Source: Chloroflexota bacterium (GTDB lineage Bacteria > Chloroflexota > Anaerolineae > Promineifilales > Promineifilaceae). From it: DNA of 64,000 nucleotides. The stretch is taken from positions 124,001 to 188,000 of the forward strand of contig JABFFZ010000001.1 in assembly GCA_013112725.1 (NCBI GenBank). Direction: 5' to 3'. The notes under the pieces were generated by a model. It saw only the letters and a program-made list of their open reading frames with translations, did no database searches and was not told where the DNA came from. Both the position numbers and the translations under genes were made by a program. Numbering within the stretch: position 1 is the first letter of the stretch; each line of letters starts with the position of its first letter. Positions 1 to 64,000 of this stretch are shown here, piece after piece.

Positions 1-55
1 AAGTTCGCCGAGGAGTAGTCGCCGGGTATTGTGTGTTAGAATAAGGCCAGCTTTT

Positions 56-358
56 ATGGAGAGTGACGAAATGACCCTTTTATCCTGGAATGAGTATGTG
101 CGGTTGGCATTGACCTACGCCGAATTTACGCAAAATGAAGATGAAGGTTGGACGGTTGAGGTGCCGGTCTTGCCTGGTTGTGTTACCTGGGGAGAAAGTC
201 GCGCCGAGGCAGCATTGATGGCTGAGGATGCGGTACACGGCTGGCTGGTAACAGCTTTACGCTTTGGTGATGAGATCCCTTTGATTGACGGCTACAGCCT
301 GGGTTATATAGATGATGGCAACGGGATGGAAGTAGCACATGCCGAAGTTAGCGCCTGA
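56..358 (+). CDS. hicB: HicB-like antitoxin
   Basis: Small protein of about 100 residues with the HicB fold signature: an N-terminal beta-rich segment (LTYAEFTQNEDEGWTVEVP), then LPGCVTWGESRAEA and a helix (AVHGWLV). HicB proteins neutralise the HicA mRNA interferase and usually repress their own promoter. I chose ATG at 56; ATG at 71 (MTLLSW) is equally possible and an upstream TTG at 29 is less likely. The gene overlaps the HicA gene by 20 nt, so the two are translated together. The order is antitoxin first, which is the less common arrangement of this family. No separate DNA-binding domain is visible at the C terminus. The family call is from motifs only. Confidence 0.8.
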   Translation: MESDEMTLLSWNEYVRLALTYAEFTQNEDEGWTVEVPVLPGCVTWGESRAEAALMAEDAVHGWLVTALRFGDEIPLIDGYSLGYIDDGNGMEVAHAEVSA

Positions 359-563
359 GAAGCCACAGACCATTATCAACAAACTGCGGCGGTTGGGTTT
401 TGAGGGGCCTTTCGGCGGTGGCAAACACGTTTTTATGCGCCACCCGGAAACAAATGTCAAGATTCCGGTGCCTATCCACAAAGGACGCGATATTCCCGTA
501 GGTACTTTACGAGCTATCATTCGGCAGGCTGGTGTCTCTGTTGAAGAGTGGCAGTCATTGTAA
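339..563 (+). CDS. hicA: HicA-like mRNA interferase toxin
   Basis: A 74-residue protein matching HicA (YcfA family). It begins with a helix (IINKLRRLGFE), followed by the hallmark GGGKHVFMRHP with the catalytic histidine, a strand KIPVPIHKGRDIP, and a final helix GTLRAIIRQAGVSVEEW. HicA folds as a double-stranded-RNA-binding domain and cleaves mRNA or tmRNA independently of ribosomes. The length is normal and no key residue is missing, so the toxin looks intact. It starts inside the end of hicB. Its job is presumably stress-dependent growth arrest or plasmid/phage defence; this is inference from the family. Confidence 0.85.
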   Translation: MPKLAPEKPQTIINKLRRLGFEGPFGGGKHVFMRHPETNVKIPVPIHKGRDIPVGTLRAIIRQAGVSVEEWQSL

Positions 564-584
564 ATCAATTTAGCGGTAACGGCC

Positions 585-2234
585 GTGACTGAAGCTTCAC
601 CAGGAACCATCAATGTTTGCAGTAGGTGTGGTCAGGCTATAGCTGCCGCTGTTAGTTCTTGTCCCTGGTGTGGCATCCTCGCGCCGCAGGTTGTTTTTCC
701 GGTGAATCTGCCGGATTGTTTGCAGGCGAACCAGGTTTCCATGGGGGCGCTGCGGCAAAGTGGGCTGCCGGTGGCGGAGACGACGTATCTGGCGTTGGGC
801 GGTGGGCTGGGGAGTTTTGTCTGGGTGGATTATTTGCGGGTGTGCGGCACGGCCGTAGACGATATTGCCGTGGTGGGGTATGAGCCTGTGCCTTACGGCC
901 GTTTCCAACGCCTCTGCCGCCACTCCCAAATCTTCGACGAGCAGCGGATTCGTAGTGATTCTGGGGCCAGGCCGGATAATCTCTGGGGCTGGCCCGGTTA
1001 TGCCGTGCAGGAAATGGCCGGTTTGCTGCGGCAGGGCAAATGGGGCGAAGCCGGGCGCGTAGCCTGGCAGATTTTTAGCGAGACGGCGCTGGCCGATAAT
1101 TATGCGCCTCGTGCGGAAACGGTTTATCGGGCGCTGGAACGAGAGATGAAGCGGATTGGCTGGCGGCAGATGTTCCACCAGGGGGAGATTTGCGCCATTC
1201 GCCAGACGGATGATGGGCGGTATGTGGCCGTATATGTGCCGGTGGGGGAGGGGGACGGCCGTGCCCCCCACTGTTTTGTCGCCCCGTACCTGCATCTGGC
1301 GTTGGGCCATCCCGCCATTCAGCTTGCCCCGGAAAGTCAGGCCTACCGCCAAAACACCGGCGATTGCCATCTGCTGGTGCAGGCCTATGAACAGCACGAA
1401 CACATTTACCAACAGCTGGCGCGGCGGGGCGGGCTGGTTATTTTGCGCGGGCGGGGGATTGTGGCCTCGCGCATTTTGCAGCGGCTGGATGAGATTCGCC
1501 GGGCCACGGGGCGGGATATTCAAGTCATCCATTTGCTGCGCCATGCGTTGACGGCCGATACCGAGTATGGTCGGGCGCGCCGCCGGATGCGCCATCACTG
1601 GCAGTGGCAGCCGTATAACTTTCCCAAAGCGGCCTTTGGCGGCGACCTGCGCCAGGTGTTGGCAGAGACCGCGCCGGAAGCACGCCTAGAGCTATTGGCC
1701 GCCTGGGGCGGTTCCACCACCAGCGACCGGCGCGATTGGCGGGAGTTGGTGGCGCAGGGGCGGCGGCAGGGATGGTACCGGCTGGTTTTTGGCGCGGTGG
1801 GGTGCATCAGACCCAACGGCCGTAACCGCCTCATCCTCCACCTGCAAGAAGAGTCGCCGCTGCCCCAGGAAAGCCGCCTGGTAGCCGACTTTATGATTGA
1901 CTGCACCGGCCTGGATGACCGCTTAACCGTCCATCCTCTGCTGGCCGACCTGAGCGGGCGTTATGGGCTGCGCCAAAACAGCAGCGGGCGGCTGGAAGTG
2001 ACGCCGGATTTTGAACTGAAGCAGTTGCGCAATGGCGAAGGGCAGGTGTTTCTGGCGGGGACAATGGCTTTTGGTAATGTCTATGCCCCGGTAGACAGTT
2101 TTATGGGACTGCAATACGCCGCGCAGCGGTCGGTGGAAGCGTTAATTCGGGAGAATGCGCCCGGTTTGCGCCCGCTGCATGGGTGGGAGTCGGCGCGGCA
2201 GTGGTGGCGCTGGCAGCGGGGGGTGGAACCATGA
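585..2234 (+). CDS. zinc-ribbon FAD/NAD(P)-binding oxidoreductase-like protein
   Basis: A 549-residue protein. Residues 12-29 form a zinc ribbon with two CxxC pairs (CSRC and CPWC). Residues around 70-85 contain a glycine-rich dinucleotide loop (LALGGGLGSFVWVDYL), followed by VVGYEP typical of a Rossmann beta strand. A second Rossmann-like element (GGLVILRGRGIVASRIL) lies near residue 285, and the C terminus has an FAD-closing motif (FLAGTMAFGNVYAPVDSFMG). It is probably a cytoplasmic flavoprotein; its substrate cannot be told. The start is GTG, 22 nt after hicA. Its stop overlaps the next gene in ATGA, so it is coupled to a small membrane protein and may work at the membrane. Confidence 0.6.
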   Translation: MTEASPGTINVCSRCGQAIAAAVSSCPWCGILAPQVVFPVNLPDCLQANQVSMGALRQSGLPVAETTYLALGGGLGSFVWVDYLRVCGTAVDDIAVVGYEPVPYGRFQRLCRHSQIFDEQRIRSDSGARPDNLWGWPGYAVQEMAGLLRQGKWGEAGRVAWQIFSETALADNYAPRAETVYRALEREMKRIGWRQMFHQGEICAIRQTDDGRYVAVYVPVGEGDGRAPHCFVAPYLHLALGHPAIQLAPESQAYRQNTGDCHLLVQAYEQHEHIYQQLARRGGLVILRGRGIVASRILQRLDEIRRATGRDIQVIHLLRHALTADTEYGRARRRMRHHWQWQPYNFPKAAFGGDLRQVLAETAPEARLELLAAWGGSTTSDRRDWRELVAQGRRQGWYRLVFGAVGCIRPNGRNRLILHLQEESPLPQESRLVADFMIDCTGLDDRLTVHPLLADLSGRYGLRQNSSGRLEVTPDFELKQLRNGEGQVFLAGTMAFGNVYAPVDSFMGLQYAAQRSVEALIRENAPGLRPLHGWESARQWWRWQRGVEP

Positions 2235-2671
2235 CCTTTACATTGTACGGCCGTTGGCAAACGCGCCTCTTTTTGCTCATAGTGGTGGGGCTGCCGGTCA
2301 CGGCCGTGTTTGCCTGGCTCTATGGCAGTGGGCAACCGCTGGCGTTGTTAGGCTATGTCTTGCTGCTGGGGCTGGGCTGGGACGTGCTGTATAACTATTT
2401 GCAAACCTGGCGCTGGAACCGGGATTGGCCGCCGCTGTTTGTGTGGGTGGCGGGTTTGTGGGAAGGGCTTTTTTTGTGGACGCTGCTGCATTTGTTGTGG
2501 GTGCTGGGGCTGACGCTGCCGGGGGTGATGGTGGGTGTAGGGTACGGCCGTTTTGCCGCCCATTACCTGACTGTGTTTGCCCTCACCTGGGTTGCTTCTC
2601 AAAGCCTCATGCCCATTCTTTTCCCACGCTGGCGCTTTCACGGCGGGCAGTGGTTAGAGGGACGCGGATGA
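2231..2671 (+). CDS. small integral membrane protein
   Basis: A 146-residue protein with about four hydrophobic helices (LFLLIVVGLPVTAVFAWLY; LALLGYVLLLGLGWDVLY; a tryptophan-rich helix near LFVWVAGLWEGLFLW; and a C-terminal helix FALTWVASQSLMPILF). I recognise no domain. ATG at 2231 is chosen because it overlaps the TGA of the flavoprotein in ATGA, the usual form of translational coupling; the open frame upstream of it lies inside the previous gene. It may be the membrane partner of that flavoprotein. About 100 bp after its stop come A+T-rich repeats (ATTCATAATTC words near 2722-2758). Confidence 0.55.
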   Translation: MTFTLYGRWQTRLFLLIVVGLPVTAVFAWLYGSGQPLALLGYVLLLGLGWDVLYNYLQTWRWNRDWPPLFVWVAGLWEGLFLWTLLHLLWVLGLTLPGVMVGVGYGRFAAHYLTVFALTWVASQSLMPILFPRWRFHGGQWLEGRG

Positions 2672-2784
2672 CGCGGATTTTTTTGAAGGAGTTTAATATG
2701 GGTGCGGCACACCCCGATGAATGAAAATTCATAATTCATCCTTCATAATTCATAATTTTCAGAGGAGGTAAACGATATGGCCCG

Positions 2785-2879
2785 GTAAGCGTTCAGACTT
2801 GACAAGTTTATTACCAGAGGCAGTTGCCGCAATTCAGGCGCAAAAACTTGTCAAGTCTCCAGAGGAACTGAACGGTTAC
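2785..2879. mobile_element. 95-bp MITE-like element, copy 1
   Basis: The ends are GTAAGCGTTCAG (left) and the reverse complement of GTAACCGTTCAG (right): a 12-bp terminal inverted repeat with one mismatch. The inner arms contain ACTTGACAAGTTT and its complement. It is flanked by an exact 8-bp direct repeat, ATGGCCCG (2777-2784 and 2880-2887). Removing the element and one repeat restores a ribosome-binding site (AGAGGAGG, 2761-2768) in front of ATGGCCCGAATT, the natural start of the downstream gene. A second copy with its own 8-bp duplication lies at 7137-7230. No coding capacity. Confidence 0.85.
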
Positions 2880-3470
2880 ATGGCCCGAATTGCCTGGATT
2901 GAAGATGTGGATGCACAAGGAGAAGTGGCCGAGGTGTTTGCCCTGGCCCGGTCGCGCTCAGAGCGGGGGTATGTGGCCGATATTTTGCGCACCATGAGCC
3001 TGCGCCCGGACTTTTTGCGGGCAATCATGGATGCGTCCCGGCTGCATTTCTCCGATGGGGCACTGACCCGCGCCCAGCACGAGATGATCGCTTCGTATGT
3101 GGCGGCGTTCAACCGCTGCCACTACTGACTGAGTTCCCATGCCTGGTTCTTGCAGTTGCAAGGCGAACAGTATGCGGAAACGGCCGTAGCCCTACGCGCC
3201 GGTAATCTCGATTTAGCGACTATTACCCCGGCGGAACGCCTCCTGCTGGAATTTGTGGAAACCCTCACCCGCCATGCTTACAAAATCACCGACGAACAGG
3301 TGCAAGGTTTGCGCGACGTGGGTTGGAGCGACGCCCAGATTGCCGAGGCGGTGTACGATGGTGCGCTCTTTAACCTGTTTGTGCGCCTGGCCGATGCCTT
3401 TGACATTCATCCGCCGCCCATGATGGACCCGGATGGAGTGCCGACGGCCGTAAAACAGGTTGAGGATTAG
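2880..3470 (+). CDS. AhpD-like peroxidase-related selenoprotein (TGA read as selenocysteine)
   Basis: A 196-residue protein of the carboxymuconolactone decarboxylase/AhpD superfamily, if TGA at 3126-3128 is read as Sec. The frame is the same before and after this TGA, and the protein continues without a break (SSHAWFLQLQ...). The active site reads E68-x11-C80-x2-U83-x3-H87, which is the exact spacing of the AhpD site Glu-x11-Cys-x2-Cys-x3-His, with TGA at the second cysteine. AhpD-like CxxU selenoproteins are a known group; they act in thiol-dependent peroxide reduction. A hairpin lies 18 nt after the TGA, and selA is present at 39.2 kb. I start at ATG 2880 (MARIAWIEDVDAQGEVAEVF), typical for the family; a TTG-initiated extension into the MITE is unlikely. 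The MITE separates this start from its original Shine-Dalgarno, which may reduce expression. The alternative is a simple nonsense mutation. Confidence 0.75.
3146..3168 (+). promoter_or_regulatory. candidate bacterial SECIS hairpin
   Basis: Immediately downstream of TGA 3126-3128 the sequence can fold as GTTC-TTGC, loop AGTT, GCAA, a three-base bulge GGC, then GAAC. The lower stem can be extended by a further two pairs across a bulged G. The stem begins 18 nt after the TGA and the loop lies about 26-29 nt after it, the distance seen in bacterial SECIS elements, which are bound by SelB. The fold is by eye, and the loop is not identical to known consensus forms. Confidence 0.55.
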
Positions 3471-3524
3471 CAACAAAATATTCTATGCTAAAATGGGTAC
3501 GTGGAGACTTTGAGGAGATAGAAA

Positions 3525-3776
3525 ATGCAAGAAACAGAATTGCTGACGCGAATCAGTATCAACCCCGCCATTTTTGGCGGTAAACCGATAATTCGGGGGC
3601 GACGGCTGGCGGTGGAACATGTGTTGGGGATGTTGGCCGCAGGCGATACACCAGATGAGTTGTTGGCGGCTTATCCCTGGTTGGAGGCAGCCGATATTCA
3701 AGCCTGTTTACTTTATGCCCGAAAAGCGGTAGCTCAAGAACGAATTGAACCCTTAATTTTGGCAACGGCCGTATGA
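3525..3776 (+). CDS. DUF433 antitoxin-like protein
   Basis: An 83-residue protein with the DUF433 pattern: RISINPAIFGGKPIIRGRRL, then a helix-turn-helix-like region (VEHVLGMLAAGDTPDELLAAYPWLEAADIQACLLYA). DUF433 proteins are usually encoded beside PIN-like DUF5615 proteins and behave as antitoxin or DNA-binding partners. GAGGAGA sits before the ATG. Its stop overlaps the ATG of the next gene (ATGA at 3773-3776), confirming the pair. One ACGGCCGT palindrome forms its last codons. Confidence 0.8.
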   Translation: MQETELLTRISINPAIFGGKPIIRGRRLAVEHVLGMLAAGDTPDELLAAYPWLEAADIQACLLYARKAVAQERIEPLILATAV

Positions 3777-4122
3777 AAGTGTTGCTCGATACGTGCCTGT
3801 CTGGTTCTTTGCTTATGCCGCTTGCTAACGCCGGGCATGATGTCGTTTGGAGTGGAGCCTGGGAACGTGATCCGGGCGATGATGAAATCATGGCGCTGGC
3901 TCACCGCGAAGGGCGGGTATTGGTGACGTTGGATAAGGATTTTGGCATGTTGGCTGTGTTACAGGGAAACCTCACGCGGGGATTGTGCGGTTGGTGAATT
4001 TGTCTTTGAAAGAGCAAACGACCATTTGCTTCCATATTCTGCAAACATACGAATCGGATTTGAGGGTAGGCGCTATTATCACCGCCGAACAAGATCGTTT
4101 ACGAATCAGGATGCCAGAGTAA
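3773..4122 (+). pseudogene. DUF5615 PIN-like toxin, frameshifted
   Basis: The N-terminal part (MKVLLDTCLSGSLLMPLANAGHD, then RVLVTLDKDFG) carries the conserved Asp residues of DUF5615/PIN-like nucleases. The frame ends early at 3997. The family C terminus continues in another frame (HAGIVRLVNLSLKEQTTICF, to RIRMPE) with a stop at 4122. The total is one base short of 117 codons, so a single base was lost near 3965-3975, about where QGNL meets HAG. The toxin is probably inactive while its DUF433 partner is intact. A sequencing error in the C/G-rich stretch is the alternative. Confidence 0.75.
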
Positions 4123-4149
4123 CGGTGTTGAGAAATAAACACCGCCTGG

Positions 4150-5361
4150 TCAAAGCGGGGCAGGAGGCACACGGCCGTGCCGAATCTCCGCCACCTGGGC
4201 ATCACTGAACGGCTGTTGGTAGAGGCTGGCTTCCTGTTGGCGGGAGCGGAATAGGTCAGCGATATAGTTCATGCGGTCGGCCAGGTTGCCCCAATCGCGG
4301 GCGGCGCTGCTGTGGGGAGTGTCGGGGGAGCGGTCTACGGTGGTGAGCACGGCCGTTAATTCTGACAGTTGTAGCGTGGTGAGATCAGAGGGGAAGGGAC
4401 GGCCGTTAGGCAGCGGTGGTACATCCATTCCTAAACGCAGCGTTTCCGTGGGCAGGGCAATCGTCATAATCCAGCGGGTGGAAATCTTGCGCCAGTCATC
4501 GGCAATATGCCGCGAAACCCCTTTCAATCGTCGCCGCCACAGCAGTTGAATCAGCCGGGAAATGCCACGCGGTGCTTTTTGGCGGATGATCTCATTCGCC
4601 CGCCGCACAAAGTTGCTCTCAAACTCATTTTCCAGGGGCGCTTCCATCCCGGCCACAATTTGCGGCTGGAGCCGCTGCTGTTCATGGAAACCCACCAGCA
4701 AATTAGCGCACAAGATATGTTCGGCTTCGGCCTGCGCGTGGGGGGCAAACATCGCCTGAGCATACTGAGTAAATGCCTGAATGAGTAAATCTTGCCCATC
4801 GTTTTCGGCCGGCCCCGGCCGTAAACGGGCCAGAAACGCATCCAGCCGCGCCTGATCATACGCCGGGCAATCGGCAAAATCGGCCAAAAAGCGGGCAAAG
4901 AGCGGCCCCAATTCGGCAAATACCTTCACATTACCGGCTCCAATCTGGCGCGAAATTTCGGCGGGCACACTGTCTATGGCCTGGGCTACAAGGGTTTGTT
5001 TGAGTGCGGGCGATGGCTCAAACCAGGCCAGGACGCGCTGTAAACTGGACAATTTGCGCTCAATAAAATCCGCCTGCTGCACATACAGGCGCACCATCCG
5101 GTCCGCCTCGTCGCCGCGAATAAACTGCCCGGCCGTTTTGGAAGCCCAGGTGCCAAAGGCGCACCAGGTCACATTTTCACTGCCCAACAGGTGGGTAAGG
5201 GCGACGGTTAATTCATGGTAGGTTTGGGTAATTTGCAGATTGCGTTGGGCGGCGCCGGGGAGGGCGGCAATGGCGTGGGCGGTTTCTTCGGTGGGGAGGG
5301 GCCATTTGAGGGGCAGAGCGGAAGGGGATGGAGCCATAGCGTGTAGGATACTATTCGTCAT
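4150..5361 (-). CDS. conserved hypothetical protein of about 400 residues
   Basis: I do not recognise a characterised family. The protein is soluble, largely helical and rich in Trp/Arg. Notable stretches are TWCAFGTWASKTAGQFIRGDE and, near the C terminus, RDWGNLADRMNYIADLFRSRQ. No membrane segment, signal peptide or nucleotide-binding motif is visible. ATG 5361 (MTNSILH) or 5337 (MAPSPSA) is the likely start; the longer frame upstream (from 5397) is translated spacer repeat and should be excluded. It lies just downstream of nuoN on the same strand, separated by a repeat hairpin, and converges on the DUF5615 remnant. Confidence 0.55.
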   Translation of the reverse strand: MTNSILHAMAPSPSALPLKWPLPTEETAHAIAALPGAAQRNLQITQTYHELTVALTHLLGSENVTWCAFGTWASKTAGQFIRGDEADRMVRLYVQQADFIERKLSSLQRVLAWFEPSPALKQTLVAQAIDSVPAEISRQIGAGNVKVFAELGPLFARFLADFADCPAYDQARLDAFLARLRPGPAENDGQDLLIQAFTQYAQAMFAPHAQAEAEHILCANLLVGFHEQQRLQPQIVAGMEAPLENEFESNFVRRANEIIRQKAPRGISRLIQLLWRRRLKGVSRHIADDWRKISTRWIMTIALPTETLRLGMDVPPLPNGRPFPSDLTTLQLSELTAVLTTVDRSPDTPHSSAARDWGNLADRMNYIADLFRSRQQEASLYQQPFSDAQVAEIRHGRVPPAPL

Positions 5362-5413
5362 CCGTAACCCGTAAACCGTTTTCGGATTACGGATCACGGA
5401 TGACGGGTTACGC
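5362..5413. repeat. inverted spacer repeat of CCGTAATCC/GGATTACGG words
   Basis: The spacer reads CGTAACCCGTAAACCG, then TTTTCGG, then ATTACGGATCACGG and ATGACGGGTTACG: short related words in one orientation followed by their complements. It can form a long imperfect hairpin directly after the nuoN stop codon on the minus strand, and may serve as its terminator. It is related to the GATTACC family seen at 19.4, 22.6, 23.9 and 53.4 kb. Confidence 0.7.
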
Positions 5414-5415
5414 GC

Positions 5416-6897
5416 TTACCCTCCCGCCAGCAAACGAGTGGCGCTGAGGGTGGCTTCGGCCGTCAGGTTAAATAGCCCTTCGGGGAATAGCCCTAAGACC
5501 AGGGTGGAGATAGCCATCACGAAGACGGCAAATTGCAGGGCGCGACCGGTGATGAGTTGGCCTTCGCCGTCAAACATATACATCAGGTAGACCACACGCA
5601 GGTAGTAGTAGCCAGAGATGACGCTGGTAATGACGCCAATCAACACCAGCCAGTACAGTTCGGCTTCGATGGCCGCGCCAAAGACGTAAAATTTGGCGGA
5701 AAAGCCACCTGTCGGGGGGATGCCGGTGAGGGAGAGCATGAAGTAGGCCATGGCCAGCGACAGCCAGGGGTGGCGTTTGGCTAATCCTTTGAAATCATCC
5801 AGCAAGTTGCCTTCGCCATAGTTCCGTTCCAGGGCGATGACCATGCCAAATGCGCCCAGGTTGGTGAAGAGGTAGGCGAACATGTAAAAGAGCGCGGAGC
5901 TAACGCCGGCCGAGGGGTTATCGGCAGCGGCGGCGACGGCGATGAGGATGTAACCGGCGTGGGCGATGGAGGAGTAGGCTAACATGCGTTTGATGTTGCC
6001 CTGGCGAATGGCCACCACGTTGCCGATGATGAGGGTGAGGGTGGAGAGGACGGCGACGGCCGTGACCCATTCCCCACTTGCCTGCGGCAAAGCCAGCATC
6101 AGCACCCGTAACAGAGCGGCAAAACCGGCGATTTTGGCCCCCACCGACATAAACGCTGTCACCGGCGTGGGCGCGCCTTCATACACATCCGGCGTCCACA
6201 TGTGGAACGGTACGGCCGCCACCTTGAAACCCGCGCCCACCATCAAAAAGGCCAGGCCGGTAACAATCATGGCGTTCAACCCATTGGCGGCCACAGCGTC
6301 AAAAATGAGCGGGATAGCCGTTGTAGTTGTTGCTCCATAAACCAGGGCGATGCCAAACACGAAAATGGCCGAAGAAAACGCCCCCAACAGAAAATACTTC
6401 ATCGCCGATTCTTCCGATTCCGGGCGCGGCCACAACATGCCGCACATGATGTAGAGCGGGATGGACAGCACTTCCAGCGCCAGGAAAACGAGAATGAGGT
6501 CATTGGCCATGCCCATCAGCATCATGCCGCTGATGGAGAAGAGCAGCAGCATGTAATACTCCGGCTTTTCCAACCCGGTGCGTTGTAGATAGCTGCGGGA
6601 GAGGGGAATGACCAGGAGGCCGGTGAGCAAAAAGGTGGCGTTCAGGAAAATGGCGAAGTTGTCCATGACCACCATGGCCACGCCATTTTGGGGGATGAAT
6701 GTCTCATAGTTGCCGTTCCACAGGGCTATGTTTTGTGCCAGCGCCAGCAGCAGGCCAATGGCTGCCAGCCAGACGGCCCACCCTTTTTTGCCGTCCGGCA
6801 TGAACAGATCAATGACCATGCCCAATGATCCGGCAGCCATAATAATGAGAACAGGGGCGACGATGAGTAAATTGATTTCAGGAGGGGTAAATTCCAT
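5416..6897 (-). CDS. nuoN: NADH-quinone oxidoreductase subunit N
   Basis: A 493-residue polytopic membrane protein of the antiporter-like NuoL/M/N group, a proton-pumping subunit of complex I. The signature FHMWTPDVYEGAPTPV with the following lysine helix (MSVGAKIAGFAALLR) lies in mid-protein, with FKGLAKRHPWLSLAMAYFML and LTGIPPTGGFSAKFYVFGAA further on. Length is normal for NuoN. Start ATG 6897 gives MEFTPPEINLL. It is the last nuo gene on this strand, but it is separated from nuoM by about 6 kb of unrelated genes, so it may have its own promoter in 6898-7130. Confidence 0.95.
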   Translation of the reverse strand: MEFTPPEINLLIVAPVLIIMAAGSLGMVIDLFMPDGKKGWAVWLAAIGLLLALAQNIALWNGNYETFIPQNGVAMVVMDNFAIFLNATFLLTGLLVIPLSRSYLQRTGLEKPEYYMLLLFSISGMMLMGMANDLILVFLALEVLSIPLYIMCGMLWPRPESEESAMKYFLLGAFSSAIFVFGIALVYGATTTTAIPLIFDAVAANGLNAMIVTGLAFLMVGAGFKVAAVPFHMWTPDVYEGAPTPVTAFMSVGAKIAGFAALLRVLMLALPQASGEWVTAVAVLSTLTLIIGNVVAIRQGNIKRMLAYSSIAHAGYILIAVAAAADNPSAGVSSALFYMFAYLFTNLGAFGMVIALERNYGEGNLLDDFKGLAKRHPWLSLAMAYFMLSLTGIPPTGGFSAKFYVFGAAIEAELYWLVLIGVITSVISGYYYLRVVYLMYMFDGEGQLITGRALQFAVFVMAISTLVLGLFPEGLFNLTAEATLSATRLLAGG

Positions 6898-7136
6898 CTC
6901 TTTTCCAACCTTCTGTGTTTGTTCGTACTCAAGACCTGACAGGTTTTTGGAAACCTGTCAGGTCTGAAAAGGTTTGTTCTAAACGTCACAATGATACCAC
7001 ACAGGTTTGCCACAGGCACAATTTTATGGCGGCAAGGCCATTCTCAGCCAACGCTAAACATTTTATGCGTTGGGGCGCTTTTTGTGGGCAAAACGGCCGT
7101 TGGCGATAGACTAAACAATGATTTTACACATCGTCC
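6898..7136. repeat. nuoN upstream spacer with a 15-bp palindromic inverted repeat
   Basis: Positions 6932-6946 (AGACCTGACAGGTTT) and 6951-6965 are perfect inverted copies around TTGG. Each arm is itself a near-palindrome (ACCTG-A-CAGGT). The arm word is the same as that inside the MITE-like element at 7137-7230, but the 12-bp element ends are not seen here. No gene is supported in this spacer; it must contain whatever promoter nuoN has. I could not pick a convincing -35/-10 pair. Confidence 0.7.
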
Positions 7137-7230
7137 GTAAGTGTTCAGTCCCTCAAGAGACCTGACAGATTTTTGGCCTGCAAAGTTTCAAGTTGAACTG
7201 GTAAAAAACCTGTCAGGTCTGAACGGTTAC
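7137..7230. mobile_element. 94-bp MITE-like element, copy 2
   Basis: The left end is GTAAGTGTTCAG and the right end CTGAACGGTTAC, flanked by the exact 8-bp direct repeat CATCGTCC (7129-7136 and 7231-7238). The long arm (GTTCAG, then TCCCTCAAGAGACCTGACA) resembles the right arm of copy 1, and the short arm resembles its left arm, so the two copies are inverted relative to each other. It sits between divergent genes (nuoN and a lipoprotein), where it could alter transcription. No coding capacity. Confidence 0.85.
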
Positions 7231-7268
7231 CATCGTCCTTTCGGGGACCAATAAAAAAGGAAAGAAGA

Positions 7269-8080
7269 ATGAAAAAATTTACCCTTGTGTTGATTATGTT
7301 GCTGCTGGCTTTATTGTTGGCGGCGTGTAGTGGGACGGTCGGTTCAGAGCCAACGGCCGTGCCCGCTGCTGAAGAAGCCCCGCCCCCATCACCGGCATCC
7401 TCTGGCTCTGGCAGGAATTCCAGGACACGGCCGGAGAAAATGACATCACCGTAGACAATCCGGCCAATTACAACATCGTCTTCAACGAAGATGGCACGTA
7501 CAGTGGTCAGGCTGATTGCAACCGCATTGCCGGCAGCTACACATTGGATGGCGCGTCACTGACCATCCAACCCGGCATTTCCACGATGGCCATGTGCCCC
7601 GAAGGTTCGCTGGATGCGCAGTTCAACATGTTCTTGAGCAATGTGCGTACCTTTGTCATGGATGGGGATAATCTGGTGATGAATCTGTTTGCCGACGCGG
7701 GCAACATGGTCTTTGGCAATGGCGGCCCGTCCCCGGTGAATATGGCCGAAGTGACCGGCACGGTTTCTTACCTGGTGCGGATCGCCCTGCCGGATGACGC
7801 CAACTTGCTGGTGCAGCTTCAAGATACTTCGCTGGCCGATGCCCCGGCCGTGATTATGGGCGAATACAATGCGCCCACCAATGGGGTGCAGGCGCCGCTG
7901 CCCTTTGCCATTCCTTATGATCCGGCAGCCATTGAAGACAACCGCACCTATACCCTATCGGCGCGTATCACCGATGGGGTGGGTAATTTGCTGTTTATCA
8001 ATGACACATCCATTCCCGTAATCACCGGTGGCAACCCGACGACGGATGTGGAAGTGCTGGTGGTGCAGGTGAATCCGTAA
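7269..8080 (+). pseudogene. META-domain plus YbaY-like lipoprotein, one frameshift
   Basis: It starts as a lipoprotein: MKKFTLVLIMLLLALLLAAC with lipobox LAAC, then a Pro/Ala-rich linker. The frame breaks in a C run near 7380-7390. In the shifted frame a META/HslJ-like domain follows (LWLWQEFQDTAGEND, DGTYSGQADCNRIAGSYTLD, LTIQPGISTMAMCPEGSLD), then a YbaY-type domain (VTGTVSYLVRIALPDDANLL, PLPFAIPYDPAAIEDNRTYT). The full stretch is one base short of 271 codons. It would be an exported outer-face protein, perhaps binding small ligands. Homopolymer slippage, phase variation or a sequencing error are all possible; otherwise the coding quality is intact to the end, so decay would be recent. Confidence 0.75.
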
Positions 8081-8120
8081 TCGGTAAACGGTAATCGGTG
8101 AACGGTTATCGGTGAATGAG

Positions 8121-8160
8121 AAACGGCCGTCGCGTCACGCGACGGCCGTTTTGTCTCTTT
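8121..8160. terminator. strong bidirectional terminator built from two ACGGCCGT palindromes
   Basis: A perfect 14-bp stem (AAACGGCCGTCGCG, 8121-8134) with a TCA loop pairs with 8138-8151 and is followed by a T-rich tract (TTTTGTCTCTTTTTC). It lies between the convergent lipoprotein gene (+) and the small gene ending at 8182 (-). Each arm carries one copy of the genome's abundant octamer. Confidence 0.85.
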
Positions 8161-8181
8161 TTCGTTGGGGATAACGATGTT

Positions 8182-8415
8182 TTAGTTTGCTAACAGCAGC
8201 GTTTCCTCAACTTTTTCCGGCAAGCGGAGGATGTAAAAGCGATGGGCTGCATAAGCATAATCTTCATCGCTTTCGTCCACGAGACGCAAATAGCCATGTT
8301 GCACGGCCGTGTTATCCGCAATCACCGGATACAACTTGCCTATTTCAAGGGAAGCTTCATGCCCTTCATTATTCAAACACAAAGCAAATTCTTGTTTACG
8401 TGGGATGACGTTCAT
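8182..8415 (-). CDS. small conserved hypothetical protein, coupled to the molybdopterin oxidoreductase
   Basis: A 77-residue soluble protein (MNVIPRKQEFALCLNNEGHE, ending VEETLLLAN). The start at 8415 is chosen because ATG overlaps the TGA of the upstream oxidoreductase in ATGA; a longer frame to 8523 only reads through that gene. The pattern LEIGKLYPVIADNTAVQHGYLR followed by DESDEDYAYAAHRF suggests a small beta-rich protein. I know no function. It resembles short proteins that follow various genes in Chloroflexi, but that is only an impression. Confidence 0.6.
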   Translation of the reverse strand: MNVIPRKQEFALCLNNEGHEASLEIGKLYPVIADNTAVQHGYLRLVDESDEDYAYAAHRFYILRLPEKVEETLLLAN

Positions 8416-10559
8416 TTCTTCCATATCCATACCCGGTTGCTGTGGTAGGTGGATTGCCCGGCCATGTCGCCTAGAGCGTCGGAGGTGGTGTAGTTGACGT
8501 GCCCACCTTCCAGCGCACTCCACCGCCCTTTGGGGGAAGCGAGCACGCCAGGGCGGATGCCGTCGGTGAGGATGGCTTTGAGGGTGCAGGCGCCACGGCC
8601 GTTGCCCACCACCACCCAGTCACCATGCGCAATTCCGCGTGCGGCCGCGTCGGCCGGATGAATCTCCACAAACGGCTCCCCCTCCCGCGCCCGCAAATCC
8701 GGCTGCCCGGCAAAGGTGCTGCTGGTGAAGTGGTGGGCCGCGCCGGTGATGAGCCAAAGGGGGGCGTGATGCGTGATGCGTGAGCCGTTATCCGTAATCG
8801 GTAACCGGTAATCGGCGGGTGCAGCATCCGCAATCGGTGGTTGATCATTGGTAATTGGCAATTGACCATTGACCATTTTCCTGCCGTCGTCTTGTTTGTC
8901 TGTCCAGCCGGGCAGGGGGTCGAGGCCCAGGTCGGCCAGGGTTTGGCAGTAGAGTTCCACTTTGCCGCTGGGGGTGGGAAAACGGCCGTCCCCAAATGGC
9001 ACACTCTCTTCATGTTTTAGCTCAATTGAATGGGCCGCTTGCAGTTGCGGCAGGGTGATGCCCTTGAGGGCGGGGTTGTGTACGGCCGTAGCTGCTAACA
9101 ACTCCTCTATCACCTCATCCACCTCCTGATGCAGCCAGGGTTCGGTGAAGCCCATTTCTGTGGCCAACAATTGCATCACATCCCAGTTGCTTTTGCACTC
9201 GGCCAATGGCGGGATGGCGGGCGCATTATAGGCCAGCATCCAGGTGCCGTACCCTTTGTGCAGGTCGGCCTGTTCCAGTTGGGAGGTGGCGGGCAGGACA
9301 ATGTCGGCGTGTACGGCCGTGTCCGTCATAAACAACTCATGCACCACCGTAAATAAGTCTTCTCGCTTTAACCCTTCCACAATCAGCCCGGCATTGGGCG
9401 ACGATGTCGCCGGATTTGCGCCAAACACAAAGAGGGATTGGATGGGCGGGTCGTTCACTTCGCCGGTCAGGGCTGCGCCCAGCCGGTTCATATTCACCCA
9501 GCGACCCGGCGGTGGGCATTCGGCCCACTTGTGTACTGCTTCCCCGTCCCACTGCAAATAGCCGCTGGTAGAGTACATCAGGCCGCCCCCACGACGGCCG
9601 TATTGCCCCGTGATTGCCGGTAAAGCGCAAATCGCCCGCACGGTCTGCCCGCCGTTCGGATTGCGCTGCAACCCGTCGGCGATTTTGATCAGTCCGGGAC
9701 GAGTCGTGCCATACAATCTCGCCAATCTCTCAATCTCCCCAATCTCCAGTCCCGTTATCGCCGCCACCCGCTCCGGCGGATATTCGCCCAGCCGCGCCCG
9801 CAGTCCCGGCCAACCTACGCTATGCATTGCCAGCCATGTCTCATCCTGCCAGCCTTCACGGACGATGATGTGCGCCAGCCCCAACGCCAACGCGCCATCG
9901 CTGCCCGGCTGCGGGGCGATGTGCCAGTCGGCCTGTTTGGCCGTGCGGGTGCGGCGGGGGTCAATGACCACCAGTTGTGTGCCGTTTTTGCGGGCATCGG
10001 CCAGATGGGGCATGAAGTGGGGGGCGGTGCTGACCGGGTTGTGACCCCAGACAATGACGACCTGGCTGTGCTGCACCTCGTCGTAGCGGGGACTGCGCCG
10101 TTTGCCCAGGGTCATTTCCACCGCCATTTCTGCTGCCGCGCCGCAGATGGAACGTTCCAATTGACTGGCGCCCAACCGATTCCAAAAACGGCCGCTGCTC
10201 ACACCCATTTGCACCGCGCCCAATGTACCGCTGTAGCTGTAGGGCAAAATGGCTTCCGCCCCATAGGCGGCGATGATGGCCCGCCACCGTTCGCCAATTT
10301 CGGCAATGGCCTCCTCCCAGGAGATACGTTGCCATTGCCCGCCGCCCTTTGGCCCCACGCGCCGCAGGGGGTGTTGCAGCCGGTCGGGATGATAGACGTG
10401 TTGGAGGTACGGCCGTACCTTGGCACATAACCAGCCCTGGGTGACAGGATGGTCGTGGTCGGCATAGAATTTCACTGCCTTCCCGTCGGCCACTTCCGTC
10501 ACAAACCCACACGCATCGGGACAATCATGGGGGCATACGCCGTAAACTTTTGTGGTCAT
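8412..10559 (-). CDS. molybdopterin-dependent oxidoreductase (DMSO reductase superfamily)
   Basis: A 715-residue protein. The N terminus has the [4Fe-4S] binding motif C9-PHD-C13-PDA-C17 with a fourth cysteine in GWLCAK near residue 46. Then come molybdopterin-guanine-dinucleotide binding stretches (VVIVWGHNPVSTAPH, VVIDPRRTRTAKQADW, LFVFGANPATSSPNAG) and the C-terminal dinucleotide domain (LITGAAHHFTSSTFAG, EIHPADAAARGIAHGDWVVV). The region near the metal ligand is ERSICGAAAEMA. No Tat signal is seen, so it is likely cytoplasmic. The substrate is unknown; the CPHDCPDAC subgroup is broadly annotated as BisC-like. Residues about 560-597 (8768-8878) are a repeat-derived insert. It sits between nuoM and nuoN without an obvious partner subunit. 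Confidence 0.85.
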   Translation of the reverse strand: MTTKVYGVCPHDCPDACGFVTEVADGKAVKFYADHDHPVTQGWLCAKVRPYLQHVYHPDRLQHPLRRVGPKGGGQWQRISWEEAIAEIGERWRAIIAAYGAEAILPYSYSGTLGAVQMGVSSGRFWNRLGASQLERSICGAAAEMAVEMTLGKRRSPRYDEVQHSQVVIVWGHNPVSTAPHFMPHLADARKNGTQLVVIDPRRTRTAKQADWHIAPQPGSDGALALGLAHIIVREGWQDETWLAMHSVGWPGLRARLGEYPPERVAAITGLEIGEIERLARLYGTTRPGLIKIADGLQRNPNGGQTVRAICALPAITGQYGRRGGGLMYSTSGYLQWDGEAVHKWAECPPPGRWVNMNRLGAALTGEVNDPPIQSLFVFGANPATSSPNAGLIVEGLKREDLFTVVHELFMTDTAVHADIVLPATSQLEQADLHKGYGTWMLAYNAPAIPPLAECKSNWDVMQLLATEMGFTEPWLHQEVDEVIEELLAATAVHNPALKGITLPQLQAAHSIELKHEESVPFGDGRFPTPSGKVELYCQTLADLGLDPLPGWTDKQDDGRKMVNGQLPITNDQPPIADAAPADYRLPITDNGSRITHHAPLWLITGAAHHFTSSTFAGQPDLRAREGEPFVEIHPADAAARGIAHGDWVVVGNGRGACTLKAILTDGIRPGVLASPKGRWSALEGGHVNYTTSDALGDMAGQSTYHSNRVWIWKK
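8768..8878. repeat. spacer-type repeat inserted in frame inside the oxidoreductase gene
   Basis: The + strand reads GCGTGATGCGTGAGCCGTTA, then TCCGTAATCGGTAACCGG, then words of the type TCATTGGTAATTGGCAATTG. These are the same words that fill intergenic spacers elsewhere. They are translated on the minus strand as a low-complexity segment (ITNDQPPIADA, YRLPITDNGSRITHH) between the two C-terminal folds of the enzyme. The frame is kept. Confidence 0.8.
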
Positions 10560-10813
10560 AGGGATTCCTCAAGAATTGAGATCAGGAGATTGGGAGATAA
10601 AGATGCAAACCTGTAACACCAGATAACCAACGTTGATGCCTAATGCTTCCATACTACCTCCGATTGGCTGACATTATACCACCCGTTTTGAGACCACGAA
10701 TGACCCGAATTGCCCGATTTTTTCTGGCAAATCTTCGCGTTTCTTCGCGCTCCTCGCGGATGATGATCCCTCTCGATTACCGATGACCGTTCACCGATTA
10801 CCGATTACCGGCC
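10560..10813. repeat. 254-bp spacer of repeat words
   Basis: It contains AGATTGGGAGAT words (10577-10600), a segment with TTCGCGTTTCTTCGCGCTCC (10735-10755), and GATTACCGATGACCG, then TTCACCGATTACCGATTACC (10775-10810). No coding frame is supported. It must hold the promoter of the oxidoreductase and the end of the metallophosphoesterase gene. Confidence 0.65.
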
Positions 10814-11686
10814 TTACGGCCGTCCAAACACATGCTGCCTTACAATCGTCTGTTCCGGCAATAACTGGACGATATTGAAGGCGGGCGGGTAATCGGGGTC
10901 GTGTCCGGCGGTCAGGTCGGTGGGCCAGGCGGTGAATTGGGAGTAGGTGGAGGGCACGGCCGTGTACACAATGCCGTCTCGTGTGGTTTGCATGGATTGG
11001 TGGACGTGCCCATGAAAGACGCCGCGCAGCCGCTTCCGGGCGGGTAGCAAGGCTTCGTGCAGCCTGTCCCCGTTCAAAATGAGCATGTTGGCGTCCATCC
11101 AGGGGGAATTCAGCGGCCAGACCGGAAAATGGACAAACACCGTCAACGGCGGCCCATCCGCTGTAGCTTCCTGCCGTACAATGTCTAGCTGAGCCTCAGA
11201 GAGCAGGCCATGAGGATCGAGATGGTCGGGGGCACGGCCGTCCAGCACCAAAAAACGATACCCCTTCACCTCAAAGCGATAACATAGCACATTCGGGTCA
11301 TCCACCAGCCACGTCAGCGGCCCCATCGGCAGATACTGCCGGATCAGCCGCGCCAAATCATGGTTGCCGGTCACAAAATAACAGGGCACTTGCAGCCCGG
11401 CAAACACGTCTTGCGCCAGGGCGTAGGCCGCCTCGTCCGGGTTGGTGGTCACATCCCCGGTATGCACCACAAAGTCCGGGCGCATTGGCAGGGAATTGAT
11501 GACCTCCACCAGTTTGACGGCGCAGGGGTAGGAGAGGTGATGGTCACGGCCGTACTCCACCGTCGGCCCAAAATGGGTATCGCTCACATGCACAAAATAA
11601 ACCGATTCATCACGATTTGGGAGGCGGGTACGCTTACTGGGAAAGATCATGCTGGAAGGGGGAGTATTATGAAGATGGGTTTTCAA
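10814..11686 (-). CDS. calcineurin-like metallophosphoesterase (CpdA/Icc type)
   Basis: A 290-residue protein with all metal-binding blocks of the family in order: VSDTHFG (about residue 34), VVHTGDVTTNPDE, YFVTGNHDLAR, VFVHFPVW, and GVFHGHVHQ. It probably hydrolyses a phosphodiester such as cAMP, or a related substrate; the exact substrate cannot be told. No signal peptide. ATG 11686 overlaps the end of the rpn gene by 20 nt; ATG 11650 (MIFPSKRT) is an alternative that does not overlap. The last codons are repeat-like (HVFGRP from an ACGGCCGT copy). Confidence 0.85.
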   Translation of the reverse strand: MKTHLHNTPPSSMIFPSKRTRLPNRDESVYFVHVSDTHFGPTVEYGRDHHLSYPCAVKLVEVINSLPMRPDFVVHTGDVTTNPDEAAYALAQDVFAGLQVPCYFVTGNHDLARLIRQYLPMGPLTWLVDDPNVLCYRFEVKGYRFLVLDGRAPDHLDPHGLLSEAQLDIVRQEATADGPPLTVFVHFPVWPLNSPWMDANMLILNGDRLHEALLPARKRLRGVFHGHVHQSMQTTRDGIVYTAVPSTYSQFTAWPTDLTAGHDPDYPPAFNIVQLLPEQTIVRQHVFGRP

Positions 11687-12832
11687 CGGCCGTCAATCGG
11701 GCAACAAAAGCATCAAAAGAAGGGGCGATAATCGCTTCGTCCAATAACTCTTCGAGTACCATCGCTGGTAGCTCTGCCAGCCGGCCCGGCAGGCCTGACG
11801 GCAGGACGCCGAAACGTCGCTGCAAGATACGGAGAATACTCCGTTCCAGCCCTTGTTCCAGCCCTTGTTCCAGCCCCCGTTTAAGCCCCTTTTCCATTCC
11901 TATCTGGATGTATTCGTCGGCAATCGTTGCCATCAGTTTCTCTCCTGGCGCACCCTGCGCCAACAATGCCTGTTCCAATTCTGCACGGCTCACCCGCCCG
12001 GTAGCCCTGGTCAGATAATACATAATTGTGCGGATGTATTCAACGCCCGTCTCTTTCTCATGCAACTCAAAGGCCAGTTCAATGAGCGGCCGTAACTCAT
12101 GGCGTAACCCAGGGTGGAAAATGGCGCGCAAGACGCTCAGGCAAACCCGCAGCCAGATTTCGCCCTTGATCTCTTCGGCCGACAGGTGGGAAAAGTCGCT
12201 GAGTTGGTAGTGGAAGTCCAGCAGATACGGCCGTAACCCCTCCGGCGCGCCCAACAGGCTGAAAAAGTCAGTGGGCACATGCCACACCTTTTCACCATGA
12301 TACACCACCAGGGGGATGATGGGCGCTAAGGGCTGTTTCTGCTTCACCTGCTCTTGCCAGATAGCCAGCAGATAGCCCAGCAGTTGCAGGGCAATCAGCA
12401 GTTCCGGCTGGCTCTTGTGTTCAAAGAGGAAGTAGAGGTAGAGGGCACGGCCGTCCCCTTGCAGCCGGGTCTGGTAGAGCAAATCTGACTGCTGCTCACG
12501 CAACGTCTCGTCAATGAATGAACCATCTTGCAGGATGAGGGTATCCAGGTCGAGTAGCGCCAACAGGTCGGCGGGCAGGTACTCTTCCAAATATACTGTC
12601 AAAGGGCATAAAGTGTCATTTTGCCCGGCGAATGGAATTTGCGGCAACAAGGGCAAAGATCGCCTGCACGGTCTGGGGCCCAGTCGGCGAAGGCCGACTT
12701 TGCACGTGTAGGCGCGGTTTCAACCGCCGGCTAAAATGTCAGATTATGCCCTTCGTTGGTATAGTTGCGCACGATTTCCGGCCGGCTGAAGCTCTCGCGA
12801 AAGAAACGGTCGTGAGGATTGTGGACGCTCAT
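11667..12832 (-). pseudogene. rpn: Rpn-family recombination-promoting nuclease/transposase, split by a MITE
   Basis: The main part (12591 down to 11667) matches the Rpn/YhgA family: EEYLPADLLALLDLDTLILQ, DLLYQTRLQGDGRALYLYFL with FEHKSQ (the conserved PD-(D/E)xK-like core), VVYHGEKVWHVP, and a C-terminal repetitive KGLKRGLEQGLEQGLERS. The missing N terminus lies upstream at 12832-12761: MSVHNPHDRFFRESFSRPEI then VRNY. Between them is a 168-bp element. Deleting it and one TA rejoins NY to LEEY in frame, exactly as expected for the family. A shortened protein could still start at an ATG inside the element (12656), but it lacks the conserved N-terminal HD.RFF block. Confidence 0.85.
12594..12761. 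mobile_element. 168-bp MITE-like element with TA target duplication
   Basis: The ends are inverted: TACTGTCAAAGGGCATAA at the left and, reading the right end on the other strand, TACCAACGAAGGGCATAA. They share TAC, AAGGGCATAA, then TG.CATTTT and CCGGCG further in. TA flanks it on both sides (12592-12593, 12762-12763). The centre has a palindromic stretch (CAGTCGGCGAAGGCCGACT) and GGCGCGGTTTCAACCGCC. A TA duplication is typical of IS630/Tc1-mariner-derived MITEs. It splits the rpn gene. Confidence 0.8.
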
Positions 12833-12897
12833 GGCGAGATTATACCATGAGGAGGTGACAAGGGGTGGGGGGACGGCCGTGTCCCCCCAGGTAGCGC

Positions 12898-12943
12898 CAG
12901 GCAAGAGGCTAGGCGGCGTTGGTGAGCCAGAGCCTCTTGCCTG
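12898..12943. repeat. 13-bp inverted repeat after nuoM
   Basis: CAGGCAAGAGGCT (12898-12910) and AGCCTCTTGCCTG (12931-12943) are exact inverted copies around a 20-base loop. They lie just beyond the nuoM stop on the minus strand and may terminate the nuoA-M transcript. Just upstream, GGGGGGACGGCCGTGTCCCC (12869-12888) is another palindrome centred on the abundant octamer. Confidence 0.65.
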
Positions 12944-12953
12944 GTAAGGTGTT

Positions 12954-14495
12954 TTACTGTCCTAACAACGCAAACGTCGCTACCCGCTGTGCCAGTTCCG
13001 GCACATTCATATCCGCCAGCAAAGTCGTCACGCTGGTATCCATCAAATTAAAGAAGCCGGACGGGGCAATGCCTACCCAAAAGACAAACAGCAGAAAGAC
13101 GCACATCACAAACAGGTCACGGGTATTGATGTCCCGCAGTTTGTTGTTGGCTTCCACCGTCACCGGCCCCAGGAACACCCGCTGGAACATCCACAGCAGG
13201 TACACGGCCGCCAGAATCACCCCCGTCACCGCAAACGCCGTATAAATCCAGGCCGGAGCAAACGTCGCTGCCCCCATAGAGCCAAGCAAAATGGTAAACT
13301 CACCCACAAAACCATTCAGCCCAGGCAGCCCCATGCTAGACAGCACAATAATCAGCGTCAGCACCGAGAACACTGGCATTACTTTCCAGATGCCGCCATA
13401 CTCTTTCATCTCCCGCGTGTGCCGCTGTTCATACAAAATCCCAACGATAAAAAACAGCGCGCCAGAGCTAATGCCATGATTAAAACCCTGCAAAATGCCA
13501 CCCTGAACACCGGCGGCCGTTAGCGAGAAAATGCCCAATACCACAAACCCCAGATGGCTGATGGACGAATACGCCACCAGCTTCTTCACATCCTGTTGGG
13601 CAAAGGCCACAATGGCCCCATAGATGATGCCGATGATCGCCAGCACGGCGATGTACGGCGCAAAATCGGCAGACGCCTGTGGGAAGAGGGGCAGATTAAA
13701 GCGAATCAGGCCATAGGTCCCCATCTTCAGCAAAATACCGGCCAGAATCACAGACCCGGCCGTGGGCGCTTCTGTATGCGCATCCGGCAGCCAGGAATGG
13801 AAGGGGAAAATGGGCACTTTGATAGCAAAGGCTACAAAAAAGCCGATGAAGAGGAGATTTTGCACACCGGCAAATGTGGCCCGCTGGGCAACCAGATCCG
13901 GAATGGCAAAGGTGATGGGGTCGGTTTGCAGCCCCATGTACAAAATTGCCAGCAGCATCAGCAGCGAGCCAGCCATGGTGTACAGGAAAAACTTGATCGC
14001 CGCATACACACGCCGGCCGCCGCCCCAAATCCCGATCAGGAAATACATGGGTATCAGCGTAAACTCCCAGAAGACGTAAAATAGGAACATATCCTGCGCC
14101 AGGAAGACGCCCATCATGCCTACTTGCAGCAATAGCATAAAGATGTAATACTGCTTCACCTGCGTCTCGATGGCGCTCCATGAAGAGATAATGGCCAGCA
14201 GGGAGATGATCGTTGTGAGCAGCACCATCAAAATGCTGATGCCGTCAATGCCCATGTAGTAGGAGATGCCCCAAGAGGGAATCCAGGCGGCGCGATCCAC
14301 CATCTGCAACCCAGGGTCGCCCGCGCGGAACGAGGCCAGCACCACCACCGAAATAACTAGAGTCACGGCCGAGGTAATAATCGCCGTCCACTTAATCTGT
14401 GTATCGCTGACGCCACGCCACAACAGCAGGATCAAGACGCCCACCAACGGGAAGAATGTGAGTAAGGTTAGTAGACCGTTGAATTCGCTTTCCAT
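12954..14495 (-). CDS. nuoM: NADH-quinone oxidoreductase subunit M
   Basis: A 513-residue polytopic subunit of the complex I membrane arm. Antiporter-like hallmarks are FYVFWEFTLIPMYFLIGIWG (conserved Glu in an early helix), FHSWLPDAHTEAPTAGSVI followed by LKMGTYGLIRF (key Lys), and DVKKLVAYSSISHLGFVVLG. Length is normal. It carries one proton channel. The spacer to nuoL holds a TAATTGGG hairpin. It is the last gene of the contiguous nuoA-M block. Confidence 0.97.
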   Translation of the reverse strand: MESEFNGLLTLLTFFPLVGVLILLLWRGVSDTQIKWTAIITSAVTLVISVVVLASFRAGDPGLQMVDRAAWIPSWGISYYMGIDGISILMVLLTTIISLLAIISSWSAIETQVKQYYIFMLLLQVGMMGVFLAQDMFLFYVFWEFTLIPMYFLIGIWGGGRRVYAAIKFFLYTMAGSLLMLLAILYMGLQTDPITFAIPDLVAQRATFAGVQNLLFIGFFVAFAIKVPIFPFHSWLPDAHTEAPTAGSVILAGILLKMGTYGLIRFNLPLFPQASADFAPYIAVLAIIGIIYGAIVAFAQQDVKKLVAYSSISHLGFVVLGIFSLTAAGVQGGILQGFNHGISSGALFFIVGILYEQRHTREMKEYGGIWKVMPVFSVLTLIIVLSSMGLPGLNGFVGEFTILLGSMGAATFAPAWIYTAFAVTGVILAAVYLLWMFQRVFLGPVTVEANNKLRDINTRDLFVMCVFLLFVFWVGIAPSGFFNLMDTSVTTLLADMNVPELAQRVATFALLGQ

Positions 14496-14511
14496 TGCTT
14501 CTCCAAAACCG

Positions 14512-14577
14512 AAGGGTGATAATTGGGTAATTTAAGTAATTGGGTAATTGCGTAATTACCCAATTACCCAATTACCT
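14512..14577. repeat. TAATTGGG-word hairpin between nuoL and nuoM
   Basis: TAATTGGGTAATTTAAG, then TAATTGGGTAATTG, followed by CGTAATTACCCAATTACCC and a further complement. A long stem can form between two co-transcribed genes. The same word family fills the nuoK-nuoL spacer (16801-16849) and the alaX-MBL spacer (45256-45302). Confidence 0.8.
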
Positions 14578-16800
14578 CATCACATAAGGCCACAAAAAAT
14601 AGATCAACAAAACCACCGTGCCCAAAAAGACACTGAGCGCATACGTGCGGGCATAGCCGGTTTGTGACACGCGGATGCCATCGGCCAGCCAGCGGGTGAC
14701 GCTGCCCAGACCGTTGACGATGCCGTCTACGCCTTGCGCGTCCAGCACATTGGCGCTGAGGTCGGCAAACCAGACAAATGTGTCACGGATGACCCGCTCG
14801 TGGAAAAAGTCATGCCAGAAAGACCACTCAAACTTGAAGCCCAACCAGGCCGAAAAGCGGTTGAACCAGGGCACGAGCAGCTTCATATAAAAACTGTCTA
14901 TCGGTAAACGGCCGAACACACTCCACAACCCCGGAATCTTCTGCGTCGGGTCGGGATCGGCCGCCGTTTTCGGTTTGTCCCGGTACACATAAAACGCCAA
15001 TCCCATGGATACCAATGCCAAACCAAGCGACAATGCCGCCACTTCCACAATCAATGATGTGGGCGTGTGTGGCACGTGGGCCAGTATGCCTTCCTCCATC
15101 AGTTCAAATGTTTGAATGGAATGTTCCAGCCAATGTTCCAACGTCAATGACCAGCCAAACTCCAGAGTCAAAACTTTGGGTAAGTTGAACAGCCCGGCCA
15201 CCGTGCCAAAAACGGCCAGCAACACCAGGGGGAAGGTCATGATCGGTGAGCTTTCGTGGGCATGCCTGGCAGCTTCATGGCGCGGTTGGCCCCAAAACAC
15301 CATGCGCAACTGCCGCCCCATGTAGAACGCGGTGCAGACGGCCGCCAGCGCCAGCAATATAAACAGCACCAGGAAAAGGCCATATTCACCCTGGTTGGCA
15401 TTGGCGTGGGCCAAAATTTCATCCTTTGACCAGAACCCCGCAAAGGGGAAGATGCCCGCCAGCGCCAGCGCGCCCACCAGGTACGTCCAGAATGTGACCG
15501 GCATCAGCTTGCGCAGGCCGCCCATGTAGCGCATATCCTGGGGATCAAAGCCGTCATCGTCGTGGCCGTGATGCCCGTGGGCGACTTCGTGATGGCCGTG
15601 TTCCATGCCATGAATAACCGACCCCGCACCCATGAACAGGAGCGCCTTGAAGAAAGCATGGGTAATCAGGTGGAACATCGCGGCTACATACGCGCCCATC
15701 CCGGCGGCGGCAATCATAAATCCCAGTTGGCTGACGGTGGAATAAGCCAGCACTTTTTTGATGTCATATTGCGTGAACGCGATGAGGCCCGCATACAGCG
15801 CGGTACTGGCCCCTACCAGCGCCACAATGTCAGAAGAGGAGATAGTGCCGCTATGCACCGAGAGGGCACGGGATAGCTCATACAAGACGTTGCTGCGCAC
15901 AATCAGGTAGATGCCGGAGGTGACCATGGTGGCGGCGTGGATGAGGGAGGAGGCTGGGGTGGGGCCGGCCATGGCGTCGGGCAGCCAGACGTGCAGCACC
16001 AATTGGGCAGATTTACCGGTGGCGGCAATCAAAAAGAGGACGGTGATGGCAAACAGCGCCGTGCTGAAGGCCATCTCGATATTTGTGCTCACCAGCGTCA
16101 CCATCTCTTCATGAGATTCAAAAATATGGATGGCCTCTTCAAAAACATGATTGAATTCCACACTGCCAAAGACCCAGAAGGTGAGGATGATGCCCAAAAT
16201 CATGGCCGCGTCACCAACACGGTTGGCGATCATCGCTTTGCGGGCGGCGTTGGCGTTTTTCATCGTACCGTCTTTGGCCAGCCGTTCGTGCCAGAAACCG
16301 ATGAGCAGGTAGGAGCACAACCCTACTCCTTCCCAGCCCACAAACAGCACCAGATAGTTGTTCCCGGCGACGAGGATGAGCATGAAGAAGAGGAAGAGGT
16401 TGAGGTAGGCGAAGTAGCGCGAATAGTCGGGGTCGCCGTGCATGTAGCCAATGGAGTAAATATGGATGATGGAGCCAACGCCGGTGACGACGAGCATCAT
16501 GGCGACGGAGAGGGTGTCAATTTGCATGGCCCAGGGTATTGAAAGGCCCTGTCCGGGTATGACGATCCAATCCCACAACATCACCGTTTCGGCGTGGAAA
16601 TGGTTGGCGTGCAGGGCCAGATTGAGCAGCACGACAACGACAAAGGCGCTGAGAGCCATGATGGTGGCAAACCAGCCTGACCAGCGTTCGCCGGTTTTCC
16701 GGTCATGATCCACAAAACGCCGCCCAACCAGCCCGTTGAACAAGACGCCGATGATGGGAAAGACCAGAATGAGGGGGGCTAAATTGAATAGTTCGTTCAT
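14572..16800 (-). CDS. nuoL: NADH-quinone oxidoreductase subunit L
   Basis: A 742-residue distal proton-pumping subunit with the lateral amphipathic helix region at its C terminus. Signatures are FVGWEGVGLCSYLLIGFWH, HVWLPDAMAGPTPASSLIHA followed by ATMVTSGIYL, and DIKKVLAYSTVSQLGFMIAA. A histidine-rich insert (GHHEVAHGHHGHDDDG, near residues 400-415) lies in a loop; whether it binds metal is unknown. The protein is slightly longer than typical NuoL, with an extended C-terminal part ending LIYFLWPYVMR. Confidence 0.97.
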   Translation of the reverse strand: MNELFNLAPLILVFPIIGVLFNGLVGRRFVDHDRKTGERWSGWFATIMALSAFVVVVLLNLALHANHFHAETVMLWDWIVIPGQGLSIPWAMQIDTLSVAMMLVVTGVGSIIHIYSIGYMHGDPDYSRYFAYLNLFLFFMLILVAGNNYLVLFVGWEGVGLCSYLLIGFWHERLAKDGTMKNANAARKAMIANRVGDAAMILGIILTFWVFGSVEFNHVFEEAIHIFESHEEMVTLVSTNIEMAFSTALFAITVLFLIAATGKSAQLVLHVWLPDAMAGPTPASSLIHAATMVTSGIYLIVRSNVLYELSRALSVHSGTISSSDIVALVGASTALYAGLIAFTQYDIKKVLAYSTVSQLGFMIAAAGMGAYVAAMFHLITHAFFKALLFMGAGSVIHGMEHGHHEVAHGHHGHDDDGFDPQDMRYMGGLRKLMPVTFWTYLVGALALAGIFPFAGFWSKDEILAHANANQGEYGLFLVLFILLALAAVCTAFYMGRQLRMVFWGQPRHEAARHAHESSPIMTFPLVLLAVFGTVAGLFNLPKVLTLEFGWSLTLEHWLEHSIQTFELMEEGILAHVPHTPTSLIVEVAALSLGLALVSMGLAFYVYRDKPKTAADPDPTQKIPGLWSVFGRLPIDSFYMKLLVPWFNRFSAWLGFKFEWSFWHDFFHERVIRDTFVWFADLSANVLDAQGVDGIVNGLGSVTRWLADGIRVSQTGYARTYALSVFLGTVVLLIYFLWPYVMR

Positions 16801-16849
16801 GGGTAATTGGGTAATTGAGTAATTACGTAATTACTCAATTACTTCTTCT
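16801..16849. repeat. TAATTGGG/AATTACTC hairpin between nuoK and nuoL
   Basis: GGGTAATTGGGTAATTGAG, then TAATTACGTAATTACTC and AATTACTTC. The inner part is a perfect palindrome around TAATTACGTAATTA. Same word family as the nuoL-nuoM spacer. Confidence 0.75.
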
Positions 16850-17155
16850 CTATCCCTTCAACAGGTTGATTTCGTCAATGTTGATACTGCGTTTGGTGCG
16901 GAAGATGGTGACGATGAGCGCCAGGCCAACAGCAACTTCGGCCGCCGCCACCACAATGACAAAAAAGACCAGCACTTGCCCATGTAAATCGCCTAAAGAG
17001 CGGGCAAAGGCGACAAAGAGCAGGTTAGCGGAGTTGAGCATCAACTCGATGCACATGAAGACGATGATGGCGCTGCGGCGCAGTAGCACGCCGAGCGCGC
17101 CGATGGTGAACAAGATGGCGCTGAGGGCCACGTACCAATCAATGGTGGCTGTCAT
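16850..17155 (-). CDS. nuoK: NADH-quinone oxidoreductase subunit K
   Basis: A 101-residue protein with three membrane helices ([56 protein letters not shown]). The conserved buried glutamates of NuoK are visible in CIELMLN and AAEVAVG. Length is normal. The ATG overlaps the stop of nuoJ in ATGA, so the two are translationally coupled. Confidence 0.97.
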
Positions 17156-17679
17156 ACGGCCGTACCTCGCTTTTTTCGCAGTGTGAATATGGCCACGCCA
17201 ATGATGGCCGCCAACAACAAGACGCCGGTCACTTCAAAGGGAAAGACGTAGGTTTCAAACAAAATGAGACCCAATTCCTGGGGGCTGGTGATGGGCATGG
17301 TGGGCACGGCCGTACCGCCGCCCGCCCCCTCACGATTCATCAATGCCAGGGTCACGGCCGTAATCAGCATCACCCCCAACAGCGCCGCCACCGCCTGATG
17401 AAAGCGTTCGCCGCGGGAACTGACGCCCGTCCCCCGCAGTTGTTCCGCGCCCAAGAGCATGATCACAAACAAAAACAGCACCATAATCGCCCCGGCATAC
17501 ACCGTGATTTGCACCATGGCAATAAAGGGCGCATTTAGCACCACGTAAAAAACAGCAATCGTGGCAAAATTCAGCACCAGCCACAGCGCGCTATGTACTG
17601 CATTCCGGCTCGTTACCATCATCAGCGCCGCTACAATGGCCACAATCGCCAAAATTCCAAAAACCAGCGGATCTCCCAT
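17152..17679 (-). CDS. nuoJ: NADH-quinone oxidoreductase subunit J
   Basis: A 175-residue protein with five membrane helices. The conserved segment is [20 protein letters not shown], preceded by [20 protein letters not shown] start at ATG 17679 (MGDPLVFG); ATG 17694 adds five residues. A short Gly/Ala/Pro-rich insert ([15 protein letters not shown]) lies between helices and carries an ACGGCCGT copy. The C terminus is basic (LRKKRGTAV). Confidence 0.95.
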
Positions 17680-17694
17680 AACCTGTCCTCTCAA

Positions 17695-17754
17695 GTTTGT
17701 AGTGGGCGATTTATCGCCCCTTCTGCAAACGGCGATAAATCGCCTACTACCAAC
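17695..17754. repeat. hairpin of the GTTTGTAGTAGGCGAT family, copy 1
   Basis: A 24-bp arm at 17695-17718 (GTTTGTAGTGGGCGATTT then ATCGCC) pairs with 17731-17754 around a 12-base loop. A near-identical hairpin with a shorter loop lies at 58591-58645, so this is a dispersed repeat. Here it separates nuoI from nuoJ. Confidence 0.85.
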
Positions 17755-18255
17755 TTACTTCGGATTCTCCATATCAGGAATAGACCGTGTGAACACACCC
17801 GGTTCTACCACCTGTGGCGTGGCACGGCCGTTCACCGGCACATCCACAATCAACATCTCTTTGGTGTAAATGGCGCTGGCCCGGTCATAAAAACTCAACT
17901 CATAGTTATGTTCCAGCACAATCGCCTGCGTCGGGCAGGCATCTTCACAGTAGCCACAGAAAATGCAGCGCAGCATGTTAATCTCATAGGTGCTGGCATA
18001 CCGTTCGCCGGGTGAGTACCGCGCCTCGTCCGTATTTTCTGACGCTTCCACAAAAATCGCATCGGCCGGACAGGCGGCCGCACACAACGAACAGCCAATG
18101 CACCGTTCCAGCCCATTGTCATATCGCTTCAGTTCATGACGGCCCTTAAAGCGCGTGCGTACCGGCCGTTTCTGTTCCGGGTATTGAATGGTCACCGGGG
18201 GCATAAACAGATGCTTCAACGTTGTGCCCAGACCTTTGATGATTTCACCAAACAT
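17755..18255 (-). CDS. nuoI: NADH-quinone oxidoreductase subunit I
   Basis: A 166-residue ferredoxin-like subunit with two [4Fe-4S] motifs: CIGCSLCAAACPADAI and CIFCGYCEDACPTQAI. These carry clusters N6a and N6b, linking the peripheral arm to NuoB. I start at ATG 18255 (MFGEIIKGLGTTLKHLF); an upstream ATG at 18270 adds MWRFC. The C terminus is longer than usual, with VNGRATPQVVEPGVF from an ACGGCCGT copy. Confidence 0.97.
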   Translation of the reverse strand: MFGEIIKGLGTTLKHLFMPPVTIQYPEQKRPVRTRFKGRHELKRYDNGLERCIGCSLCAAACPADAIFVEASENTDEARYSPGERYASTYEINMLRCIFCGYCEDACPTQAIVLEHNYELSFYDRASAIYTKEMLIVDVPVNGRATPQVVEPGVFTRSIPDMENPK

Positions 18256-18270
18256 GCAGAATCTCCACAA

Positions 18271-18344
18271 AGAGGAGATTAGGAGACTAGGAGATTGAGA
18301 GATTTTGATTCTGCCAATCTCTCAATCTCTCAATCTCCCAATCT
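18271..18344. repeat. AGATTAGG/CAATCTCT hairpin between nuoH and nuoI
   Basis: GAGGAGATTAGGAGACTAG, then GAGATTGAGAGATT, a short loop, and AATCTCTCAATCTCTCAATC, then TCCCAATCTCT: tandem words followed by their complements. Same architecture as the spacers at 43.9, 46.2 and 63.1 kb. Confidence 0.8.
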
Positions 18345-19427
18345 CTAAAATCCCAACACACCCTCTTCCACCAACACAATCATCACCGCCACAATCATAA
18401 AATTCACAACCGAGATGGGCAGCAGCACTTTCCAGCCAAACGACATCAGTTGGTCATAGCGGAATCGGGGCAGGGAAGCGCGAATCCAGATCATCACACA
18501 CAGCCCCAGGAAAACTTTGAGAGCCGTGTACACAAAACCAAGCGCCGGTACCTGATCCACAAAGGGGCCACGATAACCGCCCAGGAAAAAGACGGCAAAG
18601 AGGGCGCAGAAAATAATCATTTTCATGTATTCGGCCAGGAAAAACATGCCAAAACGCATACTGCTGTATTCCACCGTAAAACCGGCAGAAAGCTCCTGTT
18701 CCGCTTCCAACAGGTCAAACGGGGCGCGCTGCAATTCGGCCAGTGCCGCAATCCAGAACACCAACGCGGCGATTGGCTGCAAAAAGAGGTACCACATGCC
18801 CCGCTGCCCTTCCACAATCACGCCCAAATCCATCGAGTTTGCCAGCATGACCGGCACGAGGACGGTCAGCCCCATGGCCAGTTCATAGCTGATCATCTGC
18901 GCGGAGGCGCGAATGCCACCCAGAATGGCATATTTGCTGTTAGAAGACCACCCGGCCAACACCACACCGTACACGCTGATGGAGGTGATCGCCAAAATAA
19001 AAAGGACGCCCACGTTGATGCCCGGTGCGATGGCAAAATAATCACGCCCTTCCGGGGTTATGTACGGCACGAATCCGGCCCAGGGAATAACCGCCAGGAT
19101 AAAAATAGCCGGGATGACGGTGATGATGGGGGCCAGGAAGTATGTCCATTTGTCCACCATGACGGGTGTCATGTCTTCTTTGAAGAATAGCTTGACGGCG
19201 TCGGCCGCCGGCTGCATAAAACCGCCCAGCAGTTTGCGTTCCTTACCACCGCGGGTGGGAATGGGAATGTAACCGGCGCGGTTAGGGCCAACGCGGTGTT
19301 GCAGGCGCGCCAGCAGTTTGCGCTCCAGCAGGGTGGTGTAAGCAAAGCCGGTAATCACCACGAAGGTCATAATAAAACCCACCACCAGGGAATAGACAGC
19401 CAGTTGACTAAGCGTATTGATTGCCAT
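18345..19427 (-). CDS. nuoH: NADH-quinone oxidoreductase subunit H
   Basis: A 360-residue membrane subunit that forms the quinone chamber with NuoB and NuoD. Conserved loops are LLARLQHRVGPNRAGY, GGFMQPAADAVKLFFKEDM, SYELAMGLTVLVPVML, APFDLLEAEQELSAGF with its acidic cluster, and RASLPRFRYDQLM. Length is normal with about eight helices. Confidence 0.97.
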   Translation of the reverse strand: MAINTLSQLAVYSLVVGFIMTFVVITGFAYTTLLERKLLARLQHRVGPNRAGYIPIPTRGGKERKLLGGFMQPAADAVKLFFKEDMTPVMVDKWTYFLAPIITVIPAIFILAVIPWAGFVPYITPEGRDYFAIAPGINVGVLFILAITSISVYGVVLAGWSSNSKYAILGGIRASAQMISYELAMGLTVLVPVMLANSMDLGVIVEGQRGMWYLFLQPIAALVFWIAALAELQRAPFDLLEAEQELSAGFTVEYSSMRFGMFFLAEYMKMIIFCALFAVFFLGGYRGPFVDQVPALGFVYTALKVFLGLCVMIWIRASLPRFRYDQLMSFGWKVLLPISVVNFMIVAVMIVLVEEGVLGF

Positions 19428-19431
19428 GAAT

Positions 19432-19488
19432 CCTCTTTGACCGATAACCGATTACCGATTACCGATTACCGATTACCTCCAATTGCAC
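19432..19488. repeat. GATTACC tandem repeat between nuoG and nuoH
   Basis: The spacer and the end of nuoG read ACCGATAACCGATTACCG, then ATTACCGATTACCGATTACC: five near-identical 7-bp units. The last units are translated as the C-terminal IGNR of NuoG. Identical ends (VIGNR, LNGNR) are seen on NuoE and NuoF, showing the repeats have overrun gene ends. Confidence 0.85.
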
Positions 19489-22008
19489 CACGCCGGGGAA
19501 ATAGGGCACGCCGCGCAACACGGCCGTACCCTTGAGCAACTTCCCATTCATCTGCACAATCGCGGGGACGGCACGGCCGTTGACGGCCACATTGACCACA
19601 TAACCATCCGCCACCTGCAAATGGGACGCATCCGCTTCATTCACCCACAGCGTCGGCTTTGCCAGCCGTTCGGCCAGCACCTCCGCATGGTTGATCAGCG
19701 TACCCGGCGTGAACAATGCCGCCGCCCGAATCAACCGGATACCATCAGGTTGATTGGTAGGTGTGTCGGCGGTGTCAAATGATTCTACCGCCGCCGCTTC
19801 GGCGGCCGCCGCCCACTGCTGCCCCAGGCCATGTTTGTTATCGTAAGCGGTGCCGCCGTAGTACAAATCAGAGCGGCCAATAATCGGCCACTGCTCTTCC
19901 ACGCGGGCCAGGCTACGGTAATCCATGCCTTTGTAAGCGGGCACGGCCGTAGCCACTTCCTTAAATACCAGGCTGGCGGCAAAGGGCGTCTTACCCAGAC
20001 CCAACTTCTCGCCAATCTGGGCCAAAATGCGCCAATCTTCACGGCTCTCGCCTACCGGCGGAATGGCCGGGTAATACCGCTGCACCCGCCGTTCGCCGCT
20101 GGTAAACGTGCCGTCCCGCTCCGCCCAGCTTTGCGCGGGCAAGACCACATCAGCCAGCTTTGCCGTTTCCGTCAGGAACAATTCCTGTACCACCAGGAAA
20201 TCCAGCTTACCGCGATCTGCCAGCAAACCATCCCCTATGGGATCAGTGCCAGCCACATACAAAGCAGAAATCTCGCCACTTTGTACGCCAGCGTAAATGG
20301 CGGCCGCATCTTTGCCGGGGATGTCCAATGCCTTGTAACCAGGGCCAAAGGCGGGATGAATACCCATGTCCCACGCCCCTTGGGTATTGTTGTGCGGCCA
20401 GACGGCAATCAGCCCATTGTTCTTGCGCCCAGCGTGCGGCTGCTCGCCTTTAACCAGGAGCAAATTGCCCAACAGCCGGGCGATGGTGTCTGTTTCCGCC
20501 AGCGTCAGCCCTTCTGCGCCGTAGAAGGCGACCAGGTTTTGGGCGTTGATGAGGGCGTCAGCGGCCGTTTTGATGGGGTCGGGTTCGGCCGTTTCCACCG
20601 CAATTTTGGCCGCGTTCAGCAGTTGGCGCGTAGTTGCTACCGCTTCACCCGGTCGGTAATAAATGGTGTGGCTGGCAAATTTGTCCAACCGGGTGGGGCG
20701 GGCACTCAAAATGACCAGCGTCGCCCCGCGCTGTGCCGCCTGCTTCACCCGCAGCCACCAGATTGGTTCCTCTTCGTGCAAATCGGAAGCGACGACCACA
20801 ATGGCGTCACCCTGGCCCAATTCGCCCAGATTGCTGCCACTGCTGATGCCCACTTTGGCGGTCACATCGCCGCCCATGATGGTGCGATTGCCCAGGTCAA
20901 GATGGGGTGTTTTCACCCCCTGACGTAGGAATTTTTGGAAGAGAAACAGGTCTTCATTGCTCAGGCGGTCGCCGCTGAGACCGGCCGCTTTTTCGCCCAG
21001 CCCGTTCAGTTTATGGGCAACCAGTTCAATCGCCTCCTCCCAACCGGCTTCGACCAACTGGCCGTTTTTGCGGATGAGCGGTTTTTGCAACCTGTCGGGC
21101 GCATCGGCAAATTGATGCACAAACCGATCCCGGTCGTGAATCCATATTTCGTTGACGTTTTCGTTCTGGCGGGGCAAGACGCGCTTGATGACGGAACGGC
21201 CGCCCGACTTGGCCTCGCGGCGGGTGCTAAAAGTGAGGTTGGCCCCCGCCGGTGAATGCACAGAAATGGAGGCGACGGGGATGAGTTCCCACGGCCGTGC
21301 GCCAAACCGAAAATCACTCGTTGTCAGCGCCCCCACCGGGCAAATGTCGGTGGTGTTACCACTCCAATAGCTGTCGAAGCCAGGGTCAGACAGGGTGACA
21401 ATTTCCAGGCTACGGCCGCGATTGTGGAAGCGAATGACCGGATCATCCACAATCTCTTCCTGGAAGCGGATACAGCGGGCGCACTGGATACACCGTTCCC
21501 GATCCAGGTAAATGAGTTCACCTAACGGGACGTGTTTGTCCATCTTTAGCTTCAGGCTGTAATCCATCTGGGTCGTGCCCGCGCCGTGCGCCATCGTCAG
21601 GTTTTGCAGCGGGCACTCGCCGCCCTTGTCGCAAATGGGACAGTCCAATGGGTGGCTGGACAGCAAAAATTCGATCACGCTCTCGCGGGCTTCGTCTACC
21701 GGTTGAGTGTTGGTACGCACCACCATGCCTTCGCTGACCACGATTGTGCAGCCGGTTTGCAGGGTGCGGCCAAAGTTCACTTGCGGCGTACCATCCGCGT
21801 TTAGCACCAGTTCACCGGTGGCCCGGTCACGCACGGGCAGGCCAATTTCCACCAGGCACATGCGGCACATGCCCACCGGCTCCAGTTTGGGATGGTAGCA
21901 AAAGACGGGAATGTCATTCCCAATTTTCTTGGCGGCGTCTACGACCAGGGTGCCTTTGGGGACGCTCACGGCCGTGCCGTCTATCGTCAACGTTATCAGA
22001 TCACTCAT
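19459..22008 (-). CDS. nuoG: NADH-quinone oxidoreductase subunit G
   Basis: An 849-residue iron-sulfur subunit. N terminus: [2Fe-2S] domain (CYHPKLEPVGMCRMC), the His-Cys3 motif (SSHPLDCPICDKGGECPLQN) and a ferredoxin-like [4Fe-4S] motif (CIQCARCIRFQEE, with ICPVGALT). The remainder is a molybdopterin-oxidoreductase-like domain without catalytic role (DAIVVVASDLHEEEPIWWLR, ALYVAGTDPIGDG). The ATG overlaps the 3' end of the Uma2 gene by 8 nt. Several ACGGCCGT copies encode GTAV or NGR steps. Confidence 0.95.
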   Translation of the reverse strand: MSDLITLTIDGTAVSVPKGTLVVDAAKKIGNDIPVFCYHPKLEPVGMCRMCLVEIGLPVRDRATGELVLNADGTPQVNFGRTLQTGCTIVVSEGMVVRTNTQPVDEARESVIEFLLSSHPLDCPICDKGGECPLQNLTMAHGAGTTQMDYSLKLKMDKHVPLGELIYLDRERCIQCARCIRFQEEIVDDPVIRFHNRGRSLEIVTLSDPGFDSYWSGNTTDICPVGALTTSDFRFGARPWELIPVASISVHSPAGANLTFSTRREAKSGGRSVIKRVLPRQNENVNEIWIHDRDRFVHQFADAPDRLQKPLIRKNGQLVEAGWEEAIELVAHKLNGLGEKAAGLSGDRLSNEDLFLFQKFLRQGVKTPHLDLGNRTIMGGDVTAKVGISSGSNLGELGQGDAIVVVASDLHEEEPIWWLRVKQAAQRGATLVILSARPTRLDKFASHTIYYRPGEAVATTRQLLNAAKIAVETAEPDPIKTAADALINAQNLVAFYGAEGLTLAETDTIARLLGNLLLVKGEQPHAGRKNNGLIAVWPHNNTQGAWDMGIHPAFGPGYKALDIPGKDAAAIYAGVQSGEISALYVAGTDPIGDGLLADRGKLDFLVVQELFLTETAKLADVVLPAQSWAERDGTFTSGERRVQRYYPAIPPVGESREDWRILAQIGEKLGLGKTPFAASLVFKEVATAVPAYKGMDYRSLARVEEQWPIIGRSDLYYGGTAYDNKHGLGQQWAAAAEAAAVESFDTADTPTNQPDGIRLIRAAALFTPGTLINHAEVLAERLAKPTLWVNEADASHLQVADGYVVNVAVNGRAVPAIVQMNGKLLKGTAVLRGVPYFPGVVQLEVIGNR

Positions 22009-22627
22009 GCGGATCCTCTTCTGCTTGAATTGCTTCTAATTCACCCATCAACTCAGCCAGGTTGATCGTCAGGCCGGGAAAAAGCTGTGGGGAAAACGGG
22101 TCAGGCGGGGCGATTATCTGAGTTATCAGATACCCTTCCGGTGTGTTTTTACACTCGGTAATGAGCAACTCCTCGTCAATCAGCCAATACCAGGGTACGC
22201 CCGCTTTGTGATAGGTATTAAATTTGCGGGATTTATCGCGGGCGGCCGTAGACGGTGACAATACCTCTACCACCAAATCTGGTGGCCCTTGAATGGCAAT
22301 ATCATTTGCAAACCGCCCTAAATGCTCAGTTGCCAGATAGGTTACATCAGGCACATAGGTATGGACTGGTGTTACATCCACTTCCACTTCGGGCCAGATT
22401 TCACCAAGTTTGTTTTTCTCAATGAATGGCACTAAGCCGAGTAATAATCTAGCGATAATTTTTTGATGTCTGCCGCGCGGTCTGGCCATCTCCAACAACA
22501 CCCCCTCTTCCAACTCAAAAAATGGCGGCCCCTCAGGTAGCTGCCGAAATTCAGCCTGCGTCCAGACCTTCTCTTTCTGTTTTGGCGATTTTATCTTCTT
22601 CGCCGGAGGCGCTATGGCAATTCCCAT
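22001..22627 (-). CDS. Uma2-family endonuclease-like protein inserted in the nuo operon
   Basis: A 208-residue protein of the Uma2/DUF820 group, with the PD-(D/E)xK-like core YVPDVTYLATE, GPPDLVVEVLSPSTAARDKSRK and VPWYWLIDEELL, where Asp, Glu and Lys form the site. The N terminus is basic (PPAKKIKSPKQKEKVW). Uma2 genes are abundant in Chloroflexi and Cyanobacteria and are suspected nucleases of unknown role. It lies between nuoF and nuoG, in the same direction, and overlaps nuoG by 8 nt, so it must be co-expressed with complex I. This is probably an insertion of a mobile gene rather than a functional subunit. Confidence 0.85.
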   Translation of the reverse strand: MGIAIAPPAKKIKSPKQKEKVWTQAEFRQLPEGPPFFELEEGVLLEMARPRGRHQKIIARLLLGLVPFIEKNKLGEIWPEVEVDVTPVHTYVPDVTYLATEHLGRFANDIAIQGPPDLVVEVLSPSTAARDKSRKFNTYHKAGVPWYWLIDEELLITECKNTPEGYLITQIIAPPDPFSPQLFPGLTINLAELMGELEAIQAEEDPHE

Positions 22628-22672
22628 CTTCTTACCGATTACCGTTCACTGATTACCGATTACCGTTCAAGG
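22628..22672. repeat. GATTACCG words between nuoF and the Uma2 gene
   Basis: CTTACCGATTACCGTTCACT followed by GATTACCGATTACCGTTC. Direct repeats of a 19-base unit with one difference; the same words form spacers at 10.8, 19.4, 23.9 and 41.7 kb. The right end is translated as the last residues of NuoF (NGNR). Confidence 0.75.
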
Positions 22673-23921
22673 GACTATTCCCCTTCACCTTCGCTTCATA
22701 CTCTTCAGGGAAGTGCCTGATGGTACTTAAAACCGGGTTAATGGCAAAATCACCCAACGCACACAGCGTCCGCCCGCCAATTTGCCCGGCCACACTTTTC
22801 AACACGCGCAAATCTTCGGCCGTACCATGCCCGTGATAAATTTTGTGCAGCAGTTGATCCATCCAATACGTCCCCTCGCGGCAGGGGGTACATTTGCCAC
22901 ACGACTCATGCTTAAAAAAGTGGACGCACTTCATCGCCATCCACACCATATCCGTCGTCTCGTCCATGATGACAACCGACGCCGACCCCATCACCGAGCC
23001 GAATTTATCCAGCCCCTCATAGGTAATGGGTGCGTCCAGAGCATCTTCCTTCACCACCGGGCCAGAGCCACCGCTGGGCAGCATCGCCTTAAACTTCTTG
23101 CCGCCGGGAATGCCGCCGCCGTACTGCTCATCATAAATCAACTCCCGGTACGTCAGGCCCATGATCACTTCATAATTGCCCGGTTTGTTCACATGCCCGC
23201 TCAGGCAGACGATTTTGGGGCCGGTGCTTTTTTCCGTGCCCATGCTCTTGTACCAATCCGCGCCGTTGCTGATGATGGCGGGCACATTCGCCAGCGTTTC
23301 CGTGTTATTGACGACGGTCGGTTTGTGGTACAGCCCTTCTATGGCCGGAAACGGCGGTTTTGACCAGGGCTGCCCCAATTCACCCATCAGCGAATTGAGC
23401 AGCGCCGTCTCTTCGCCGCAAATATAAGCGCCTGCGCCGTAATAGGGGGCCATATCGCAGCTAAAATCGCTGCCCAGGATGTTTTCGCCCAACAAGCCGG
23501 CCGCATAACATTCCTGCACCGCCTCCTCAAAGGCGTATCCGGCGTCCATAAATTCGCCGCGCATGTAGTTGTAGATGCGTTTGGCCCCCACCGCATAGGC
23601 ACAAATCAGCGCACCTTCAATCACCTGATGCGGGTTATATTCCAGCAGTTCACGGTCTTTGAAGGTGCCCATCTCCGATTCGTCGGAATTGATGGTCACA
23701 TACACTTCCTGCGCTCCTTTGGGGATGAAGGTCCACTTCAAACCGGTGGGAAAACCGGCCCCACCCCGGCCACGCAGCCCAGAGGCTTTGACCACATTGG
23801 TCACTTCGGCCGGCGTCATGGTCAGCGCCTTTTTGAGCGCCTCGTATCCGCCGTGTTGCCGGTACACGTCCAGCTTTTTTATATTCTCAATATCGCGATG
23901 CCGTAATAGTATGTGTGCCAT
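22653..23921 (-). CDS. nuoF: NADH-quinone oxidoreductase subunit F
   Basis: A 422-residue subunit that binds NADH and FMN and carries cluster N3. Motifs are GLRGRGGAGFPTGLKWTF (FMN/NADH glycine loop), the GAYICGEETALLNSLMG block, and ESCGKCTPCREGTYWMD with the cluster cysteines plus a later C in TLCALGDFA. Length and motifs are complete. The last residues (SPLNGNR) derive from the GATTACC spacer repeat. Confidence 0.97.
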   Translation of the reverse strand: MAHILLRHRDIENIKKLDVYRQHGGYEALKKALTMTPAEVTNVVKASGLRGRGGAGFPTGLKWTFIPKGAQEVYVTINSDESEMGTFKDRELLEYNPHQVIEGALICAYAVGAKRIYNYMRGEFMDAGYAFEEAVQECYAAGLLGENILGSDFSCDMAPYYGAGAYICGEETALLNSLMGELGQPWSKPPFPAIEGLYHKPTVVNNTETLANVPAIISNGADWYKSMGTEKSTGPKIVCLSGHVNKPGNYEVIMGLTYRELIYDEQYGGGIPGGKKFKAMLPSGGSGPVVKEDALDAPITYEGLDKFGSVMGSASVVIMDETTDMVWMAMKCVHFFKHESCGKCTPCREGTYWMDQLLHKIYHGHGTAEDLRVLKSVAGQIGGRTLCALGDFAINPVLSTIRHFPEEYEAKVKGNSPLNGNR

Positions 23922-23926
23922 CTTTT

Positions 23927-24490
23927 TTACCGATTACCGATTACCGATACCTGATTACCACTTTTCGCGTATGCCGTGATCTTCTCAACTACTGAGGTCT
24001 CAATCGTTTCCGCAGCGGCCTGTTCACGCAACCGCGCCAGGAGAGCATCGAATTTTGCTTCATCCAGGTGCTCTTCAAACTTGAGGTTACACTGCAACAT
24101 GGGGGCGCGGTCACAGGCGGCCAGGCACATGACCGTTTTGATGGTGAACAGGCCATCAGCTGTTGTTTCATCCACGCCAACCTCTAATTTGTTACAGGCC
24201 ATCTCCACAAACTGATCCGCGCCGCGCAGGGCACAGGCCAGGTCATTGCAAATTTCCAGCACATATTTGCCCACCGGCTCTTCATAGTAAAGCGTGTAAA
24301 ACCCGGCCAATGACAGGATGTGCGTGGGGTCTAAATCCAGAATCGCGGCTACTTCGCGCATGGCGTCGTCGCTCATGTAGCCATAGTAGTGCTGCGCCAG
24401 GTGCATCAGCGGCAGCACGGCCGACTTTTTATGCGGGAATCGGGCGATGATGCCTTCTATTTCTGCTGCGTATTTTTCGGTAAATGTCAT
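23927..24490 (-). CDS. nuoE: NADH-quinone oxidoreductase subunit E
   Basis: A 187-residue thioredoxin-fold subunit with the [2Fe-2S] ligands of cluster N1a: EICNDLACALRG and MCLAACDRAP (CxxxxC and CxxxC). N-terminal helical part YAAEIEGIIARFPHKKSAVL. The last residues (VSVIGNR) come from the GATTACC repeat that fills the five-base gap to nuoF, so the C terminus has been altered by repeat spread. Upstream, CAACTTGC words (24491-24527) separate it from nuoD. Confidence 0.95.
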   Translation of the reverse strand: MTFTEKYAAEIEGIIARFPHKKSAVLPLMHLAQHYYGYMSDDAMREVAAILDLDPTHILSLAGFYTLYYEEPVGKYVLEICNDLACALRGADQFVEMACNKLEVGVDETTADGLFTIKTVMCLAACDRAPMLQCNLKFEEHLDEAKFDALLARLREQAAAETIETSVVEKITAYAKSGNQVSVIGNR

Positions 24491-24529
24491 TTCAAACTTG
24501 CCACTTGCAACTTGCGACCTGCAACTTGC

Positions 24530-25786
24530 TTATCTATCAATCTCACCCAATACAATATCCACCGAGCCAATGATGGAAACCACGTCGGCTACAAAGCGCC
24601 CCTTGGACATGTGTGGCAACGAGGCCAGATGCACGTAGGAGGGGGTGCGGAAGTGGCAGCGCGCCGGTTTGGGACCGCCATCGCCACGCAGGTAACAGGC
24701 AAATTCGCCGCGTGGCGACTCGACGCTTTGGTAAACGTAACCTGTTGGTGCGCTGAACCCTTCTGTCCACAATTTGAAGTGGTGGATGACGGCTTCCATA
24801 CTACGGCCGAGTTCGGCGCGGGGTGGGGGTACAATTTTACGGTCGTCAATGTTGACGGGGCCTTTGGGTAATTTGTTCAATGCCTGCTCAATAATACGCA
24901 GGCTTTGTTTCATCTCTTCCATGCGGCAGAGGTAACGGGCGTATACGTCCCCTTCGGTGGCGACGGGCACGTCAAAATCGTAATCCTCGTAGCCGCAGTA
25001 GGGTTGGGCTTTGCGGATGTCCCAATTGACGCCGGAGCCGCGCAGGGAGGGGCCGGTCATGCCCCAGGCTACGGCCGTGGCCGCATCCACTACCCCAATA
25101 TCCTTCGTCCGCGCCAGCCAGATGGGGTTGCGCTTTGTCAGCGCCTCATAATCGGCAATCCGGGCGGGCATAAAATTCAGGAACTCGCGCACCGCCGGTT
25201 CAAACTCTTCTGGTATGTCCCGCCACAACCCACCGGGGCGGAAGTAGCTCACCATCATCCGCTGCCCGCTGCACATCTCAAACAGGTCTAAAATGTATTC
25301 CCGTTCCCGGAAGCAATAGAGGAAGACAGACATCGCTGCCAGGTCTAAAGCATGGGTGCCCAGCCAGACCAGATGGCTGCTCACCCGCGCCAGTTCCGTC
25401 AAGATCACCCGGATCGCCTGGGCGCGGGGCGTGGCTTCCACCCCCAACAGCTTTTCCACCGCCAGGATATACCCCAGATTGTTGGACATGGGCGAGAGGT
25501 AATCCAGGCGGTCGGTCATCACCAGCGCCTTGGTGTAGGTTTTGGCCTCCATGTTTTTTTCCACGCCGGTGTGCAGAAAGCCAATATCCGGGGCCATGTT
25601 GACTACATTTTCGCCATCCAGTTCCAACAGCAGGCGCAGCACACCATGGGTGCTGGGATGCTGCGGCCCCATGCTGAGCAGCAGATGCTCTTCAGCATCT
25701 TCGATCTCCATCCCCGTGCCCACTTTGGCCCGGAGTTCTTCTACCGTTAGCTCTTGAATGGTGTCGCCACCAGAAGGTAGTTGCAT
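24530..25786 (-). CDS. nuoD: NADH-quinone oxidoreductase subunit D
   Basis: A 418-residue quinone-site subunit of the 49-kDa type. Motifs are MGPQHPSTHGVLRLLLELDG, HTGVEKNMEAKTY, DRLDYLSPMSNN, and the C-terminal GEFACYLRGDGGPKPAR and SIIGSVDIVLGEIDR. I start at ATG 25786 (MQLPSGGDTI); the longer frame to 25837 is translated spacer repeat. nuoC and nuoD are separate genes here, not fused. Confidence 0.97.
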   Translation of the reverse strand: MQLPSGGDTIQELTVEELRAKVGTGMEIEDAEEHLLLSMGPQHPSTHGVLRLLLELDGENVVNMAPDIGFLHTGVEKNMEAKTYTKALVMTDRLDYLSPMSNNLGYILAVEKLLGVEATPRAQAIRVILTELARVSSHLVWLGTHALDLAAMSVFLYCFREREYILDLFEMCSGQRMMVSYFRPGGLWRDIPEEFEPAVREFLNFMPARIADYEALTKRNPIWLARTKDIGVVDAATAVAWGMTGPSLRGSGVNWDIRKAQPYCGYEDYDFDVPVATEGDVYARYLCRMEEMKQSLRIIEQALNKLPKGPVNIDDRKIVPPPRAELGRSMEAVIHHFKLWTEGFSAPTGYVYQSVESPRGEFACYLRGDGGPKPARCHFRTPSYVHLASLPHMSKGRFVADVVSIIGSVDIVLGEIDR

Positions 25787-25846
25787 CGTGTCCTCTATAG
25801 CGTAAAACGTAAAACATGAGGGAGCGTGACGTTTCACGTTTTACGG

Positions 25847-26368
25847 TCAATCTTTTGCGTATGGCTTCTTCGCGTCAATTTCCTGCCAGTTGAACGAGAA
25901 CTGGACTTCTTCGTAGCCCAAGGGGTAATCTTTGCGCAGGGGGTGTCCCTGCCAATCTTCCGGCAGGAACAGGCGGCGCAGGCTGCCATTGCCCTGAAAA
26001 CGAATGCCCATCAGATCATACACTTCCATCTCCAGCCAGGTGGCGATGGGCCACACCGGGCCGACGGTTTCTGGCCCTTCGTCCGGGTCTTCTACCCAGA
26101 CGCGCAGGCGCAGCCGGTGGTTTTTGGGGATGGAGTACAGATGGTAACTGACGGCAAAGCGGGGGAATTCGGGCAGATAATCATCACCCACGATGTCCGA
26201 GAGAAAGTCATACTGACAATCGGTGTTATTGCGCAAAATGTAGCAGATGGCTTTGAGCTTGTCTGGCTGAACGATGAGTGTGCGCTCCCCGCGAAAGTCC
26301 ACCACTTCTTCAATAGCGTCTGGGTAAGCGGCTTTGATTTTGTCTACAACGAGTTGATCTTGGGTCAT
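25847..26368 (-). CDS. nuoC: NADH-quinone oxidoreductase subunit C
   Basis: A 173-residue subunit of the 30-kDa type. Conserved blocks are AVSYHLYSIPKNHRLRLRVW and WLEMEVYDLMGIRFQGNGSL followed by RRLFLPEDWQGHPLRKDYP. Length is normal. It ends in KKPYAKD, 60 bp before the nuoD start; that gap holds a GTAAAACG word repeat. A 15-bp hairpin (26384-26415) separates it from nuoB. Confidence 0.96.
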   Translation of the reverse strand: MTQDQLVVDKIKAAYPDAIEEVVDFRGERTLIVQPDKLKAICYILRNNTDCQYDFLSDIVGDDYLPEFPRFAVSYHLYSIPKNHRLRLRVWVEDPDEGPETVGPVWPIATWLEMEVYDLMGIRFQGNGSLRRLFLPEDWQGHPLRKDYPLGYEEVQFSFNWQEIDAKKPYAKD

Positions 26369-26383
26369 TCGTGTATCTCTATA

Positions 26384-26415
26384 AGAAGCCGGGTTTTTGC
26401 AAAAACTCGGCTTCT
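26384..26415. repeat. hairpin between nuoB and nuoC
   Basis: AGAAGCCGGGTTTTTG pairs with CAAAAACTCGGCTTCT with one mismatch and a minimal loop. It lies in the 52-bp spacer inside the nuo operon. It may stabilise or attenuate the mRNA. Confidence 0.75.
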
Positions 26416-26420
26416 ATTGG

Positions 26421-26903
26421 TCAGGCGTATTTGGTTAATTTTTCGCCGCGCACTTTTTCGTGCAGGGTCATAATGCCGTTGATCAGGGCTTCGGGGCGGG
26501 GTGGGCAGCCGGCGACGTACACGTCTACCGGCACAATTTCATCCACACCCTGCACAATAGCATAGTTGTTGAAGATGCCGCCACAGGAAGCACAGTCACC
26601 CATGGCGATGACCCATTTTGGTTCGGGCATCTGGTCGTACAGGCGGCGGACAACGGGGGCCATTTTGCGGGAGACACGGCCGGCGACAATCATCAAGTCG
26701 GCCTGGCGGGGTGACGGCCGATTCAACTCCATGCCAAAGCGCGAGGCATCATAGTGCGAAGCCTGCGACCCCATCATCTCGATGGCGCAGCAGGCCAGGC
26801 CAAACAGCAAAGGCCACATGGCATTGGTGCGACCCCAATTCACCACATCTTCCAGACGGTGGGTGACAACACCCATATTGCCTAGTTTTTGTTCTATTCC
26901 CAT
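26421..26903 (-). CDS. nuoB: NADH-quinone oxidoreductase subunit B
   Basis: A 160-residue subunit carrying cluster N2. Ligands are visible in [14 protein letters not shown] (tandem cysteines), [18 protein letters not shown] and [15 protein letters not shown]. Start [12 protein letters not shown] at 26903. It overlaps the end of nuoA by 10 nt. No anomaly. Confidence 0.97.
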
Positions 26904-27274
26904 TCTAGAATCCCTTTTTTCCAGACCCAGACGTCACCGAGAATGAAAAGGAACATAAAGACACCCATCACCGCCAGACCATAAAAGCCCAAATTGCGGA
27001 AGGTGACGGCCCAGGGTACGAGTAAAATAATATCTACATCAAATAGGATAAAGAGAACGGCGATCCGGTAAAATTTCACCGGCAAGCGGCGCTGCGCTTC
27101 GCCAATGGCGGCCATGCCCGATTCATAGGCGATGTATTTGTGGGGGGCGGCATTCTTAGGGGAGCGTTTTGGCCCTAACAATAGGGAGAGGGCTGGCAGC
27201 AGCAGCGCAAAAAAGAGGGCGACCAGCAGCAGCATGAAGATGGGCAGGTAGTCAACAATGATTGGGTTATCCAT
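26894..27274 (-). CDS. nuoA: NADH-quinone oxidoreductase subunit A
   Basis: A 126-residue protein with three membrane helices; conserved [20 protein letters not shown] loop and [17 protein letters not shown] start at ATG 27274 ([13 protein letters not shown]); the frame to 27343 adds an unlikely hydrophilic extension. First gene of the operon; its promoter should lie in 27275-27480, but I cannot single it out. Confidence 0.95.
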
Positions 27275-27699
27275 GTGATGGTTTCTCTCTTCCGCGGCGT
27301 TACACGATGGCAGGCTCAAAAAACGAATTAGGGAGGTACGCACAGGTGGCGCGGATTAGGAACCGGCCACAGCTATTTATCTAATCTCTCCTGATTTTGT
27401 AATGGCGCCTGCTGTCGTCACTTCCAAAAGTTACTATGTGCATTCTATCACAAGCACCAGGGGGGAGCAACAAAAGCGAAAGGTAACAGTGCCAGACACG
27501 GGGCATTACATGGCGTTGGATACGGTCAAAGTGACGAGCCTTTCTGCGCTGATTACGACACGGTCGTAGCCCTGGACAAAGGCTACCTGGTCTTTCGCCA
27601 TGTGACCTTGCCGGCGTATAGCGATTTGATTCCGGTCACGGCCGTGTTTTGGTGTGGTGCGGCAGCGGAATGGGAGCGGGGCGATTTCCCCAAATCGCC
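27275..27699. other. 425-bp interval upstream of nuoA with a possible decayed gene
   Basis: The part near nuoA (27275-27480) shows no coding pattern. From about 27490 to 27710 on the + strand two frames look coding in turn: VPDTGHYMALDTVKVTSLSA up to a TAG, then in another frame ADYDTVVALDKGYLVFRHVT continuing LPAYSDLIPVTAVFWCG. This looks like the remnant of one frameshifted gene; I do not recognise the family. A 9-bp inverted repeat (GGGCGATTT CCCC AAATCGCCC, 27679-27700) sits at the rpoD stop and may be its terminator. Confidence 0.35.
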
Positions 27700-29394
27700 C
27701 TACGATAGATAGTCGCGGAGCGCTTTGCTGCGGCTGGGGTGGCGCAGTTTGCGCAGGGCTTTGGCTTCGATCTGGCGGATGCGTTCACGGGTGACGCCAA
27801 ATTCACGGCCAACTTCTTCCAGCGTATGGTCTTTGCCGTCGTTGAGGCCGAAGCGCATTTCCAGCACTTCCCGTTCGCGTTCGCTCAAGTAGCCCAGGAC
27901 TTGCCGGATTTGCTCGCGCAGCAGTTCTTTGGAGGCGGCGTCCACCGGTTCCAGAGCGGCTTCGTCGGGGATAAAGTCACCCATTTCGGTGGCGTCTTCG
28001 GAACCAACCGGTGATTCCAAAGACATGGGGTCCATGGAGATACGCTTAATTTCCCGAATTTTGGAAACGGCCTGCCGCCATTTACGGTTAAGAACGGGGT
28101 CAATAGGCAGGTCATGGGCAATGGCCTCTTTGATGGCGAAGGCTTCTTCAGGGGTGAGGAAGTCAAGTTCCAATGCCAGCTCTTCGTCTGATGGCTCGTG
28201 GCCCAGTTGTTGCACCAGGTCACGCTGCATTTTGACGATTTTGTTGATGGTCTCAAACATGTGGACGGGGATGCGAATGGTGCGGGCCTGGTCGGCGATG
28301 GCGCGGCTGACGGCCTGGCGAATCCACCAGGTGGCGTAGGTGCTGAATTTGAAACCTTTGGTATGGTCAAATTTTTCTACGGCGCGCAGCAGGCCAACGT
28401 TACCTTCCTGAACCAGGTCGAGCAGGTGGATGCCGCGCCCCATATACCGTTTAGCTACACTGACAACCAGGCGCAGGTTGGCGCCGGTGAGGGCGTTTTT
28501 GGCGTCTTCGGCCAGTTCATAAATCATGTATTCGTTGTATTTGAGGCCGACTTTGTCGGCGGAGAGCCATTGGTAGACGGTGGTTTCGTCGGGCAAACGG
28601 CCGTCGCGCCGTACCGCCTCTTCTATTTTGCGGGCAATATCGGGGGGAATGAGGTAGACGGCCGTGAACATGGCAAAACAGGTCTGCGCCAGTTCTGTCC
28701 AGGCGTCATCCTGGCCCCAAATGCCTTGATTCAGATATTCGCGTAGATAGGAAGTTTGTTGTTCCTGCCATCCCCGCCGCAGGGTACAGGCCTCGACAAC
28801 AAGCGGCAGCATTTCCGGTGGCGGCACATGAATGGCGGCGCTGACTTCTTTGGCAGTCGCTTCATTTTCCCGCAGGCGCGCGTAATTCAACATCATCGCC
28901 CGCAAATCCACTTCTTCTTCCGAATCGTCTCCTTCTTCGGCTACTCGTAAACTCAGGCTTTCCAGGGCGGTGGCGGCGGTTAATTGGGTAGAGAGCCAGA
29001 TTTCTTGTTCGGCGGTGAGCAGCGGTACCTGGCCGATTTCTTTCAGATAGGTGTGGACGGGGTCATCTTCAACGGCCGTTACCAGATAATCGCCGGCATC
29101 ATCTGCCAGTAAATCGTCATCATCCAGATCAAGGAAATTGGCCGGTTCGCTCAGGTCATTCAGCACTTCGCCATCGGCATTGATCACCCGCACATCCAGT
29201 TTTTGCAGGCGGGCATACAGCCGGTCGGCCTGATCTTCGTCGGCCGTCGCCAGCAAAGCCTGGACATCTGACTCATTTATCTGACGGGAGCGGCGCGCTT
29301 TTTTGACCAGCGCTTCAATGTCCAGCGTTTCCTCGCCTTCAAACCCATCTTCTTCCAAATCATCATTCTCAAGTTCGGGCGACAACTCACTCAT
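27700..29394 (-). CDS. rpoD: primary sigma factor (sigma-70, RpoD)
   Basis: A 564-residue sigma-70. Region 1.2 is [20 protein letters not shown]; region 2 has [38 protein letters not shown] and [20 protein letters not shown] (promoter -10 recognition); region 3 follows at [15 protein letters not shown]; region 4 has [20 protein letters not shown] and [21 protein letters not shown] long acidic N-terminal part (residues 1-110) and a variable insert between regions 1.2 and 2.1 match group 1 sigmas. It lies 77 bp after dnaG, as in the classical dnaG-rpoD operon. Confidence 0.96.
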
Positions 29395-29471
29395 TTTTAA
29401 TTCCTGGTCTACGTTTGCTCTTAAGAGATTGGAAATTTATGATTTCCTCAATTTCCACTCGCTGATGTATT

Positions 29472-31457
29472 TCAAACTTTGTCGGCCACACGTCGCCGGT
29501 TAGCTGCTGTCATCGCGTTGCGGGCTTTGTTTAGCTGCCAGACCACTAACGGTAGCTCCCGTTTTAACTGCTGGTATATTTCCACTGCCTGGGCGTCATT
29601 TTCAATTTGGGCCTCTTTGTAATACTGTTCCACTTCATTGACCAGTTCGCGTGTTTTCTCCAAACGCCAATCTAACACAGATAACATGAGTTGATCGGCC
29701 AGTCGCTCCATTTCCACGTCGGGTGTTTGGGAGAGCGATAGGAGATACTGTGCCCGTGTGGTAAGCGGCGCTGCAGGAGCAGCGTCCAAAATATCCCACA
29801 ATTCGTTAATCGTGACAACCGCCGAGTGATTGACGATGCCGCTTGTTTGTAGCCACTGTGGTAATAGCTGCATGATGGCCCGATCTTCCGGGTTTAGGAA
29901 ATCTTTTTCGGTTACGGCCGTTTGCCCACATTGCGCCAACCGGTCATTCACCTGCTGCACCAGATAGGGTTGGCGCAAACATTGGCTTAGAAAATGCGTC
30001 TGGCGCATACTGCTGCCTTGTATCTGACCGCCAGATGAGTGGGGCACGGCCGTGCCACTATTTCCCGGTTTGGGGGCAGATTTAGCCGTCGTGAATGGAG
30101 CTGCCGGGCGGGCCGTATCCGGCAGGCGCGTCTGGCGTAGGGCGCGTTCATCCACGCGCAGCGCCCGCGCCAACTCCTGCCAGTAATGGTCGCGCTCAAT
30201 CGGGTCGGCAATATCCTTGATGAGCGGGATGATTTGTTGGGCAACGGCCGTTTTCGCCTTGCCGTCGCGCATATCCAGGTCTTGGGTAGCAACGCCAATC
30301 ACATAGGCCACCACCGGCTGCGCCTGGGCCACCAACTGCGGCCAACGCGCCGGGTCGGCGCGGATGATGCTATCCGGGTCTTCCCCTGCCGGCAGGGTGA
30401 CAATACGAATGTCTGCCTGCAAACGTCCTTCGTGCTGCACCAGGCCAAAAGCGTCAAACTTCACTTCCACATCCCGGTCGAGGGTCTGGCGAGCCACTTG
30501 CAGGCTGCGCAGCGTGGCCTTGGCCCCGGCGGCGTCGGCGTCCAGCGCCAGCACAAAGCGTTTGGTATACCGCTTCAACTGCTGCAACTGCGCTTCCGTC
30601 AGCGCCGTGCCCATCTGGGCGACGACATTGCGGAAACCGGCCTGCCATGCCTGAATCACATCCATGTACCCTTCCACAATCACCGCCTGCCGCGCTTCGC
30701 GGATGTCCCGTTTGCTCATATCCAGGCCAAAGAGCAGATGGCTTTTGTCGAAGACCAGGGTTTGCGGGGAATTGAGGTATTTGGGCAGGCCGTCTTTATC
30801 CAGGGTACGGGCGCCGAAGCCAACGGTACGGCCGTCCGCATCCCGAATCGGTATCATCAACCGGTTACGAAAGCGGTCATACTGTGATCCTTTTTCTTCA
30901 TTTTCGGCCAGCAGTCCCGCCTCCAGTAGCTCCTGATCGGTGTACCCCTGGGCGTTGAAATGGGTGCGGCAGGCGTCCCAAGAGTCAAGCGCATACCCGA
31001 TTTTGAAAGTGGCAATGGTGGCCTCGGTGAGGGCACGGCCGTTGACGTATTGCCGCGCTCTTTCTGCCTGGGGCGCGTGTAGAAATAGCTGGTGGAAATA
31101 GTCGGCAGCCGCGCCCAGCAAATCGGTGAGTTTGTCGGCGTGGGAGCGGCGTTTTTTCTCTTCGGGCGTAAATTCGTGCAGTGCCACGCCCGCCCGCTGC
31201 GCCAGATATTCCAGGGTCTCTTTGAACTCCCACCCCTGCCGTTTCATCACAAAGGAGAAGACATCACCCCCCTCAGCGCAGGCGCCAAAACAGCGCCAGG
31301 TCTGGGTTTCCGGGAAGATAAAAAAGGCGGGGGTGCGGCTGTTGGCGTGGAAGGGGCAAAAGCCAGCGTAATTTCGCCCTGATTTCCGCAGCGTCACGGT
31401 CTCAGAGACAATATCTACAATATCCAACCGACTTTTAATTTCTTGCGTGACGTTCAT
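29472..31457 (-). CDS. dnaG: DNA primase
   Basis: A 661-residue protein. N-terminal zinc-binding domain: CPFHANSRTPAFFIF, then WRCFGACAEGGDVFSFVM. Catalytic part: FRNRLMIPIRDADGRTVGFG, YLNSPQTLVFDKSHLLFGLD, then the Toprim core VEGYMDVIQAWQAGFRNVVA, GTALTEAQ and FVLALDADAAG. The C-terminal region is the helicase-binding helical domain. A Pro/Gly/Ser linker near residue 460 (PKPGNSGTAVPHSSGG) carries an ACGGCCGT copy. Confidence 0.96.
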   Translation of the reverse strand: MNVTQEIKSRLDIVDIVSETVTLRKSGRNYAGFCPFHANSRTPAFFIFPETQTWRCFGACAEGGDVFSFVMKRQGWEFKETLEYLAQRAGVALHEFTPEEKKRRSHADKLTDLLGAAADYFHQLFLHAPQAERARQYVNGRALTEATIATFKIGYALDSWDACRTHFNAQGYTDQELLEAGLLAENEEKGSQYDRFRNRLMIPIRDADGRTVGFGARTLDKDGLPKYLNSPQTLVFDKSHLLFGLDMSKRDIREARQAVIVEGYMDVIQAWQAGFRNVVAQMGTALTEAQLQQLKRYTKRFVLALDADAAGAKATLRSLQVARQTLDRDVEVKFDAFGLVQHEGRLQADIRIVTLPAGEDPDSIIRADPARWPQLVAQAQPVVAYVIGVATQDLDMRDGKAKTAVAQQIIPLIKDIADPIERDHYWQELARALRVDERALRQTRLPDTARPAAPFTTAKSAPKPGNSGTAVPHSSGGQIQGSSMRQTHFLSQCLRQPYLVQQVNDRLAQCGQTAVTEKDFLNPEDRAIMQLLPQWLQTSGIVNHSAVVTINELWDILDAAPAAPLTTRAQYLLSLSQTPDVEMERLADQLMLSVLDWRLEKTRELVNEVEQYYKEAQIENDAQAVEIYQQLKRELPLVVWQLNKARNAMTAANRRRVADKV

Positions 31458-31929
31458 TGGCTGAATCGTAAACCGTCATACGTGAACCGTCATCCGTCGT
31501 TTCACCGATTACGGATAACGGGATACAGGTCACGGCCGTCCAAGCAGGCGCGATTATACCCAACTCCCGCTGCACATTCACCGAATTGGGGTGTAAATCT
31601 GGCTACATTTACGAAGGTTTAACGAAGGGGAGACAGCGAATGGGAGTCCAGAGAGGCCTTATACATCACGTGCCACTTTTGAGATTGGGAGATGAGGAGA
31701 TTGAGAGATTGGATTCACTTAAATCTCCAATCTCCGATCTCCAAATTCCAGCTGCCTATGTAATTAAATTTCGATTCTTTGGGAACTCAGGGGGTTGACA
31801 GGCCCCTTCGACAAGCTCAGGGCAGGCTGTGATGCGTGACGAGTGATGCGTGACCAGAGAGACCACACATCACTCGTCACATGTCACGCCGAACCCCATG
31901 AAATCCTGTAGAGCCTGAATTTCCTTTCC
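31458..31929. repeat. 472-bp gene-free interval made of several repeat families
   Basis: Near dnaG are words related to CGTAAACCGTCATACGTGAACCG and TTCACCGATTACGG (each in short forms). At 31680-31746 is an AGATTGGGAGATGAGG / CCAATCTCCGATCTCC hairpin. At 31803-31827 is CCTTCGACAAGCTCAGGGC, a repeat related to one inside the gene at 61.5 kb. At 31829-31890 GTGATGCGTGACGAGTGATG is followed by its complement. No coding frame is supported. Confidence 0.7.
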
Positions 31930-34900
31930 TCAGCGCACGATGATCGGCAGATAAATGGTGTTGTGGCCCACAGCGAAAGTGACTTCGCTGCTGTAGGGCG
32001 ACACCAGACCATCGGCGTCGTAAGCCTGCACCACGTAATGGTAAGTCATGCCACTCGCCAGCAGGGTGTCCGTGAAGTAGGTGGCGATGGTTTCGCCCAC
32101 CAGTTCATATGGCCCACCGGCCGAGGTCGCCCGCAGGATGCGGTAACCGGCTATGTTGGGAATGGCCGGGGCCTGCCAGGCCACCTGCGCTGCGCCGTCT
32201 ACCAGCGGGCTGGGGTCTACCCGTACCAGCGTCGGCGGTAAGAGTGCGCCCAACACGGCCGTACCTACATCATTCGCCATCGTCACATTGCCGCCATTTG
32301 TCACCACCTGGGCATACACCGGCATTGTCCCGGCGCTTCTTGGCACCTGGAAGCTGACCGTGCGTGACTCATTAAAGGTCAACGGCGCCGTTGCCTGCGT
32401 GTCCAGCAGAGAACCGCTGCCCGGCGTGCCCGCATATAACTTCACTTCCAGGCCGGTGGCGTCGGCCCGGCCCACATTGCGCACCGTCGCCGTCACCGTC
32501 ACCATCGCGCCAACCGGGGCGTGTACCTGAGACAGTTCCAGCGTCGGGTCAAGGGCAGGGTCGGCGGCGGGTTGCATCACGGCCGTTTCCAATGTATCCC
32601 CTGCGCCGCTGAGAATGGTGTGGGTCACGGCCACTTCGGCTGTACTCAGTGCAGGCGTTGCCGCACCGTCGGTCGCCGATTGCAACCCCGCCAGCGTTGC
32701 CGCATCCGGCATAGCCCGGCCCACATTGAGCAGCACCGCCTCATGCGTACTCTTGTTTATGCCCAGCGCCGCCTGCCAATGCTGGCGGGCATCGTCCGTC
32801 AGGTACAGCGGCGGATACGCTTGGCCGGTGGACATCAGGCGCGTCAGGGCTACTTGCCCCAATTCGCCATTGGTAGCCACCGTTCCAAAACGGCGCAAAA
32901 TGATCAGCGCTTCGCCGGTGGCGCTCACGTCCACCTGCGGCTGCTCGGCGCGTACCGGCTGCCCGGCTTCGTCCGCCACCACAAACTTGCCCCAACTGCC
33001 GCCAAAGGTACGATAGGCGCTCCACAAGTGGGCGGTATTGCCCATCCCGGCGTAATTGCCGCTGCCATCAGGCATCCGGCGCAGGAAGGCCAGCGCCAGG
33101 TCTTGCCCGCCAGGGATATAAGCCACGCTGGGCGAATCGCTGTGCAGAGGCAGCGTGTTGGTGGGGTCTTTCACCCAGTTGGTTCCATTCCAATCAAACA
33201 CCGTCACCCAGCGGTCGCCAGATGTCGCCAGATTACCGTCCGTGTCCACCGTCCAGGCCAACACCTGGCGCGAGACGCCCTGCACCACCTGGCGGTCGGC
33301 ACTGACCTGGTAGTTGGCGGCATTATTGAGGTGGCCGTTGAGCAAAACGGCCGTGTTCCAACTGCTGGTATCCCACTGGCGCACAACGATGCGCCAATCG
33401 GTGTGCGTGGCTAAGTCGGCGTCGGCGTCGTTGACCCAGGCCAGAGTGATGCCCTGGCTGTCGCCGGCAATGGCCGCCTGGCCGTCCGGTAACTGGTCAT
33501 TGGTCAGGCGTACCGGCTGGCCCCACTACGAACCGTTCCAGGTGGCGTAGTAGATTTCCTGCCACTTGAGGATGTCGTTCATGCCGGTGGCGGCCTGCTC
33601 ATCAGCCGGGGTAATCAAGTTTTCCGACCAGGCGATCATGGCCTGCCCGCTGTTGCCATAGAAGGCGGCGACGGGGTCTTGCACCATGCGCGTGCCGTCC
33701 GTCAGGGCTAACGGCGCGCCCCACTGCCCGCTCTGGCTGTTCCAGAAGGCGGCCATCACTTTGGGGCTGGGGATGGCGGCGCTGGGCGTGGTATCTTCAA
33801 CTCAGGTGGCGAGCATATTGCCGTTGGCGTCCGTGGCGATTTGAGGCGCGGTCATGATACGCGGTGGAGTGTGGGTAGGCACTGTGCCGCCCATCAGCGC
33901 CAGCGGTAAGGAGCAGTTGCCTTCGGTGTAGTCCACAATCGTTTCTTCGGCCAGATTCCACTCCATGCTTTCAAATAAGAGATTGATGCGCGCCCAGAAT
34001 AGCAGCGTCACTTTCAGCCGCATACAGGCGTCAAAGAGGGAAATCACGTCCGGGTCATCCAGGTCCATGGAAATGGGGTAGCGCATTTCGGCTTCGGTGC
34101 GGGTGGTAGCGCCACCGCTGACCACGCCAAACAGCGCATTGAGGGCGACGGTGATGTCCACCCGCGGCCGGGTGTGGGTGACGGCGGTAACGTTCATACT
34201 GGGGGCCAACGGCCGTAAAGTGCCATGGATAACCATATCCCCACTTACGCCCAGGGTGATCTTGATGCGCACATCGGCCAGACCGGCGGCGGAAAAGAGC
34301 AGCCCCTCATACACATCTACCTCTTCGTCATAATCAAACAGGGTGATGGGGTCAATGGTGTAGGTGAATTGGCGCAGTTGATCGGTTAACGATTGGGCCG
34401 CGTTGGCGCGGTACAGGGGAATATCGGCGGTCTGCGCCGAGGCGGTATTCCCCATTGGTACCTCGCTGCCTTCGGGGAAGAGAGGGGCGATGCTGTTGAT
34501 GATGCTGTTTTGGCTCAGAATGTGGGAGCGGGAACGGGTGCGAACAGCCTGCAAGGTGATGTTGCCGTCCAGATCAACCGTGCCCTGGATGTTGAAGGCG
34601 GTACCTCCCAACGTGTTAATTTGCTCGCCCAGATAAGGCAGATTTGGCGGTGGACTGGGAAAGGTGATGGGCAGTTTTTGCTCGCCGTTGATGGTGACGG
34701 GAGGGATGACGAAGTCATACCCGTTGTAGTTGCTGTGAATTCTCACGTCGAAGGCGTAGCGGCTGCCATCCCATACCAGGTCGAGGACACGGCGATCCAC
34801 ATAACCTTGCAGGGCATTGTTTTGCATGGGTGTTCAATGATGTGGACGCGGCGGATGCCATCTGCGGCGTTGGCGCAGCCCTGCCCACCGGAGATGCTGG

Positions 34901-35908
34901 GACGAAACTTGAACTGACGCACACCCACGTCTACGGTTGCCACCCATTTGTCAAACTGGTAGGTGGCGCCCTGGGCCGGGGGATCAATGGCCGCCCACAG
35001 GTAATCGTTCCCTTCATTCCGGTCAGTGTAGACGGGCATCAGGCCAAGCGTGGCGCCGCTGAGAAGCTGCATATCTACCTGGAAATTGATCTTTGGCCCG
35101 GCCTGATCATACGGCTAATAGTTGACGTAGGAGCCAAAGTCAAACTGGTCGGTGGCTTTGCCTGTGGGGGTCATGCGCACGGCGACGACGCTGCCTTTCT
35201 GGCACTGCGGGAAGGGAACCGGGTTGAAGATGGCTTGCCCGCCGCTGGTAACCGTGACCGGGGCGTTTTGCACCACCACGGGCACAATGCCGGCGATGGC
35301 GGCGGTGTACGTGCCGGGGGGCACGTTGCTCAGGCTGAAGCTGCCGTTAGTGCTCACGGGGGCGCTGGCGATGACGTTGCCCTGCCGGTCGTAGAGGTTG
35401 GCGGTGGCGTCGAGGATGTTGGGATTGTTGATGCTCAGGCTACCTTCGGGCGCGGCGTTGAGCGATAGGGGCAGTTGGCCGGTGACGCTGCCGGGGGCGG
35501 GGGCGTCTACGGTGAAGTTTTGGCAGGCGAAGGTGGCCTGGGGGGTGGCGGTGACGGCCGCACAAATGCGGTGGGGGCCGGTCACGGCCGTGTCCGGCAC
35601 GTTTACCTGCACGCTGTAAGCCTGCCCATTCGCCACCGGGGCCACGGCCAGGCTGGTCGTCGTCTGCTCATCCAGCCAGACGACGCGCACGCCGGGGTAG
35701 GGGATACGCCTTGCCCAGAAACGGTAACGGCCGTGCCCGGCAGCCCATGATTGGCGCTAAGAGTGATGGTTGGCTCGTTACCGCCGGGTAGGGGCGCGGG
35801 CAGGGGTGAACCGCCAACCAGGGCGTTGGAACTGGTGGGCATCACCATGATAAAGATGCCGCCCAGGAGGAGGGCAGGCAAGATCAAATAACCGATGAAT
35901 CGTCGCAT
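31930..35908 (-). pseudogene. large secreted multi-domain protein, decayed
   Basis: It begins at 35908 with a signal anchor (MRRFIGYLILPALLLGGIFI) and would be about 1,320 residues. Frame breaks: a shift near 35700; in-frame TAG at 35115-35117; a shift near 34830; in-frame TGA at 33802-33804; in-frame TAG at 33526-33528. Protein homology-like continuity is kept across each (for example SYVNY / PYDQAG; WNGS / WGQPVRL). Domains visible: a carboxypeptidase-regulatory-like repeat near 35,250 (GSFSLSNVPPGTYTAAIAGI), a long beta-rich middle, a CARDB domain near 32,400 (TVRNVGRADATGLEVKLYAG) and an FN3 domain near 32,100 (PPTLVRVDPSPLV, AGYRILRATS). It ends in HNTIYLPIIVR. Probably a surface or extracellular protein. 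With five lesions I consider it non-functional. Confidence 0.8.
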
Positions 35909-36004
35909 CAGAGTGTCTCCTTGAGTTGATAAAATGAACGTTAAGGTGTGATGGTGCGTGGGGGCAAAACCCAGTTTTGGTCAGTGATGGGGGGAGTATA
36001 AAAG

Positions 36005-36054
36005 ACGGCCGTCCGAAAAACGTTCTGGGTTTGTCTGTGTTTTCGGACGGCCGT
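36005..36054. terminator. inverted repeat with ACGGCCGT arms
   Basis: ACGGCCGTCCGAAAA (36005-36019) pairs perfectly with 36040-36054 around a 20-base loop. It lies upstream of the decayed secreted gene and downstream of dodecin (both on the minus strand), so it can terminate the dodecin transcript. A second palindromic stretch of GATGCGTGACG words follows at 36060-36143. Confidence 0.7.
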
Positions 36055-36059
36055 TGAGG

Positions 36060-36143
36060 TGATGCGTGACGTGTGACGGGTGACGTGTGACTAGAGGCTT
36101 CTCCTCACGCATCACTCGTCACGCATCACGCATCATGTATCAC
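36060..36143. repeat. GATGCGTGACG word hairpin
   Basis: GTGATGCGTGACGTGTGACG and GGTGACGTGTGAC, then CTCACGCATCACTCGTCACG and CATCACGCATCATG: tandem words and their complements. Same family as 31829-31890 and part of 8768-8878. Confidence 0.75.
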
Positions 36144-36168
36144 ATGTTCCAGCCGTGCTGCCGTTAAC

Positions 36169-36381
36169 TCAATCTTCTTCGTACTTAAACGAAACCTTGA
36201 CTTTGGCCCGGTAGGTGGCGACCTTGCCATCTTCCAGATGCATATCCAGGGTCACGACTTCGGCAATGCGCAGATTGCGCAGGGATTGGGCGGCGCGTTC
36301 GACGGCCACGGTGGCTGCCTTTTCCCACGATTCTGTGCTGGTTCCCACTAACTCAATGACTTTGTAGACACTCTCAGACAT
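36169..36381 (-). CDS. dodecin (flavin-binding storage protein)
   Basis: A 70-residue protein matching dodecin: MSESVYKVIELVGTSTESWE, AVERAAQSLRNLRIAEV and a beta strand pair ending KVKVSFKYEED. The conserved Trp19 in ESWEKA stacks on the flavin in the family. Dodecins form hollow dodecamers that store and protect flavins. Start ATG 36381; the longer frame is spurious. AGGAGTTT precedes the ATG. Confidence 0.93.
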   Translation of the reverse strand: MSESVYKVIELVGTSTESWEKAATVAVERAAQSLRNLRIAEVVTLDMHLEDGKVATYRAKVKVSFKYEED

Positions 36382-36721
36382 GGCTAAACTCCTTTTTTTG
36401 CCACGAATGACACGAACTGCACTAATGAATGATAGTTCGTGGAATTCGGGGCTGAATTTAAGTTTCTTGCATCTGTTTATCGGGTTGTGTGCCACAGTGT
36501 TGGTTGGTGTGGAATGGGGAGGCGACAAGGCTAACCACAATTATCAGTAGTATGCTGGATGGGCAATTGGCCGTCAAGATACAGGCGGGTGGCAAAAATA
36601 GGAATAAGCGATTATGCCAACGCATTGACCCGTATCCAAAGGTCAAGTATCCTCTTGTTGGCGCGGTCACAAACCGGCCACAGCGAGCAGTATAAATGGA
36701 TGGGGACGCCTGGATGAGCAG
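36382..36721. other. 340-bp divergent intergenic region
   Basis: Between dodecin (-) and a TetR regulator (+). No coding frame is supported and no word hairpin is obvious. It should hold both promoters and perhaps the TetR operator, but I could not identify a clear palindromic site. Confidence 0.4.
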
Positions 36722-37342
36722 ATGACAGAGTACAGCACATCGGAGAGAACCAGGCAAAAGAAAGATGCCAAGCGCACGGCGATGATGAATGCGGCGGTGC
36801 GTGTTTTTGCCCAGAAGGGATACCACGCGGCGACTGTGCGCGATATTGTGCGCGACGCTGAGGTAGCCATTGGCACGTTTTATTTTTACTTTCCCGACAA
36901 AGAAACGCTGTTTGTGCATCTGTATGAGGAGACGGCCGATTTCCTGCTGCAAGCGATGGAACAGGCCATCAACAGCCGCGCCGATTTGCCCCACCAACTG
37001 CTCAAAGGGATTCAGGCGTATGTGAACATTGCCTTGTATGAACCGGCGGTGATTCAATTGCTGTTGGTGGGCGGTGTGGGCGCGGCGCCTTCGCTGGCGG
37101 AACGGCGGCTGGAGTTTCGGGAGCGGCTGGTGAAGATGTGGCAACGGCCGTTAGCCACTGCCCTCTCCCAAGGAATTATCCCCACCCAAAATGTGCGCCG
37201 GGTGGCCGAAGGCTACGCCGGCGCTTTTGATGAGATGGTGCTGAACCTGTTGGCGTATCCAGAACCAGAGCGGGAGGCGGAAACGGCCGTGCAAGAAATG
37301 GCGCTTTTTGCCTTGCGTGCGGTAGCTTATGCCGGTAATTGA
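36722..37342 (+). CDS. TetR/AcrR-family transcriptional regulator
   Basis: A 206-residue protein. N-terminal helix-turn-helix: KRTAMMNAAVRVFAQKGYHA, TVRDIVRDAEVAIGTFYFYF, PDKETLFVHLYE, all typical of TetR. The C-terminal ligand domain is helical. It probably represses its own or a neighbouring gene in answer to a small molecule. Its end overlaps or touches the sensor kinase that follows (37329/37368), which suggests one operon. Confidence 0.93.
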   Translation: MTEYSTSERTRQKKDAKRTAMMNAAVRVFAQKGYHAATVRDIVRDAEVAIGTFYFYFPDKETLFVHLYEETADFLLQAMEQAINSRADLPHQLLKGIQAYVNIALYEPAVIQLLLVGGVGAAPSLAERRLEFRERLVKMWQRPLATALSQGIIPTQNVRRVAEGYAGAFDEMVLNLLAYPEPEREAETAVQEMALFALRAVAYAGN

Positions 37343-37367
37343 TACACAGCCTCAGGGGGTTTCCGTT

Positions 37368-39194
37368 ATGAGCCAACTTGACCAGACGCTTGCCACTCGC
37401 CAATCACCATCAGCCGGGCCTTGTTCCGCTTCGGCCGGTAACAAAGTCGGCTTGTCTACCCCCCTCACCTTGCCAGACCAGCAGCAGGCTGTTCTCATGC
37501 AAACGGCCAAGTCATTGCTGGCGGCGACGACGATGGAAGATTTGTGGACGGCCGTTCTGGCTGCTGCCAATCGTGCCCTGGCTGCCGAACGCGCCGCCAT
37601 CTGTTTGTATGATGCAAACGGCGCCACCTGCCCTGCCGCTGAAGGTTTGTCGCCTGGGTTTATCATTGCGTTGTGTGAAGATGCCGGTACGGCCGTCAGA
37701 CAACAGTTATGCTCAGACCAGGAACCCATCGTCATCAATGACATTCACAGCGACGGCCGTGCCGCCAACCTGCGCCCGGTCATGGCCGCCGAAGGTTTCC
37801 ACGCTTACATCATCTTCCCCCTACTCACCGCCGCCGACACCTTGATGGGCGTGTTTGTCACCTACCGCAACCAGCCCGTCCCCTTTACCGCCGATGATGT
37901 GACGGCCGGACAAACGCTGGCGCACATGGCCGCGCTGGCGCTGCATAACATTCAACTACTCGACGAAACCCGCCTGAACCTGATCCGCGAACAGCAGCTC
38001 AATGAGATTACCCGTACTCTGGGCAGCACCATGGATTTGCCCACCATCCTCGGCCATGTCTTACGCATGACGGCCGATCTGACCGGCGCTGACGCCGGGC
38101 TGTTGGGGCTGGTGATTGATGACCAGATTATGACCTTTTACCCGCACAACATCCCGGAAAGCATCGTGCTGCGGCCGGCGCCAAGAGGGCGGGGTATTGC
38201 CTGGGAGGTGGTGCAAAGCGGCGAAACACTGCGCCTGGAAGATTACCCTTCGTATTACCTGGCACAGCCACGTTGGGTGCAGGAAGGCGTGCGGGCGCTC
38301 ACGGCCGTGCCCCTCACCGCCGCCGACACCTGCCTGGGTACGCTCATTCTCTTCAATCTGGGCCATAATCATCGCCATTTTTCCGACCGCCAGGTGGCGC
38401 TGGCCGAAGCCATTGGTCGCCAGGCCGCCATCGCCATTCAACACGCCCGCATGTACGCCGAAGCCCACCAGCGCACCGCCGCCCTGCGCAACGCCCTGAC
38501 CCGCCAGGCCGAACTGGACGACCTCAAAAACAAATTTATCCAGACCGTTTCCCACGAACTGCGCACCCCCCTGGGCATCATTCACGGCCACGCCGAACTG
38601 ATGGGCATGGGCGCATTGGGAGAACTAACACCCCGCTTGCAAGAATCGGTAGACATCATTTCGCGGCGGGTACGCATGTTGATTGACCTGATGGATGACC
38701 TGACGGCCATGCTGGCCGCCGAAACCCAGGAACTGCGCCGCGAAGAGATACAAATGAGCCTGCTGCTTTATGCCATGCTGGACGAATATCGCCTGCAAGC
38801 AAACAAAACCAATATCACCCTGCAAACGGAAATTGCCGAAACCGTGCCCCCTATCCTGGGCGACATCAATCATTTGCGGCGGGTGGTGGATAATCTGGTC
38901 TCTAATGCCTTTAAGTTTACCCCAGCCGAAGGCACGGTCACGCTGCGCCTGTTGTCAGAAGATAACCAGGTGATATTGGAAGTGGCCGATACCGGCATGG
39001 GTATCCCCGAAGAACAGTTAGGGCGGATATTTGAGCGTTTTTACCAGGTAAACAGCCACAGCAAACGCCAGCACGGCGGCACCGGGCTGGGGCTGGCCCT
39101 GGTCAAAGAAATTGTCCAGGCCCACCGCGGCGATGTCTCCGTTACCAGCGAAATCGGCGTCGGCACCACCTTCCGCATCGCCCTACCCACTTGA
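37368..39194 (+). CDS. GAF-domain sensor histidine kinase
   Basis: A 608-residue soluble kinase without membrane helices. Two GAF domains (about residues 35-190 and 200-360: LLAATTMEDLWTAVLAAANR; ITRTLGSTMDLPTILGHVLR). Then a short coiled linker, the HisKA box FIQTVSHELRTPLGIIHGHA with the phosphorylated His, and an ATPase domain with VVDNLVSNAFKFTP (N box), VADTGMGIPEEQLGRIFERF (G1/F boxes) and GGTGLGLALVKEIV (G2). I prefer ATG 37368 (MSQLDQTL); the frame also opens at 37329 inside the TetR gene. The response regulator is not in the window. Confidence 0.93.
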   Translation: MSQLDQTLATRQSPSAGPCSASAGNKVGLSTPLTLPDQQQAVLMQTAKSLLAATTMEDLWTAVLAAANRALAAERAAICLYDANGATCPAAEGLSPGFIIALCEDAGTAVRQQLCSDQEPIVINDIHSDGRAANLRPVMAAEGFHAYIIFPLLTAADTLMGVFVTYRNQPVPFTADDVTAGQTLAHMAALALHNIQLLDETRLNLIREQQLNEITRTLGSTMDLPTILGHVLRMTADLTGADAGLLGLVIDDQIMTFYPHNIPESIVLRPAPRGRGIAWEVVQSGETLRLEDYPSYYLAQPRWVQEGVRALTAVPLTAADTCLGTLILFNLGHNHRHFSDRQVALAEAIGRQAAIAIQHARMYAEAHQRTAALRNALTRQAELDDLKNKFIQTVSHELRTPLGIIHGHAELMGMGALGELTPRLQESVDIISRRVRMLIDLMDDLTAMLAAETQELRREEIQMSLLLYAMLDEYRLQANKTNITLQTEIAETVPPILGDINHLRRVVDNLVSNAFKFTPAEGTVTLRLLSEDNQVILEVADTGMGIPEEQLGRIFERFYQVNSHSKRQHGGTGLGLALVKEIVQAHRGDVSVTSEIGVGTTFRIALPT

Positions 39195-39226
39195 GATTGG
39201 TTCAATCTCAAAGATTGAACCAATCT
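39194..39226. repeat. nested palindromic 15-bp inverted repeat
   Basis: AGATTGGTTCAATCT, loop CAA, then an exact inverted copy. Each arm is itself palindromic (AGATTG-GTT-CAATCT). It follows the stop of the kinase gene and precedes selA, so it may be a terminator. Confidence 0.85.
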
Positions 39227-39241
39227 GATATACTCTCGTTT

Positions 39242-40660
39242 ATGATAGATAACAACGCACAAATGCGTTTGCGTAAGCTGCCGGGGGTTGATCGGCTGCT
39301 GCAAATGCCGGAAACGGCCGTCCTCCTCACCACCTACGGCCGTACCCTCACCGTTGAAGCCCTACGCCACACGCTGGAAGACACGCGGACGGGTCTGTTA
39401 CAGGGCCAGGTCACGGCCACTTCGGCGGCGCTCAATGCCAGCGTACCTGGCCCCACCAGGTTAGTGCAAGCCGCTGCGGATTGGCTGGAAAACCTGCTCA
39501 CCCCCAGCCTGCGCCCTGTCATCAACGCCACCGGCGTCATTGTGCATACCAATCTAGGCCGCGCCCCCCTCAGCCAGGCCGCCCGCCAGGCCATAGACGC
39601 CGCCGCTCGCGGCTACAGCAACCTGGAATATGACCTGGCTGCCGGGAAACGCGGCTCGCGCCATGCCCACGCCACCCAACTGCTGCCCCGCCTCACAGGG
39701 GCCGAAAGTTCAATGGTGGTCAACAACAATGCCGCCGCCGTTTTGCTCATGCTCACCGCGTTGTGTCACGGCCGTCAGGTCATCATCAGCCGGGGCCAGT
39801 TGGTGGAAATCGGCGGCGGCTTTCGTATTCCCGACGTGCTGGCCCAGTCCGGGGCCACGCTGGTAGAAGTGGGTACGACTAACCGTACCCACCTGCGCGA
39901 CTATGCCCGCGCCATCAACGAACAAACGGCCGCCATCCTGGTGACGCATCACTCCAATTACAAAATCGTCGGTTTTACCAACGAACCCTCATTAGCAGAA
40001 CTGGCGGAACTGGCGCACACTCGCCAGTTGCCGCTGCTGTTTGACCAGGGCAGCGGCGCACTGTTAGACACATCTCCCTTTGGCCTTGACCCGGAACCAA
40101 CCGTGCCGGGCGGCATTCAGGCCGGTTGTGATCTGGTTGCCTTTAGCGGCGACAAACTGTTGGGTGGGCCACAGGCAGGCATCCTGGTGGGGCGGGCCGA
40201 CCTGATCGCCCGCTGCCAGCAGCACCCGCTGGCGCGAGCGGTACGCGCCGATAAACTCTGCCTGGCCGGATTGTCAGCCACGCTGACCCATTATGTGCAA
40301 GAGGAGGCGCTCACGGCCGTGCCCGTCTGGCGCATGATCAGCATGTCAGTGATAGAGGTGACGGCCGTAGCCCAAGAGTGGCTCGCGCACCTGGACGCAC
40401 ACGGCATTGCCGCCGAATTGGTAGACGGAGAATCCACCGTCGGCGGCGGCAGCCTGCCTGGAACCAGCCTGCCTACCCGGCTGGTCAGCCTGGCTACAAC
40501 CAACCCCGATGCCCTGGCGGCCCGGCTGCGGGCCGAAGCCATACCGGTGATTGGGCGCATTCAAGACGGCCGTTACCTGCTAGACCCGCGCACCGTTTTG
40601 CCCGAACAGGTTGATGATTTGTGGCAATCGTTGGTAAACTGTGCCCGGACGGAAAATTAG
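39242..40660 (+). CDS. selA: L-seryl-tRNA(Sec) selenium transferase
   Basis: A 472-residue PLP enzyme that converts Ser-tRNA(Sec) to Sec-tRNA(Sec) with selenophosphate. Motifs: LRKLPGVDRLLQ at the N terminus, VINATGVIVHTNLGRAPLS, GYSNLEYDLAAGKRGSRHAH, VVNNNAAAVLLML, ISRGQLVEIGGGFRIPDVLA, GTTNRTHLRDY, VAFSGDKLLGGPQAGI with the PLP lysine. I start at ATG 39242 (MIDNNAQM); the frame from 39191 only adds translated hairpin. selB, selC and selD are not in this window. Its presence means the organism makes selenoproteins; the AhpD-like gene at 2.9 kb is a candidate. Eight or so ACGGCCGT copies lie in or near it. Confidence 0.96.
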   Translation: MIDNNAQMRLRKLPGVDRLLQMPETAVLLTTYGRTLTVEALRHTLEDTRTGLLQGQVTATSAALNASVPGPTRLVQAAADWLENLLTPSLRPVINATGVIVHTNLGRAPLSQAARQAIDAAARGYSNLEYDLAAGKRGSRHAHATQLLPRLTGAESSMVVNNNAAAVLLMLTALCHGRQVIISRGQLVEIGGGFRIPDVLAQSGATLVEVGTTNRTHLRDYARAINEQTAAILVTHHSNYKIVGFTNEPSLAELAELAHTRQLPLLFDQGSGALLDTSPFGLDPEPTVPGGIQAGCDLVAFSGDKLLGGPQAGILVGRADLIARCQQHPLARAVRADKLCLAGLSATLTHYVQEEALTAVPVWRMISMSVIEVTAVAQEWLAHLDAHGIAAELVDGESTVGGGSLPGTSLPTRLVSLATTNPDALAARLRAEAIPVIGRIQDGRYLLDPRTVLPEQVDDLWQSLVNCARTEN

Positions 40661-40727
40661 GATATTGAGGTATTGGGATATTTGTTAACGCCCCAATATC
40701 TCAATATCTCAATATCTCAATATCACC
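40661..40727. repeat. GATATTGA-word hairpin between selA and tsaD
   Basis: GGATATTGAGGTATTGGGAT then, after a short loop, CCCCAATATCTCAATATCTC and AATATCTCAATATC. Tandem words in one direction and their complements. Confidence 0.8.
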
Positions 40728-40728
40728 T

Positions 40729-41727
40729 ATGTTCACCCGAATTCTAGCCATCGAAACCTCCTGTGATGAAACGGCCGCCGCTGTGGTGGAAAACGGCCGT
40801 ACCATCCTCAGCAATATCATCGCCAGTCAGGTAGATTTACACGCCCAGTATGGCGGCGTCTTCCCGGAGGTGGCTTCGCGCCGCCACATTGAAGTCATTC
40901 ACACCGTCGTCAATCAGGCGTTGGAGGCGGCGCACCTGGGGCTGGACGACGTGGATTGTATTGCCGTCACTCAGGGGCCAGGGCTGGTAGGCTCGCTGCT
41001 GGTGGGGGTGAACATGGCTAAAGGGTTGGCCCTGGCGCGAAATAAACCGCTACTGGGCATCAACCACATTGAAGGGCACATTTACTCGTTGTGGCTCAGC
41101 GAAGAGGCCGCGGATTTTGCCTTTCCCATTTTGAACCTGGTCGTTAGCGGCGGGCACACGGAACTGTATTTGATGGTGGATCACGGCCGTTACCAACATC
41201 TGGGTGGTACGTTGGATGACGCCGCCGGTGAAGCCTTTGACAAAGTGGGGCGGCTGCTGGGGCTGCCCTTTCCCGGCGGCCCGGCTATTGACCGCGCCGC
41301 CCGCAGCGGCAACCCGCAAGCATACAAATTTCCCCGCGGGGTGATGGATGATGGCTTTAATTTTAGTTTCAGTGGGTTGAAAACGGCCGTGATGCGGCAA
41401 ATTCAGCCCACGCCGGCACAACGGCACGCCATTCCTGACGTAGCCGCCAGTTTTCAGGCAGCCGTGGTAGATGCCCTGGTCACAAAAACGGAACGGGCGG
41501 CGCTGGCTTATGGGGTTACGGCCGTGCATCTGGCCGGCGGCGTTTCGGCCAACAGCGCCCTGCGGCAAACCATGAAAGAGCGGCTGTCCATCCCCGTTCG
41601 TTTCCCACCACCCATCCTCTGCACCGACAACGCCGCCATGATTGCGGCGGCGGCCCATTGGCATTTTATCGCCGGGCAGCACCATCCACTTGATCTGGAT
41701 GTCATTCCCAGCCTGCAATTGGTATAA
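40729..41727 (+). CDS. tsaD: tRNA N6-adenosine threonylcarbamoyltransferase
   Basis: A 332-residue protein that transfers the threonylcarbamoyl group to A37 of tRNAs reading ANN codons. Motifs: ILAIETSCDETAAAVVENGR, FPEVASRRHIEVIHTVV with metal-binding histidines, TQGPGLVGSLLVGVNMAKGL, NLVVSGGHTELYLM, FDKVGRLLGLPFPGGPAIDR, FNFSFSGLKTAVMRQ, LAGGVSANSALR, CTDNAAMIAAA. Complete, normal length. Confidence 0.97.
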   Translation: MFTRILAIETSCDETAAAVVENGRTILSNIIASQVDLHAQYGGVFPEVASRRHIEVIHTVVNQALEAAHLGLDDVDCIAVTQGPGLVGSLLVGVNMAKGLALARNKPLLGINHIEGHIYSLWLSEEAADFAFPILNLVVSGGHTELYLMVDHGRYQHLGGTLDDAAGEAFDKVGRLLGLPFPGGPAIDRAARSGNPQAYKFPRGVMDDGFNFSFSGLKTAVMRQIQPTPAQRHAIPDVAASFQAAVVDALVTKTERAALAYGVTAVHLAGGVSANSALRQTMKERLSIPVRFPPPILCTDNAAMIAAAAHWHFIAGQHHPLDLDVIPSLQLV

Positions 41728-41742
41728 TAGCCGCACACAGCA

Positions 41743-41767
41743 CCGATTACCGATTACCGATTACCGG
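41743..41767. repeat. GATTACC tandem repeat
   Basis: CACCGATTACCGATTACCG then ATTACCGG: three to four units in the spacer between tsaD and a histidine kinase gene. No inverted partner here. Confidence 0.75.
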
Positions 41768-41785
41768 CAGTAGTGGCGCAATGGT

Positions 41786-43924
41786 ATGATTCATTCATCT
41801 GAAATGCCTGATCTCTCTGGGTTTGAAACCGGAAACGGGGATGACTACTCCCTGACGCAAACAATTGCGAATGTATTACGGCACATCGAAAAAGATGGCC
41901 TGGATATTGAACGCATTATGGACGCGGTGGTGGAAACGGCCGTGCGCCACTTCAATGCTTTTGATGGCAGCCTCATCGTCATTAACGAAGCCCAACAAAT
42001 CGAACAAACTTGTTACTACCAGGATGAACCTCACCGCCATAAACCAGACGTCTTCTTGCAAGACGTCATGCGGGAAGGCGTCGCCGGTTGGGTCATTCGC
42101 AAACGGCGGCCCTACCTGGCAGTGGATACACACAGCGATAAACAATGGCTCAAGCGTCCCGGTTTGCCCACGAACAGTTCCCCCCAATCGGCCATGTCTG
42201 TGCCCTTGCTCACACGGGGGCGGGCAATCGGCGTGTTAACCCTGCACCGCCAAAATGTGCCCCCCTTCACCCCGGAAGATATTGAACTGTTGGCAAATTA
42301 TGCCAACGAAGCCGCCAGTCATGTGGAAAATGCCCGTCTATTTGCCGCTTCACAAAGGCAGTTGCAAATTGCTGCCCTGCTTAATGAAGCCAGCCGCGCC
42401 ATCAATTCCTCGTTAGACCTCACCGAAATTATGAAATCCTTGCTGCTGCAAATGAATGAATTTCTGAATGCGGAAGCCGTCTCCATTGCCCTGGTAGATG
42501 AACAGACCAAAGAGCTGGTTTACCAGATTGCGGCCGGTGTGGGTGAAAATGAGATTCGCGGCCTGCGCGTACCCGCCAATCAGGGCATATCGGGCTGGGT
42601 ATTAGAACATTGCCAACCCGTGCTGATTCTCGATACCAGCCGCGACCCCCGATACCAGCCGAACCTGGGTGACAGGCGCACCGGTTACCCCACCCGCGCC
42701 ATGATTTGTGCGCCCATTCAATACAAAGGTGATGTTTTAGGTACCATCCAGGCGATCAATCCTTCGGAAGGGTCGTTTATGGAACAAGACCTCAATTTGC
42801 TGATGAATCTGGCCAATATCGCCAGCACGGCCATCGCCAATGCCAAACAATTTGCCCGCACCCAGGCCGCTGAAGCGCAGTACACCAGTCTATTTCAGGA
42901 TACCATTGACCCCATCGTTCTGACAGATTTGGACGGGCATATTACCCAGGTAAACCGCCGCGCCACCCAGCTTTTGCGTTATAAACACGAAGAATTGTTG
43001 GGGAAACATATCAGCCAGCTTCACGAACCGGGCGCTGAATTGCTCAAGGCCAGCGCCATACAAAGTGATACGGTCAGGGTTTTCACCAGTAAAATTGTGA
43101 CGCAAGATGGGCAGTCGCTTTCGGTGGAGGTATATGCCCGGCGTACCCTTTTTGAGCAGAGCGAAATTTTGCAGTGGATCTTCCATGACATCTCCAAGCA
43201 CGTGGAACTGGAAGAGATGCGCCGCGATTTAACGGCGATGTTGTTCCACGATCTGCAAAGCCCGTTGGGAAATGTCATTTCCAGCCTGGAATTGCTTTCG
43301 TATGAAATACCGCCCATGGATCCCAGTTCGCCGCTGCTTTATATGCTGGATATTGCCAAACGCAGCAGTGAGCGGCTGCAAACATTGGTACGCTCTTTGC
43401 TGGATATTAACCGGCTGGAAGCGGGTAATCCAATCATCGAACGGACACTGGTAGATATTTATGACCTGGTGGACGAGGTGCGGGAGATTGAGCGCCCGAA
43501 CTTTGAACAGCGCCGCGTGTTGTTTGTGGAGGCGCTGGCGCCGGCGCTGCCCGATGTGTATGTGGAAGAGGATATGATTCGCCGGGTGCTGGTTAATCTG
43601 GTGGATAATGCCCTGAAGTACAGCATGGAGGGCCAGCAAATTACGATAGCGGCCGAGTTGACCGAAGACCAGAGCGGTGTGCTTTTTTCGGTGAGTGATC
43701 AGGGAATGGGTATCCCGGTGGAGTTCCGGCAGTCTATTTTTGAGAAGTTTGAGCGCATTAAACGGGGTGGCGGTGATTCCAAAGGGTTAGGATTGGGGTT
43801 GGCGTTTTGCCGGCTGGCGGTGGACGCGCACAACGGCCGTATCTGGGTGGATGATGCTCCCGGCGGCGGCGCCTGCTTCCGGTTTACCATCCCGTTTAGA
43901 GTGCCTGATGATTTTCGTAAGTAA
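41786..43924 (+). CDS. GAF-GAF-PAS sensor histidine kinase
   Basis: A 712-residue soluble kinase. Two GAF domains (about residues 20-190 and 195-350; for example GVAGWVIRKRRPYLAVDTHS and SGWVLEHCQPVLILDTSRDP), one PAS domain (LFQDTIDPIVLTDLDGHITQ, about 370-480), a phosphoacceptor helix with the less common box AMLFHDLQSPLGNVISSLEL, and an ATPase domain (VLVNLVDNALKYSMEG, VSDQGMGIPVEFRQSIFEKF, SKGLGLGLAFCRLAVDAHNG). ATG 41786; an ATG five bases earlier runs at once into TGA. No membrane helix, so it senses a cytoplasmic signal. No partner regulator is adjacent. Confidence 0.93.
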   Translation: MIHSSEMPDLSGFETGNGDDYSLTQTIANVLRHIEKDGLDIERIMDAVVETAVRHFNAFDGSLIVINEAQQIEQTCYYQDEPHRHKPDVFLQDVMREGVAGWVIRKRRPYLAVDTHSDKQWLKRPGLPTNSSPQSAMSVPLLTRGRAIGVLTLHRQNVPPFTPEDIELLANYANEAASHVENARLFAASQRQLQIAALLNEASRAINSSLDLTEIMKSLLLQMNEFLNAEAVSIALVDEQTKELVYQIAAGVGENEIRGLRVPANQGISGWVLEHCQPVLILDTSRDPRYQPNLGDRRTGYPTRAMICAPIQYKGDVLGTIQAINPSEGSFMEQDLNLLMNLANIASTAIANAKQFARTQAAEAQYTSLFQDTIDPIVLTDLDGHITQVNRRATQLLRYKHEELLGKHISQLHEPGAELLKASAIQSDTVRVFTSKIVTQDGQSLSVEVYARRTLFEQSEILQWIFHDISKHVELEEMRRDLTAMLFHDLQSPLGNVISSLELLSYEIPPMDPSSPLLYMLDIAKRSSERLQTLVRSLLDINRLEAGNPIIERTLVDIYDLVDEVREIERPNFEQRRVLFVEALAPALPDVYVEEDMIRRVLVNLVDNALKYSMEGQQITIAAELTEDQSGVLFSVSDQGMGIPVEFRQSIFEKFERIKRGGGDSKGLGLGLAFCRLAVDAHNGRIWVDDAPGGGACFRFTIPFRVPDDFRK

Positions 43925-43950
43925 TTTTCTATCAATGATTTGCTTTTTTT

Positions 43951-44007
43951 GAGATTAAGAGACTGGGAGATTAGGAGATTTGGACAATCTCCCAATCTCT
44001 TAATCTC
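43951..44007. repeat. GAGATTAAGAGACTGGGAGA hairpin
   Basis: A 22-bp arm at 43951-43972 pairs with 43986-44007 with one mismatch. It stands between the kinase and the alanyl-tRNA editing gene, and looks like a rho-independent stem without a long T tract. Confidence 0.85.
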
Positions 44008-44019
44008 CGCTTTGTGCCT

Positions 44020-45255
44020 ATGACCACCAAACGACTATATTACGAAGATGCCTACACCACACGCTTTAAGGCGCGGATTGTGGAACGGGTGCGGGTGGAA
44101 AATGATATGGCCGTGGCCACGGCCGTTGTTCTGGACAAAAGTTACTTTTACCCCACCTCTGGTGGGCAGCCCTTTGATAAGGGGTTCATCAATGATGTGC
44201 CGGTTGTGGATGTGACCATCCGCGAAAAGGATGGGGCCTTACTGCACTGGATTAGCAAAGGAGATATCTGGTCAGACGATATTGTGGCCGATGTTGATTG
44301 GGCGCGCCGTTTTGACCATATGCAGCAACACACAGGCCAACACATCTTGTCCCAGGCGTTTATTCGGGTGGCGGGCGCCGAAACCTTGAGTTTTCATTTG
44401 AGTGATGAGACGGTGACGATTGACCTGGAAGCGACGGCCGTACAGCCTGAACACATTGAGCAAGCTGAGTTTTTGGCAAACCAGGTGATCTGGCAAAATC
44501 GCCCGGTTCGCATCCGCGCCGCCACCACAGAAGAAGCGCAGCAATTGCCCCTGCGCAAGATACCACCGGGGCGCGACGGCCGTTTACGCCTGATTGAGAT
44601 TGAGGGTTTTGATATTACCGCTTGCGGCGGCACCCACGTCAGCGCCACTGGTGAAGTGGGCTTGATCAAAATTGTAAGACTGGGGCGGGTAGGCGCCAAT
44701 TTGCGCGTGGAGTTTTGTTGCGGGCGGCGGGCATTGCAAGATTACCGGCAGAAAAATAGTGTGGTGAGTCGGCTGACGGCCGTGTTAACTACCGGCGCTG
44801 ACGAAATTGTAGACTCCGTAACCAAATTGCAGGAAGAAGTAAAAGAAACCCGTCGCCAGATCAAACGCCAACAAACCAGCCTCATTCAATTAGAAGCCGA
44901 CAACCTGCTGGCCCAGGGAAAGAAAAAAAACGCCACCACCATCATCACCCGTGTGTATGCTGACGCCGAAAGTGACGCCAACCACTTGCGCACCCTAGCC
45001 TCACGCCTGACCAAAGAAGGCAATGTAATCGCCCTGTTAGGCTTAGCCGGTGAAAAATGTACGCTCATTTTCAGCCGCTCGGCCGCCGCCCCAGGCGACA
45101 TGAACCAACTCATCAAACCCGCCCTGCAAATGTTAGGCTCAGCCTCCGGCGGCGGTTCGCCAGAAATGGCGCGCGGAGGTGGCCCGGCGGCCGATGTGGA
45201 GCGGGTGGAACAGGCTGTGGCGCGGGCGGAAAGACTGCTGTTGGGGCAGTTATAG
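44020..45255 (+). CDS. alanyl-tRNA editing protein (AlaX-L/DHHA1 type)
   Basis: About 411 residues. It matches the editing and DHHA1 parts of alanyl-tRNA synthetase without the synthetase core: TSGGQPFDKGFI, RRFDHMQQHTGQHILSQAF (zinc HxxxH), then the second metal motif DITACGGTHVSATGEVG, a coiled coil (EEVKETRRQIKRQQTSLIQL) and the DHHA1 glycine-rich end (GSASGGGSPEMARGGGP). It should hydrolyse mischarged Ser-tRNA(Ala) or Gly-tRNA(Ala) in trans. ATG 44020 (MTTKRLYY) chosen; GTG 44014 also possible. Confidence 0.92.
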   Translation: MTTKRLYYEDAYTTRFKARIVERVRVENDMAVATAVVLDKSYFYPTSGGQPFDKGFINDVPVVDVTIREKDGALLHWISKGDIWSDDIVADVDWARRFDHMQQHTGQHILSQAFIRVAGAETLSFHLSDETVTIDLEATAVQPEHIEQAEFLANQVIWQNRPVRIRAATTEEAQQLPLRKIPPGRDGRLRLIEIEGFDITACGGTHVSATGEVGLIKIVRLGRVGANLRVEFCCGRRALQDYRQKNSVVSRLTAVLTTGADEIVDSVTKLQEEVKETRRQIKRQQTSLIQLEADNLLAQGKKKNATTIITRVYADAESDANHLRTLASRLTKEGNVIALLGLAGEKCTLIFSRSAAAPGDMNQLIKPALQMLGSASGGGSPEMARGGGPAADVERVEQAVARAERLLLGQL

Positions 45256-45302
45256 GGTCATTGAGTCATTGCGTAATTGGGTAATTACCCAATTACGCAA
45301 TG
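45256..45302. repeat. TAATTGGG-word hairpin
   Basis: GGGTCATTGAGTCATTGCG, then TAATTGGGTAATTACCC, AATTACGCAATGCCCC. A self-complementary spacer of the same family as those between nuoK, nuoL and nuoM. Confidence 0.7.
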
Positions 45303-45320
45303 CCCCAATCACCTCCTGTC

Positions 45321-46190
45321 ATGGAACAAATCGCCGACAACATCTACATTGAAACAGCCTATGAAGGCGTCAACGTCGGCGCTGTGGTTACCGGTCAGGG
45401 CATTATTGCCATAGATGCGCCCACCTATCCCCGGCAGGCGCGTGATTGGGCCATACGCCTGCAAACACTTTCCCCCCGCCCCGTTCTTTTTACCATCCTC
45501 ACAGATTATCATGGTGACCGTATCTTAAACGCCCGCTGGCTCAATGCGCCCATCATCGCCCATCAAGTAACCGCCGAGAAGCTGGACCACTACATCAAAC
45601 GCTACCCGGCCAATTTGCTGGAAAACATGGCTGCCCGCAACCCGTACCGCAGCCGTGAATCAATCAGCGGCGCCATTGAAAAAGCAGCCATTAACTTCAC
45701 CGATTCGTTTCATTTACACAAAGGGGGTGTGCATTTCCAATTACTGAAAGCGCCAGGGCCTACGTCCGGCAATTTGTGGGTCTATTTGCCCGCGAAAGGC
45801 ATTTTGTTTGCCGGAGATACCGTAACCACCGGTCATCACCCGTTGTTGTTGGAACCGGTGAGCGACCAGTGGCTGCAAACGTTGCAGCGGCTGGAGCGTT
45901 GGCCGGGTGCGCTGCATACCGTTGTGCCGGGGCGGGGAGCGATACCGGTGGAAACCGATACTGTGCCTATTCGCGCTTATTTACAGCAGATGCAGGAGCG
46001 GGTGAGAAGTCATGTGGCGGCGGGGAAAGCGCGGGAGGAAACGGCCGTATACATCCCCGAATTTCTCGCCATGTTCCCCATAAACGAACTCCCCCTGGAT
46101 TGGCTGCGCCAGCAAATCAAATGCAGTTTGGATCATATCTATGATGAGATACAATTGGGCCAGAGCAATAGAGAATCCATCGTAATGTAA
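45321..46190 (+). CDS. metallo-beta-lactamase-fold protein with degenerate metal site
   Basis: About 289 residues. The fold is recognisable (NIYIETAYEGVNVGAVVTGQ, GIIAIDAPTYPRQAR, GGVHFQLLKAPGPTSGN, GILFAGDTVTTGHHPLL). But the metal motif HxHxDH reads DYHGDR (in TILTDYHGDRILNARW), keeping one His and the Asp, and the later PGH is replaced by PGP. It may bind one metal or none, so enzymatic activity is doubtful. ATG 45321 (MEQIADNIYIE) is preferred; ATG 45300 lies in the spacer repeat. Confidence 0.75.
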   Translation: MEQIADNIYIETAYEGVNVGAVVTGQGIIAIDAPTYPRQARDWAIRLQTLSPRPVLFTILTDYHGDRILNARWLNAPIIAHQVTAEKLDHYIKRYPANLLENMAARNPYRSRESISGAIEKAAINFTDSFHLHKGGVHFQLLKAPGPTSGNLWVYLPAKGILFAGDTVTTGHHPLLLEPVSDQWLQTLQRLERWPGALHTVVPGRGAIPVETDTVPIRAYLQQMQERVRSHVAAGKAREETAVYIPEFLAMFPINELPLDWLRQQIKCSLDHIYDEIQLGQSNRESIVM

Positions 46191-46363
46191 GTTCCCAACC
46201 GTAAACAAGTAGCCGCTCGTAAATAACTTCATCATCTATTAGCGATTTCAGACCAGAGATTGGAGATGGGCAAAGTCTCAATCTCTGTTTTATAATTTCT
46301 GTTTGTTTTTGATAGTTCAGGTCTTCATTTGGTTTTTGGAAGTTGAGGAAGAAGGTGAGGAGA
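46191..46363. repeat. spacer with AGAGATTGGAGAT hairpin
   Basis: At 46254-46286 AGAGATTGGAGATGGGC is followed by AAAGTCTCAATCTCT, partly complementary. The remainder must contain the promoter of the Crp/Fnr-type gene; GGTGAGGAG before ATG 46364 is a good ribosome-binding site. Confidence 0.55.
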
Positions 46364-47065
46364 ATGCAGGCAGGTACCTATGCCTTACAGGTAGTCCCAT
46401 TTTTTGTCAATCTTAATCCTGAAGAAGTAGAGAACCTTTCCCGGCTGCTGGTGGTGCGCCGCTTTAGCGCCGGGCAGATTGTGTTCCATCATGGCGACCC
46501 TGGCGGGTTGCTTTATATTGTCAGCAAGGGCCGCGTCAAAATCACCCACTCCACGCCAGACGGTCAGGAGGCCATGCTGGCGATTGTGGGCGTCGGCGAC
46601 TTTTTCGGCGAACTGGCCTTACTGGATGATTCGCCCCGGTCGGCTACGGCCGAAGCGCTGGAATCCACGGAGACGTTGACGCTGCACCGTGAAGATTTTA
46701 TGCGCTTCATTCAGGCCAACCCGGATTTTGCCCTGCATGTGCTGCAAACGATGGCCCGCCGTATTCGCCGTCTGAACAACCAGGTGAGCGATATTTTCTT
46801 CCTGGATTTGCCGGCGCGGCTGGCGCGGCAGTTGTTGGAGCTGGCGGATGAACACGGCCGTACCACCCCCGAAGGCATCACCATTCAAATTGCCCTCACC
46901 CAAACCGACCTGGCGGAAATGACCGGCGCTACCCGCGTCAGCATCAACAAAGCGTTGGGGCGCTTCCGGCGGGCAGGCTGGGTAAAAGTGAACGGCCGTA
47001 AATTCACCATCGTCAAACGCCAGGAACTCGTCAACCTCATCCAACTCTCCGGCGGCACCATTTGA
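46364..47065 (+). CDS. Crp/Fnr-family transcriptional regulator
   Basis: A 233-residue protein. Cyclic-nucleotide-binding domain: FFVNLNPEEVENLSRLLVVR, IVFHHGDPGGLLYIVSKGRV, GDFFGELALLDDSPRSATAE, HREDFMRFIQANPDFALHVL, then the HTH_Crp domain with TQTDLAEMTGATRVSINKAL and GRFRRAGWVKVNGRKFTIVK. No Fnr-type cysteine cluster, so it is not an oxygen sensor. I start at ATG 46364 because of the upstream GGTGAGGAG; the open frame from TTG 46343 is less likely. Confidence 0.93.
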   Translation: MQAGTYALQVVPFFVNLNPEEVENLSRLLVVRRFSAGQIVFHHGDPGGLLYIVSKGRVKITHSTPDGQEAMLAIVGVGDFFGELALLDDSPRSATAEALESTETLTLHREDFMRFIQANPDFALHVLQTMARRIRRLNNQVSDIFFLDLPARLARQLLELADEHGRTTPEGITIQIALTQTDLAEMTGATRVSINKALGRFRRAGWVKVNGRKFTIVKRQELVNLIQLSGGTI

Positions 47066-47115
47066 GATGGGGAGATTGGGTTATTTTCAATAGCCCCTGA
47101 TACCAGCGAAAAATC

Positions 47116-47676
47116 ATGTTAATCACACTCTCTAACACGCTGCAAAAATATGCTAAAGGCTGGCTGATTCTTATCCTTTTGGCCCTGGACATTCTGTTTA
47201 ATGCCGTCATTTTGCCCCGAACCCAGGCTCGGTTGGAAACCAGTTCCGGGGGGACAGGCCCCATTGATCTGCAATTCTTCTATACCCCTGAAAAAGTCTA
47301 TGGTATGGTTGCCGCCTATGGCGAGGCTGGTCGCGCCGCTTACCGCACTTTCGAGTTAACCGGTGACATCATCTATCCCATCGTCTACACGCTGCTGTTC
47401 AGTTTGCTGATCACCTGGTTGTTCCAGCGTGGCTTTGCTACTGATAGTGCCATGCAGCGATTAAACGTAATTCCTTTTGGCGCGTTTATTTTTGACCTGC
47501 TGGAAAATCTGTGCATTGTGCTGATGCTCTCGTTGTATCCATCCACACCAGCCATCATTGCCTGGTTGGCCACGATCTTTACAATGATCAAATGGAGTTT
47601 TGCGGGGGTGAGCATTGTGCTGTTACTGGTGGGTCTGGTCATGGCCTTGAAGAATCGCTTCAAGCGACAGATATGA
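47116..47676 (+). CDS. four-helix membrane protein
   Basis: A 186-residue protein with four hydrophobic helices (GWLILILLALDILFNAVIL; IIYPIVYTLLFSLLITWLF; AFIFDLLENLCIVLMLSLY; MIKWSFAGVSIVLLLVGLV) and a loop between the first two with FFYTPEKVYGMVAAYGEAGR. It reads like the small integral membrane proteins annotated only as hypothetical in many genomes. No function can be given. A GNAT gene follows after 7 nt, so the two are probably co-transcribed. Confidence 0.65.
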   Translation: MLITLSNTLQKYAKGWLILILLALDILFNAVILPRTQARLETSSGGTGPIDLQFFYTPEKVYGMVAAYGEAGRAAYRTFELTGDIIYPIVYTLLFSLLITWLFQRGFATDSAMQRLNVIPFGAFIFDLLENLCIVLMLSLYPSTPAIIAWLATIFTMIKWSFAGVSIVLLLVGLVMALKNRFKRQI

Positions 47677-47683
47677 CACACAA

Positions 47684-48187
47684 ATGGTGCAGATAAGAGA
47701 AATTGCAGGGAGTGATGCAGCTAACTTTCTTACTCTTTGCCAGCAGCTTGACCGGGAAACACAATTCATGCTGCTGGAGCCAGACGAACGGGTAACCACT
47801 CCGACCGAACAACAGACATATCTCGCCGCGATCCTTGCCACCGACTATCACACCATTTTTGTAGCCGAAAATGACGGCCGTCTGGTTGGCTACCTGGAAG
47901 CGGCTGGGGGCATGTATCGTCGTAATCGCCATACCGCTCACCTTGTCATCGGTATTCTCCAGGCTTTTGCCGGGCAAGGCATTGGCGCCAGACTGTTTGC
48001 CACGCTAGAACAGTGGGCACAACGTCAGCATATCCACCGGCTGGAACTAACGGTAATGGCCCATAACGAACGCGCCATTCGCCTTTACCAGAAAGCCGGT
48101 TTTGAAATCGAGGGCACAAAACGCCATTCACTCTATGTGAACGGCGCTTATGTTGACGAGTTTTACATGGCGAAATTGTTGCCCTGA
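47684..48187 (+). CDS. GNAT-family N-acetyltransferase
   Basis: A 167-residue acetyltransferase close to the RimI/SpeG-like group. Acetyl-CoA motif A is visible at AHLVIGILQAFAGQGIGARL (Q/RxxGxG/A), and the C-terminal motif B is NERAIRLYQKAGFEIEGTKR. A probable substrate is an amino group on a protein or small molecule; I cannot say which. Cytoplasmic; complete. Confidence 0.93.
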   Translation: MVQIREIAGSDAANFLTLCQQLDRETQFMLLEPDERVTTPTEQQTYLAAILATDYHTIFVAENDGRLVGYLEAAGGMYRRNRHTAHLVIGILQAFAGQGIGARLFATLEQWAQRQHIHRLELTVMAHNERAIRLYQKAGFEIEGTKRHSLYVNGAYVDEFYMAKLLP

Positions 48188-48233
48188 CACGGCCGTACTC
48201 CTCCACCCCGTCAACCACAGCATACTGACACAA

Positions 48234-48266
48234 AGAAGTCGCTGGTCATTGCGATCAGCGACTTCT
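48234..48266. terminator. bidirectional hairpin terminator
   Basis: AGAAGTCGCTG (48234-48244) and CAGCGACTTCT (48256-48266) pair perfectly, followed by ATTTTGG. It lies between the convergent GNAT (+) and lipoprotein (-) genes. Confidence 0.75.
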
Positions 48267-48309
48267 ATTTTGGCTGCGCCGATAACGCGCTGGCGTCCTC
48301 ACGGTAACA

Positions 48310-49287
48310 TTACGGTACCACCACAAACGGCCCGGCATTTCCAATCGCCGTTTCCGGCGACCCGGCCCAACAAACCATGTACAGCAAGCCTTCTTCAACC
48401 TCGAGGTATGTATAGGTCTGGCGTTCGTTTGGCCCTAACTCTTCCAGGAAACCGAAGTGCGACCAGGACGGTGGGCCGCTGGCTTTGTAGTGCGTTGTGG
48501 CCATCAGATCGATCAGATCTTTGCCCTCATCCAGGGTGAAGAACGACACTGCGTATTTCTCCCAGTTCTGATCCTGCACCGCCGCATTCACAATCAACTT
48601 ACCTGCCTGCAGCGTCAGGGGGCCATCGTAGGCGCAGGTGTTGTTAGCGATGGTAATGGTCACTTCCGAAACAGGCGTTTCGTCTGATTCGGGCGGGGGC
48701 TGCACGGCCGTTGCCAGTTCCGGCATCACCTCGTACAGGATGGGTTTGAATCTGGCCAGCGATTCCTCTGTAATCGTGGAGACATACAACATGATCTTGC
48801 CATCCTTGACGACAAAAACCTCATACCAACTATTTGGCGCAACGCCTAGCTCGCGGGTAAAGTCCATCCAGGTCTTGCTTTGGGCGTAAACCACACCATC
48901 TTCCACCCGCTCCGGAATCACTTCCCAGGCAAAGTGCTGCCCGGTGCAGCATTCTTCCAGAAAAGTTTGGAACTGATCCTTGCCCCAATAAATCTCTATG
49001 CCGGTGGGCGGCAGCCCAATCAAATAGGCCATCATATCATCGGCCACCAGCTCCGCCGCGCCGGCATAATCTTCGGCATTGGCGCGGGCGATCATTTCCA
49101 TGACAACGGCCGTAGCCGGATCAACCGTTGGTTCCGGCACGGCCGTAGGCGCCACAATTGGCAATTCGGCAACGGCCGTTGGCGGAACCGGCGTCGCCGT
49201 GGGCTGGCTTTGCGCACCGGTACAACCAACCATCCCCAACACCACCAATACACAAATCAAACCGAAAAACATCCGTCGGGTACTCAT
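48310..49287 (-). CDS. lipoprotein with SnoaL/NTF2-like domain
   Basis: A 325-residue protein with a lipoprotein signal (MFFGLICVLVVLGMVGC), a Thr/Pro/Ala/Val-rich linker (residues 25-58) that contains three ACGGCCGT copies, then an NTF2/SnoaL-like domain (MIARANAEDYAGAAELVADD; GKDQFQTFLEECC; RVEDGVVYAQSKTWMDFTRE) and a C-terminal beta domain (VTITIANNTCAYDGPLTLQA) with little similarity to known families. It is anchored on the outer face of the membrane. Role unknown. Confidence 0.75.
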   Translation of the reverse strand: MSTRRMFFGLICVLVVLGMVGCTGAQSQPTATPVPPTAVAELPIVAPTAVPEPTVDPATAVVMEMIARANAEDYAGAAELVADDMMAYLIGLPPTGIEIYWGKDQFQTFLEECCTGQHFAWEVIPERVEDGVVYAQSKTWMDFTRELGVAPNSWYEVFVVKDGKIMLYVSTITEESLARFKPILYEVMPELATAVQPPPESDETPVSEVTITIANNTCAYDGPLTLQAGKLIVNAAVQDQNWEKYAVSFFTLDEGKDLIDLMATTHYKASGPPSWSHFGFLEELGPNERQTYTYLEVEEGLLYMVCWAGSPETAIGNAGPFVVVP

Positions 49288-49533
49288 GTTTCACACTCCT
49301 TTTTGTCAAATCAAGCATTCACGCTTTTGCGCTGCATCGCCGATATTGGGCGGGTCTTGCACCCACCTTCTTGGGTGACCATAAGGGTCGTCCCTACTAA
49401 TTGCCTCTAGCCTAATTGATTATTCGCTGCAAAATTTGCCAAAACTTGCCAAAATTCCCCATCCGTTCCAGAAAAGCCGTATACTGGACCATAGAGCCAG
49501 ACCTGTCTCCTGTCTGGTCTAAAAGGGGGTCAT
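49288..49533. promoter_or_regulatory. divergent promoter region with repeated TTGCCAAAA
   Basis: Near 49435-49454 TTTGCCAAAAC is followed directly by TTGCCAAAAT: two copies of a 9-mer spaced by 10 or 11 bases, close to one DNA turn. It lies about 80-100 bp before the XRE-type gene and could be its operator. The rest has an inverted remnant (GGGTGACCATAAGGGTCG). No gene supported. Confidence 0.35.
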
Positions 49534-52500
49534 ATGACTACTGCAAACGTCACGCTTGCCCTGGAACGTTTCACCACTTTTGGCGACCTGCTCAAATAAC
49601 TCCGCCGCCGCGCCGGTTATACCCAGCTTGAGCTTTCCATCGCCGTGGGTTACAGCGATACCCAGATTTCCCGCCTGGAACACAACGAACGTTTACCCGA
49701 TCTGGCCACCCTCACCACCCGTTTCCTGCCTATCCTCAACCTGGACAAAGAGCCAGAAGTGGCCGCCCGCTTGCTGGAACTGGCGACGGCCGTGCGCCGT
49801 GAAGACGCGCCCGCCGCCGGACTGCCACCCTACAAAGGACTGCGCTACTTTGACGAAAGCGACGCCGACCTGTTTTTTGGCCGCGAATCATTAACGGACC
49901 ACCTGGTAGCGCGCGTGGCCGAACAGGTCAACAGCGATCAGCGTTTTTTGGTCATCGTCGGCGCATCGGGCAGCGGGAAATCCTCCGTGGTATGCGCCGG
50001 TCTGATTCCGGCGCTGCGCTGGCAGCCCCACACCTCCGGCTGGCCGATCTTCATCCTCACACCAACCGCCCACCCGTTGGAGAGTCTGGCAGCGTGTTTA
50101 CACCGGGAATTACCATCCGGTTCACCATCCCGGAAATTTGTGGACGAACTGTCACAGCAGCCAGAACGGCTCAGTCTGGCCTTGCAGCACAGGGCAGAAA
50201 CGGCCGTTGCCACCCCCACCCTCCTCATCATTGACCAGTTTGAAGAACTGTTCACCCTCTGCCGCAGCCAGCCGGAACAAATGGCTTTTGTCCACAATTT
50301 GACTACCGCCGCCTGCCAGTATGGCGGAACGGGCGTCGTCGTTGTCGTATTACGCGCCGATTTCTATGCCCACTACGCCCGTTTTGACCAACTGCGGCAG
50401 TTATTGGCCCGGCATCAGGAATACATCGGCCCCATGAGCGCCGCCGAACTACGCCGGGCTATCGAAGAACCGGCGCATCAAGGACACTGGGATCTGGAAC
50501 CTGGGCTGGTTGACCTGCTGCTGCACGACATAGGCGCAGTCGCCGGGCAAACGCCGGAACCGGGGGCGCTGCCCCTGCTTTCCCATGCGCTGCTGGCTAC
50601 CTGGGAACGGCGGCGCGGCCGGTTGCTCACCCTCAGTGGCTACACGGCATCGGGTGGTGTGGGCGGCGCTATCGCCGAAACCGCCGAATCCGTCTTTTAT
50701 GACCAGCTAGATCGCGAACAGCGGCAGATTGCCCGCCAGATCTTCCTGCGCCTGACAACGTTGGGCAGTGGCGATGCCAACGCCGATACCCGCCGCCGGG
50801 TGAGCATTGACGAACTGCTCTCCAGACCCGAAGAAAGCGACGCTATTCACCAGGTGTTGAGCGCCCTGACTGATGCCCGCCTGATCACCACCGACCACAA
50901 TGTGGCCGAAGTAACCCACGAGGCGCTCATCCGCGAATGGCCGACGCTGCGCGGTTGGCTGGAAGAAGACCGCGAAGGGCTGCGGCTGCACCGCCAACTC
51001 ACCGACACCGCGCAAGAATGGGCGGCGCTGAATCACGATCCCGGCATGCTTTACCGGGGGGCGCGGCTGGCGCAGGCGCTGGAATGGGCCGACGCCCATC
51101 CAGACAGCGTCAATGCCCTGGAACGCGCCTTCCTCGATGCCTCTCTTGCTTTGCAAGAAGCGGAAGCCAGGGAGCAAGAGACGCAGCGCCAGCGGGAACT
51201 GGAAGCCGCGCGCAAGCTGGCCGAGGCAGAGCGGGTGCGGGCAGAGGAACAGGTGCAAACGAACCGGCGATTCAGGCAGCGGGCGGCGTTTTTGGGGCTG
51301 GCCTTGCTGCTGGTGGGGGTGTTGGCGGTAACGGCCGTTTTCCTGGAACAACGCGCCCGGCAAAACGAACGACTCGCTTCATCACGCGCTTTAGCCGCCG
51401 CCGCCGTGACCAATCTGGAAGTGGCCGCCGAACGCAGCCTGTTGCTGGCCCTGGAAGCGTTGGCCCTGGCCGACACCCTGGAAGCGCGCAATGCGCTGCA
51501 TCAAGCCCTGCCTGAACTGCATCTCTTACGCGCCATCCCGGCGCATGACCGCGGCGCCCCCGACGTGGCCTTTAGCCCCGACGGCGGCCGGATCGCCACG
51601 ATGGGCCCGTTTGGCGAATTCACCATCTGGGAAACCAGCACCGGGCAACCGCTGCTCCATGTGCAGGATGATGCGATTGAGTTTGGCAACAGCATTGCCT
51701 TTAGCCCAGATGGCCACTTCGACGCGCTCAGTGCAGGCTGTTTGCTGGCGATGGCTGGCATGACCAACGTTGTTTTCTGGGATGCGGCTACCGGCGAAAA
51801 ATTGTTCACCCTGGCCGGGGAGTCGGTGGGGGCGACGCTTGGCTATAACCTGGGGGTGGGGCAAATCAGTTTCAGCCCGGATGGGGAGCGGCTGGCGGTG
51901 GCGAATATGGACGGCGCCGCCAAAGTGTGGGACCTGGCCTCTGGCGCGGTAGTGACCACCTTCAACGGCCACCCCGCCCCTGTGCTGATCAGCAATATCG
52001 TTTTCAGCGCGGACGGCCGTAGCGTTTTCACCGGCGCTGACGATACCTTTGTGCGCCAGTGGGATGCGGCCACCGGCGCGGAAATTCGCGCGTTTTTCAG
52101 CGCTGGCAAAGAAATTTATGGCGTCGCGCTCAGCCCGGATGGGCAGACGCTGGCGATGGGCGACCAGGACGGCATGATGACGCTGTGGGATGTGGCCTCC
52201 GGCACGAAGTTGCGCACGTTTGGCAGCCATGCCGGGCTGCTGATGCGGCTGGCGTTCAATGCCGATGGCACGTGCCTGGCTTCGGCCGGTTTTGACCGGC
52301 AGGCCAAAGTGTGGGACGTGGCCAGCGGCGCGGAGTTGTTTAGCCTGTATGGCAATCTGAGCAATGTCTTTGGCGTCTCGTTCAGCCCGGATGGCGACCA
52401 TCTGGTGACGGCGGGGGCGAATGGCACGGTGCGGTTTTACACGCTAAATGTTGACGAACTGGTGGCCCTGGCCCAATCTCGCCTGATGCGCGGGCTGACT

Positions 52501-52545
52501 GACCAGGAGTGCCGCAAGTTTTTACATGAAGAAAGCTGCCCGTGA
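49534..52545 (+). pseudogene. XRE-nSTAND-WD40 signalling protein, interrupted by an in-frame TAA
   Basis: The full frame is 1,003 codons. Residues 1-80 are an XRE-type HTH (FTTFGDLLK, stop, LRRRAGYTQLELSIAVGYSD, RLEHNERLPDLATL); TAA at 49597-49599 interrupts it where a Tyr or similar is usual. Residues 95-430 are an nSTAND1-type NTPase: PPYKGLRYFDESDADLFFGR, Walker A VIVGASGSGKSSVV, Walker B LLIIDQFEELFTLC. Then an Arg/Glu-rich coiled coil (about 545-580), a membrane helix (AAFLGLALLLVGVLAVTAVF, near 590), and about seven WD40-like repeats (for example IAFSPDGHFD, VWDLASGAVVTTF, LAFNADGTCLASAGFD). Such proteins sense a ligand through the C-terminal repeats and act through the N-terminal effector; STAND proteins include anti-phage defence. 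A shortened product could start near 49645, after the recognition helix. Confidence 0.8.
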
Positions 52546-52577
52546 CGGATACTGCTCATAATGGTAAGATGGGCAAC

Positions 52578-53154
52578 ATGGCAACCAATGTCCCACAGCT
52601 ACAAATTGAGAGTCGCGCCGAATGGCGGTAATGGCTGGCCCAAAACCATGCCCAAAGTGACGGCGTCTGGCTGGTGACGTTCAAAAAGCATTGCGGCCCC
52701 AAACACGTCTCCTACAATGATATTGTGGAGGAGGCGTTGTGTTTTGGCTGGATTGATAGTGTGGCCGGTAAACTGGATGAAGACCGCACCATGCTCAGGT
52801 TCACGCCCCGTAAGCCAGGAAGTGGCTGGTCTAAACCAAACAAAGAACGGGTGGAACATCTGATAGCGGCCAGATTGATGACCTCTGCCGGACTGGAAAA
52901 GATTGAAGCCGCTAAACAAGATGGTTCCTGGGACAGTCTGGATGCCATCGAACGCCTGGAAATCCCCCCTGACCTGGAAGCGGCATTGGCCGCTTATGAT
53001 TGATGCTGCCCGCCAACACTTCGATGCTTTTCCCCGCTCGGCCAGACGGCTCATCCTGGGATGGGTTGCCAGCGCTAAAAAGCCAGAAACACGCGCCAAA
53101 CGCATTGCCGAGACGGCCCGTTTGGCGCAAGACAATATCCGCGCTAACCAGTAA
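52578..53154 (+). pseudogene. YdeI/OmpD-associated family protein, nonsense and frameshift
   Basis: The frame starts at ATG 52578 (MATNVPQLQIESRAEWR), meets TAA at 52629-52631, and continues with WLAQNHAQSDGVWLVTFKKH, CFGWIDSVAGKLDEDRTML, FTPRKPGSGWSKPNKERVEH, DGSWDSLDAIERLEIPPDLE, which match the YdeI family. A second lesion near 53,000 shifts the frame; the family C terminus RQHFDAFPRSARRLILGWVA, KKPETRAKRIAETARLAQDN, IRANQ follows in another frame to TAA. YdeI-like proteins are linked to resistance to peptides or membrane stress in some bacteria; function poorly known. Here the gene is broken. Confidence 0.8.
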
Positions 53155-53274
53155 CGGCCGTCGTGAACCTGCCGAATGGTTCATTAACCTGTTTGGAATT
53201 CCCCACCCCTTTGGCTACAATCCCCGCTTGTTTGCGCGCTGTTTGCGCCTTATGTGAAGCGCGTTAGTAAATCA

Positions 53275-53308
53275 AGAAGTTCAACTTCTCAGAAGAAGTT
53301 GAGCTTCT
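53275..53308. repeat. nested palindromic 15-bp inverted repeat
   Basis: AGAAGTTCAACTTCT, a 4-base gap, then AGAAGTTGAGCTTCT. Each arm is (nearly) its own palindrome, so the two also pair with each other with one mismatch. Same design as at 6932, 39194 and 57193. Confidence 0.8.
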
Positions 53309-53346
53309 AACTGAGGCAGCCATCAGCCCGGCTGTGTATAAAAGCC

Positions 53347-53448
53347 GTGATTCAGCAATCCGTAACCCGTGCTACGCGGTCGGATTACGGTTCACGGATT
53401 ACGGGTCACGGGTCACGGGTCACGGATTACGGATTACGGTTTACGCTT
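53347..53448. repeat. GGATTACGG/GGGTCACGG spacer repeats
   Basis: AATCCGTAACCCGTGCTACG at the left, then a run of GGATTACGGTTCACGG, ATTACGGGTCACGGG, TCACGGGTCACGG, ATTACGGATTACGGTTTACG. Partly self-complementary. An open frame runs through it and would add 34 low-complexity residues to the next protein; I exclude them. Confidence 0.8.
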
Positions 53449-56400
53449 ATGACAACTGATGCCGAGCGCATGACGGAAGAGCAAGAAGCAGGGGAGGACA
53501 CGGCCGTAGCCCCTCCCCCACCGCCTCCCGAAAACAACATACCTGCGGCTGAACCCGCCCCGCGTTCTTTTAGTTGGGAAAGTGTGGCCATCCTCCTTGC
53601 CCTGGTGGTATTGCTCATGGGCGCCTACTTCCGTTTTACCGGCCTCAATTGGGACGGCAGCTATCATTTGCACCCGGACGAACGTTTCCTGACCATTGTG
53701 GCCACCCAACTGCAACCCGTCTCTTCACTCACCAGCTATCTGCGCACTTCCGAATCAGCGCTTAACCCGTACAACCAGGGGCAGGGCTTTTACGTTTACG
53801 GCAATTTCCCCATGACCGTCACCCGCTATGTGGCGGAACTGATTACCCGCGCCTGCACCACCCTGGCCCAAAACAACCCCGCCGAACCGCCCCCCTGCCC
53901 TTACGTCTTCACCGCGTATGATGGTGTGCATTTGCTCGGCCGTTTCCTGTCCGGGCTGGTGGATCTCATCTCTATCTTTTTTACCTTCCTCATGGGGCGG
54001 CGGCTGTATGGCTGGAAAGCGGGTGTGCTGGCGGCGCTGCTGCTGGCATTGGCCGTCATGCCCATCCAGCAGTCGCACTTTTTCACCATGGACAATTGGG
54101 CCGCCGCTCTGACAACAGTAACGCTGTACACGGCCGTGCGCGCCGCCAGTCTTGGTGACAAAGCAGCCACGCCGCGCCTGCATTGGTACGCCCTCTTTGG
54201 CCTCTTCTTCGGGTTGGCCGCCGCTTCCCGCATCAACATCGCGCCGCTGGCCCTCATGGTCAACGTGGCCGCCGTCATCTGGCTGGTGCAACGCGGCCAC
54301 GGTTGGGACAGCCTGCTCAAAACAGAGCGTGGTCACGCCGATATCCAGCGCGTGATCCTGGGGGTGCTGCTGGCGGCCGTTCTCTCCATTGTCACCTTCC
54401 GCCTGGCCATGCCCTACGCCTTTGCCGACGCCACCATCATCCGCGAGCAAATGTTGGCCGAAACCGGGTTAGAGCCAGGCGCCCTGCGCACGACATTGGG
54501 GTCCGTTTTTGGCTTCAATCCCCAGTGGCGCAACAACATGGCCGAAATTCAACGGCTGCAAGAGCCAGACGCCTCCTTCCCACCCGCCCTGCAATGGACA
54601 AACCGCGCCCCCATCCTCTTCCCGCTGACGAACATGGTGCTGTATGGCATGGGGCTGACGGCGGCGATTGCCAGTTGGGTAGGCTTTTTCTGGGCGCTGT
54701 GGCGCATTTTGCGGGGGCGGCCTGACTGGGTGGTTCACGCTATTCCGGTGGTGTGGACGGGGTTGTATTTCCTCTTTATGGGCACCCGTTGGGTCAAATC
54801 CATCCGCTACTTCCTGCCCATTTACCCTACGCTGTTCCTGCTGGGGGCGTGGGCGCTGTGGATGGTGTGGCAGATGGCCGCGCAACGCGACCATGACCGG
54901 GGCCAATTTTTCCGGCGGGCCTTAGCCGCCGGCCTGATTTTGCTCACCGTTCTCCCCAGTTTCCTGTGGGCCAATGCCTTCTTGCAAATTTACCGGCAGC
55001 CCGTTACCCGCGTGGCCGCGTCCCCCTGGATGTTTGACAATATCCCCACCGGGGCGACGCTGCTCTATGAAACGGCCGAAGGCCCGCAAGAGCTGCACCT
55101 GCCGCTGAAATGGTTTGAATTTGTGCCCGGCGGCCCCACCCTGTTGCTCGGTTTTACGCTGCCGGAAGATGGCACGGTCACGGCCGTGCGCTTCAACTAT
55201 TTGCAGCTACCCGACGGCGCCCCGCCCCAAACCCACACATTCGCCGCCAATCTGCCTTCTGTGGGCGGTGACACGGTGACAACGGATGTGTCCATCAGCG
55301 GTGAGCGCGCTCCCGCCCTGGTTGACCTGCCGGATATGCCCATTGCCGGCCAGACCGCGCAGCAGTTACAGGTGCAACTGCTGTCGAATGGGCCTGTTCT
55401 GGCCGATACCAGCCGTTTCCTCACCGAACATTGGGATGATTTGTTGCCGGTGCCGGTAGACGGCCGTTACCCCTTTGGCAGCTACTACACCGAAGTGCAA
55501 AACAGCCAGCGCCCCGTCACCAATCCGGACAGCGAGATCAAACGGGAAGAGGTGGTGGCCTGGCTGGACGAGGCCGACTATGTTGTCCTCAGCAGCCAGC
55601 GCGCCGTCTGGCATCTGCCCCGCCTGCCCCTCACCTACCCGCTCATGATCCGCTACTACGAAGCGTTGTTCAACGGCGAATTGGGTTTTGAATTGGCGCA
55701 TCAGGAACACGCCAACCTGCACATTGGCCCGCTGTACATCAGTGACACCGCCGGTAAGATTGGCTGGGGCGCGCCGCCGAACGTGGGTTGGCCGCCGCCC
55801 GGCGACCTGGCGGCCGAAGAAGCGTTCAGCGTTTACGACCATCCGCCGGTCTGGATATTCAAAAAGACGGCCGATTACGACCGGGACAACGTGGTGCGAT
55901 TGTTGGGCGCGGTTGACCTGACCCAACAACTATTCCAAACGCCAGGCCAGGCCACACGTACCCCCAATGCCCTCTTACTCAGCCCGGTGGTATTGGCCGT
56001 GCAGCGGACCAATGGCACGTTCAGCGAGATTTTCAACCTGGACGGTGTGTTGAACCAAAATTCGACATTGGCCATGATGGTCTGGTGGCTGGCGGTGCTG
56101 TTGTTGGGTTGGCTGGCGTTTCCGGTTACGGCCGTCGTCCTGCGCGGCCTGCCCTCCAAAGGCTACCTTTTTGCCCGTGTCCTGGGAATGCTGCTCGTCT
56201 CCTACTTTGGCTGGCTGCTGGCGAGTTTTGACATCCTGCCCAACACCGCCGGGACGCTCTGGTTGGGTGTGCTGCTATTAGGTATTGCCAATCTGCTCAT
56301 TTTCCTGCGCCGCCGCGCCACCATCACCGGTTGGGTGCGGCAAAATATAACCTACATTCTGACGGTCGAGGCCATTGCTCTGGCGTTGTTCCTGATCGCC

Positions 56401-58587
56401 ATTTTTATCCGCCTGGGCAACCCTGACCTGTGGGACGTGATTTGGGGCGGCGAAAAACCGATGGATCTGACGTATTTCACGGCCGTGCTCAAATCCACCA
56501 CCTTCCCGCCCTATGACCCCTGGTTTTCCGGGGGCTACCTCAATTACTACTACTACGGCTTTGTGTTTGTCGGTGTGCTGCCCAAACTGCTGGGCATCAT
56601 GCCCACCCTCGCCTACAACCTGATACTGCCCATGCTTTTCAGCTTCACCGGCATGGGCGCATTTGCCATTGCGTATGACCTGGTGGAATTTCAACGCAAA
56701 GGTGCAAAGGAGCAAAGTGGGCAAAGAAGAGAAGAAGCAGAGAATTCCCTCACCCCGGCGTCTTCGCCGCTCTCACCTGCTCACTCCGGCGTCTTCGCCG
56801 CCGTCACCCCCTCCCTGGCCGCCGGTCTCATCGCTGCTGCCCTGGCCGTGCTGCTGGGCAACCTGGCGCAGGTAGGGGTGATTACCAATGCCTGGTACCG
56901 GGCGGGCAACCCGGCGTTGGAGGAGATTGTGCCGGTGGTGGGCACGGCCGTGCGCACCATCGAAGGTGGCGTCAGTCTCATCGGCGAAAAGACGGCGCCC
57001 ATTTACCCGGGCGACTGGTTCTGGACCGCCTCCCGCGCCATCAACGCCGACCCCGGTGAGGCGGGGCCAATTACCGAGTTTCCCTTTTTCACCTTCCTCT
57101 ATGGCGACTTACACGCCCACATGATCAGCCTGCCGCTGATGCTGTTGGCGCTGGCCTGGGCGGCGGGATTGGCCTTGCAGCTGTCCAAAACAAGAGTTGA
57201 CAAATCTGGGAGATTTGTCAACTCTGACTGGTGGGAAACGGCCGTGCAGTGGCTCATCGGTGGCATCATCTTTGGCGTGTTTCAGGCGGTCAACAGTTGG
57301 GACTTCCCCACGTTCCTGGTGATCGGCGCGTTGGCCGTCTTTTTCTATGGCTACCAGATGCACGGGCAAAAATTCAGCCTGCCGATGTTGGGCACGGCCG
57401 TGATGCAAATTTTCCTGCTCTGGGCGCTGGCTTTCCTCTTGTACCTCCCCTTTAGCAATCATTTTGCCGCCGGCTTCAATTCGGTGGCCTTGTGGGATGG
57501 TTCCCAGACCTACCTCAGCCGCTACCTGATCATGTGGGGGCTGTTCCTCTTTTTTATCGTCGGCTACCTGTTCATTGAGTTCCGCGATTGGGCCAAAAGC
57601 TGGACGTATGAGGGGATGCGGGCGATGGAGATGGCGGCGATCCCGTTGTTGGTCATGGCCGTGTTCTACGTCCTGCTGCTGTTGATTTTGTGGCGGATGC
57701 AATACTGGGTGGCCCCGGTGGTGCTGACGCTGACGCTGGCGGCCGGCCTGCTGGGCCTGCGCCATCAACTGCCGCCCGCCCGGCGCATCGTGCTCATCCT
57801 GATCGCCTCGGCGCTAGGACTGACGCTGTTCGTCGAATTTTTTGTAGTAGAAGGTACCATTGGCCGCATGAACACGGTGTTTAAGGTGTATATGCAGGTG
57901 TGGTTGATGATGAGCGTGGTGGGGGGCGTCACGGCCGTGTGGGGCTGGCAGCGTATCAAAAAGGCCCCCACCGGCAAAATCGTCTGGGCCTCGGCGCTGG
58001 CCGTGCTGGTCATGGCTGCCGCCCTGTACCCCATCCTGGCGACCCGCGCCAAATGGGACATCCGCATGAGCAAAGACGCGCCCCACACCCTGAACGGTAT
58101 GGACTTCATGCCCTATGTCACCTACCAGGAAAACGGCCAGACTGTGCCCCTGGGGTATGACCACGACGCCATCCTGTGGATTCAGCGCCACCTGCCCGGC
58201 TCCCCCCTCATCGCCGAAGGGTACAGCGACAACTACTACCGCTCCATCACCAACCGCGTGGCCATGTACACCGGCCTGCCCAACATCATCGGCTGGAGCG
58301 GCCACCAGCGGCAGCAGCGGGCCGCCTTGCCCGGCGGCATGATTGACATCCGTATCCAGGACGTCCACCGGCTCTACAACACCACCAGCATCGCCGAAGC
58401 CCTGAGCATCATCCAGAAATACGGCGTGGAATATATTTATGTGGGGCAGTTGGAATGGGTCTTGTATGACCCGCAGGGTTTGCTGAAATTTGACCAGATG
58501 GCCGACGCCGGTCTGCTGGAAGAAGTTTACCGCAATGACGGCACCAGCATTTATCGCGTCATGGACGCCTCGGTGAATACACAATAA
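53449..58587 (+). CDS. fused glycosyltransferase and DUF2298 (YYY) membrane protein
   Basis: About 1,712 residues, two membrane modules. Residues 40-540: a PMT/ArnT-like glycosyltransferase with the acidic loop [18 protein letters not shown], and helices such as [16 protein letters not shown] and [16 protein letters not shown]. Residues about 540-740: an extracytoplasmic beta-rich part. The second half is a DUF2298 module (named for clustered tyrosines): [29 protein letters not shown], then [20 protein letters not shown], and [15 protein letters not shown] to the end. The DUF2298 family is shared by Chloroflexi and Archaea and is thought to act on lipid-linked sugars. Two repeat inserts lie in frame at 56695-56790 and 57193-57225. 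ATG 53449 follows the spacer repeats. Fusion of the two modules is unusual. Confidence 0.85.
56695..56790 (+). repeat. low-complexity repeat text in frame inside the DUF2298 gene
   Basis: CGCAAAGGTGCAAAGGAGC, GGGCAAAGAAGAGAAGAAGC, then CACCCCGGCGTCTTCGCCGC and CTCACTCCGGCGTCTTCGCC. Translated as a charged, then Pro/Ser-rich, segment ([18 protein letters not shown]) in a loop between membrane helices. The related gene at 60.4 kb carries a similar insert at a similar site (61437-61510). Confidence 0.75.
57193..57225. repeat. nested palindromic inverted repeat inside coding sequence
   Basis: AGAGTTGACAAATCT, GGG, then an exact inverted copy. The 33 bp keep the reading frame and encode [11 protein letters not shown]. 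The same class of 15-bp arm is found in spacers. Confidence 0.85.
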
Positions 58588-58590
58588 TCC

Positions 58591-58645
58591 GTTTGTAGTA
58601 GGCGATTTATCGCCGTTAAAAGGCGATAAATCGCCTACTACAAAC
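58591..58645. repeat. 24-bp perfect hairpin, GTTTGTAGTAGGCGAT family, copy 2
   Basis: Arms at 58591-58614 and 58622-58645 are perfect inverted copies around a 7-base loop (GTTAAAA). The same hairpin with two changes is at 17695-17754. It follows the DUF2298 gene and may be its terminator; the methyltransferase starts 10 bp later. Confidence 0.9.
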
Positions 58646-58655
58646 AATTACACAT

Positions 58656-59654
58656 ATGAAAAATAATCCATTACCCCGGTTGGATCAAGACGAGGAATGG
58701 CGGCAGATATTACGGCCGTTTTGCCGTTTGCAGCCAGGGGAAGTATGGACTGACCCTATACGCGGCCACAAGGTGGGTTGCCTGGATTGTACCGACGCTG
58801 ACGCCATTGCTCATTTGATGGATGGGGCAAAAGCAAATCTGGCAGTGCATGACCCACCTTATAACCTCATCGCCTTCGACGAACGGGAACTGGCCGATTA
58901 CATATCCTGGTGCCGCCGATGGGTAGAATTGTCGTGGCAGGTGTTGGCAAAAGACAGCGCCTTTTACGTCTGGCTAGGCGCGGATCAGAACAACCAGTTT
59001 CAACCATTGCCCGATTTTATGCTGATGATGCGTGATTTTGCCTTTCAACCACGCAGTTTTATCATGATGCGTAATCAGCGGGGGTATGGTACACAAAAAA
59101 ATTGGATGGCAATACGACAGGAATTGCTTTACTACGTCAAGGGTGATCCCGTTTTTACCGTGCAATACACCGATATTCCCAAAATTCTGCGCGGTTATTA
59201 CAAAGAGGTGAATGGCGAAATTATCGAAAATCTGGAACGGAGTAAGTCGGAAAATATCCGTCCTGGCAACGTGTGGGTAGATGTGCAGCAAGTGTTTTAT
59301 CGGATGGAGGAAAATGTGTCGGGGTGTTATGCGCAAAAACCCCTAAAAGCGATTGACCGGATTATAAAAGTCAGTTCAGCAGCAGGCGACCTGGTGCTGG
59401 ACTTTTTCAGCCATTCCGGGACAACACTTTTGAGCAGCGAGATGCACGGCCGTCGCTGCTTTACCTCCGACATTGACCCCATCTACTGCGAAATCACTAT
59501 CCGGCGGCTGGAACGCTTCCGGCAGACGGGCAAAATCGGCTGGCAAAATGGACACCCATTTGAGGCGGATTTGCCTACAGTGCTTACTGAGATAGTTGAA
59601 CCACCTGTAAAGCAAAGGACAAAAAGTGAGCCGATGCAGGCAAGGCTTTTTTAA
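58656..59654 (+). CDS. DNA adenine methyltransferase of a type II restriction-modification pair
   Basis: A 332-residue methylase of the beta/permuted type: catalytic motif IV is AVHDPPYNLIAFDERE (DPPY, usually N6-adenine), early in the protein, and the AdoMet motif I is at the end (VLDFFSHSGTTLLSSEMHGR, then CFTSDIDPIYCEITIRRLER). It is followed 3 bp later by a nuclease gene, so the two form a module. The target sequence cannot be deduced. One ACGGCCGT lies in motif I. Confidence 0.88.
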   Translation: MKNNPLPRLDQDEEWRQILRPFCRLQPGEVWTDPIRGHKVGCLDCTDADAIAHLMDGAKANLAVHDPPYNLIAFDERELADYISWCRRWVELSWQVLAKDSAFYVWLGADQNNQFQPLPDFMLMMRDFAFQPRSFIMMRNQRGYGTQKNWMAIRQELLYYVKGDPVFTVQYTDIPKILRGYYKEVNGEIIENLERSKSENIRPGNVWVDVQQVFYRMEENVSGCYAQKPLKAIDRIIKVSSAAGDLVLDFFSHSGTTLLSSEMHGRRCFTSDIDPIYCEITIRRLERFRQTGKIGWQNGHPFEADLPTVLTEIVEPPVKQRTKSEPMQARLF

Positions 59655-59657
59655 GCA

Positions 59658-60422
59658 ATGGAACAACTCAAGGCAACGCTCAACCAGTTGATAGAACGAT
59701 TGAACGAACCGGAACTTTTCCGGGAACGGTTAGAAACGTTGATCTCTGTTTATCCCTTCAATGAGTACGAATTTATTATCTCCACGCTTTTAGGTGCGGA
59801 TATTTTGTCGCTAGACGAGTATTATGAATTGCGGGACGCCTATCTGGATCGCAACCTGTATCTTTATCTGTTCGAGATTAGCGCACCTCGTAACTTTGGC
59901 GAGCAGTGGGCGCAAGGGCATTTGAAAACATTGATACCGGATTTGCAACGGCCGACTAAAAAAGTTGATCTAGACTATTCCGGTCAATACGACTTCTGGT
60001 TGGAAACGGCCGTAGGCCCTATCCGCATTGAGGTCAAAGCCTCACGCGCCGTTGATTTTGACAGTGACGAGCCATTGTATGTCAAAGCTCTGTCTGTCAA
60101 TTCCAGCAAACGCTTCGACATGAATTTTCAACAGGTAAAACCACGCTATTGTGATGTTTTTATCTGGATTGGCGTCTGGCGTGACCCGATTCGCTATTGG
60201 GTTTTGAGTTCAGATGAAGTAGCAAACAAGCGCTACTACTCAGCGGGACAACATCGGGGAAATATAGGCGAAGGCCAATTACATCTGAAAGATGACAACA
60301 TCAGAGATTTTGAAAAGTACAAGATGACTGCGCGGGAATTGTTTGATGCTATCCTGGCTGCATTTAGACGCCAATTTCCATCTGGCAATCAAACTGGGGA
60401 GGCCGTTCATGACGCCGTTTGA
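59658..60422 (+). CDS. type II restriction endonuclease, PD-(D/E)xK type
   Basis: A 254-residue protein. The nuclease core is visible at VDLDYSGQYDFWLETAVG followed by PIRIEVKASRAVD: Asp, then Glu-x-Lys, with further support from YCDVFIWIGVWRD. The N-terminal 80 residues are helical (NQLIERLNEPELFRERLETL). Position after a DNA methylase and short length support a type II enzyme, though I recognise no named family. It overlaps the downstream DUF2298 gene by 14 nt, so the RM module has inserted tightly into the cluster. Confidence 0.75.
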   Translation: MEQLKATLNQLIERLNEPELFRERLETLISVYPFNEYEFIISTLLGADILSLDEYYELRDAYLDRNLYLYLFEISAPRNFGEQWAQGHLKTLIPDLQRPTKKVDLDYSGQYDFWLETAVGPIRIEVKASRAVDFDSDEPLYVKALSVNSSKRFDMNFQQVKPRYCDVFIWIGVWRDPIRYWVLSSDEVANKRYYSAGQHRGNIGEGQLHLKDDNIRDFEKYKMTARELFDAILAAFRRQFPSGNQTGEAVHDAV

Positions 60423-63063
60423 TGAAATCTGGATGGTCATTCGCTGGTGGTTGGCGCTGGTGGTGGTGGGCACGGCCGTGACCCCCCTCACCCTCCATCT
60501 GCTCCATCGCCTGCCCGACCGGGGCTACGCCTTCGCCAAGTTGTTGGGGTTGCTGCTCACCAGCTACCTTTTCTGGCTGTTGGGCAGCCTGGGCATTGTG
60601 GGCAACAACCTGGGTGGCATTCTGGTGGGGCTGGTGGCAGTGGTGGTGCTTTCCATTTGGGTCTGGCAGCAGGGGCGGGAAGAGATCGTGGGTTGGCTGC
60701 GGCCTAACTGGCGCTATGTGCTGCTGGTGGAACTGCTCTTCCTGGTTGTTTTCCTGCTGTGGGTCTGGGTGCGGGCGCAAAATCCGGCCATTGTGGCTAC
60801 CGAGAAGCCGATGGATTTTGCTTTTTTGAACGCTATCGGCCGCAGCCCCTCTTTCCCGCCGCTCGACCCCTGGCTTTCCGGCTATGCCATTAGCTACTAC
60901 TACTTTGGGTATCTGATGCAATCCGTGTTGGCGCGTCTGACGGCCGTGCCCGAACCCTACGCCTTCAATTTAGCCATTGCCTGGCTGGTAGCAGGTACGG
61001 CCGTCGGTGCGTTTGGCCTGGTTTACAATCTGGTAGCCGCTTATGGGCCACAGGCCAGACGAGCCGCCATGGCCCTGGGGCTGGTGGCGGCGGTGGCTAT
61101 TCCCATTGCCGGAAATCTGGAAATTGTGCTGGAAGCGGCGCATGGGCATGGCTACGGTTCACCGCAGTTTTGGATCTGGCTGGATGTGCGCGACCTGAGC
61201 ACAGCGCCCGACCCCACCACGCCGCCGCGTTATGAAAATGCCTTCTGGTGGTGGTGGCGCTCCTCCCGTCCCATCAACGAATATAGCCTGAGCGGGCAGC
61301 GGATTGATGGTCTGGAACCAATTGTGGAGTTCCCCGCCTTCAGTTTTGTCCTGGGTGACCTGCACCCGCATGTGATGGCGCTGCCGTTTGCCTTCTTGAG
61401 TTTGGGCGTGGCGCTGGCCTGGTTCCTGAAAGATTTTAGCGCAGAGACGCAAAGACGCAGAGAAGAAGAGCAAGATGCGGAAGCTGTGAAGTCCTTCGAC
61501 ACGCTCAGGACGGGGTCTGTGGATTCATTCTTAGCGCCGTTAACCGGATTGGTACAGGAGGTGGGGACGCCGTTGTGGCTGCTCACGGCCGTCATCCTCG
61601 GCGGCCTTTCGTTCCTGAATACCTGGGATGTGTTGATTCATCTGTTTGTGGTGTTGGGGGCGTTTACACTGGCGCAATGGCGTAGCTATGGTTGGTCGAA
61701 ACAGATTTTAACCAGGACATTGTTAATGGCGCTGCTACTGGTGATTCCGGCGGTGCTGCTCTATTTACCGTTCTACTTTGGCTTTCGTTCCCAGGCAGGC
61801 GCGCCCTTTTTGCTGCCCATGCTGAACCGCCCCACGCGGCTGGCGCAATTTCTGATCATTTTTGGCCTGCCATTGGGTACGATTACCATTTTGCTGTTGG
61901 TGTTCGCCATCAAACAGCGGTTCCGGCAGTGGAAAGTGGGGGTGATCACGGCCGTGACCCTCTTGCTGTCCCTCTTCCTGTTGGCGCTGCTCTTTAGCTG
62001 GATTGTGGCCGCCTCGTCGGAAGGGGCGGGCCGGGTGATCAACCTGGCGGCGGAATTGGGCATCCCCCTGGCGGTGCGGCCCGAAGGTTTAGCGCCAGGG
62101 TGGGCGGGCAAGGCCGTGTTGGCCATCCTGCCCACCTACCTGCAAGCCCGTCTGGCCTTGCCCGCCCTCACCCTGCTCCTGGCGGGTCTCATGGCTCTGG
62201 CGGTGATGGTTTTAGTTGAGCAGGTGAGCAGGTGGGAGGGTGAGCAGGTGATCGCCCACTCTCCCCCTCACCCCCTCACCCCTTCACCCCTCCCCTTCGC
62301 CCTGCTGCTCATCATCACCGGCATTTTGCTGACGTTGGGGCCGGAATTTTTGTATTTGCGGGACAATTTTGGGGTGCGGCTGAATACCATTTTTAAATTT
62401 TATTACCAGGCGTGGGCGTTGTTTGGCGTGGCCGCTATCTTTGGGCTGTATGCTCTGTGGCGGGCTACGGCCGGCGTGGCCCGGATTGTGCCCGCCTTGA
62501 CGGCCGCCGGGTATGGGCTGGCGCTGCTGCTGTCGCTGCTGTTTCCGTTTTACGCCATCCAATCCCGCGCGGTGGAATTTCGCGGGCGGGCGGATGCCGA
62601 ATTTCGCCAGCCGCCCACGCTAAACGGGCTGGCGGCGATGCAGAACTTTAACTTTGATGAATACGCCGCCATTCAATGGCTGCGCGAGAATGTAGACGGT
62701 GCGCCCGTTATTTTGGAGGCGGTAGGCGGGCAGTATTCGGAGTACGGCCGTGTCTCCGCCAGCACCGGCCTGCCCACGCTGCTCGGTTGGGCCGGGCACG
62801 AATACCAGTGGCGCGGCAGTTCCACAACCGAACCGGCCCTGCGTGACCCGGCCGTGCGTGACATCTACACCGCCGCCGCCTGGGAAAATAGCAACGCTGC
62901 CCAACTGCTCGACCGGTACGGCGTGGAACTGATCTACCTGGGTAATCTGGAGCGCAGCGCCTATGGCCTGCTTGGCCCCGCCCTGCAAAAGTTCAGCGAC
63001 CGGCTGGAAGTGGCGTACCAGAATAATTCCGTTACCATTTATCGTTGGCTGCCGGAAGAGTAA
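60409..63063 (+). CDS. DUF2298 (YYY) family membrane protein
   Basis: About 884 residues, similar to the second half of the fused protein upstream; both share VTPLTLHLLHRLPDRGYAFA-like starts, PWLSGYAISYYYFGYLMQSV (tyrosine cluster) and EFPAFSFVLGDLHPHVMALP. Membrane helices throughout; a soluble C-terminal part (YAAIQWLRENVDGAPVILEA, EYGRVSASTGLPTLLGWAGH, NNSVTIYRWLPEE). Probably a glycosyltransferase or lipid-linked sugar enzyme. I start at ATG 60409 (MTPFDEIWM), not the open frame at 60343. Repeat inserts occur at 61437-61510 and 62218-62290. Confidence 0.85.
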   Translation: MTPFDEIWMVIRWWLALVVVGTAVTPLTLHLLHRLPDRGYAFAKLLGLLLTSYLFWLLGSLGIVGNNLGGILVGLVAVVVLSIWVWQQGREEIVGWLRPNWRYVLLVELLFLVVFLLWVWVRAQNPAIVATEKPMDFAFLNAIGRSPSFPPLDPWLSGYAISYYYFGYLMQSVLARLTAVPEPYAFNLAIAWLVAGTAVGAFGLVYNLVAAYGPQARRAAMALGLVAAVAIPIAGNLEIVLEAAHGHGYGSPQFWIWLDVRDLSTAPDPTTPPRYENAFWWWWRSSRPINEYSLSGQRIDGLEPIVEFPAFSFVLGDLHPHVMALPFAFLSLGVALAWFLKDFSAETQRRREEEQDAEAVKSFDTLRTGSVDSFLAPLTGLVQEVGTPLWLLTAVILGGLSFLNTWDVLIHLFVVLGAFTLAQWRSYGWSKQILTRTLLMALLLVIPAVLLYLPFYFGFRSQAGAPFLLPMLNRPTRLAQFLIIFGLPLGTITILLLVFAIKQRFRQWKVGVITAVTLLLSLFLLALLFSWIVAASSEGAGRVINLAAELGIPLAVRPEGLAPGWAGKAVLAILPTYLQARLALPALTLLLAGLMALAVMVLVEQVSRWEGEQVIAHSPPHPLTPSPLPFALLLIITGILLTLGPEFLYLRDNFGVRLNTIFKFYYQAWALFGVAAIFGLYALWRATAGVARIVPALTAAGYGLALLLSLLFPFYAIQSRAVEFRGRADAEFRQPPTLNGLAAMQNFNFDEYAAIQWLRENVDGAPVILEAVGGQYSEYGRVSASTGLPTLLGWAGHEYQWRGSSTTEPALRDPAVRDIYTAAAWENSNAAQLLDRYGVELIYLGNLERSAYGLLGPALQKFSDRLEVAYQNNSVTIYRWLPEE
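61437..61530 (+). repeat. CGCAGAGACGCAAAGACG insert in frame
   Basis: GCGCAGAGACGCAAAGACGC, AGAGAAGAAGAGCAAGATGC, then GTCCTTCGACACGCTCAGGA. The last word resembles CCTTCGACAAGCTCAGGGC at 31.8 kb. Translated as SAETQRRREEEQDAEAVK and FDTLRTGS between two membrane segments. Confidence 0.75.
62218..62290 (+). repeat. GTGAGCAGGTG / CCCCTCACC insert in frame
   Basis: GAGCAGGTGAGCAGGTGGG, AGGGTGAGCAGGTGATCGCC, then CACTCTCCCCCTCACCCC, CTCACCCCTTCACCCC. Partly inverted words, translated as EQVSRWEGEQV and AHSPPHPLTPSPLP between helices. Confidence 0.7.
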
Positions 63064-63104
63064 GAGATTGGGAGATTGAGAGATTGGAGATTGGAGAGTA
63101 TTCA
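63064..63104. repeat. AGAGATTGGGAGATT spacer
   Basis: GAGATTGGGAGATTGAGAG, ATTGGAGATTGGAGAG: one orientation only, with no inverted partner. It may supply both a purine-rich ribosome-binding site and the TTG start of the following gene. Confidence 0.65.
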
Positions 63105-64000
63105 GACACATGGGAATCGCCGGGTCGGCATTGGTGGGAACGGCTAACTGTTGCTGATGGCCTGTTGGTGTTGATCCTGCTGGCGGGGGGCGTCATTCGC
63201 TTTGTGAATTTGGGGCGCATCCCGTTGTCCGATCCGGAAGCGGAACTGGCGCTGGCGGTGTGGCGTTTCTGGCAGCCGGGCAGTGGCGCCGATAGTATCC
63301 CCGGCAGCCCGGCTTATTTCACACTGACGGCGCTGCTGACGCAGCTTTTTGGTTTTGGCGATGCGGTCATGCGGCTGGCGCCGGCGCTGTTTGGGCTGGC
63401 GTTGGTGGGGCTGCCCTGGCTGCTGCGGCGGCGGTTGGGGGACGCCGGCGCCCTGGTAGTGTGTGCTTTTCTGGCGATTTCGCCGCTCAATCTCATCCTT
63501 TCCCGAACGGTGGGTGGAGAGGCGATTGCCCTGTTTGCGCTGTTGTTGCTGGCGGCGGCGCTGGTGCAATATGCGGATACGGCCGTACCCTACTGGTTTT
63601 ATCTGGCGGCGGCAGCTTTGGGGCTGGGGTTGACCAGCGCCCCCCTTTTCTACAGTGGGCTGGTGACGCTGCTGGCGGTGTGGGCCGTTATCCGGCTGCT
63701 GCATCTGCCGCTTTTCCCGGAACGAGAACAACCTGCCCCGCCGGTGCAGCCCCATCTGCGGCGCAATGCGCTGCTGGTGGGGGGCGGGGTTTTTGTGGCT
63801 TTGAGCAGTATGCTGCTGTGGTATTTGCCCGGTTTGGGCGGCGCGGCGCAAATTTTGGGCGCGTGGCTGGCGCAGATGGGGGGTGATGGCCACGGCCGTA
63901 CCCTGGCCGATCCCTTCCTGGCGCTGGCCCGTTACGAACCGGCGCTGCTGGTGTTGGGCACAGTCGCCCTCGTTTGGGCGCTGTGGCGCTCCTCCATTCC
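63084..64000 (+). CDS. Agl23/ArnT-like glycosyltransferase, N-terminal part
   Basis: The frame runs off the window end (about 305 residues seen). Membrane protein with SPGRHWWERLTVADGLLVLI, LAGGVIRFVNLGRIPLSDPE (acidic loop; the position of the catalytic Asp/Glu of ArnT-like enzymes), GALVVCAFLAISPLNLILSR, and further helices. This layout matches the TIGR03663/Agl23-like family that lies beside DUF2298 genes in Chloroflexi and Archaea and is linked to protein N-glycosylation or flippase work. There is no ATG near the start; TTG at 63084 is a guess within a spacer repeat. Confidence 0.7.
   Translation, partial: MEIGEYSDTWESPGRHWWERLTVADGLLVLILLAGGVIRFVNLGRIPLSDPEAELALAVWRFWQPGSGADSIPGSPAYFTLTALLTQLFGFGDAVMRLAPALFGLALVGLPWLLRRRLGDAGALVVCAFLAISPLNLILSRTVGGEAIALFALLLLAAALVQYADTAVPYWFYLAAAALGLGLTSAPLFYSGLVTLLAVWAVIRLLHLPLFPEREQPAPPVQPHLRRNALLVGGGVFVALSSMLLWYLPGLGGAAQILGAWLAQMGGDGHGRTLADPFLALARYEPALLVLGTVALVWALWRSSI

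Follow-up and report, generated by a model that had tools for sequence, protein, structure and literature searches.

In AhpD proteins, the second cysteine of a CxxC motif, activated by a glutamate and a histidine, attacks the peroxide and the first cysteine resolves. A selenocysteine (Sec) counterpart of this site has been catalogued, as Table 1 of a 2026 review lists the selenoprotein family ‘AhpD-like protein, TIGR01926, CxxU’ (PMC13188914). The gene described here was found in a stretch of 64,000 nucleotides from a Chloroflexota genome (the window). It belongs to the same NCBIfam family and has the same CxxU placement of Sec, while a MITE lying on the start codon is a feature of the window copy. 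The class was thus already established, as the preliminary description of this DNA had stated, and the window gene adds a member whose start carries an unusual lesion. A second described family, the NF041238 alkylhydroperoxidase-related (seleno)proteins, is homologous and also has a CxxU site, but its model is 357 long with the motif CFYUT, whereas the window protein reads CHYUL and scored 70.1 bits (E 1.9e-19), below the curated cut-off of 175. We hold with high confidence that the gene encodes a selenocysteine-containing TIGR01926 AhpD-like protein, a thiol/selenol oxidoreductase with hairpin-directed Sec insertion, and that the MITE at its start probably leaves it poorly translated. The features are listed in the table.

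Features of the AhpD-like selenoprotein locus (positions in the window)
Feature	Position	Strand	Remarks
AhpD-like selenoprotein gene	2880..3470	+	196 residues if TGA is Sec; stop TAG 3468-3470 included
TGA, very probable Sec codon	3126..3128	+	residue 83, second Cys position of the AhpD CxxC motif; TGA in 53/53 subfamily members
C80, codon TGC	3117..3119	+	partner Cys of the CxxU motif; invariant in the alignment (19 rows)
SECIS-like hairpin	3148..3163	+	UCUUGC (3148-3153), loop AGUU (3154-3157), GCAAGG (3158-3163)
selA, selenocysteine synthase	39269..40633	+	562.6 bits to TIGR00474
MITE, 95 bp	2785..2879	+	IS66-type ends GTAAGCGTTCAG...CTGAACGGTTAC; multi-copy in genome; site uninterrupted in relatives; flanking repeats
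Target duplication, copy 1	2777..2784	+	ATGGCCCG; original start position, now reads ATG GCC CGG TAA
Target duplication, copy 2	2880..2887	+	ATGGCCCG; surviving start codon
Original Shine-Dalgarno	2762..2770	+	GAGGAGGTA; correctly spaced for ATG 2777 only

Once the TGA is counted as one residue, a single open frame runs through the whole gene. The motif E68-x11-C80-x2-U83-x3-H87 (E68 at 3081-3083, H87 at 3138-3140) has exactly the Glu/Cys/Cys/His spacing claimed for it in the preliminary description, a spacing shared by classical Mycobacterium tuberculosis AhpD. Both Pfam CMD and NCBIfam TIGR01926 matched the frame. The TIGR01926 match spans the TGA and passes the cut-off of 81.8 bits with 95.9 bits for the full frame; scored separately, the 5′ part reached 33.9 bits and the 3′ part 43.3 bits. 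The proposal that two open stretches are one gene interrupted by the TGA was borne out, and each half independently matches the family. The same family was matched by all 19 rows of the alignment. Between the window gene and same-genus copies, eight nonsynonymous codon differences were counted against 31 to 36 synonymous ones. By these counts, purifying selection has acted on the gene, whose coding sequence is intact.

The conservation of the TGA was followed in the subfamily. A contig scan with peptide patterns that excluded the TGA position gave 32 relatives, all 32 with TGA at the site, and further members came from profile searches of 301 Chloroflexota genomes and 37 near relatives. TGA occupies the codon of residue 83 in 53 of 53 members and Cys in none; these members include some duplicates, certain genomes being in both collections, with 37 distinct downstream regions, and they are related, so that the counts are not independent events. 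As all 53 homologues have TGA at this codon, its presence is not due to chance. An in-frame stop always leaves room for another reading, in which an ordinary nonsense mutation or a sequencing error produced the TGA and the gene is a split pseudogene, and here the window copy also has a MITE at its start. This is extremely improbable, given a same-codon TGA in all 53 homologues, from many genomes, protein conservation that continues downstream and the purifying selection on the gene. The pseudogene reading was rejected on the TGA common to the subfamily and on the Sec machinery described below, and there is a very high probability that the in-frame TGA truly specifies Sec.

In a tree of 66 proteins the subfamily forms one clade (support 100/98). 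The alignment with Cys-bearing AhpD-like proteins, which had been proposed as a check, did recover Cys homologues, all of them outside this clade. By record title, the hosts of the clade are Chloroflexota and Dormibacterota, with a single assembly each from Acidobacteria, Proteobacteria and Isosphaeraceae. The Proteobacteria label may be wrong, because the downstream region of that locus (L024) is identical to that of L072 from genome G032, which belongs to the window's own phylum.

In other Chloroflexota, TGA was found at this codon in further AhpD-like proteins (L088, L092, L096, L111-L121, L123-L126, L128, L130, L132 and L133), whose SECIS-like hairpins are different. Genomes of the same family often hold these other Sec types instead of the window's type. 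The hairpins of such distant proteins, from the same phylum and family, include CGGAGC-CGGGCU-GCUCCG and GACCUC-CGGGCU-GAGGUC. AhpD-like gene content also varies among five same-genus genomes and the window's assembly, and the window genome holds a further AhpD-like frame without a stop, which resembles Cys copies of relatives.

The AF2 model of the protein (pLDDT 89.6) shows the all-helical AhpD fold. Its best solved structural matches were the peroxidase-related AhpD proteins 6k40, 2oyo, 3c1l and 2prr, which share the fold with TM-scores of about 0.75-0.8 and have their CxxC at the place of the CxxU, with Cys where the window protein has Sec, at 25-29% identity. Classical M. tuberculosis AhpD (1knc, 1gu9) has an AhpD-type fold but is a weak structural match (E no better than 0.5, TM roughly 0.4-0.5). 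The debrominase Bmp8 (6ohi) also has the AhpD fold (Foldseek E 5e-3), and a main substrate other than peroxide, with the protein acting as a reductive dehalogenase or a disulfide/nitrosothiol reductase, has to be considered. No neighbour conserved beyond the genus points to a substrate: a partner gene sought in the neighbourhood was not found, and the two upstream genes are conserved within the genus only and have no Pfam match. The peroxidase-related structures, though mostly uncharacterised, match far better than Bmp8, and a non-peroxide substrate is regarded as the less likely option, while still a serious one.

The two upstream genes (585-2671) encode 549 and 146 residues and overlap by ATGA; the first product has an N-terminal zinc-ribbon-like CxxC pair and the second looks hydrophobic. 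Directly downstream, at 3525-3997, lies a DUF433 and DUF5615 (PIN-like) pair in a toxin-antitoxin-like arrangement. This pair is 100% identical in L020 and L107, versus about 96% for the selenoprotein, and is missing from L021 and L022.

The check for a bacterial SECIS element downstream of the TGA yielded a conserved SECIS-like hairpin. A hairpin beginning 18 nt after the TGA had been described; the hairpin is present but starts 19 nt downstream. The bSECIS model places the apical loop 16-37 nt after the UGA, with a G in the first two loop positions, a small loop and a stem of at least 4 bp (PMC13188914). The window hairpin agrees in spacing (25 nt), loop G (AGUU) and stem (6 bp). The model further sets −7.5 kcal/mol as the upper limit of the minimum free energy (PMC13188914); the values calculated were −6.1 for the isolated window hairpin, weaker than this limit, −11.8 for the 50-nt region, in which the lowest fold is a different one, and −10.8 with the hairpin forced, while the hairpin cores of relatives lie at −8.5 or lower. 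In the window the hairpin has a pair probability of 0.55. Compared with dinucleotide shuffles and synonymous recoding, the folding energy was not significant for most sequences, and an Rfam search of 2700-3500 gave no match.

Since thermodynamics alone do not set the hairpin apart, the case for it rests on conservation. With columns numbered from the TGA, RNAalifold on 18 sequences predicted one helix, between columns 23-28 and 33-38. Codon usage provides the best support. The Leu codon of the loop is TTG in 36 of 36 distinct Leu sequences, and TTG makes up 7.5% of 614 other Leu codons; this is the only Leu column fully invariant in codon, the remaining ones ranging from 45 to 91%. A single stem pair varies, where adjoining Leu and Gln codons covary as TTG..CAA or CTG..CAG, both silent and with pairing kept. 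As the sequences are related, these counts too are not independent, and the coupled change may represent one or two events. In L051, Arg-Ser replaces Gln-Leu and the stem still forms, with the loop GGUC.

The search for selB, selC and selD was successful for the whole set. A tRNA-Sec with anticodon UCA (69 bits) was found in the genome, and selA, which had been reported for it, is located in the window. The selD gene (contig C31) has one in-frame TGA near its N-terminus (AACAGUAAK; L140 1832-1834) and is probably itself a selenoprotein gene, by the look of this codon. For selB, an N-terminal piece of the first 348 residues runs off the start of contig C127 and a C-terminal piece of 261 residues enters from the end of contig C34; position, orientation and profile coverage suggest that these are one gene. 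The presence of selA does not separate genomes with TGA from those with Cys, as 68 of 75 sampled Chloroflexota genomes carry it. The TGA could in principle be decoded otherwise than as Sec, by general UGA read-through, by a recoded stop (TGA as Trp) or by a suppressor tRNA. The frame would be open under any such code, and nothing specific speaks for one; residue 83 aligns with the catalytic Cys, not Trp, the full Sec machinery is in the genome and the SECIS-like hairpin is conserved. The probability of non-Sec decoding is negligible; with the TGA shared and the Sec machinery present, the recoded-stop reading was rejected.

For decoding as Sec, the following course is proposed. SelB bound to Sec-tRNA would read the UGA as Sec, directed by the hairpin. 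By analogy with AhpD, the U83 selenol, activated by E68 and H87, would most likely attack a peroxide, and C80 would resolve the selenenyl intermediate to give an Se-S bond. A cellular dithiol would then reduce this bond, both the reductant and the substrate being presumed.

The preliminary description had overlooked the MITE directly before ATG 2880. The order at the start is Shine-Dalgarno, ATGGCCCG, 95 bp (2785-2879) and ATGGCCCG, so that the start codon is duplicated. In relatives (L020-L023 and L107-L110) the start reads ATGGCCCGAATTGCC uninterrupted, directly preceded by AAGGAGGTAAA in those with enough upstream sequence. The MITE has 41 matches in the genome at 96-100% identity, which suggests a recent burst, and 12 of 15 copies examined are flanked by 8-bp repeats differing in no more than one position. 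In same-genus genomes only diverged copies occur (about 71-93%), and a MITE interrupting the selenoprotein gene was found in none of the four checked.

IS66 elements have ends starting GTAAGCG, terminal matching ends of 20-30 bp and 8-bp direct repeats (PMC11946415). The MITE shares the GTAAGCG ends and the 8-bp repeats but is 95 bp long, without transposase, and its matching ends are about 12 bp. Two IS66 transposase matches were found in the genome. The locus on contig C6 has an end GTAACCGTTCAG identical to the MITE end (L138 1936-1947) and is a possible source of the MITE's transposase; a search for the other end of this IS66 copy did not find it. A second related element of 94 bp (GTAAGTGTTCAG...CTGAACGGTTAC), at 7137-7230 in the window, is bounded by a perfect 8-bp duplication (CATCGTCC); just downstream of it, at 7269, lies a small lipoprotein-like ORF.

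The arrangement shows that an IS66-type MITE has landed on the start codon. Through the 8-bp duplication an ATG was retained, but the strong Shine-Dalgarno now lies 103 bp further upstream. Ribosomes starting at the strong site would make only Met-Ala-Arg. The calculated duplex energy is −13.0 for ATG 2777, −6.0 for ATG 2880, where the pairing is badly spaced and too distant, and −3.8 before TTG 2799. As the strong Shine-Dalgarno has been displaced, expression of the window copy is probably reduced at the level of translation. It might be argued that the MITE has no effect, with efficient starts at ATG 2880 or at the upstream TTG 2799 provided by the element: the reading frame is already open at TTG 2799, a weak Shine-Dalgarno-like GAGGA is present in the MITE end and the coding sequence is intact. 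With the pairings available to these starts so much weaker than the original one, this is unlikely. Quite improbable is a role of the MITE as part of the gene's expression, whether through translation governed by the duplicated start codon and a weak ribosome site of the element or through an N-terminal extension that begins at TTG 2799. The preferred reading remains a poorly translated copy. Since the coding sequence is intact and under purifying selection, the insertion may be recent. The population could be polymorphic for the MITE, given that the genome assembly is fragmented and 83% complete.

An annotation that terminates at the TGA would yield two fragments from this gene. The clade described here, mostly Chloroflexota and Dormibacterota and well supported, extends a selenoprotein family already catalogued, with Sec retained, as TGA, in all members recovered. 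With the MITE at its start codon, the window copy amounts to a natural experiment, in which a selenoprotein gene has been deprived of its ribosome site.

Follow-up and report, generated by a model that had tools for sequence, protein, structure and literature searches.

In-frame segments of spacer-type words in variable loops of conserved genes of a Chloroflexota bacterium

Introduction

Three genes in a 64,000-nt stretch of DNA from a Chloroflexota bacterium (GenBank contig JABFFZ010000001.1, positions 124,001 to 188,000; hereafter the window), one encoding a molybdopterin oxidoreductase and two encoding DUF2298 proteins, contain five segments built from short repeated words of the kind found between genes, and the question is how such DNA came to lie within them. 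An earlier note on this DNA proposed that the process that builds spacers also strikes genes, and that its products survive where loops allow it. Spacers have no reading frame, and it is therefore hard to separate a general mutational process from a retained function there. Genes filter the same mutational output and keep a record of what passes, and the question becomes testable by comparing what arrives in spacers with what survives in loops. Inserts of this type would also provide a route by which enzymes acquire new loop peptides, and they explain why predicted proteins contain unusual low-complexity peptides (LPITDYR, HASRITH, SEQLAVS).

Methods

The sample comprised 1.26 Mb of the 5.51 Mb genome (23 %), window included, in which 1073 genes were predicted using a simple hexamer model. 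Segments were compared by blastn with 150,790 nt of spacers from this 23 % of the genome, counting pieces at E<=0.1, and coding DNA and dinucleotide-shuffled spacers, each in the same quantity, served as controls. Spacer words were defined as words at least 8 times denser in spacers, and an island as at least 24 nt covered by them. Orthologues were gathered from 52 genomes of the family, representing 22 genera.

Results

Five in-frame segments in three genes

The segments and their host genes are listed in Table 1. All five are in frame and fit the coordinates given in the earlier note well. They are stop-free, and 57193-57225 coincides exactly with a hairpin. The Pfam domains of the oxidoreductase are Molybdopterin, Molydop_binding and Molybdop_Fe4S4. 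When the two DUF2298 paralogues were aligned, the loops at 57193 and 61437 proved to be one position. The inverted arms of 62216-62292 (GGTGGGAGGGTGAG and CTCACCCCCTCACC) reach an inverted-repeat score of 8, under the threshold of 10, and the same site in sister species L036 scores 15. The spacer array included for comparison consists of the same words and has the stop codon of the upstream gene at its start.

Table 1. Host genes, in-frame segments and a spacer array in the window
Feature	Position	Strand	Domains or evidence
Molybdopterin oxidoreductase host gene, 715 aa	8412..10559	-	Pfam PF00384, PF01568, PF04879
DUF2298 protein 1 host gene	53347..58587	+	Pfam PF10060, residues 950-1521
DUF2298 protein 2 host gene	60409..63063	+	Pfam PF10060, residues 50-672
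Heptamer-word segment (NGQLPITNDQPPIADAAPADYRLPITDNGSRITHH) in the oxidoreductase	8766..8885	-	59 spacer-piece matches; loop-length variation
Segment in DUF2298 protein 1	56690..56810	+	3 spacer-piece matches, best 42 bits
Perfect hairpin, 15+3+15 nt, in DUF2298 protein 1	57193..57225	+	Inverted-repeat score 15
Segment FSAETQRRREEEQDAEAVKSFDTLRTGSVDSF in DUF2298 protein 2	61437..61530	+	Dispersed families; paralogue alignment
Segment EQVSRWEGEQVIAHSPPHPLTPSP in DUF2298 protein 2, two octamer-word arms	62216..62292	+	5 spacer-piece matches
Spacer array of AATCGGT words, for comparison	8068..8116	+	Tandem repeat finder; sequence

Three further repeats were seen in the window. A heptamer array (53381-53445) sits at the extreme 5' start of the long DUF2298 frame and, as sister species vary there, a later ATG is probably the true start. 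A spacer hairpin, TTTGTAGTAGGCGATTTATCGCC..GGCGATAAATCGCCTACTACAAA, lies directly 3' of DUF2298 protein 1 (58590-58645), and words of its family were found in up to 9 spacer pieces in a 464 kb sample. The palindromic octamer ACGGCCGT, which we take to be comparable to a HIP1-type word, is by impression very frequent in both genes and spacers across the whole window.

Relationship to the words found in spacers

The earlier note described all of the segments as made of the same words as spacers, and this holds to differing degrees. In the blastn comparison, 8766-8885 matched 59 spacer pieces, 62216-62292 matched five and 56690-56810 matched three, the best of these at 42 bits compared to 24 in shuffled spacers; the agreement is strong for the first and fair for the other two. 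A set of 200 random coding 100-mers gave a mean of 0.5 spacer matches and a maximum of 28. A single piece was matched by 57190-57226 and none by 61437-61530 in the 23 % spacer sample, and for these two the claim failed this test and stands only via dispersed families. A whole-genome pattern search revealed that 61437-61530 contains TCCTTCGACACGCTCAGGAC, from a dispersed family; the TCCTTCGACANGCTCAGGAC family pattern has 10 matches in this genome and was found in 20 of the 52 genomes, and the reversed-pattern control gave 0 here. The same segment contains an array of GACGCARAG; this pattern is matched 14 times here, counting overlapping matches within one array separately, and is present in 29 of the 52 genomes (reversed control, 2 here). 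The core of the hairpin, TTGACAAATCT..AGATTTGTCAA, occurs at two places in the genome, the segment being one, and in 13 of the 52 genomes.

In the sample, 3984 12-mers were present in at least three pieces of spacers of up to 1.5 kb, compared to 1297-1375 in five equal draws of coding DNA. Spacers of the same genome were not consistently the closest match to a loop, though these samples were small.

Word islands in other genes of this genome

Spacer words account for 19.0 % of the spacer sequence and 0.48 % of coding interiors, and they form 39 islands in 34 of the 1073 predicted genes in the 1.26 Mb sample. When the words were taken from one half of the contigs and the genes from the other, 22 of 522 and 13 of 442 genes were found, that is 35 of 964, and a control dictionary built from coding DNA covered just 1.3-1.4 % of spacer. 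Hence, the claim that genes are struck extends far past the three genes originally named. Pfam searches of 18 of the 34 hosts identified a family in 17, and these were diverse; the hosts include ABC transporters, an AMP-ligase, MutS, MoeA, aconitase X, a tRNA-queuosine mannosyltransferase, an amidohydrolase, a hydantoinase and others. In an ABC transporter, seven seven-residue units of the SEQLAVS type occupy a position at which outgroups have just a few residues, e.g. PGSENGI, and in the alignment with relatives its nearest relative has six units and is 21 nt shorter. The AMP-ligase includes GDWRLEIRDSISNLQSLISQSP here and, in another genus (L340), NQLSVISNQPIHNSQFTIHNSQF at the same position. 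The word insert in the mismatch-repair protein MutS (L123:10165-12774, +) is QLAVSSEQLSSHQLPAPTHQSPISNLQSLISN, in the domain III region.

Words were also seen at gene boundaries. The stop codon lies fully within a spacer word in 175 of the 1073 genes of the 1.26 Mb sample, compared to 4 when the codon 20 positions earlier is scored, and 22 start codons are within words. Many C-termini seem to be defined by words.

Variability of the loops among relatives

Among the orthologues from the 52 genomes, all five sites are loops of variable length. The oxidoreductase loop is 50 residues long here; its length is 57, 45, 35 and 24 residues among the sister species and 22-30 residues in the six other genera compared. 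In one sister species it is made from another word type, WNYELGIRNYEPLTDNG, and in a different genus (L007) it contains NGQWLMVNSQLSTDAPFIIHHSSF. The four DUF2298 sites all behave in the same way. At one of them, different species have EIGDWRLEIRDSLPNLQSPISNLH, DKVTRWPGDKVTE, TPSPRHLVTPSPRH and PSTSSGADSSTSSK, and at 56690-56810 the relatives have other word types and hairpins. Aligned members of genus g22 have short, plain loops.

The earlier note had named identical segments in homologues from distant species as evidence that would count against it, and distant homologues do not have them: in the most distant members of the family the loops are short and plain, and in other genera the same loops have other words. 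The segments are not unique insertions, however, as occupied sites are common to the sister species. The presence of occupied sites in separate sister-species assemblies also excludes a chimeric assembly as the cause.

The length of the DUF2298 loops rises with the density of words in the genome, word-rich genomes having longer loops. The correlation (rho) was 0.63 for 39 genomes, 0.68 for 19 genera and 0.52 for the 34 genomes outside this genus, with the words picked from this genome and with 13 of the 52 genomes either having no measurable loop pairs or lying outside the table. Word matches differ sharply within some genera, with 8 in G001 and 315-682 in its genus mates, and 5 in G019 compared to 680 in G018 of the same genus, and the word-making process may switch on and off within genera.

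Arrays, hairpins and the stop-codon filter

The inserts take two forms, namely arrays of 7-mers or 8-mers oriented so as to be free of stops, and hairpins whose arms consist of words. Reversal closes all three frames in 23 of the 39 islands, compared to 4.5 % of coding windows taken at random. Words that contain stops on one strand therefore occur in the open orientation, and words that are open on both strands can occur as hairpins. The earlier note was right about the in-frame repeats but had overlooked both the inverted repeats and this orientation filter.

An inverted-repeat score of at least 10 was reached by 37 of 169 orthologous loops at seven sites, and by 29 of 1690 windows from the same genes; seven short ABC loops were excluded from this count and loops from related species are not independent, which makes the nominal p-value too small. 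Of 300 spacer windows, 16.7 % reached this score, compared to 1 % of 600 coding windows. For the 39 islands, the mean score was not above that of coding windows (p 0.95) and only the tail was raised, with 6 of the 39 at 10 or more.

One site, the loop at 57193-57225, shows an exchange of stems. Here it is AGAGTTGACAAATCT-GGG-AGATTTGTCAACTCT, in G003, G004 and G005 it is AGACCTGACAGGTCT-NNN-AGACCTGTCAGGTCT, and in G002 it is AGACATCCGATTTC...GAAATCGGATGTCT, giving three distinct hairpins among five sister species. Between the first two stem types, which are represented by four sequences, 11 pairs are constant, 4 have changed on both sides and 0 on one side. All three types have dispersed relatives. 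In the sample, AGACCTG hairpins occur 15 times in spacers and 3 times within predicted genes (at a gene end in two cases), and CATCCGATTT occurs 22 times in spacers and 3 times within genes; TTGACAAATCT is also found elsewhere. The exchange of stems is more simply explained by replacement with another family or by a template switch than by four separate compensated mutations.

Position of the segments in the proteins

Evidence for a location in loops comes from alignment with solved structures for the oxidoreductase and MutS, and from hydropathy for the DUF2298 proteins. The oxidoreductase insert falls between the regions that align with acetylene hydratase (query 553 to 596, chain 578 to 591), and the MutS insert fills a gap in the alignment with a solved MutS. 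The DUF2298 segments are hydrophilic and flanked by hydrophobic runs, the segment at 57193 being moderate (rank 192 of 1701). Overall, the islands are shifted towards hydrophilic residues relative to random coding windows (mean -0.45 vs 0.0, p 5e-4). Predicted folds were too poor to place loops, at a pLDDT of 33.8 for the oxidoreductase (single sequence) and 36.0 for DUF2298 protein 2 (two sequences).

Differences between two close genomes

When the genome sampled here (G000) was compared with G004, some aligned spacers differed by one heptamer (69 and 76 nt, 19 and 26 nt, and 50 and 43 nt), and others had gained or lost hairpins. In an amidohydrolase gene the difference was 21 nt of the same words. 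Indels in multiples of three made up 11 of 15 well-flanked cases in genes and 5 of 14 in spacers, a survey too small and noisy for a contrast between 7-nt and 21-nt steps. One G000 spacer (C10, 33467-33773) includes a stretch with a word hairpin and with CCCATTTGT on both sides, and G004 has a single copy and no hairpin. The flanking copies are either a target duplication or the sign of a deletion between short repeats.

A word array found in several phyla

At least 113 stretches in the genome collection contain the array GGTAATCGGTAATCGGTAATCGG, compared to approximately 0.01 expected in random sequence by our own arithmetic. By their record titles, the matches listed include Chloroflexi, Cyanobacteria, Bacteroidetes, Verrucomicrobia, Acidobacteriota, Planctomycetota, Elusimicrobia, Proteobacteria, Actinobacteria, Spirochaetes and others. 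Of the 113 matches listed, 11 lie deep within a long open frame, and all 11 are in the stop-free direction, as required. Random positions passed the same open-frame test in 526 of 1130 cases and so GGTAATCGGTAATCGGTAATCGG avoids genes. Six of the 11 frames were searched in Pfam and all six contain a domain. CarA of an unclassified bacterium (L297) has approximately 36 residues of the IHRLPITDYRLPITDYRS type in place of two in E. coli CarA, and FolC and a PyrK-like protein of Elusimicrobia have shorter ones.

Discussion

Origin of the segments

With moderate confidence, we conclude that the segments are spacer-type DNA that arose within genes by the mutational process that fills spacers, the relationship that the earlier note had proposed. 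What the comparisons show directly are the words common to genes and spacers, the variation among orthologues, the short loops of distant homologues, the stop-codon filter, the surplus of inverted repeats and the exchange of stems at one site. Slippage would lengthen tandem runs of 7-8 nt words, fold-back template switching would make and perfect a second arm, and copying from dispersed copies would bring in the same words, all three operating regardless of genes. Selection in genes would then retain those products that keep the frame, are stop-free in that orientation and fall in a tolerant loop or linker, and such loops would turn into lasting sites where words are lengthened, shortened and swapped. 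That related species have differing inserts at the same places suggests that a mutational process reshapes genes at any position where the protein can accommodate the change. From these comparisons we infer both the molecular process and that the proteins tolerate rather than use the inserts; on the other side, two of the five segments had no clear match in the spacer sample, the closest spacers were not consistently those of the loop's own genome, the indel survey was small and noisy, the islands showed a raised tail but no raised mean of inverted-repeat scores, target-site or enzyme evidence was not found and the mutation itself was deduced rather than observed.

In a wider form, to which we give only tentative and rather doubtful standing, the writing of hairpins and heptamers by template switching and copying from dispersed copies would be bacteria-wide, rewriting spacers and permissive loops alike. 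It would draw on a small set of words common to different phyla, and loops of essential enzymes would serve as landing sites at which sister species exchange whole hairpins.

It is unlikely that the inserts are instead copies of mobile palindromic elements (similar to RPEs, REPs or MITEs) that are moved by a transposase in trans and happen to be open in frame. Such elements would account for the palindromic families dispersed in spacers and found once in a gene interior, and for the G000 spacer insertion between two copies of CCCATTTGT where G004 has one, but the inserts have neither a single consensus nor a fixed length, many are plain heptamer arrays without inverted arms, and the stems at the 57193-57225 site lack a GTAG or CGTC tag. 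Y1 transposases were found in 48 of the 52 genomes and correlate weakly with word density (rho 0.27, p 0.05), but they are also present in word-poor genomes, at 0.35 per Mb compared to 0.52 in word-rich ones.

Whether the hairpins are mRNA or DNA structures under selection for a function such as pausing or mRNA stability, and have paired stems for that reason, also has to be asked. We consider this improbable. Hairpins are missing from 132 of the 169 occupied loops, heptamer arrays fill the same kind of site, the host genes are unrelated in function and the inserts are absent from distant orthologues, and these points stand against the perfect stems with two-sided changes at 57193-57225 (four sequences) and the recurrence of inverted repeats at the same loops across genera.

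Ordinary drift of hydrophilic, low-complexity loops that resemble spacers by composition alone is largely refuted and very improbable because, even if loop length varies in every protein family, acidic or basic runs such as RRREEE could arise by drift and two of the segments failed to match the spacer sample, exact 12-mers are shared with the spacers of held-out contigs and agreement with spacers is far above that with shuffled ones, unrelated genes share the same words, loop length tracks the genome-wide density of words and a 23-nt array is common to several phyla.

Comparison with known systems

The mutational reading favoured here can be set beside several described systems. The Rickettsia palindromic elements (RPEs) are also repeat DNA found in frame in many unrelated genes and outside genes, and are approximately 150 bp long, fall into families and each encode a conserved peptide (PMC10969869). 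In-frame insertion in unrelated genes was found here too, in 34 of 1073 genes, with diverse Pfam families in 17 of the 18 hosts searched. Unlike RPEs, the inserts are 33-120 nt in length, consist of 7-8 nt words, and are exchanged at one loop between sister species; words and lengths differ at a single site, without a conserved consensus or peptide. As to palindromic structure, 37 of the 169 loops and 6 of the 39 islands reached a score of 10, the rest being below it.

Intragenic REPs of the GTAG and CGTC families are likewise short palindromes found mostly in spacers, with some in frame in genes. Their hosts include repair genes and they often provide a stop codon (PMC3733652). In contrast to REPs, many inserts here are one-sided word arrays. 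The Y1 (RAYT) transposases associated with REPs are present in 48 of the 52 genomes and track word density weakly, which is no convincing link. The REP tag is absent, as the stems at the 57193-57225 site in the five sister species start with AGAG or AGAC and have no adjacent GTAG or CGTC.

The TAACTGA repeats are heptamer arrays common to distant phyla, as here. That system is a single heptamer that is mostly intergenic, with few copies in ORFs, these being in the stop-free orientation only, except at gene ends, and mostly at the ends of proteins or in hypothetical proteins (PMC4679880). Tandem arrays with a 7-nt period, mostly between genes, were also found here, but in contrast to that system the words are many, the inserts lie in internal loops of conserved enzymes and turn over among sister species, and hairpins occur as well. 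Peptides of the LSVIS type, seen in L340 and L311, hint at relatives of the TAACTGA repeats.

The coding palindromes of Nematomorpha mitochondria and template-switch hairpins are likewise inverted repeats within coding genes whose arms stay identical, and template switching has been proposed for them (PMC6649704, PMC8794818, PMC8604942). Those repeats overlap conserved protein sequence, whereas those here are extra segments made of dispersed words. Arms that changed together were found at one site, in four sequences, and replacement of one element by another would look alike. PARCELs share with the inserts a palindromic repeat coding DNA that is patchily distributed across distant microbes but have a defined 25-residue motif arrayed in ORFs without an assigned function (PMC2996958), in contrast to short variable inserts in conserved enzymes.

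Our search of open-licence papers found no account of word inserts in Chloroflexota, and searches of the open-licence literature for the exact peptide and DNA words found no related account. As the inserts lack the defining consensus of RPEs and the stems at 57193-57225 lack the defining tag of REPs, we regard arrays and word-built hairpins that turn over at fixed loops of conserved enzymes as a new combination.
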